IMG/VR virus record: IMGVR_UViG_3300013137_000105
Span: 1 to 22,687 of that record
Reading direction: 5' to 3' (one strand)
Length of the DNA: 22,687 nt
Source: a virus
Numbering within the stretch: the stretch's first letter is position 1; each line of letters opens with the position of its first letter. Shown one piece after another: positions 1 to 22,687 of the stretch. Below the pieces are notes generated by a model, which was not told where the DNA came from, searched no databases, and saw only the letters and a list, made by a program, of their open reading frames with translations. Made by a program: the position numbers and the translations under genes.

Positions 1-1
1 A

Positions 2-73
2 GGCTACTTCGTCGAAGTTTGCCGGGGCCTGGATGCAGCAATTAAAACCATAGAAGGGTATTTGGGGCAGTGA
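2..73 (+). CDS. C-terminal end of an unknown protein (partial)
   Basis: Frame 2 is open from the left edge and ends at TGA 71-73. It gives 23 residues ending in AIKTIEGYLGQ. The start lies outside the window and the tail is too short to identify. Its stop overlaps the GTG of the next gene in a GTGA arrangement, which suggests translational coupling in the same operon. Confidence 0.55.
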   Translation, partial: GYFVEVCRGLDAAIKTIEGYLGQ

Positions 74-222
74 AGAAATTTCAGGGAATGGTAACTCAAA
101 TCAAAACCATGGCCGACAACACGGTGCGGCTCCAGATAGATGTCCAGCCTGAGCATATTCCAGACAATGCGCTCCAGCTGCGATTCCAGAATGTGATTAT
201 TGAGGCCAAAGATGAAGACTAA
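70..222 (+). CDS. Small conserved-looking phage protein, function unknown
   Basis: This reads as a 50-residue protein that starts at GTG 70 and overlaps the previous stop by 4 nt. Its end overlaps the TerS start by 11 nt. A GAAGGG at 53-58 is a distant possible ribosome site, so coupling to the upstream gene is the likelier initiation mode. The sequence contains KTMADNTVRLQIDV, an alternating pattern that suggests a short beta-rich fold, and it ends in an acidic tail (EAKDED). From memory, similar short KTMAD...VRL proteins occur in other phages, but I know no function for them. There is no signal peptide or membrane span. The position just before TerS fits a late or packaging operon. Coding status is supported by the tight overlaps on both sides; the function is unknown. 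Confidence 0.6.
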   Translation: MKKFQGMVTQIKTMADNTVRLQIDVQPEHIPDNALQLRFQNVIIEAKDED

Positions 223-820
223 AAAGCCTGCGCCTAAAAAAGGCAAGACTCGATCGGCTCCGACTCCAAGGACAAAACAGGCTAAAGAGCAGTATGATAG
301 TTTTATATCCGAATACCGCATCGACAGAAACGGGACAAGGGCGGCAATTAAAGCAGGCTATGCGCAAAAGGCGGCAGCACAGCAGGCGTATGACCTCCTT
401 AGAATCCCTTACATCGCCGACGAAATAGCCCGGCTTGACAGGTTGGACCAAGAGCGGCTCGGCCTTACCCGTGAGCGCGTGCTTGCAGAATTGTCAAAGC
501 TGGTATTCTTCAATCCACAAAGCCTGGTTGATCCCATAACCGGCAAGCGCAAGGAGCTACATGAGCTGGAGCCAGACGTTGCGGCAGCCCTGACCGGGCA
601 CGAAATAGACCAAGTTGGGCCGCTAACTAAAATCAAGTACAAGTACGCCGCAAAAACTGAAGCAATCGACAAGGCCATGAAACACCTTGGCCTACTCGGC
701 AAAGAAGTATCACTGTTTGCTGAGTTTGAGGCGGCCTTCCTGGATGCTATGACGGATTTACCGGATGAAACCCGAAACGCGGTATTTGATGCTATAAGGA
801 AGAAGCTGGTGAGGGAATAG
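212..820 (+). CDS. terS: Terminase small subunit (Terminase_2 / XtmA-like)
   Basis: This is the DNA-recognition subunit of the packaging motor, which binds the pac or cos site and delivers DNA to TerL. ATG 212 is preferred over the in-frame TTG at 200 because GAGG at 202-205 sits 6 nt upstream. The product is 202 residues. A lysine/proline-rich tail comes first. Residues about 31-64 (FISEYRIDRNGTRAAIKAGYA then QQAYDLLR) match the helix-turn-helix region of Terminase_2 proteins, with the usual N-G-T-x-A-A-I-x-A-G-Y pattern. A helical central region follows, then AAKTEAIDKAMKHLGLLGKE, typical of the oligomerisation part. The length is normal for the family. The partner TerL lies one gene downstream. 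The family assignment is strong; packaging strategy (pac or cos) cannot be read from it. Confidence 0.9.
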   Translation: MKTKKPAPKKGKTRSAPTPRTKQAKEQYDSFISEYRIDRNGTRAAIKAGYAQKAAAQQAYDLLRIPYIADEIARLDRLDQERLGLTRERVLAELSKLVFFNPQSLVDPITGKRKELHELEPDVAAALTGHEIDQVGPLTKIKYKYAAKTEAIDKAMKHLGLLGKEVSLFAEFEAAFLDAMTDLPDETRNAVFDAIRKKLVRE

Positions 821-825
821 CGACA

Positions 826-1485
826 TTGGGAAAAAAAGAATCTTTACTCCGCTCGGCAAGGAAGCGGGCAGCAAGAAGAAAGGTTTTGCCGGGGTTCCCG
901 ATAACAACACCTTTCCAGAGCATCAAAGAAGTAAGGTCTTATCTTTCTAGGGATAAGGTCGTATGCCTACTGTGCGGTAAATCTTACAAGGACGTAAGCA
1001 AACATATTCGCCGTATTCACAGGATCACTCCAGACAAATATAGGGAACAGTATAACATTCCATGGACGTACGGGATTGTTTGCGATTCAACTTCACGGGC
1101 TTATAGCGCAGCAATTACAAAGCGTATGGATGGTGGTTGGGTTCCTCCGATGAAAATTGGTGAAGATCACGACAAGATGATACGAGCCAAAAAACGCAAG
1201 GAAATATTTAAGTCAGAAATAGCAATAGCAAACCTTAAGCCGGCACCCGCGCACAATCTTACAGTAGCCCCCGATGGAACGATGGAAACTTTCACCCAGA
1301 AAAGAGAGCGACTCCGCTGCAAGTTTGGCTCTGATGAACACAAAAAAAAATTGCGCAACAGGCCAGGACTTAAAGAAAGGGGCGCAGCGATGGGAAAAGC
1401 AAGGAAAGGAAAAAAGCAATCCATGGCTCACCTGAAAAAAAGAATGAAGGCGATCCATGGTGATGTCTGGGAGCCAGAAGCATAA
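826..1485 (+). CDS. Ros/MucR-type zinc-finger DNA-binding protein
   Basis: This is a 219-residue basic protein probably starting at TTG 826, with AGGG 10 nt upstream; no ATG lies in frame before the domain. Residues about 47-65 carry a C-X2-C-X9-H-X4-H finger (C47, C50, H60, H65), the spacing of the Agrobacterium Ros zinc finger. The next residues, RITPDKYREQYNIP, match the conserved TP-x-x-YR segment of the Ros/MucR family. MucR proteins are usually shorter and act as transcription regulators that bind A/T-rich DNA. Here about 120 extra residues follow, very rich in Lys and Arg, ending with KARKGKKQSMAHLKKRMK. Roles could be regulation of late genes, DNA recognition beside TerS, or a degenerate homing-type insertion, since HNH genes often occupy this slot. 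No HNH motif is visible. The domain call is good; the role is inference. Confidence 0.75.
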   Translation: MGKKESLLRSARKRAARRKVLPGFPITTPFQSIKEVRSYLSRDKVVCLLCGKSYKDVSKHIRRIHRITPDKYREQYNIPWTYGIVCDSTSRAYSAAITKRMDGGWVPPMKIGEDHDKMIRAKKRKEIFKSEIAIANLKPAPAHNLTVAPDGTMETFTQKRERLRCKFGSDEHKKKLRNRPGLKERGAAMGKARKGKKQSMAHLKKRMKAIHGDVWEPEA

Positions 1486-1496
1486 CGCCCTACGCC

Positions 1497-3119
1497 ATGA
1501 TTGAGATACCCACACCATCATCAAGCCGCCTCGTCGAGATGCGCCTCGCGCACCTGGTCGAGCTGGGCCGGGAGCGCTTCGCGCTGAAGCTCGGCTGTGA
1601 TGCCACGGTAGAATACTCAAAATACGAACGCGATCCGGTTGGGTTTGGCAAGGACGTGCTCGGTGATACCTATACCGATGATGTCATGGCAATGATGCGC
1701 TCTATCGTTGGCCATGAAGTAACGATAGCGCAGTCAAGCAATGCGACCGGGAAAACCCATGCTGCCGCCAGGGTGGCAATATGGTGGTATAAAACATTCC
1801 CCGGTGCTCAGGTTTATACTGCTGCAGCTCCGCCGGAGGGCAATTTAAAGCGCCTGCTGTGGGGTGAAATTGGTTCTGTAGTAGCCTCCCACAAAAAGCT
1901 TTTCGAGGCTGACACCGTGACAAATCTCAATATTCAGCGAGCGGATCAGGAATTTGTTACTGGCGTATCAATCCCCATGTCCGGCACAAGCGAGGTCCGG
2001 GAGGCTAAATTCTCCGGCAAGCATGCCCCGCACCTGCTTTTCATCCTCGACGAGGGCGACGCGATCCCTGATGAAGTTTACAACGGCATAGAATCCTGCA
2101 TGTCTGGCGGCCACTGTCGTCTCCTGGTGATGTTCAACCCGAGGCGCAAGCAGGGCGCAGCATACCGCAAGATAAGGGACAGGCAGGCCAATGTCGTTAA
2201 ATTGTCCGCTTTCAGCCATCCGAACGTTGTCACCGGGGAAGACAAAATTCCAGGCGCTGTTACCCGCGATAAAACCGTAAAACGAATAAATATGTGGTGC
2301 CGGCCCGCGGCAAAGGGCGAGGACTCCGACGCGCAAATATTTAGTCTGCCAAAATTCCTGGAGGGCTGCAGTTGTGGCGATTACCCGACGCCGCTTCGGC
2401 CCGGGAAGTACCGCGTTTTACAGCCCATGTTTTCCTATATGACGCTCGGCGAATACCCTGCCCAGGGTAGCTCTGCGCTCATAAGCGAGGAGTGGATAGC
2501 CGCCGCCAGGGCGCGGTATGACGCTTATGTTGCAAAGAACGGCGAGGTTCCGCCCGTTGGTGTTCGCCCGGAGATGGGACTCGATGTCGCGGAATATGGC
2601 GAGGATGAAAACGTCTGCTCCCTGCGCTATGGTGGATTTGTGCCGCCTCTGCAATCGTGGAACGGGGTAGATACTGTTGTTACATCTGATAAGGCCGTTG
2701 CGATTTTCAAGCAGAAGAAGTGCTTGATCGCAAAGGTTGACGCCCTGGGTGTTGGCTCGGGCGTGGCGCCGCTCATGGTTCGGTCCGGCTGCCGCGCCAT
2801 ACCTGTAAAGGTTTCCGAAAAGGCCACTGAAAAATGCACTGTCGGCCCCGGGGAAGTAAAGGAGTTTGGAATTTTGAGGGATCAGCTATGGTGGCGCTGC
2901 CGGGAATGGCTGCGGAAGGACCAAGGTTCAATGCTGCCTCCAGATGAAACACTAATCGAGGAACTACTGTGCCCGACCTATGAAGAGGACCAGCGCGGCC
3001 GGATAAAAATACTGGATAAGGACAGCATGAAGGAGTTGCTGAAAAGATCGCCTGACCGTGCTGAAGCCCTAATTTTAACATTTTCCCCGTCCGGGAGAGG
3101 CAGTTATGATTTTTCGTAA
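1497..3119 (+). CDS. terL: Terminase large subunit (packaging ATPase and nuclease)
   Basis: The 540-residue protein is the motor that pumps DNA into the procapsid and cuts concatemers. A Walker A-like loop, SSNATGKTH, lies near residues 80-88, and Walker B LLFILDEGD near 181-189 with the catalytic Glu after Asp. MFNPRRKQG near 213-221 is in the place of the coupling motif. The C-terminal RNase H-like nuclease shows GLDVAEYGEDEN (first Asp near 364), IAKVDALGVGSG (second Asp near 415) and SPDRAEALI (last Asp near 520). All three acidic positions are kept, so it should be active. The length is normal for the family. ATG 1497 has no good ribosome site; ATG at codon 15 is a possible alternative. 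The gene end overlaps the start of a 32-residue membrane peptide. Confidence 0.95.
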   Translation: MIEIPTPSSSRLVEMRLAHLVELGRERFALKLGCDATVEYSKYERDPVGFGKDVLGDTYTDDVMAMMRSIVGHEVTIAQSSNATGKTHAAARVAIWWYKTFPGAQVYTAAAPPEGNLKRLLWGEIGSVVASHKKLFEADTVTNLNIQRADQEFVTGVSIPMSGTSEVREAKFSGKHAPHLLFILDEGDAIPDEVYNGIESCMSGGHCRLLVMFNPRRKQGAAYRKIRDRQANVVKLSAFSHPNVVTGEDKIPGAVTRDKTVKRINMWCRPAAKGEDSDAQIFSLPKFLEGCSCGDYPTPLRPGKYRVLQPMFSYMTLGEYPAQGSSALISEEWIAAARARYDAYVAKNGEVPPVGVRPEMGLDVAEYGEDENVCSLRYGGFVPPLQSWNGVDTVVTSDKAVAIFKQKKCLIAKVDALGVGSGVAPLMVRSGCRAIPVKVSEKATEKCTVGPGEVKEFGILRDQLWWRCREWLRKDQGSMLPPDETLIEELLCPTYEEDQRGRIKILDKDSMKELLKRSPDRAEALILTFSPSGRGSYDFS

Positions 3120-3204
3120 AGAGGATTTATTTACAGTATTGATGTGGCTGGCTATAGCCGCCATAGCTATTTTTGTTGCGCAAGGAGGAGGATTTATAGG
3201 ATGA
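3106..3204 (+). CDS. 32-residue single-span membrane peptide
   Basis: ATG 3106 has GGGAGAGG at 3093-3100, 5 nt upstream, a strong ribosome site. The frame runs to TGA 3202-3204. The product begins MIFRKEDLF, followed by one hydrophobic span (VLMWLAIAAIAIFVA) and a Gly-rich end. It overlaps TerL by 14 nt and its stop overlaps ATG 3201 of the next gene as ATGA. The positive charge before the span suggests the N-terminus stays inside the inner membrane. The good ribosome site, the ATGA coupling and the membrane span together argue for a real gene. The function is unknown: a holin-like accessory, exclusion peptide or membrane anchor would all fit, and none is shown. Confidence 0.6.
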   Translation: MIFRKEDLFTVLMWLAIAAIAIFVAQGGGFIG

Positions 3205-3524
3205 TGGATAAATCAGAGCAGGTAAAATACCGCGACCGCTATGGAAGGTTTTCAATTATGTTCGAGTTCTGGAGGCGCTTCCCCGACCAATGCAAAAAGA
3301 TCATGGGGGAATGCTCGATTATCGTTGATGCCAGGCTGAACAGGGAAGCGGGAACGATTGATTATATTGCGATTTGTGATAAATTTGAACATACAGACGC
3401 GGATGAGGTGCCGATGTATGAGTGGGGACTGGTAAAGGTTCCTGATTTTGACAATCCCGACCCAGCAGCTCCGCCAAAAATAGAGCTGACGCCGAGAAAG
3501 TTCCTATCAATAAGGGCTAACTGA
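3201..3524 (+). CDS. Hypothetical protein, about 107 residues
   Basis: The start is ATG 3201 (or ATG 3204 beside it), chosen because AAGGAGGAGG at 3182-3191 precedes it and it overlaps the previous stop as ATGA. A longer in-frame GTG at 3144 would ignore this ribosome site. The protein is soluble, with many aromatic residues near the N-terminus (FSIMFEFWRRFPDQCKK). A beta-like middle follows (CSIIVDARLN, TIDYIAICDKFEH), then a proline-rich stretch FDNPDPAAPPKIELTPRKF. I recognise no family. It lies in an accessory cluster after TerL; coupling to the membrane peptide suggests the two are made together. Confidence 0.75.
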   Translation: MMDKSEQVKYRDRYGRFSIMFEFWRRFPDQCKKIMGECSIIVDARLNREAGTIDYIAICDKFEHTDADEVPMYEWGLVKVPDFDNPDPAAPPKIELTPRKFLSIRAN

Positions 3525-3537
3525 AAAGGAGGATGCC

Positions 3538-3807
3538 ATGAAAGCAAGAGCACTTATTTTCCTGTTTCTTCTGGCCCTGGCGGCCCCGGCATTGGCCGGC
3601 GATTACATTATCATCGACAAGGGCACTGGCAGGACCGTCGATCCGGTTGATCTGGAATACGACATGCGCCGTGAATTGCAGCATGAGCTGCAGGTGCAAA
3701 GCGACATCGACCAGACATGGCGGCATTATTACGAAAGCAAAAAAAAGTCCGAACAGGACTACAAGAAGTTTAAGTGTGACCTTTACGGCGGGGACTACTG
3801 TAAATGA
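3538..3807 (+). CDS. Small exported protein with Sec signal peptide
   Basis: The 89-residue product starts at ATG 3538, 5 nt after AAGGAGG at 3526-3532. The first 20 residues form a textbook Sec signal (MKAR, hydrophobic core, then PALA before GDY), so cleavage should leave about 69 residues in the periplasm. The mature part is short and charged, with a helical middle (DMRRELQHELQVQSDIDQTWRHYY) and two Cys near the end that could pair. I recognise no family. Its stop overlaps the ATG of the next gene (ATGA). Export argues against a virion component assembled in the cytoplasm and for an envelope role such as lysis accessory or superinfection exclusion; that is inference. A spanin outer subunit was considered, but no lipobox is present. 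Confidence 0.75.
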   Translation: MKARALIFLFLLALAAPALAGDYIIIDKGTGRTVDPVDLEYDMRRELQHELQVQSDIDQTWRHYYESKKKSEQDYKKFKCDLYGGDYCK

Positions 3808-4364
3808 GTATTTCTATTTTCGGAATTGGCTGGCCTGGGGAGCGCCCGGGCTTTGCCTGTCTGCTTGAGCTGACCGGGTGGACGATACAGCTCCATAAAG
3901 AGACCGAGGCCGACACGCTCGACGGTCTGGTGTGTGACATTGCAAGATTTATCAAGGATCACCGTGAGACATACCCTGTGGCCGGGATCGTCGGGCGCAA
4001 GGTTCAGGGCGAGCTTAATTTCCTGAAAGAGTTTAACAAGGACAAACTTAATCCGTTTCTTTTTTTCTCAGAGGCCCCGAACGTCGAAACAACGGGACGG
4101 CTGACCTACCATTTCAATGCCTGCCTGAATGTGCTGCGAGACGAAAACAAGCGGCTGTTTTTGAGAAACGATAGTAAGGTCCTGGAATATCTCGAAAGCC
4201 TATCTTCGCCCGGGGCTCAAGATGCGACCGACATACAATATCCGGCAGTGGCAGCGCTGGCCTATGGCGTGACGTATCTGCTGCAGCGGGCTGGCAATCC
4301 CGAGAGGCGACGGCGGGGCAGGGGTTACAGAGACGGGGGGAGGGCAACGGCATGGACGGCATGA
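3804..4364 (+). CDS. Hypothetical protein with a possible degenerate RNase H-like (TerL nuclease-like) layout
   Basis: The 186-residue product is coupled to the gene before it by an ATGA overlap. I do not recognise a named family. The layout resembles the nuclease domain of TerL: a strand-turn-strand opening (SIFGIGWPGERPGFACLLEL), a second strand followed by helix (VAGIVGRKVQGELNFLKEF), an Arg-Leu helix (GRLTYHFNACLNVLRDENKR), and an end YPAVAALAYGVTYL. The last resembles the closing helix of terminases. At the three places where TerL has catalytic Asp I see Gly, Gly and a non-acidic residue, so an active nuclease is unlikely. The tail is Arg/Gly-rich and overlaps the next gene by 13 nt. The fold suggestion is inference from pattern by eye; coding status is good. 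Confidence 0.7.
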   Translation: MSISIFGIGWPGERPGFACLLELTGWTIQLHKETEADTLDGLVCDIARFIKDHRETYPVAGIVGRKVQGELNFLKEFNKDKLNPFLFFSEAPNVETTGRLTYHFNACLNVLRDENKRLFLRNDSKVLEYLESLSSPGAQDATDIQYPAVAALAYGVTYLLQRAGNPERRRRGRGYRDGGRATAWTA

Positions 4365-4552
4365 AGAATAAAGACCTCGAATTATTCCTCCGAAGCGTGC
4401 AGGCTGACTGCGCCGAGGCTATCCGGCGCCACCGGCCAGCCAATACGTTTTCGTGCGAGGTTATTACCCGGATTGTTGTCGGCTCGGGAGGGGTGCGAGA
4501 CGTGGATACCTATTTGGATAAGTTAAGATTTCATAAAATAAAAAACAGTTGA
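4352..4552 (+). CDS. Hypothetical small protein, 66 residues
   Basis: ATG 4352 has GGAGGG at 4339-4344, 7 nt upstream; ATG 4361 is a second possible start. It overlaps the previous gene by 13 nt. The product has a helical N-terminal half (KDLELFLRSVQADCAEAIRRH) and a beta-like second half (SCEVITRIVVGSGG). There is no signal or membrane span. The last codons (HKIKNS) are encoded by the first copy of the 21-bp tandem repeat, so the gene end and the repeat array share sequence. No family is recognised. Confidence 0.65.
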   Translation: MDGMKNKDLELFLRSVQADCAEAIRRHRPANTFSCEVITRIVVGSGGVRDVDTYLDKLRFHKIKNS

Positions 4553-4596
4553 CAAAAAATAAAAAACAGTTGACATAAAATAAAAAACAATTGACA
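4534..4596 (+). repeat. Three 21-bp tandem repeats, each ending in TTGACA
   Basis: Three adjacent units, 4534-4554, 4555-4575 and 4576-4596, differ at only two positions. Each has an A-rich tract (AAAATAAAAAA), then ACAGTTGACA (ACAATTGACA in the third). The 21-bp period is close to two helical turns, so the A-tracts and TTGACA boxes lie on one face of the DNA, as in iterons or multi-site operators. Although TTGACA equals a sigma-70 -35 box, no good -10 lies 16-18 bp after any copy. The first unit overlaps the end of the preceding gene. Likely roles are a regulator-binding array, a replication iteron set or bent DNA; the choice is open. Confidence 0.9.
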
Positions 4597-4607
4597 AACT
4601 GTCAATT
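4589..4607 (+). promoter_or_regulatory. Perfect inverted repeat, operator-like (AATTGACA-AAC-TGTCAATT)
   Basis: Arms of 8 bp at 4589-4596 and 4600-4607 are exact reverse complements around a 3-nt centre. The left arm is the end of the third tandem repeat, so the palindrome adds an inverted TGACA box to the direct ones. Such a symmetric site suits a dimeric DNA-binding protein. No U-tract follows it, so it is not a terminator. Confidence 0.65.
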
Positions 4608-4616
4608 ATGTTCTAA

Positions 4617-4640
4617 GTGACAATTATACAGCATTGTCGC
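4617..4640 (+). promoter_or_regulatory. Second TGACA/TGTC inverted repeat
   Basis: GTGACAAT (4617-4624) and ATTGTCGC (4633-4640) pair at 7 of 8 positions around the 8-bp centre TATACAGC. It repeats the TGACA theme of the upstream array. The centre TATACA could be a weak -10 element, which would place the operator over a promoter, but no good -35 lies 17 bp upstream. A further TTGACA follows at 4642-4647. Confidence 0.45.
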
Positions 4641-4696
4641 TTTGACAAGAAAAAACCCGGGAGTCAGAAATGAAAAGCTAACCATTAAGAATCAAT

Positions 4697-4724
4697 AGCA
4701 GCCAGCATCACAAGGCCGCTTTTT
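4697..4724 (+). terminator. Weak terminator-like hairpin
   Basis: AGCAGCC (4697-4703) pairs with GGCCGCT (4714-4720) at 6 of 7 positions around a 10-nt loop and runs into TTTTT at 4720-4724. It is short and carries one mismatch, so termination may be partial. It is the first of three tandem hairpins in this gap. Confidence 0.35.
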
Positions 4725-4730
4725 GTCTTT

Positions 4731-4766
4731 CTGCCCGCCCTTCCGTGCCCCGGATGGTTCGGGCAG
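4731..4766 (+). other. Structured hairpin in intergenic RNA
   Basis: CTGCCCG (4731-4737) pairs perfectly with CGGGCAG (4760-4766). Inside it TCCG (4742-4745) pairs with CGGA (4751-4754) around TGCCC. No T-run follows, so it is not an intrinsic terminator. It lies just before the strong terminator, and the three hairpins in a row suggest a structured leader or a short noncoding RNA ending at about 4820. Confidence 0.45.
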
Positions 4767-4774
4767 CAAACCGC

Positions 4775-4820
4775 AAAAGGCCCCATATCGGATAAATCCG
4801 ACGTGGGGCCTTTTGTTTTT
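4775..4820 (+). terminator. Strong intrinsic terminator
   Basis: An 11-bp perfect stem pairs AAAAGGCCCCA (4775-4785) with TGGGGCCTTTT (4804-4814). An inner TCGGA/TCCGA stem (4788-4792 / 4797-4801) caps it, and GTTTTT follows. The A-run on the left side could also serve the minus strand. The ribosome site of the next gene starts directly after the T-run, leaving no room for a promoter, so that gene must depend on read-through or antitermination. Confidence 0.85.
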
Positions 4821-4832
4821 CTGGAGCAAAAT

Positions 4833-5300
4833 ATGAAAAAGCTTTTCATCCTTCTTTTCCTTGCAGCCTTAGCGGTTCTTTTCCTCATTCATCAGGCGGA
4901 GGCCAGCTCAAACGGTGCGACGGCTTACGGGGTGTGCGCATATGTCGATAACTCGACGATAGACTGCTCCGCTTCCGAGGCGGACAATATTATCGCCTAT
5001 GTTTATGTCACGTTCGACAATGCCACCAGTGTTGACGTCACCTACAAAATTATCCCGTCATGCGAGACTGCAGCCGCAACAATAGCCGACACTAACCCGG
5101 TCACAAGCCCGATTGAATACATTGCCTATACGCGCAGGATAACAGCAACGGTGCCAAGCCTGGCGGTCGAGCTCCCGATTGACAAGTACCGCGGAAAGCC
5201 AGAATCCCTGTGTTCTCCACCCAAGACCCGACTTTCTTTTACCCGCAACGCAACGGGCGGACGTGCTTCAATAAAAGTCCGTGGCGCCATAAAGAGGTAG
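4833..5300 (+). CDS. Exported hypothetical protein with Sec signal peptide
   Basis: ATG 4833 follows CTGGAG at 4821-4826. An in-frame GTG at 4803 lies inside the terminator stem and is rejected. The 155-residue product begins with a Sec signal (MKKLFILLFLAALAVLFLIHQ, then AEA before SSNG; cleavage near residue 24). The mature part is about 130 residues, rich in Thr, Ser and Ala with alternating beta pattern (IIAYVYVTFDNATSVDVTYKII). It has four Cys that could form disulfides in the periplasm, and a basic end. The beta character resembles small fibre or Ig-like proteins, but no named family is recognised. It is one of four export-signal proteins in the window and sits immediately downstream of a terminator. 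Confidence 0.75.
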   Translation: MKKLFILLFLAALAVLFLIHQAEASSNGATAYGVCAYVDNSTIDCSASEADNIIAYVYVTFDNATSVDVTYKIIPSCETAAATIADTNPVTSPIEYIAYTRRITATVPSLAVELPIDKYRGKPESLCSPPKTRLSFTRNATGGRASIKVRGAIKR

Positions 5301-5307
5301 CCAGAGC

Positions 5308-5790
5308 ATGGCTTCATTCAACCCCATTTACCGCGTTCTTTCCCGGCGCTTACGCTTCGACACAGACGGACGCCCGCAGATGGTTATAGAGCGCTCATTT
5401 AAGAGCCCGGACGACAAGCGGGCTGTTGTTATTCCCGAGTGCGACGCCTGCCTCATCGAGGACGTGCGGCGCAAGGGCGAGGATAATGACGGCATGATGA
5501 ACTTCCGGCGCAATGTCATGGCCGCGAACATGCTTGTCTATTTCGGCTTGCTGCCTGGGCGGGCCGTTCAGTGCAAGACCAACGGGACTATGGTTGGTGA
5601 CTTCATCCATAAGCAGCGTATCTGCAATACAACCATGTTTCTTATGGATGGCGTGGCGGACCTGTTTGCTCAGCGCGTCCAGATAAACGAACAGGGCAAA
5701 TGCCTCGGCGGCGTGGTTTTCCATGCCCCGGACGGAACAACCCATAGCAGCGACATTTACGAGGAAAGCTGCAAAATAGGTGACATTTAA
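5308..5790 (+). CDS. Hypothetical protein, 160 residues, upstream of portal
   Basis: ATG 5308 has AAAGAGG at 5291-5297. The stop TAA shares its last base with the portal ATG (TAATG), so the portal is probably translated by reinitiation. The product is soluble and Cys-rich (seven Cys, including CDAC near residue 46 and CKTNG). There is no signal peptide. Parts such as RLRFDTDGRPQMVIERSF and GKCLGGVVFHAPDGTTHSS suggest beta hairpins. No C-X2-C pair is repeated in a way that defines a zinc fold. No family is recognised. The fixed link to the portal suggests a head-assembly or regulatory role, without proof. Confidence 0.7.
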   Translation: MASFNPIYRVLSRRLRFDTDGRPQMVIERSFKSPDDKRAVVIPECDACLIEDVRRKGEDNDGMMNFRRNVMAANMLVYFGLLPGRAVQCKTNGTMVGDFIHKQRICNTTMFLMDGVADLFAQRVQINEQGKCLGGVVFHAPDGTTHSSDIYEESCKIGDI

Positions 5791-7958
5791 TGCCTGACAT
5801 CGAACAGGTTGACATTATCGTTGTCGAAGAGGTTGTGGACCCGCTTCTTGAGCGCGAAAAACAGGAGCGCTTCGAGAAGATGAAGGGCTCCTTCGAGGAG
5901 GAGCGCGAGCTACAGGCCGACAACAGGTATATCATGGACCTGTGCGAACGCTTCTACGACAACGACCAATACGACGACGAGGAAATAGACGCGGCAGACG
6001 ACCAGGGCGCGGCCCTGTCAATGGTCAATATCTGCAGGCAGCCTGTCAATTGGCTGACCGGAGCCGAGCGTAAAACCCGCCTCCAGGACGATATACTCCC
6101 CCGGTCCGAGGACGATGTGCCGAATATTCCCGCCAAAAAGAAGGTGATGAAGTATTTGGACGACACGAACCATTCTCAGTTTTTGTGCTCCGAGGCTTTT
6201 AAGCAGGGCGCGAAAGCCGGGTTGTCCTGGATCGGCCTGCGCTATGACGAGGACGGGGAAGGTGAGGAGCCGATAAAAGAGGAACAATATAGCTGGCGGC
6301 ACTGCTGGCATGACTCAAAGGCTCAGAAGATAGGGCTTACCGATGCCCGGCATTTCTTTATCCGAAAGCGCGTCGATGTTGACATAGCCATTGGCAGATT
6401 CCCCGAGCATAAGCATTTGCTGACGGGGATCGCTGAGAATTACGACCTGACAAACGATTTTGAGGAAGAGTTTACCGGCAAGACCTACCGGGACTATGAC
6501 GGCGACGGAATTGTAATTTCATCGAGGAAGCTGACCGGCAGTTATCTGGGCTTCCGGGGCTCCTATACCCGCCAGTTTGTTGATCTGGTCGAGTGCTGGT
6601 ACAAAATCCCCAGCCCTCCGGGGACAAAAATACTCAAACCCTCTCCGAATGCGCAGTGGCCTGGCTGTTATCCCAACCCCACGGGAGAGTTTTTTGATCC
6701 ACGAAACCCGCTGCATGTATGGGCGATCCAAAACGGCTTTTGCTATCCGGTCAACACTACCCGCATGCAGGTGCGCTGCATGGTCTGGTGCGGCGATAGC
6801 CTGCTCGGCGACTGGCCGAGCCCGTACCGGCATAACAGAATCCCCTTTGTTCCCATATGGGCATACCGGGACTATGAGGGTAATTTTTACGGAGTTATCC
6901 GCGGCATTCTCTACGGGCAAAAAGATTTTAATAAGCGCCTGCAGCGCATTTTATGGCTCCTGAGCGAGCGGCAATTCATGTATCAGAAGGGCGCAATCGA
7001 CGACCCGGAAGAGTTTGCCCGGGAGCGCGCCAAGGTGGATGGCCGAATGGAATGCAACGACATAAACGGTGTGAAGATTAACACCAATGAATCCCTGCAG
7101 GAAGCATCGCAACAGATACAGGTGCTGCAGTTTATCTATAATGCCGTAACGCAGGATATGGTGCGCGACGAGCAGGCCGGGCTCGCGACAAACGCAGATT
7201 CAGGCGTGGCGATCCGGGAGCGCAAAAGCGCCGCGGCCCTCAACACCTGGGAGATTTTCGACAATTACACGTATTCCAGGCAGCTAATCGGCGAGCTGAA
7301 GTTGTCAATGATACAGCAGTTCATGCCCGGGCCTCGCTCGCTGCGCATTGTCGGTAATAAGCGGGCCGTATCATTTGAGGCAATCAACTCTTTCGACCAA
7401 AACGGCAACCCCCTGAATGACATCGTATCGCGGCAGGCTGATTATATCGTGACCATGCGGGATTACTCTGAAACCTACCGCATGGAGATGGTCGAATACC
7501 TCGGGAAAATACTGGAGCGCCTCAATCCGCAAGTGGCTTTTGCCATGCTTGACGTGTATGTCGATATGTTTGATCTGGATCAGGAAATAAAAGACGTGCT
7601 GGTGAAGCGCATACGCAAGCTTAACGGCCAGAAGGCCCCAGAGCAAGAAGGCCAGCCGCCGACGCCAGAAGAACAGCAGGCAATGCAGGAAGCGCAGGTA
7701 GATAAGCAGCTCGTAAGGGGCATGCAGGCTGCGCAGACCGACGACCTGAAGGCGTCCGCAGAAAAGAAGCGGGCCGAAATTCAGATTGCGGCCCGAAAGC
7801 TTCAGGATGCCGAAAAGATTGACGCACGGGAAATGGCGGTACGAGAGGCGACCGCTCTAGCAAACATACAACACGGCGAGGCAAAGATTAAATCAATGCC
7901 GAATCCTTCGCTGCCCAGGGCATACCGGGAGCGCGGGCTTTTACTCAATAATCAATAA
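5790..7958 (+). CDS. Portal protein (P22 gp1-like)
   Basis: The 722-residue length is close to the P22 portal (725). This protein forms the dodecameric ring at one capsid vertex, through which DNA enters and leaves. The order of features fits: an acidic N-terminus (EEVVDPLLEREKQERFEKM), a wing/stem region with MVNICRQPVNWLTGAERKTR, a core with the typical RIPFVPIWAYRDYEGNFYGVIRGILYGQKDFNKR, and DEQAGLATNADSGVAIRERK near residue 460. A long helical C-terminal part, rich in Gln, Lys and Ala (about 610-700), corresponds to the barrel of P22-type portals. It begins at ATG 5790, overlapping the previous stop by one base, with AGG at 5778-5780. Family assignment is firm; tail type is inferred from it and the neighbours. 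Confidence 0.92.
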   Translation: MPDIEQVDIIVVEEVVDPLLEREKQERFEKMKGSFEEERELQADNRYIMDLCERFYDNDQYDDEEIDAADDQGAALSMVNICRQPVNWLTGAERKTRLQDDILPRSEDDVPNIPAKKKVMKYLDDTNHSQFLCSEAFKQGAKAGLSWIGLRYDEDGEGEEPIKEEQYSWRHCWHDSKAQKIGLTDARHFFIRKRVDVDIAIGRFPEHKHLLTGIAENYDLTNDFEEEFTGKTYRDYDGDGIVISSRKLTGSYLGFRGSYTRQFVDLVECWYKIPSPPGTKILKPSPNAQWPGCYPNPTGEFFDPRNPLHVWAIQNGFCYPVNTTRMQVRCMVWCGDSLLGDWPSPYRHNRIPFVPIWAYRDYEGNFYGVIRGILYGQKDFNKRLQRILWLLSERQFMYQKGAIDDPEEFARERAKVDGRMECNDINGVKINTNESLQEASQQIQVLQFIYNAVTQDMVRDEQAGLATNADSGVAIRERKSAAALNTWEIFDNYTYSRQLIGELKLSMIQQFMPGPRSLRIVGNKRAVSFEAINSFDQNGNPLNDIVSRQADYIVTMRDYSETYRMEMVEYLGKILERLNPQVAFAMLDVYVDMFDLDQEIKDVLVKRIRKLNGQKAPEQEGQPPTPEEQQAMQEAQVDKQLVRGMQAAQTDDLKASAEKKRAEIQIAARKLQDAEKIDAREMAVREATALANIQHGEAKIKSMPNPSLPRAYRERGLLLNNQ

Positions 7959-7971
7959 CAAGGAGCATGAA

Positions 7972-8412
7972 ATGAAGAAATATTGTGTTTTGATACTGTC
8001 TATTTTTGTGGTTTTCGGCGTGTTGTTCAGCTCGGTATTGGCCGGAGAGGTCATGAGGAAAAGCGTTTTCACTGCCGAGTCGGTAACGGCAAACGGTGTA
8101 TCAACCAGCGACATTCTGCAGTTCCCGGAAGGAATCACCAAGATGTCATATGTGGCAAAGGTTACCGGAGACGGACGGCTACGCTGCTATCTGCAGGGCG
8201 GACCGCTCGGCACCGGGGTAACGTATTACACGAATAAGGACGTGGATAACGCCACAATCTACTTTACCGACAACATGACATCGACAAGTCCGGTATTTAA
8301 GGCCGTTGACATTACCGATATTCCGGTTGCCTGGAAATACAAAGTTCGCGCCGAGGAGCTTGACGGATCGGCTGCGGCGCTGACGCTGGATTTGATTTTC
8401 GAAAAACAATAA
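7972..8412 (+). CDS. Exported hypothetical protein between portal and scaffold
   Basis: ATG 7972 follows AAGGAG at 7960-7965. The 146-residue product has a Sec signal of about 24 residues (MKKYCVLILSIFVVFGVLFSS, VLA before GEV). The mature part is beta-rich (SVFTAESVTANGVSTSDILQF, TYYTNKDVDNATIYFTDN, LTLDLIFEKQ) and resembles small beta-sandwich structural proteins. I recognise no family. A decoration or fibre protein would suit this position, but a cleavable signal would send it to the periplasm, away from capsid assembly. It may instead be an envelope or exclusion protein riding in the late operon. Sure of the gene and signal, unsure of its job. Confidence 0.75.
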   Translation: MKKYCVLILSIFVVFGVLFSSVLAGEVMRKSVFTAESVTANGVSTSDILQFPEGITKMSYVAKVTGDGRLRCYLQGGPLGTGVTYYTNKDVDNATIYFTDNMTSTSPVFKAVDITDIPVAWKYKVRAEELDGSAAALTLDLIFEKQ

Positions 8413-8441
8413 CAAAAACACGAAAGAGAAGGAGAAGGAGA

Positions 8442-9461
8442 ATGGCGGACGAAGAACTTACCCAGACTGAGCTTGACCGGCTGTCACCCGAAGAACTCGC
8501 GGGCCTCAAAGATGAGGACGACGGCGAGGAGCTGATAAACGCCACCGGGACCAAGGAAGTTGACGACGATGACATAGACGACGATGGCGTCATATCTGAG
8601 GATATTTCCGACCAGGAAGCTGCGGCGGCTGAAGCAGCTGCGGCAGGCGAGGCCGGTAAAGATGGCGAGCCCGCCGCAGATCCCGAAAAACCTGCGGAAG
8701 AGAAGCCGGGAGAAGCGGCAGAAGAGTCCGCCGCAGGAGAAGCGGCACAGGAAACACAAAGCCAGCAGCCCGCCGCAGGATCGGACGACAGGCCCTTCCC
8801 TGATCTTGAGGACGACACAGAGGATTTTTCCCCGCCTCCGGCTATTGAGTTTCGGGAGTATGTGCCAAAAATCGACGTCAAGGCCGCAGAGGCCGAGCTT
8901 GTTGAGCTGCAAAAGCAGTATGACGAGGGCGACATTGACGAGAGGCAGCTCCACGACAAGCGCGTTCCGATAGAGCGCTCACTGAATGCCGAGTATGCAA
9001 ATTATTCCAGCATCGTTGACCACAACAAGTGGGTTAGCGAAACACTGGAGCGCGGCTGGCGAACGGCGCAGATGAAGTTTTTTAACCAGCCGGAAAACCG
9101 CTCCTGGCTGAAAAACGACATCAAATTCGCGGCAATGTCAGCGGCGCAAAAAGAGCTGCTTCCGAAATTTCGCGGGAAGTCGCATGCCGAACTGCTCCGG
9201 GCCTCAAAAGCTCTGGCGGAAAAAGAGCTTGGCATTGCCCCGGCTCCGCCAAAGCCGAAGGATGAAAAGAAAATTCCACCGGCTCCGCCAAAGCCGCAGA
9301 TGCACAAAACCATTACCGACCTGCCCGGCGCGTCGCCCGATGTTGGCAGCGGTAAATATGCGGCCCTGGATGCAGCCATGAAGAGGGGAGACGCAGAAGA
9401 AATAAACAGATTGGCCTCCAAGCTTTCGCCGAAGGAAATGGACGAATGGACATCGAGGTAG
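8442..9461 (+). CDS. Probable scaffolding protein
   Basis: The 339-residue product sits between portal and major capsid, where P22-type phages encode the scaffold that guides coat assembly and then leaves. Residues 1-125 are extremely acidic and low in complexity (DDDDIDDDG, then Ala/Glu/Pro-rich). Residues about 145-265 look helical (VKAAEAELVELQKQYDEGD, ELLRASKALAEKEL). A duplicated proline linker APPKP follows, then a helical end with charged residues (KYAALDAAMKRGDAEEINR), the usual place for coat binding. No protease motif is seen. The leader has two GGAG sites at 8431-8434 and 8437-8440, which promise strong translation. The call rests on composition and position, not on a sequence motif. 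Confidence 0.75.
   Translation: MADEELTQTELDRLSPEELAGLKDEDDGEELINATGTKEVDDDDIDDDGVISEDISDQEAAAAEAAAAGEAGKDGEPAADPEKPAEEKPGEAAEESAAGEAAQETQSQQPAAGSDDRPFPDLEDDTEDFSPPPAIEFREYVPKIDVKAAEAELVELQKQYDEGDIDERQLHDKRVPIERSLNAEYANYSSIVDHNKWVSETLERGWRTAQMKFFNQPENRSWLKNDIKFAAMSAAQKELLPKFRGKSHAELLRASKALAEKELGIAPAPPKPKDEKKIPPAPPKPQMHKTITDLPGASPDVGSGKYAALDAAMKRGDAEEINRLASKLSPKEMDEWTSR
9240..9296 (+). repeat. Perfect 18-bp direct repeat inside the scaffold gene
   Basis: CCGGCTCCGCCAAAGCCG occurs at 9240-9257 and again at 9279-9296, 39 bp (13 codons) apart. It encodes the doubled linker PAPPKP. The exact identity at DNA level points to a recent in-frame duplication that lengthened the linker. Confidence 0.85.
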
Positions 9462-9464
9462 CCA

Positions 9465-9707
9465 ATGCTGAATTTAGACGTCCGGGTTGGCGATCTGGTG
9501 ATGGTTGGAGATGCGGCGATATACGTTGATCATATTTACGCCGTGCGCTCCGGCATTGAGCGCGTGCCGCAATGTGCCCCGAAAAATTGTCTGGCCCTGA
9601 GAATCGAGGCCGGAATAGATACAAAAATTAAATTGATAAAAGCAAGAGATATTAAAAATCAAGGTGACCGGAAGGACGAGTGGGCCGGCGCAACACATAA
9701 GGAGTAA
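9465..9707 (+). CDS. Small CsrA-like protein upstream of the capsid gene
   Basis: The 80-residue product starts at ATG 9465 with GAGG at 9455-9458. Its beginning, MLNLDVRVGDLVMVGDAAIYV, follows the pattern of CsrA (ML-x-L-x-R-x-G-E-x-x-x-IGD-x-I-x-V). After an insert of about 20 residues it continues LALRIEAGIDTKIKLIKARDI, which resembles the CsrA second half ending in R-E-I; R61 would match the RNA-contacting Arg. CsrA is a dimeric RNA-binding protein that masks GGA motifs at ribosome sites. CsrA homologues are known in phages. The insert and long basic tail are unusual. If the call holds, the adjacent capsid ribosome site (AAGGAG) is a natural target. An alternative is a small beta-barrel head protein with a chance match. 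Confidence 0.5.
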   Translation: MLNLDVRVGDLVMVGDAAIYVDHIYAVRSGIERVPQCAPKNCLALRIEAGIDTKIKLIKARDIKNQGDRKDEWAGATHKE

Positions 9708-9710
9708 CTT

Positions 9711-10826
9711 ATGGGCAACACTATTATCCCCCGAGGGAGCGCCCTTTCTGTTCGCAAGCAAGGCGTAGCCCTCACCGTAGCACAGCCCCGGCGCACCTAT
9801 TTCCAGAAATTCATGGGCACCGGAGAGGACACAGAAATGCCCGTGATGGAGCTGCTTGGTCTTGAAAGCGACCAGGGCGACGTCATGGACTACCAGCTCG
9901 TCGGAGCGCCCAGCGCGCCCCCGACCGAGGGCGACGCGCCGCAGGCAGGCCGCGAGGAGCCCATCATCGAAAATTCCTGCGAAATCCATATCGACCTGCT
10001 GACCCACGGAAACGATTGCGGCCGGAAAATGACCCGCAAGCGCTCCAAGCACGACCTGCGCAAGATCGTGAAGGGTAGCGAAGGCCCGTACTGGGGCCGC
10101 GTTCTGGATGAGCTGCTGTTCATGTACACCAGCGGCAATCGCGGCGACAATGACAAGTTCCTGTTCGCCCGCGGGTACACCGGCTTTGCGGGGAACACCA
10201 TCACCGCGCCCGACACGAACCACCTGCGTAAGATCAAATCGACGTATGCGGGCTTCGGCGCTGGCGACGTTCTGACGCTGAGCGAGCTCAATTCCGTGAA
10301 AACCATCATCGAAATGCTCGGCGTGGACGTCAACGGCGTGCCCGAGATGCTTCCGACCAACGTCAACGGCGAGGATGTGTACATCTATGTTATGAGCAAG
10401 TACAGCGAGAACGACCTGAAAGACGCCTCCAGCGGCAACACCTGGATGGATATTCAGAAGGCGATGCTGAGCGCTCTTGGCAAGGATGCCGACATTTGCA
10501 AGGGCGCAATGGGCATGGTTAACGGCCTGCTCCTGCACTCGCACCAGAAGGTCATCCGGTTTGCAGTCGGGACCGACCCGGCAGGCGGCTCTGACGTGCT
10601 GTCCGTGACGGCATGCCGCAACCTTGTCCTCGGCAAACAGGCCGCAACCGTGGCCTGGGGCATGAAGGGCAACAAGGGCGTACGCTACGGCTGGTATGAG
10701 TTCTACGACGACCACGGTCGCAAGCTCGTGATCGACACCGATACCTGCTGCGGCGTTCAGAAGAACACCTACGGCGGGTATGACTACGGCGTGTGCTGCC
10801 ACGACGTAACCGCAGAAGCGCCCTGA
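9711..10826 (+). CDS. Major capsid protein (DUF4043 / N4 gp56-like family)
   Basis: The 371-residue product is the main shell protein. ATG 9711 follows AAGGAG at 9699-9704. Residues near 25-110 contain the family pattern QRRTYFQKFMG-like (PRRTYFQKFMGTGED) and the segment with NSCEIHIDLLTHG. The central part has GNTWMDIQKAMLSALGKDA. The C-terminal part has CRNLVLGKQAATVAWGMKG and WYEFYDDHGRKLVIDTDTCCGVQKNTY, which fits capsid proteins of this group (HK97-like fold). The third codon positions are mostly G or C, unlike the tail genes, as expected for the most abundant product. A scaffold lies upstream and a probable decoration protein downstream. The family name is from pattern recall; the capsid role is firm. 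Confidence 0.9.
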   Translation: MGNTIIPRGSALSVRKQGVALTVAQPRRTYFQKFMGTGEDTEMPVMELLGLESDQGDVMDYQLVGAPSAPPTEGDAPQAGREEPIIENSCEIHIDLLTHGNDCGRKMTRKRSKHDLRKIVKGSEGPYWGRVLDELLFMYTSGNRGDNDKFLFARGYTGFAGNTITAPDTNHLRKIKSTYAGFGAGDVLTLSELNSVKTIIEMLGVDVNGVPEMLPTNVNGEDVYIYVMSKYSENDLKDASSGNTWMDIQKAMLSALGKDADICKGAMGMVNGLLLHSHQKVIRFAVGTDPAGGSDVLSVTACRNLVLGKQAATVAWGMKGNKGVRYGWYEFYDDHGRKLVIDTDTCCGVQKNTYGGYDYGVCCHDVTAEAP

Positions 10827-10849
10827 CCGGATCAGGCAAGTTTATAACC

Positions 10850-10869
10850 GGCGGGGAGCAATCCCCGCC
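10850..10869 (+). terminator. GC-rich stem-loop after the capsid gene
   Basis: GGCGGGG (10850-10856) pairs perfectly with CCCCGCC (10863-10869) around AGCAAT. AAAACTTT follows rather than a T-run, so full intrinsic termination is doubtful; it may protect the 3' end of capsid RNA or slow the polymerase. A smaller CCTGA/TCAGG hairpin (10822-10836) overlaps the capsid stop. Confidence 0.45.
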
Positions 10870-10901
10870 AAAACTTTAAAAACAATCACAAGGAGGCCAG
10901 T

Positions 10902-11432
10902 ATGGCTACTACTCATTATGCAAGTATGGGCGATGCCCCCGCCGTCGTTTCCGACCGGGCGGGCGTGCCCGTCGTTGTTATTTCCGGCTTTGCCGCTCCG
11001 GCAACCCTGGTAATCAACGACATTATCAAAATCTGCAAAATCCCCTGCAATCACCTGCTGGTGGATTTCGTCGTTATCTGCGACGCACACCTCGACACTG
11101 ACGACGCCATTGTCGCTTCGATTGGCGCGCTGAATGCCGACGGCTCCACGATCAGCAATGCCCTGACGTTCAACTCGTCGCTCGACACCATCCTCCGGGA
11201 AGGCGGGAGCGTGACGCTGGACCGGGAAAACGCCACCCACGCAGCAGTGCCGACCCTGATGTACGGCTGCTTCTACAACACGCAGACGATCTCGGCGGTG
11301 AAGGGCGACCAGTTTCTTGCCATGAAGATCACGACAGCGGCCACCTCAGCGGCTGCCGCAAATCTGATTTTCATCGCGACGTTCGTGCCGATCATGACCA
11401 CGACCGGCATTACGACAATTACGGCAGCATAG
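10902..11432 (+). CDS. Probable head decoration or minor capsid protein
   Basis: The 176-residue product starts at ATG 10902 after AAGGAGG at 10890-10896, one of the best ribosome sites here. It is rich in Ala, Thr, Ile and Val with a beta-type pattern (VPVVVISGFAAPATLVINDIIKICKI, CFYNTQTISAVKGDQFLAMKITT) and has no signal peptide. The gene shares the G/C-ending codons of the capsid gene, is flanked by a stem-loop on the left and a strong terminator on the right, and directly follows the coat gene. These points suggest a high-copy head protein such as a decoration protein. No sequence family was recognised, so the role is inferred from position and codon use. Confidence 0.65.
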   Translation: MATTHYASMGDAPAVVSDRAGVPVVVISGFAAPATLVINDIIKICKIPCNHLLVDFVVICDAHLDTDDAIVASIGALNADGSTISNALTFNSSLDTILREGGSVTLDRENATHAAVPTLMYGCFYNTQTISAVKGDQFLAMKITTAATSAAAANLIFIATFVPIMTTTGITTITAA

Positions 11433-11451
11433 TAGCTGCTGCATAAACCAG

Positions 11452-11488
11452 AGCTGGCCGGGGCTTCCCGGCTCCGGTCAGCTTTTTT
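11452..11488 (+). terminator. Strong intrinsic terminator after the decoration gene
   Basis: AGCTGGCCGG (11452-11461) pairs with CCGGTCAGCT (11474-11483), with one G-T pair, and runs into six T (11483-11488). The next start codon is only 18 nt further, so downstream genes must be read through. It ends the most highly expressed part of the operon. Confidence 0.85.
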
Positions 11489-11505
11489 AATGAAAGGAAG
11501 AGAGC

Positions 11506-12021
11506 ATGGGTAATTTTAACTTTCAGACCTTCACGAGCCTGAGAACGGTAATGGCGGTCAAGATTTTTGACGTGCGCTCAGGCGGCGGCAGGCGGCTGGT
11601 AGTCCCGGAAGAGAACGGGAAGCCCGGAGAGGCGGTAGAGGTTGAGTACGATTTCATGCGCAAGCTCAATCCGAAAGCCGGGGATTACATCGTGAGTGAC
11701 GGCGTGGGAATTGTTGCCGTGCCCGGGAAGGCATTCGAAGCGCTGTTTAAAAGCGGCCTGAATTTTCTGCCCTCAGAGCTGCTTATCCTGAAAAACAGGG
11801 CGGAGATCGCGGCTTTTAATGAAGGCTGCGAGGCAATAAAGGAAAAACTCAAAGAGCTTGCCGGGATTGCCTCGGACATTTTCGGTTTGCTTTCGAATCC
11901 CATAGAGACTGCCGGCGAAACGGAAGCCGCTCCGGCTGAAACGGATGATAATTCTCCGGCAGAGGAGCCGAAGTCCGAAACCGAAGCGCCAGCGGGCGAT
12001 ATACCGGAAGAGGCGGCTTAA
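11506..12021 (+). CDS. Hypothetical head-associated protein with acidic tail
   Basis: ATG 11506 follows AAAGGAAGAGAG. The 171-residue product has a compact N-terminal part (about 16-100) with beta pattern MAVKIFDVRSGGGRRLVVPEE and GDYIVSDGVGIVAVPGKAFEALF. A helical segment follows (FNEGCEAIKEKLKELAGIA), then a 40-residue acidic, Pro/Glu/Ala-rich tail. The tail resembles the acidic scaffold N-terminus in composition. ATG at codon 16 is an alternative start but lacks a ribosome site. No family is recognised. The next gene encodes a protein with an opposite, very basic tail, so the two could interact; that is inference. Confidence 0.7.
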   Translation: MGNFNFQTFTSLRTVMAVKIFDVRSGGGRRLVVPEENGKPGEAVEVEYDFMRKLNPKAGDYIVSDGVGIVAVPGKAFEALFKSGLNFLPSELLILKNRAEIAAFNEGCEAIKEKLKELAGIASDIFGLLSNPIETAGETEAAPAETDDNSPAEEPKSETEAPAGDIPEEAA

Positions 12022-12051
12022 AAGCCATAACCCAAGAGAAGGAGAAAGAGC

Positions 12052-12588
12052 ATGCTGATACAGTGCCACATTGAAAGATCGACGCCGACCGTCATGCAGC
12101 TTGATGGTCACAAATATGTATTTGCCAAGGACGAAAAGGGCCGCCCGGTATGTCAGGTTTTCAACGATGCCCATATTAGGCACTTGCTCAAAAAGGAGCA
12201 GTTCTCGCAGGTTTTCGAGGCAAACGAACCCGCGTATGCTCCGCCCGAGCAGCCGGCAGGTTCGCCGGAGCCGGAAGGCCCCGAAGGAATAAACTTTAAA
12301 AATAACGAGGCTCCGGGGTGCGCATCGGCTAATCCACTTGGAGCCCCGGCAAAAAGAGACGCGCAGGTCGAAGTCCGCAGGCTGAACCGGACGATTCACG
12401 ACCTGGGAAAAGCCTCCAGAAAGCGCAGCACGACACCGGAAAAACTGAAAGTAATAAAAGACAGGATCAAGGAGCTGATGGTTGCAAGAGATAATTTGTG
12501 CGCTTTGTCAAAGCGCCTGCCGAAGCTGAAAAAGAAGCCTCGGGCAAAATCTACAACCAAGGCTAAAAAATGTACCAAATCGAAATAG
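12052..12588 (+). CDS. Hypothetical protein with strongly basic tail
   Basis: The 178-residue product starts at ATG 12052 after GGAG at 12041-12044. Residues 1-60 form a small domain (MLIQCHIERSTPTVMQLDGH, KYVFAKDEKGRPVCQVFND, AHIRHLLKKEQF) that I have the impression of seeing in other phage head regions without a known function. A Pro/Glu/Gly linker follows (about 61-100), then a helical region (VEVRRLNRTIHDLGKASRKR). The Lys-rich end KLKKKPRAKSTTKAKKCTKS could bind nucleic acid. The last 19 nt overlap the next gene. The leader shares 13 identical bases with that of the scaffold gene. Confidence 0.7.
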   Translation: MLIQCHIERSTPTVMQLDGHKYVFAKDEKGRPVCQVFNDAHIRHLLKKEQFSQVFEANEPAYAPPEQPAGSPEPEGPEGINFKNNEAPGCASANPLGAPAKRDAQVEVRRLNRTIHDLGKASRKRSTTPEKLKVIKDRIKELMVARDNLCALSKRLPKLKKKPRAKSTTKAKKCTKSK

Positions 12589-13304
12589 AAGCATCAATAC
12601 AGAGAAAAATCGGCGAGGCGTCGCTGTTTCGGTTCATCTTGAATGAAATGACAGCAGCTGCGCTTCTACTTGCCAGATGCAAAACTCCGCTTATTCTTCT
12701 GATCGACCTGATCGACGAAACGCATACCGTGACTGTTGACGGACAGGAGTCAACGGAAACGCTGGTTAATACCGTGGCGCTGCCGACGAATTTCTGCCGG
12801 GAGCTATACAGGTGTTACAGTACGACCCGGGGCGTCGAGGTCGATATTTTCAACAATACGCATGATCTTGAAAGCTGCTACGAGCGGGCAAAGTCCGGGA
12901 ACGTCGTGGGCGTGTGCGCGGAAGGCACAAACCTGCATTACAGAAATGTGCCGTCTACAGACGATATTCTGCAACTCAGCTATTACGGCATCCCGGTTTT
13001 ATCTGGCAGCGAATATTATCCGCACCAGTTCATGCTCGGCGAAAATTACGAAGTGGCATGGCTTCCGGAAGAGTACCAGGACCACTTAATCGCCGGAAAG
13101 GCTGCGGCTGTGCTCCTGCGACAACTGGCGGCAGATGGGCGGTATGGCCCGGAACGGCGCCAGTTCGCAGCGGCGGAATCCGGCCGGCTTATGCAGGAAT
13201 ATGCCTCTGCCCTGCAGGCGCTCTATCTTGACACCTGCGGCAACAGGCCGAAGGCGCAGCATATGCGCTATCACTCTGGAAGCGGAAGGCGCGGCTGGCG
13301 ATGA
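12570..13304 (+). CDS. Head-tail adaptor-like protein (SU10 adaptor-type)
   Basis: The 244-residue product probably forms part of the ring that joins portal to tail. It starts at ATG 12570 inside the end of the previous gene, with AAGG about 8 nt upstream. The order of segments fits phage adaptor proteins: a helical start (RFILNEMTAAALLLARCK), a beta region with LPTNFCRELYRCYST, a second beta region (GTNLHYRNVPSTDDILQLSYYGIPVL), and a long helical end (DHLIAGKAAAVLLRQLAADG). The pattern LP-x-x-Y/F...L...YYG-x-P is what I recall for this family. Its end overlaps the next gene as ATGA. A role in head completion is likely; the exact family is moderate. Confidence 0.65.
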   Translation: MYQIEIEASIQRKIGEASLFRFILNEMTAAALLLARCKTPLILLIDLIDETHTVTVDGQESTETLVNTVALPTNFCRELYRCYSTTRGVEVDIFNNTHDLESCYERAKSGNVVGVCAEGTNLHYRNVPSTDDILQLSYYGIPVLSGSEYYPHQFMLGENYEVAWLPEEYQDHLIAGKAAAVLLRQLAADGRYGPERRQFAAAESGRLMQEYASALQALYLDTCGNRPKAQHMRYHSGSGRRGWR

Positions 13305-13987
13305 AGACATGGGCTGAATTAAAAACAGAAATACTGAAGCGAACCGGCAATATTGGCGCGGCCAGCAGTCCGCATCTTGCCAAGGCTGTAACTGCAATGG
13401 AAAATGCCCTTAAACTTCTTCTGAGCGTGAAGTGGGATTGCACGAAAGCACGAAGCGGCGGGTCGGTTTATATTAATGGCTACAAAACAGACAAACAACC
13501 ACACTATATTAACGGCGCGACGTCGTGCCATATTGTCAACGGTACTATAAGTCCGTATTGCATGATTGATGAAGAATCGTTTTACATGACCCCGGATTAT
13601 CCGCTTATCAGGGGGACGCTTGATGAAGTTATTTACCGGCCACCGTCGGTAACTGGACGGCCCACAAAATGGGTTTTAAATGCTGGCGGTATTTATGTCG
13701 GTTGTCCGAATGCGGCGATCGCCTACACGTTTTATTTCTACTACTGGCCCACCTATTTTTCAACCCCGGCAGATGCTTCAACCCCGGATATTATCAAGTA
13801 TCTCGGTGACGGTGTTTTTATTGCCGCATCGCTATGGATATTTGCCAAATATTTTGAAATGGAAGAAGACCCACCGCAGATTTCAGGCTCGGCATTTCAG
13901 GAACTTTTAGTATTGGCACGGCTCGCACAGGAACGCAATTCATTCCAGGGGCCGTCACTTGAGGAAATTATCAGGCAGAGGGCGTAA
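13301..13987 (+). CDS. Second head-completion or adaptor protein
   Basis: The 228-residue product is coupled to the previous adaptor by ATGA. It has a helical start (TWAELKTEILKRTGN then ALKLLLSVKWDCTKARSGG), a long beta middle (YKTDKQPHYINGATSCHI, TKWVLNAGGIYVGCPNAAIA, YTFYFYYWPTYF) and a helical end (FIAASLWIFAKYFEMEED). This helix-beta-helix plan repeats that of the upstream protein and suits ring-forming adaptors or P22 gp4-type tail factors. It shares its stop with the next start (TAATG). The family call is by plan and position rather than by motif. Confidence 0.6.
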   Translation: MKTWAELKTEILKRTGNIGAASSPHLAKAVTAMENALKLLLSVKWDCTKARSGGSVYINGYKTDKQPHYINGATSCHIVNGTISPYCMIDEESFYMTPDYPLIRGTLDEVIYRPPSVTGRPTKWVLNAGGIYVGCPNAAIAYTFYFYYWPTYFSTPADASTPDIIKYLGDGVFIAASLWIFAKYFEMEEDPPQISGSAFQELLVLARLAQERNSFQGPSLEEIIRQRA

Positions 13988-14268
13988 TGGCCGATACTGT
14001 CACCTATAGCCAGTTTGAGCCGCAGATTTGCGGCGTGCTGCGGATGACAACCGGAACGCTGACAATAACGACCGCAACGGGCGGAGTGAAGCACGACTTT
14101 ACCAGAACCGTTAATAATGTTCGGGCTGTTATTTTTGAACCGTCGGCAGGCTATACCGCAGAGTATGACCGGGTGAACAAGGTTATAAAATGCTACAAGC
14201 CTGACGGAACCGAATCCGATAGCGAAGATTTGGAGTTTAACTTCACCCTTATAGGACAAGGAAACTAA
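13987..14268 (+). CDS. Small structural-type phage protein
   Basis: The 93-residue product starts at ATG 13987, sharing a base with the previous stop. It is almost entirely beta (GTLTITTATGGVKHDFTRTV) and has the motif VIFEPSAGYTAEYDRVNKVIKCYKPDG. Similar P-S-x-G-Y...EYD segments occur, to my memory, in small proteins of unknown function near tail genes of other phages. No signal or membrane span. It probably belongs to the virion neck or tail; this is inferred from position. Confidence 0.65.
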   Translation: MADTVTYSQFEPQICGVLRMTTGTLTITTATGGVKHDFTRTVNNVRAVIFEPSAGYTAEYDRVNKVIKCYKPDGTESDSEDLEFNFTLIGQGN

Positions 14269-14269
14269 T

Positions 14270-15520
14270 ATGAAAAAATATCTGTTTACAATAATCATGG
14301 TGCTGCTAACTGCTTGTGCATCATATGCCGTCTGGACGCCCGACACTCCGGACAAAGACGACTCCGCAGGGCTTGGAACGCAGCTCGATTACACAAAGGC
14401 TAATTTCTCTTATATTAAAAGCATTTCTGACCTGATTTTTTATACCAGCATTGAGGGCACAAAAGGCTTTGGTTGGGACAACGACTTTCCCGACAATGTT
14501 ACAATCATAGGGCCTATAGCAAGCTATACGGGTGACAACATGACTGGCACGTTCAAGCAGGGTCACATTGCATGGGAGGCGGGAGACAAAACTTTATCGG
14601 TCTATGACGGCACGAACTGGAAGAAGCAGGCCGGGCATTTACGGTCTTGCTCGGGGTACTCTTGCACGGCTGATAATCTTGGCGACCTGTGTTCAGACGC
14701 AACTTCTGGAAACACATATTACTGCGATAACGCAACGACATGGAAATTGGTTGCAATCGCTGAAACGGCGGGTATTGTTGCAATCACAGATGGAGCAAAC
14801 TCGGCAGATGGAACGGTTACGGTTACGGCGGGGAGCGGTATTTCTGCAGCAGTCACAACGGCAACCGACACCTTAACCATTGCCAATACCGGCGTTACAG
14901 GAATAGCAGATAACGAAACAGGGGTTGCAACGGGGACGGTTACACTTGCTCCGGCTGAAGGTGTTTCGGTAACAAGAGAAAGCAACACGGTAACTATCGG
15001 AAGGAGGGCTAAAACGTGCAGTAAAACATATACGCAGTCGCTTTCACCTATGACGCCTTATAATTGTGGAATAAGCAGCTCAAGCAGCTGTCTTTGTCCC
15101 AATACAAGTGCAGAAGGCGCTTTTGCTTTTTCGGGAACTGCATATATTGCGCAAGATGCTTTTTATTCTGGAGCCTTCATAAATGGTAATCCTACGTCAA
15201 TAACTATTTCGCTTTATTCTGCATCATCATCAACAAGCACAACGGAGGCTGCATTCATGTATGTAGCCTTAAAAAACTCTATTACCTATTATAGCGAACT
15301 TCCCTTTACTGCTATAGTCGTAAATGGCAATCTTGGAAATGGCGATTATCACTCATTCTTAAAATATGACATTTCGCTTATGCCAACCGTAAGCTGGTCA
15401 GACAAGCCAGCAGGCTTAATGATTAGAAGGTGGGCCTATAGTCCCTATGACACATATACTGGCGAAATTTATATCTATGCAGCCACGCTAACCTATACCG
15501 TTGATGAGACCTGCGAATAA
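14270..15520 (+). CDS. Fibre-like tail protein with lipoprotein-type signal
   Basis: The 416-residue product starts at ATG 14270, after AAGGAA. Residues 1-15 give a signal with a lipobox (LLTAC, Cys15); signal peptidase I cleavage after ASYA is the alternative. The mature start, WTPDTPDKDDSAGLGTQLDY, resembles the N-terminus of phage tail fibres. The middle (about 160-245) is a Thr/Val/Ala/Gly-rich repetitive fibre (DGTVTVTAGSGISAAVTTATD). The last 170 residues form a Ser/Tyr/Thr-rich beta domain with several Cys. The DNA for that end is more A/T-rich than the rest. A tail fibre with an export signal is odd. It may instead be a surface lipoprotein that blocks or mimics the receptor. The fibre likeness is moderate; the signal is clear. 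Confidence 0.7.
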   Translation: MKKYLFTIIMVLLTACASYAVWTPDTPDKDDSAGLGTQLDYTKANFSYIKSISDLIFYTSIEGTKGFGWDNDFPDNVTIIGPIASYTGDNMTGTFKQGHIAWEAGDKTLSVYDGTNWKKQAGHLRSCSGYSCTADNLGDLCSDATSGNTYYCDNATTWKLVAIAETAGIVAITDGANSADGTVTVTAGSGISAAVTTATDTLTIANTGVTGIADNETGVATGTVTLAPAEGVSVTRESNTVTIGRRAKTCSKTYTQSLSPMTPYNCGISSSSSCLCPNTSAEGAFAFSGTAYIAQDAFYSGAFINGNPTSITISLYSASSSTSTTEAAFMYVALKNSITYYSELPFTAIVVNGNLGNGDYHSFLKYDISLMPTVSWSDKPAGLMIRRWAYSPYDTYTGEIYIYAATLTYTVDETCE

Positions 15521-17424
15521 TGAGACTTATTCCGATTGAAATAGCAACCGTATTCAACTCCGAAGCGCAACCGGGCAGGCATGCGCCGAATGAGACTCCT
15601 TATATTCAAAACCTGCGGCTGGAGCAGGGAGTGGCAATAAAGGATTTCGGGTATAGCCTTGTCAAGCGGTTTAACTATGACATTATCGGTCTGCACGTCT
15701 ATGACACCAATAAAGCCCTCATCGTTTATTCAACAGGCACGGGCAAGGGCGATTATGCAGGATTTGAAATATGGGATATGTCGCTTGATACGTTTACTGA
15801 GCTGACCGTTGAAAACGGCTATGGTTTTAATCCCGGTCTTGCAAGTAGAAGATATGCGAACATAAGATTTACAAATCATTACGATACTAGAATAAGCCGG
15901 GATTGTCTGGCTACGTTTTACAATGATGGAGATCATGTTTCGCTTCCGTACAAGCCGTATTATCCGATAGGGGCAAAAATTAGATTTCATTGCAGTACTG
16001 GCCAGGCGCTTCCGACGTCAACGCCCTCTAATCTTCTTGAGGATACAGATTACTGGATAGGCCCAAAAACTTGGACGGGGCAATATTATATATATGACAC
16101 AAGGGGCAACGCATTAATGAATATCTCGACCGGGCGCTATACCCTGACAAGCAACGGTTCGGCCTGGGCAGAGGTCGAGACAATCAATACATACACAAAG
16201 GCTGGTGCTGACGTAACTGAAAACACCTACTGCCCCGGCCCTGCTACGATCATAACAAATGGCGTTACGACGCCATTAATATTCTTTCATCAAAGCACTG
16301 CACTGCTCGGGCTACCGTCGCCCCATGCTGACGACACAGTTTCGACGCTCTACCGTGGCGCACAACTCAAGGCCGAACTTCTCGCCTCAGTCAAAGACGT
16401 TCTTTATTGGGCAAAGCTCAAGTATTTCGATACGGCGGCAAGCAAGAAGATTTTTAACCATAGGGCAATCTGGTCAAAGGTAAAAAACATCGGCCACTAT
16501 AACGATTGGGATAACTATTTCGATTTCACGCAGGGCGGGGACTCGATTACTGGACTATGTAGTGTCGGAGGGCAGCTCTATGTCGGGCGGGAAAAATCAA
16601 TCTGGACCAATGCCGGAGGGTATGAAGTGTTTGCTCCTGTTCAGGGTGATACTGGCGGCACTGATTCTCCAGATGCAATGATAGATTATAACGGCGCTCT
16701 TATTTACAACAGCTATGGCCGGGTTGTAGTTCTCGGCAATCCGAACCATTTAACCCTGCCGGTACACGACCTTTTTGCTAATTCAGGGCGCAGTTCTTTT
16801 GTCCGGGGATGCGCAGACGGGTATAATAAGATTATCTATTTTTCAAGCGGGAACATTCTGTGGGCATACGATTTTAAGTATGGGACATGGAGCCAGCGTG
16901 TATTTAAAGATGTGGCCGAGATAAAAATTGTCGGCATTGGCGCTCCCCGGGCTGAATCTAATGCAAGGGTCTGGTCTGATGATGCAAACAATAACCTTTC
17001 TGTTGCCGAAGAGTCAACGCTTTCTGATCCCGTGGTTATTGTTGGTGGAACCATGCTCTACAGGCGCAATCATATCTATAATGACATAGGGGTTAATGGC
17101 GGGCAAAAAACCCCGGGGCCAACCGCAATTTATGAAACACGCCTGATCCCCCTCGATGAGGCGCTCGGATACGGGAAAATAAGCGGACTCGTTGTCGAGG
17201 GCGACGGGTCGCCGTGGACTGTATCGGCCTTTTACTCCGACACCATAAAAAAGCCGGTATTCCCTAACTTCCCGCTGCCTATAGTGTTTAATAATGGCGT
17301 GGCGCAAGTTGATCTTGATTCAGGCCGCTGCAAATACGTGGCGTTTCAGTTTAGAAATACAGATACAACACATTCAAAACTTTCACGGCTCGGGATACTC
17401 GTGAGCCGGTGCGCGCGGAGGTAA
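15520..17424 (+). CDS. Nozzle-like tail protein (P22 gp10-type role)
   Basis: The 634-residue product is mainly beta. It begins with MRLIPIEIATVFNSEAQPGR and the Tyr-rich NETPYIQNLRLEQGVAIKDFGY, typical of proteins that build the tail nozzle below the adaptor ring. Propeller-like strands recur through the middle: GGDSITGLCSVGGQLYVGRE, then KSIWTNAGGYEVFAP, NGALIYNSYGRVVVLGN and IIYFSSGNILWAYDFKYGTW. Length exceeds P22 gp10 (472), so an extra domain may be inserted; residues about 140-230 (YPIGAKIRFHCSTGQ and following) look like an insertion. It is translationally coupled by TAATG to the gene before it and lacks a good ribosome site. The role is inferred from fold pattern and gene order. Confidence 0.7.
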   Translation: MRLIPIEIATVFNSEAQPGRHAPNETPYIQNLRLEQGVAIKDFGYSLVKRFNYDIIGLHVYDTNKALIVYSTGTGKGDYAGFEIWDMSLDTFTELTVENGYGFNPGLASRRYANIRFTNHYDTRISRDCLATFYNDGDHVSLPYKPYYPIGAKIRFHCSTGQALPTSTPSNLLEDTDYWIGPKTWTGQYYIYDTRGNALMNISTGRYTLTSNGSAWAEVETINTYTKAGADVTENTYCPGPATIITNGVTTPLIFFHQSTALLGLPSPHADDTVSTLYRGAQLKAELLASVKDVLYWAKLKYFDTAASKKIFNHRAIWSKVKNIGHYNDWDNYFDFTQGGDSITGLCSVGGQLYVGREKSIWTNAGGYEVFAPVQGDTGGTDSPDAMIDYNGALIYNSYGRVVVLGNPNHLTLPVHDLFANSGRSSFVRGCADGYNKIIYFSSGNILWAYDFKYGTWSQRVFKDVAEIKIVGIGAPRAESNARVWSDDANNNLSVAEESTLSDPVVIVGGTMLYRRNHIYNDIGVNGGQKTPGPTAIYETRLIPLDEALGYGKISGLVVEGDGSPWTVSAFYSDTIKKPVFPNFPLPIVFNNGVAQVDLDSGRCKYVAFQFRNTDTTHSKLSRLGILVSRCARR

Positions 17425-17426
17425 TT

Positions 17427-18176
17427 ATGGGATACGAATATCAATTATCGCAGATACCGCAACAGGACGGGTACGCCTACGACAATCAGGGCAATGTGTA
17501 TCAGGTGGACCAGCAAACCGGGCAGCCGGTTCAGATTGCAAGCGGCTTTAATAATTCAGGCGCACTGGCGCAACCGGAACCACAGCCTACCCCCGCGCCA
17601 CAACAGCAGCAGGTGCAGGCTTTCCCGGTGGCGCAAACCGGCGGCGGCGGCGGAACACAGAAGCGCAGCGCTGCGGCAGGGGCGGGGCAGGGCGCGCTTG
17701 GTGGTGCGGCTACGGGCGCTCAAGTTGGGACGGCTATTGCACCCGGGTACGGTACAGCCATCGGCGCAGGCGTTGGCGCTGTCGCCGGGGCAGCAGCAGG
17801 CGGCCTTTCCGGCGAAAGTAAGTCCGATAAGGAGCGCATGGAGGAGCGGATTGCCCACAAGAAGCTCGAAGGCCAACGGGCCATATGGGACAACCGGGGC
17901 GGCAACGACGTTATCGGCTCGATTGCGAAACCTGGCGGCCCGGTAATCGACACGATACGCGCCACCATGATAAAGGGCGAACCTCTGACGCCGGATGAGC
18001 AAAAGGCTATTAATATCGGCGGATATTCAACCGGATCGCAGATGGCGGCAAGAGAGATGGAAATATACAACAATAAACTCAAGGGCATTCAGGCAATGCA
18101 GAATTTAGGAAATCTCGTCGGCGGAGCTGCAACAATTGCAGCCGGAACATTTGCCCTGTCGTTTTTCAAAAAATAG
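17427..18176 (+). CDS. Ejection-type internal virion protein with glycine zipper
   Basis: ATG 17427 has GGAGG at 17417-17421; a GTG-like longer start at 17409 overlaps the previous gene and is rejected. The 249-residue product has a Gln/Pro-rich start (QPEPQPTPAPQQQQVQAF), then a long Gly/Ala glycine-zipper stretch at about 84-128 (GALGGAATGAQVGTAIAPGY, GTAIGAGVGAVAGAAAGG). A charged region follows (SKSDKERMEERIAHKKLEGQ), then a hydrophobic end (LVGGAATIAAGTFALSFF). Glycine zippers let proteins insert into membranes. Small membrane-active proteins ejected with DNA (P22 gp7, gp20, gp16 type) occupy this place in podoviruses. The role is therefore probable though no direct homologue is named. 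Confidence 0.65.
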   Translation: MGYEYQLSQIPQQDGYAYDNQGNVYQVDQQTGQPVQIASGFNNSGALAQPEPQPTPAPQQQQVQAFPVAQTGGGGGTQKRSAAAGAGQGALGGAATGAQVGTAIAPGYGTAIGAGVGAVAGAAAGGLSGESKSDKERMEERIAHKKLEGQRAIWDNRGGNDVIGSIAKPGGPVIDTIRATMIKGEPLTPDEQKAINIGGYSTGSQMAAREMEIYNNKLKGIQAMQNLGNLVGGAATIAAGTFALSFFKK

Positions 18177-18185
18177 GAGATAGTT

Positions 18186-19052
18186 ATGGCTGACATTGGA
18201 AATATCAATAAAATGAACACTATGGCCTCGCCAAATTCTGACTCTGGTTGGTATCCCGGAAAATTCATCGTTGAAAACCCTGCTCTTTCTGGGGCTATCG
18301 GCGGAGGACTGTACGGCGGCTTACAAGGATTGCAAACCGGGTTTCAGTTGGGCGGAATACCTGGCGCAGTAACAGGCGGCCTCGCCGGGCTCGGGATTGG
18401 TGCACTCGGAGGCGGAGCAATCGGCGGATGGGCGGGCGATGTCGGCAAGAAAGCCGGACCTGGAGCACTCGACGCCATCAAGGGTGTCGGCGATGCTATA
18501 TTTAAGCCGGGCTCTACCAGCCAAGGCCAGTTTGACGAATCAGGAAAGCTGATCGAGGCGGCAAAGGGCGGAACCGACCTCGGGAATACCGTTGACGCTC
18601 AGCTGCAGAAAGCCCTGAACGGTGAACTCACCGACGCCAACAGCGAGTATTTCAAAAATCAGACTGCCTTAATGGACAAATCTTCAGCAGATGCCAAGAA
18701 CAAGATGTTGGAAAATATGTCTTGGGGCGGGCAGACGGGCGGCGGGACCGAGGCAAGGGCAATGATGGACATGAACCAGAATCTTGCCATGAATAAAAAC
18801 AATCTGCTTGCCGGACTCCAGAAGCAGCAGGCTACCGAAGCTCTTTCCCGGGCGGGCCAGCTTGACGCGAACCAGCTCAACCTTGCGCAGCTCGGACTCA
18901 GCCGCGATTCAGCGGCAGCCGGAGCTGATCTCGGTATGAAGAATTATTACGGCGGACTTATAAATACCGGGGTGGGGATTTGGGACAAGCTTAACCAGAT
19001 GACAAATCCGGGTTTTTGGTCACAGCAGGCCGTCAATTACTCCGGTAGTTGA
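18186..19052 (+). CDS. Second glycine-zipper ejection-type protein
   Basis: The 288-residue product starts at ATG 18186; its ribosome site TAGGAG contains the previous stop. Residues about 34-100 are a run of Gly-x-x-x-Gly segments (LSGAIGGGLYGGLQGLQTGF, GGLAGLGIGALGGGAIGGWAG) able to span membranes. A helical, Asn/Gln/Ala/Met-rich half follows (EARAMMDMNQNLAMNKNNLL, QKQQATEALSRAGQLDANQL), the kind of low-complexity coil seen in P22 gp20-like internal proteins. It ends with GVGIWDKLNQMTNPGFWSQQ. The shared zipper plan with the previous gene suggests a pair that forms one trans-envelope channel; this is inference. Confidence 0.65.
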   Translation: MADIGNINKMNTMASPNSDSGWYPGKFIVENPALSGAIGGGLYGGLQGLQTGFQLGGIPGAVTGGLAGLGIGALGGGAIGGWAGDVGKKAGPGALDAIKGVGDAIFKPGSTSQGQFDESGKLIEAAKGGTDLGNTVDAQLQKALNGELTDANSEYFKNQTALMDKSSADAKNKMLENMSWGGQTGGGTEARAMMDMNQNLAMNKNNLLAGLQKQQATEALSRAGQLDANQLNLAQLGLSRDSAAAGADLGMKNYYGGLINTGVGIWDKLNQMTNPGFWSQQAVNYSGS

Positions 19053-19079
19053 AATTAAAAATTTTAAAGGATCAATGCC

Positions 19080-20150
19080 ATGGCAAAATTTGATTGGTCG
19101 AGGGCAGCGGCTACAGGACTTGGAACGCTCAGCAAATACCTGATTGACAACGCGAATGCGGACAATCAGGCGAAGCGGGATATTGCCCGCGATACGAACC
19201 GCGAGGAAATTCAAAATCAGGGCGCTATCGAGCGGCAAAAGATGATGATTGAGGCCCAGAAAGCTGAAAAGGAACAGGCGTATCAGCGTTCTGTTTCTGA
19301 AGCTATCGGAGCCTCGCTGTATGACAACATTGCGAAAACCCCAAATGCCGCGACGTTTACGGCCAATACGGGCAAGCCTGCAACGCCTGATATGTTTGAA
19401 AACGGCCTGCAGCCTGGCGGCGATCCGGTAGACGCTTACGATGCCATGTACCGCTCAACTATGGCCACCGTTGACAAAATAAACGCGCAGCACCCCGACC
19501 GCAAGCCGCTCGATCCGAACGCTGTTTTTGTCGGCTTGCTGGAATCCCAGGGCCAGAGAAAGAAAGCGGCCCGGGAGATGCAGCAGTTTCTATTCAAGAA
19601 AAATTTTGAGGCAAACACCGACAGGAATACGCACCGTGAAAATGCGGGTGTAGATGTCAGCGCTTCCCGCCAAAAGAAGGAGGATGAGGCCGCTATTTCT
19701 ATTCAGCAGCAGGCCAAGGAAATAAACCTCGGGCTGAAGCCTGACCCGACCAAGGAGAAGCCCGGGAGCGAAAAGTATTACCCGGGTGTTTCTCAGGCTG
19801 CAAGCGCTATCAAAACAGAAGAGATGAAGCAAAGGGCTATGGCCCTGAGCGGCCTCAATGAAAAAGGCAACCCGCTCGACACTGCCGGGAAAACGTGGTG
19901 GAATCCGACAACATGGGGCAATAAGGGCGATCAGGTATCAGCGGCAAACACTACCGCAGATGCGCTGTCAAGGGTGTATCAGAACATGATTGCCGAGGGA
20001 ACACAGAAGCCGGAAGGGCAGCAGCAACGATCATTAAAGGTAATCCCGGGGAAAATTCCCCCAGGGGCGCGAACAAAGGCAAAAGGAAAATACTGGACTC
20101 TTGACGAAAACACATACTATGACACGGCTTCAGGACAGCGAGTACAATAA
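19080..20150 (+). CDS. Coiled internal virion protein, probable
   Basis: ATG 19080 follows AAAGGA. The 356-residue product is helical and highly charged at the start (RDIARDTNREEIQNQGAIER, then QKMMIEAQKAEKEQAYQRSV). A middle Asn/Pro-rich part follows, then another coil (QGQRKKAAREMQQFLFKKNF). The C-terminal end is a small beta-like unit (GKYWTLDENTYYDTASGQRV) that resembles a short tail-tip motif. No lysozyme, peptidase or membrane span is seen. Its place between the zipper proteins and the large polyvalent protein fits the ejection set (gp16-like position). Function unproved. Confidence 0.6.
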   Translation: MAKFDWSRAAATGLGTLSKYLIDNANADNQAKRDIARDTNREEIQNQGAIERQKMMIEAQKAEKEQAYQRSVSEAIGASLYDNIAKTPNAATFTANTGKPATPDMFENGLQPGGDPVDAYDAMYRSTMATVDKINAQHPDRKPLDPNAVFVGLLESQGQRKKAAREMQQFLFKKNFEANTDRNTHRENAGVDVSASRQKKEDEAAISIQQQAKEINLGLKPDPTKEKPGSEKYYPGVSQAASAIKTEEMKQRAMALSGLNEKGNPLDTAGKTWWNPTTWGNKGDQVSAANTTADALSRVYQNMIAEGTQKPEGQQQRSLKVIPGKIPPGARTKAKGKYWTLDENTYYDTASGQRVQ

Positions 20151-20152
20151 TC

Positions 20153-22687
20153 ATGGTCGATCTTAACAGCCTTCCTTTTGACGACGAACAGGAAAAGGGC
20201 ACTGGCGCCACGTCTTTTGCCAGCGCTCAGGATATTGCAAACCTTCCGTTTGACGATGCGGCTGGCGTCTCCGATAGCCTCGCCAGGCAGGAGAAGCAGG
20301 CTACTGCCAAGCCGACCAATGCGGAAAAGCTGTCACGCTGGCGGGACTTGTATGCGCCGAAGGGGATAGCTGAATATCCGTTTGAAATGGGCGAGGCAAA
20401 AGGACCGACAACCGACCAGATACGGGCCATGTATGAGGAGCCGAAACAGGAACCGGCAGCGCCGAAGGCTGACCCGTATGGGATGGAGGGTGAATATTCC
20501 TCTCTGGAAAGCCCAAATTTACCACAAGATTTACACCTTGCCATGACCGAGGCCGCGCAGAAGGGGTTTAAGACAGCAGTTCCATCCGCTGTTTCAATGG
20601 CCGCAAAGACGCTTTCAAAGCTCCCTGGCTATGCCGACCCATATAGCGGAATCGCGATAGAAAACAGCCCTGAAGCATGGAAAGAAATATCTGATGCCGC
20701 CGATAAAAAGATGGGCGATCCCAAACACAGGCTTACAGACTTTACGGAGAAGGGATACATATCAAGAAACACCCATAGCGGTATAGGATCAATGGGGCCA
20801 CAGATTGCGGCAATGCCTTTTTGGCTCGGCGGCAAGGCTGTTGGTATGACTGGCACTGGTTTGTTTTATGGCATACCGGCATATCAAGATTTTTACGACG
20901 AGGCTATAAAAAGCGGTGTGCCTGAAAAAAAGGCAGGGGTTTTGGCTTTTGCAAATGGCGTGGCACAAGGCGGGATAGAATCTGTCGGCACTCTTTACGA
21001 AATGACCCTTGTTGGACTCGGGAAGGGGCCTGAGGAGATAGCAAAACAGTGGGCGAAAGATGGAGCAAAGGGTGCAATAAGGAGGCTCGCCGGGATGTAT
21101 GCGGCTGAGCTTAGCGAAGAAGAGATACAAAATATAACAGAAACCGGGCTGCGGAAATCTACCGGGAAAATGGCGGCTCCATCATGGACTCAAACTGTTA
21201 CCGACCCGATACTGTCCACCGCCATTGGAGTTATGCCGTTCGTTGCGTTGTCTGGTGGCGTCAAAGCAGTTGCAAAAACGCCCCCCGTATCCAGCATGTC
21301 CCCCAAGGCAAGGACAGTAGAAATTGATAAGCTTGCTGGTGAGTTTCGCGGAGATCAGCCCGCTCCTGCCGACGAGCCCAGCGCCCGGGATGCCGTAAGG
21401 GCAGAATTGGATAAAATGCCACTTGATGCCGTGCTGTCGAGCAGGCAGCAGGCCGTTGATAACGGCTTTGACCCAAGCGTTTTCGACGAGGTTATCGCCG
21501 CAAAGACCGGGCCTGTTGTCGGAAACCTAGCCCCGCAAGATAACATCCGAAGCCCTGAAAGCCTGCGGGCGCTCAATGAACAGCTTGCAAAACAGGAGAA
21601 GGCTGGAACGCTCGCCCAGGTGCTTGAAGCCCGCCGGCAGCAGCAGGAAGCTCTTTTGAAGCCAATGCCAAGCGGGATCGTCGGGCCGAACCTGGGCGAC
21701 GCCTGGAATAAGCCAGTGGAAGGCGGGCTCGGTCCTGCCGCAGAATCCGCTCAGGTCTTTATTGCCGATATAAACAAGATGGATGCCGACCGGCGTTCAC
21801 CCAAGGGAAGGGAAGGACTGAAAGCCGACCTTGCGCAGCAGCAGTCCGAAAAGCCGCCAACGGAAGCCGACGAAATAGCCATTGAAAAAGAGCGGGAAGA
21901 GTATTTTCCGCAGTGGGTTTATGACCACAAGCAAGAGCTTGAGGCGTTGCGAGACGAACCCAAGTCTGAGAATGCTAAAAATGCTGAAAACATACTGTCA
22001 TTTATCCGCAAAGCAGGAGGGTACAATGCCGACGATGTAAAAAAACAGTGGGGCGCTCAGTTTTTAGACGTTAAAGGCGACCAGAAGGCAAATGGCTTTT
22101 TTGGGCAGCGCCTCATTGTTTCAGATGGCGGTAAAAGCATAGACCAAATGGGCGAGGCTCTTGCCGAAGCTGGCCTTATTCCCGTTGATGAAAATGAGAA
22201 ATGGGATAATAACGAGCAGTTCAAACTTGTTATGGATGCCACTTCCGGCATGGGGGAGACAGGAGAACAGGAAACTTATCACGGCCTGCAGATAGCAGCG
22301 CAAAAAGCTCTTTCCGGCAAAGCGCTTTCCGAATCGGAAAACTCCTCTTTACGCAATGCCGTTTCAGAAATAAGTGCCAAGAACGAAGACAGAATAATGT
22401 CTCTTTTGGGGTTACACGATCCGGTTAATGGCCTGACATTTGACGAGGCTATGGCTCAGGCTGACAAAATCGACGCCGAATATCACAAGGTTAAAATAAG
22501 CCGAGAGGGCAAAAAAGATTTAATCGCTCGAATAGTCGCCCTTCATGACCACGCCGAAAAGCTCTGGAATGAGCGCCAGAATACCCCGCCAGGCGAAGCA
22601 GCAGCCCCGGAGAGCCACGATATTGCCCCGGAGGCTGCTGCCCTACCGGCAGAGCCGGAAGCGGGCAAAATAGAGCCGGAAACGCCC
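20153..22687 (+). CDS. Large polyvalent or internal virion protein (N-terminal 845 codons)
   Basis: The frame opens at ATG 20153, 2 nt after the previous stop, and stays open for 845 codons to the right edge, so the true length is unknown. There is little ribosome site; coupling is likely. A motif LPFDD occurs at about 7-11 and again at 31-35. Hydrophobic, glycine-rich stretches follow near 138-160, 210-245, 262-290 and 350-375 (GIGSMGPQIAAMPFWLGGKA), separated by acidic helices (ELSEEEIQN). Residues about 615-700 (LSFIRKAGGYNADDVKKQW, then SIDQMGEALAEAGLIP) match a domain common in phage large polyvalent proteins, as I recall it. Such proteins are ejected into the cell with DNA. No enzyme motif is visible in this part; one may lie beyond the window. 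Confidence 0.75.
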   Translation, partial: MVDLNSLPFDDEQEKGTGATSFASAQDIANLPFDDAAGVSDSLARQEKQATAKPTNAEKLSRWRDLYAPKGIAEYPFEMGEAKGPTTDQIRAMYEEPKQEPAAPKADPYGMEGEYSSLESPNLPQDLHLAMTEAAQKGFKTAVPSAVSMAAKTLSKLPGYADPYSGIAIENSPEAWKEISDAADKKMGDPKHRLTDFTEKGYISRNTHSGIGSMGPQIAAMPFWLGGKAVGMTGTGLFYGIPAYQDFYDEAIKSGVPEKKAGVLAFANGVAQGGIESVGTLYEMTLVGLGKGPEEIAKQWAKDGAKGAIRRLAGMYAAELSEEEIQNITETGLRKSTGKMAAPSWTQTVTDPILSTAIGVMPFVALSGGVKAVAKTPPVSSMSPKARTVEIDKLAGEFRGDQPAPADEPSARDAVRAELDKMPLDAVLSSRQQAVDNGFDPSVFDEVIAAKTGPVVGNLAPQDNIRSPESLRALNEQLAKQEKAGTLAQVLEARRQQQEALLKPMPSGIVGPNLGDAWNKPVEGGLGPAAESAQVFIADINKMDADRRSPKGREGLKADLAQQQSEKPPTEADEIAIEKEREEYFPQWVYDHKQELEALRDEPKSENAKNAENILSFIRKAGGYNADDVKKQWGAQFLDVKGDQKANGFFGQRLIVSDGGKSIDQMGEALAEAGLIPVDENEKWDNNEQFKLVMDATSGMGETGEQETYHGLQIAAQKALSGKALSESENSSLRNAVSEISAKNEDRIMSLLGLHDPVNGLTFDEAMAQADKIDAEYHKVKISREGKKDLIARIVALHDHAEKLWNERQNTPPGEAAAPESHDIAPEAAALPAEPEAGKIEPETP

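Follow-up and report, generated by a model that had tools for sequence, protein, structure and literature searches.

In plasmid origins of the Rep_3 type, direct repeats spaced at about two helical turns are found in A+T-rich surroundings, along with an inverted repeat that contains the iteron half-site. The late leader of phage lambda (pR'-tR'), which is controlled by Q, runs for about 190 nt to a terminator placed right before the late genes, the lambda 6S RNA being 194 nt long. Read-through by Q occurs at lambda pR' (PMC6266700). The targets of Ros/MucR proteins in alphaproteobacteria are A+T-rich and hold repeated AAATA cores, the published core site being AAATA with a T-A step, and the N-terminal region of these proteins serves oligomerisation (PMC9779718).

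The repeat array analysed here (positions 4534-4647 of the window, by which we mean the whole 22,687-base stretch of DNA, which makes up one virus record) resembles each of these systems in part. It shares with Rep_3-type origins the repeat spacing, the A+T-rich surroundings and the inverted repeat with its half-site, but lies within a structural operon, in a window without an initiator gene or DnaA box. As at lambda pR'-tR', a leader of about 190 nt and a terminator directly precede late genes, whereas no plus-strand promoter was recognised, no Q-like protein was identified and the direct repeats are of another sequence. As in Ros/MucR targets, the DNA is A+T-rich with repeated AAATA cores and a Ros/MucR-type gene is close by; unlike the described targets, it has TGACA boxes and palindromes, and the phage protein lacks a detected oligomerisation region.

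Genomic setting and structure of the array

The record is probably a fragment of a phage genome, and the host is probably to be sought among Desulfobacterota bacteria. All plausible genes lie on the plus strand, forming a packaging/virion operon of a podovirus-like phage. Upstream of the array are terS (200-820, PF03592), a Ros/MucR-type zinc-finger gene (826-1485; PF05443, E=1.9e-14, 54.2 bits against a cut-off of 25.4), terL (1497-3119), the gene for a 186-aa protein (3804-4364) of a family found after TerL in Desulfobacterota elements (1e-19 to this TerL-linked family in a six-protein search) and a 66-aa ORF (4352-4552) without family match; neither of the last two has a PHROG or Pfam match. 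Downstream follow genes for a 155-aa protein whose N terminus is signal-peptide-like (4833-5300), a 160-aa protein (5308-5790) weakly matching the family encoded ahead of the portal in Lessievirus-like phages (9e-6 in the six-protein search, 14.3 bits), the portal protein (5790-7958, phrog_156), a scaffold-like product (8442-9461) and the capsid (9711-10826, PF13252), with more genes, virion proteins among them, beyond. Predicted genes of the window are otherwise separated by 80 bp at most, the interval 4553-4832 being the sole larger gap. Judging from these matches, the array occupies the junction of a terminase module (TerL and the linked 186-aa gene) and a Lessievirus-like portal/capsid module, which agrees with the original prediction that it lies between small-gene clusters of a late operon.

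Between the scaffold and capsid genes, an 80-aa protein (9465-9707) is CsrA-like by position only, the positional basis being the annotation of JC1_47 as a carbon storage regulator. Its similarity to a CsrA-like family has an E value of 0.054, and Pfam favours a sub-threshold match to thymidylate synthase. With this E value and a poor fold model (pLDDT 48), the idea of a CsrA-controlled leader was dropped.

The array begins with three plus-strand direct repeats of 21 bp (4534-4554, 4555-4575 and 4576-4596), the first being TAAAATAAAAAACAGTTGACA and the third carrying a G to A change that gives CAATTGACA. They are 92-100% alike with a spacing of 21/21, and TRF reports a period of 21 at 4535-4598 (3.0 copies, 93% matches, no indels), so that the three tandem TTGACA units first described are borne out at 4534-4596. 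A perfect 8+8 palindrome, AATTGACA-AAC-TGTCAATT, follows at 4589-4607; its arms are as predicted, while the spacer is 3 nt long rather than the single nucleotide proposed. The second inverted repeat and the additional TTGACA box of the original prediction are also present, the former as an imperfect 10+10 structure, AAGTGACAAT-N8-ATTGTCGCTT, at 4615-4642 (9/10 pairs), the latter on the plus strand at 4642-4647. The 21-bp phasing claimed for the boxes holds for the three tandem copies, but the remaining half-sites are out of that phase.

The 19-mer AAATAAAAAACARTTGACA, allowing up to three mismatches, occurs three times in the window, always within the array (0.00 in shuffles). TTGACA is found 22 times on both strands of the whole window against 9.4 +/- 2.95 expected, five of these within 99 bp. 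Because tandem copies inflate such counts, the DNA from 4587 rightwards was tested separately with 2000 dinucleotide shuffles: it holds three TTGACA against 0.15 expected, and four TGACA/TGTCA in 4587-4660 against 0.40 expected, each figure being reached in 0/2000 shuffles. The perfect palindrome by itself is mildly unusual for such A+T-rich DNA (3.8% of shuffles). The clustering of repeated DNA sites in the array is real, and for the half-sites it greatly exceeds chance even when the tandem copies are set aside. No other 100 bp of the window is as rich in A+T (0.80, the next being 0.68), and the predicted curvature of the region falls in the top 0.03%, with approximate wedge parameters.

To the right of the last box, a non-coding leader on the plus strand (4648-4773) includes a 3-codon ORF behind GGGAG (ATG at 4670) and a hairpin at about 4731-4766. 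It leads into an intrinsic terminator on the same strand (4774-4820) with 20-nt arms that are 90% complementary, a loop of 2 and then TTTTGTTTTT, at about -32 kcal/mol. No other plus-strand terminator in the window is as strong as this one, and the gene at 4833, the first past it, begins 13 nt further. The plus-strand TTGACA boxes of the array have poor -10 partners and form no convincing sigma-70 promoter, and the promoter scan gave no promoter-like site between the terminator and gene 4833. On the minus strand, a sigma-70-like promoter (TTGACA-17-TATTTT, 10/12) is predicted at 4577-4605, its -35 element being one palindrome arm; it has the top minus-strand score in the window, although A+T-rich DNA yields such matches easily. 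A second strong intrinsic terminator lies at about 11452-11490, directly before gene 11506 of the virion region and without any array, so terminators may merely set expression levels here. An Rfam search returned nothing above any gathering score.

Relatives of the phage and similar arrays elsewhere

The nearest TerL proteins (50-63%) come from Desulfobacterota genomes and viral contigs, where the 186-aa-type gene follows TerL. For portal and capsid, the nearest proteins are of Lessievirus-like type, the portals of JC1, Skulduggery and Atu_ph08 standing at 30-35%, and are also found in prophage-like regions of the class to which the TerL relative L144 belongs; the four closest of these regions reach 30-34% for the portal and 35-38% for the capsid. 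Among 71 TerL and portal loci, only that of the window has a gap of at least 150 bp and a cluster of boxes at this place. In about 90 TerL relatives, the 2.5 kb following TerL never hold three boxes within 120 bp, and the array is absent from several Desulfobacterota prophages. DNA searches with the array region against phages and plasmids gave only chance or terminator-like matches of 34-40 nt, and a search of phages with the whole window gave nothing. Since none of the compared loci keeps all of the genes flanking the array, its absence there does not refute a function.

Some of these relatives have features of their own. Four small Desulfobacterota elements (L147, L150, L173 and L176) carry TerL with the 186-aa-type gene and no portal match, together with an integrase-like ORF (L147, L176) or a primase-like ORF (L150) near TerL; they look like phage satellites carrying their own terminase. 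An 891-aa TerL relative (L003, 501-3176) has its ATPase motif split by an intein-like stretch between NATGKS and THGAARV. In L175, a tandem repeat of 21 bp (TTGGTGAAAAAGGTAGTCACC), perfect over 2.1 copies, begins 124 bases after the end of the TerL match.

TTGACA recurs three times at 21 bp in at least 119 stretches of viral contigs, many of them repeats inside genes; some of the remaining arrays, among the matches listed, lie close to genes for GP88/DUF7227 or terminase. The longer pattern AACARTTGACA, twice at 21 bp, gave four matches in viral contigs, two of which proved on inspection to be different arrays, the other two being coding. Arrays of TGTCAA/TTGACA inverted pairs occupy long intergenic regions in six contigs (L087, L024, L106, L115, L049 and L076), in which they adjoin genes for GP88 or DUF7227 and others of terminase-like type. 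In L132 (5218-5328), at least six TTGACATATTAAATCCTTAAC units, probably a plasmid-type origin, have as neighbours the genes for a Rep_3 initiator and a ParA-like protein.

Bacterial genomes offer few comparisons. In the class of L144 (389 genomes) the triple TTGACA pattern occurs in 6/389 and the 8+8 palindrome in 2/389; the idea that triple TTGACA arrays mark a host regulon was rejected on these counts, several of the six triple occurrences being within simple repeats. One of these arrays, in a bacterial intergenic region of genome G561 (L358, G561:C18, about 6320-6530), has some 11 imperfect 21-bp units, TTGACAAnnnnnnAAAACAnn. Its units (TTGACAATTCATAAAAACAGTTTGACA) resemble those of the phage array; no phage genes are near, and this array gave no function.

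A proposed composite operator and its rivals

The array is most likely a protein-assembly site, as far as its sequence allows us to judge. Within that reading we tentatively favour, at a likelihood somewhat short of even, a composite operator for a protein recognising TGACA half-sites, placed at a transcription-unit boundary and followed by an attenuator-like leader. The boundary would separate the upstream terS-ros-terL-small genes from the downstream portal/capsid genes. A putative DNA-binding protein of phage or host, with a half-site near A-A-N-T-GACA-A, would occupy seven half-sites, three of them phased along curved A-tract DNA, the other four mixed in orientation and in part inverted, and the bound proteins would assemble into a multi-protein complex on the array. 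This complex may decide whether transcription passes into the virion genes, either by acting on a promoter within the array or as a loading site for an antitermination function, the latter route being suggested by a leader of about 190 nt that ends in a strong terminator 13 nt before a gene, with no convincing promoter after it. We infer that proteins bind the array, and that it may regulate transcription and control read-through. In favour of the operator are the half-site excess right of the tandem copies, the position in the sole large gap at a junction of modules, the A+T-richness and predicted curvature, and the strong terminator with no promoter-like site behind it. A parallel that supports the operator comes from G862, one of the two genomes with the 8+8 palindrome, where an intergenic region holds the TGACA-half-site palindrome and a third half-site, as in an operator. 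Counting against it, the TTGACA boxes belong to no convincing plus-strand sigma-70 promoter, the second strong terminator precedes a gene without any array, the array was matched in none of the compared phages, plasmids and TerL/portal loci, no regulator was recognised, and the tandem copies may have been duplicated recently.

An iteron-type replication origin (or an incompatibility/partition-like site) would account for the same repeats by different means. Here the initiator would be encoded outside the 22.7-kb fragment, its monomers binding the direct repeats, its dimer the inverted repeat, and the A+T-rich DNA being opened. The three direct repeats two helical turns apart are in phase and, at 21 bp, within the 17-22 bp of iterons, AATTGACA-AAC-TGTCAATT shares the iteron half-site, and the stretch is the A+T-richest of the window and curved by prediction. 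Among the matches listed for viral arrays with TTGACA every 21 bp, that of L132 adjoins an initiator gene of the Rep_3 type (PF01051+PF21205), while those of L054, L120 and L044 are inside replisome-organiser genes; such neighbours make the iteron reading a serious rival, though homology is not shown. On the other hand, TTGACA-N15-TTGACA-N15-TTGACA arrays are diverse, many of those listed being in coding repeats. The absence of a rep gene from view, noted originally, is confirmed among the scanned ORFs of the window (a fragment of a genome that may have one), no DnaA box (TTWTNCACA) occurs in the window, GC skew makes no lasting change at the array, and the surrounding operon is structural. 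We consider an origin somewhat unlikely. The original classification as operator or iteron set is sound with regard to direct and inverted half-sites beyond chance in A+T-rich, predicted curved DNA of the sole large intergenic gap, and both readings are compatible with this evidence.

The repeats could also be neutral, a tandem duplication having copied an A+T-rich segment where the 66-aa gene ends; they would then have little or no function, with the other boxes and palindromes partly due to chance. Copy 1 covers the last codons and the TGA stop of this ORF, and the period equals seven codons. Between the three copies, spacers and boxes are equally conserved; selection on TGACA does not follow from the copies alone, which could be recent. 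The frequency of the perfect palindrome in shuffles and the failure to find the array conserved in other phages fit this explanation as well. It leaves aside the half-site excess outside the duplicated units, which persists in the face of 2000 shuffles, and the retention of a non-coding gap within an otherwise compact phage stretch; we regard it as unlikely.

A partnership with the phage's own Ros/MucR-type protein, as originally suggested, would have that protein bind the A-tract spacers and silence or organise the DNA. The gene is real, and AAATA occurs once per unit, in phase (4536, 4557 and 4578), the array and its neighbourhood forming the densest AAATA cluster in the window (four within 70 bp). 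Such motifs are nevertheless expected in A+T-rich DNA, and the PF05443 match covers profile positions 50-116 of 123, that is the zinc-finger part, with the N-terminal oligomerisation region undetected. As AAATA is in the spacers and absent from the TGACA box, a Ros/MucR protein might bind the A-tracts, but the TGACA half-sites, including those to the right, would need another protein. The suggested partnership is weakly supported, and this explanation of the array is improbable.

It is highly improbable that the array is a packaging recognition site for the phage terminase, given that known packaging sites are usually in or beside the small-subunit gene, here 3.7 kb away, and that the array is absent from about 90 TerL relatives, even if it lies 1.4 kb downstream of terL and terminase genes are near some other TTGACA arrays among the matches listed (small terminase in L097 and L079, large-terminase-like ORFs in L049 and L087). 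A site-specific recombination site was rejected: the 10-8-10 geometry of the imperfect inverted repeat fits, but the window shows no integrase gene, and the arms of the repeat are presumably unlike dif. No long inverted repeat frames the array region as in a miniature transposon, which was also discarded.

Possible significance for late-gene control

Returning to the composite operator, the array is at present one example for which conservation was not found, chiefly useful as a target for binding assays. It is rather doubtful, though conceivable from the sequence, that TGACA half-sites at the terminase/virion seam form a phage origin or antitermination-loading site in an undescribed group of Lessievirus-like Desulfobacterota phages, with a binding protein of unknown family. 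If the array is an origin, iterons would be placed away from their initiator gene. If it controls transcription into the virion genes, it would offer a first approach to how these little-known phages control their late genes.
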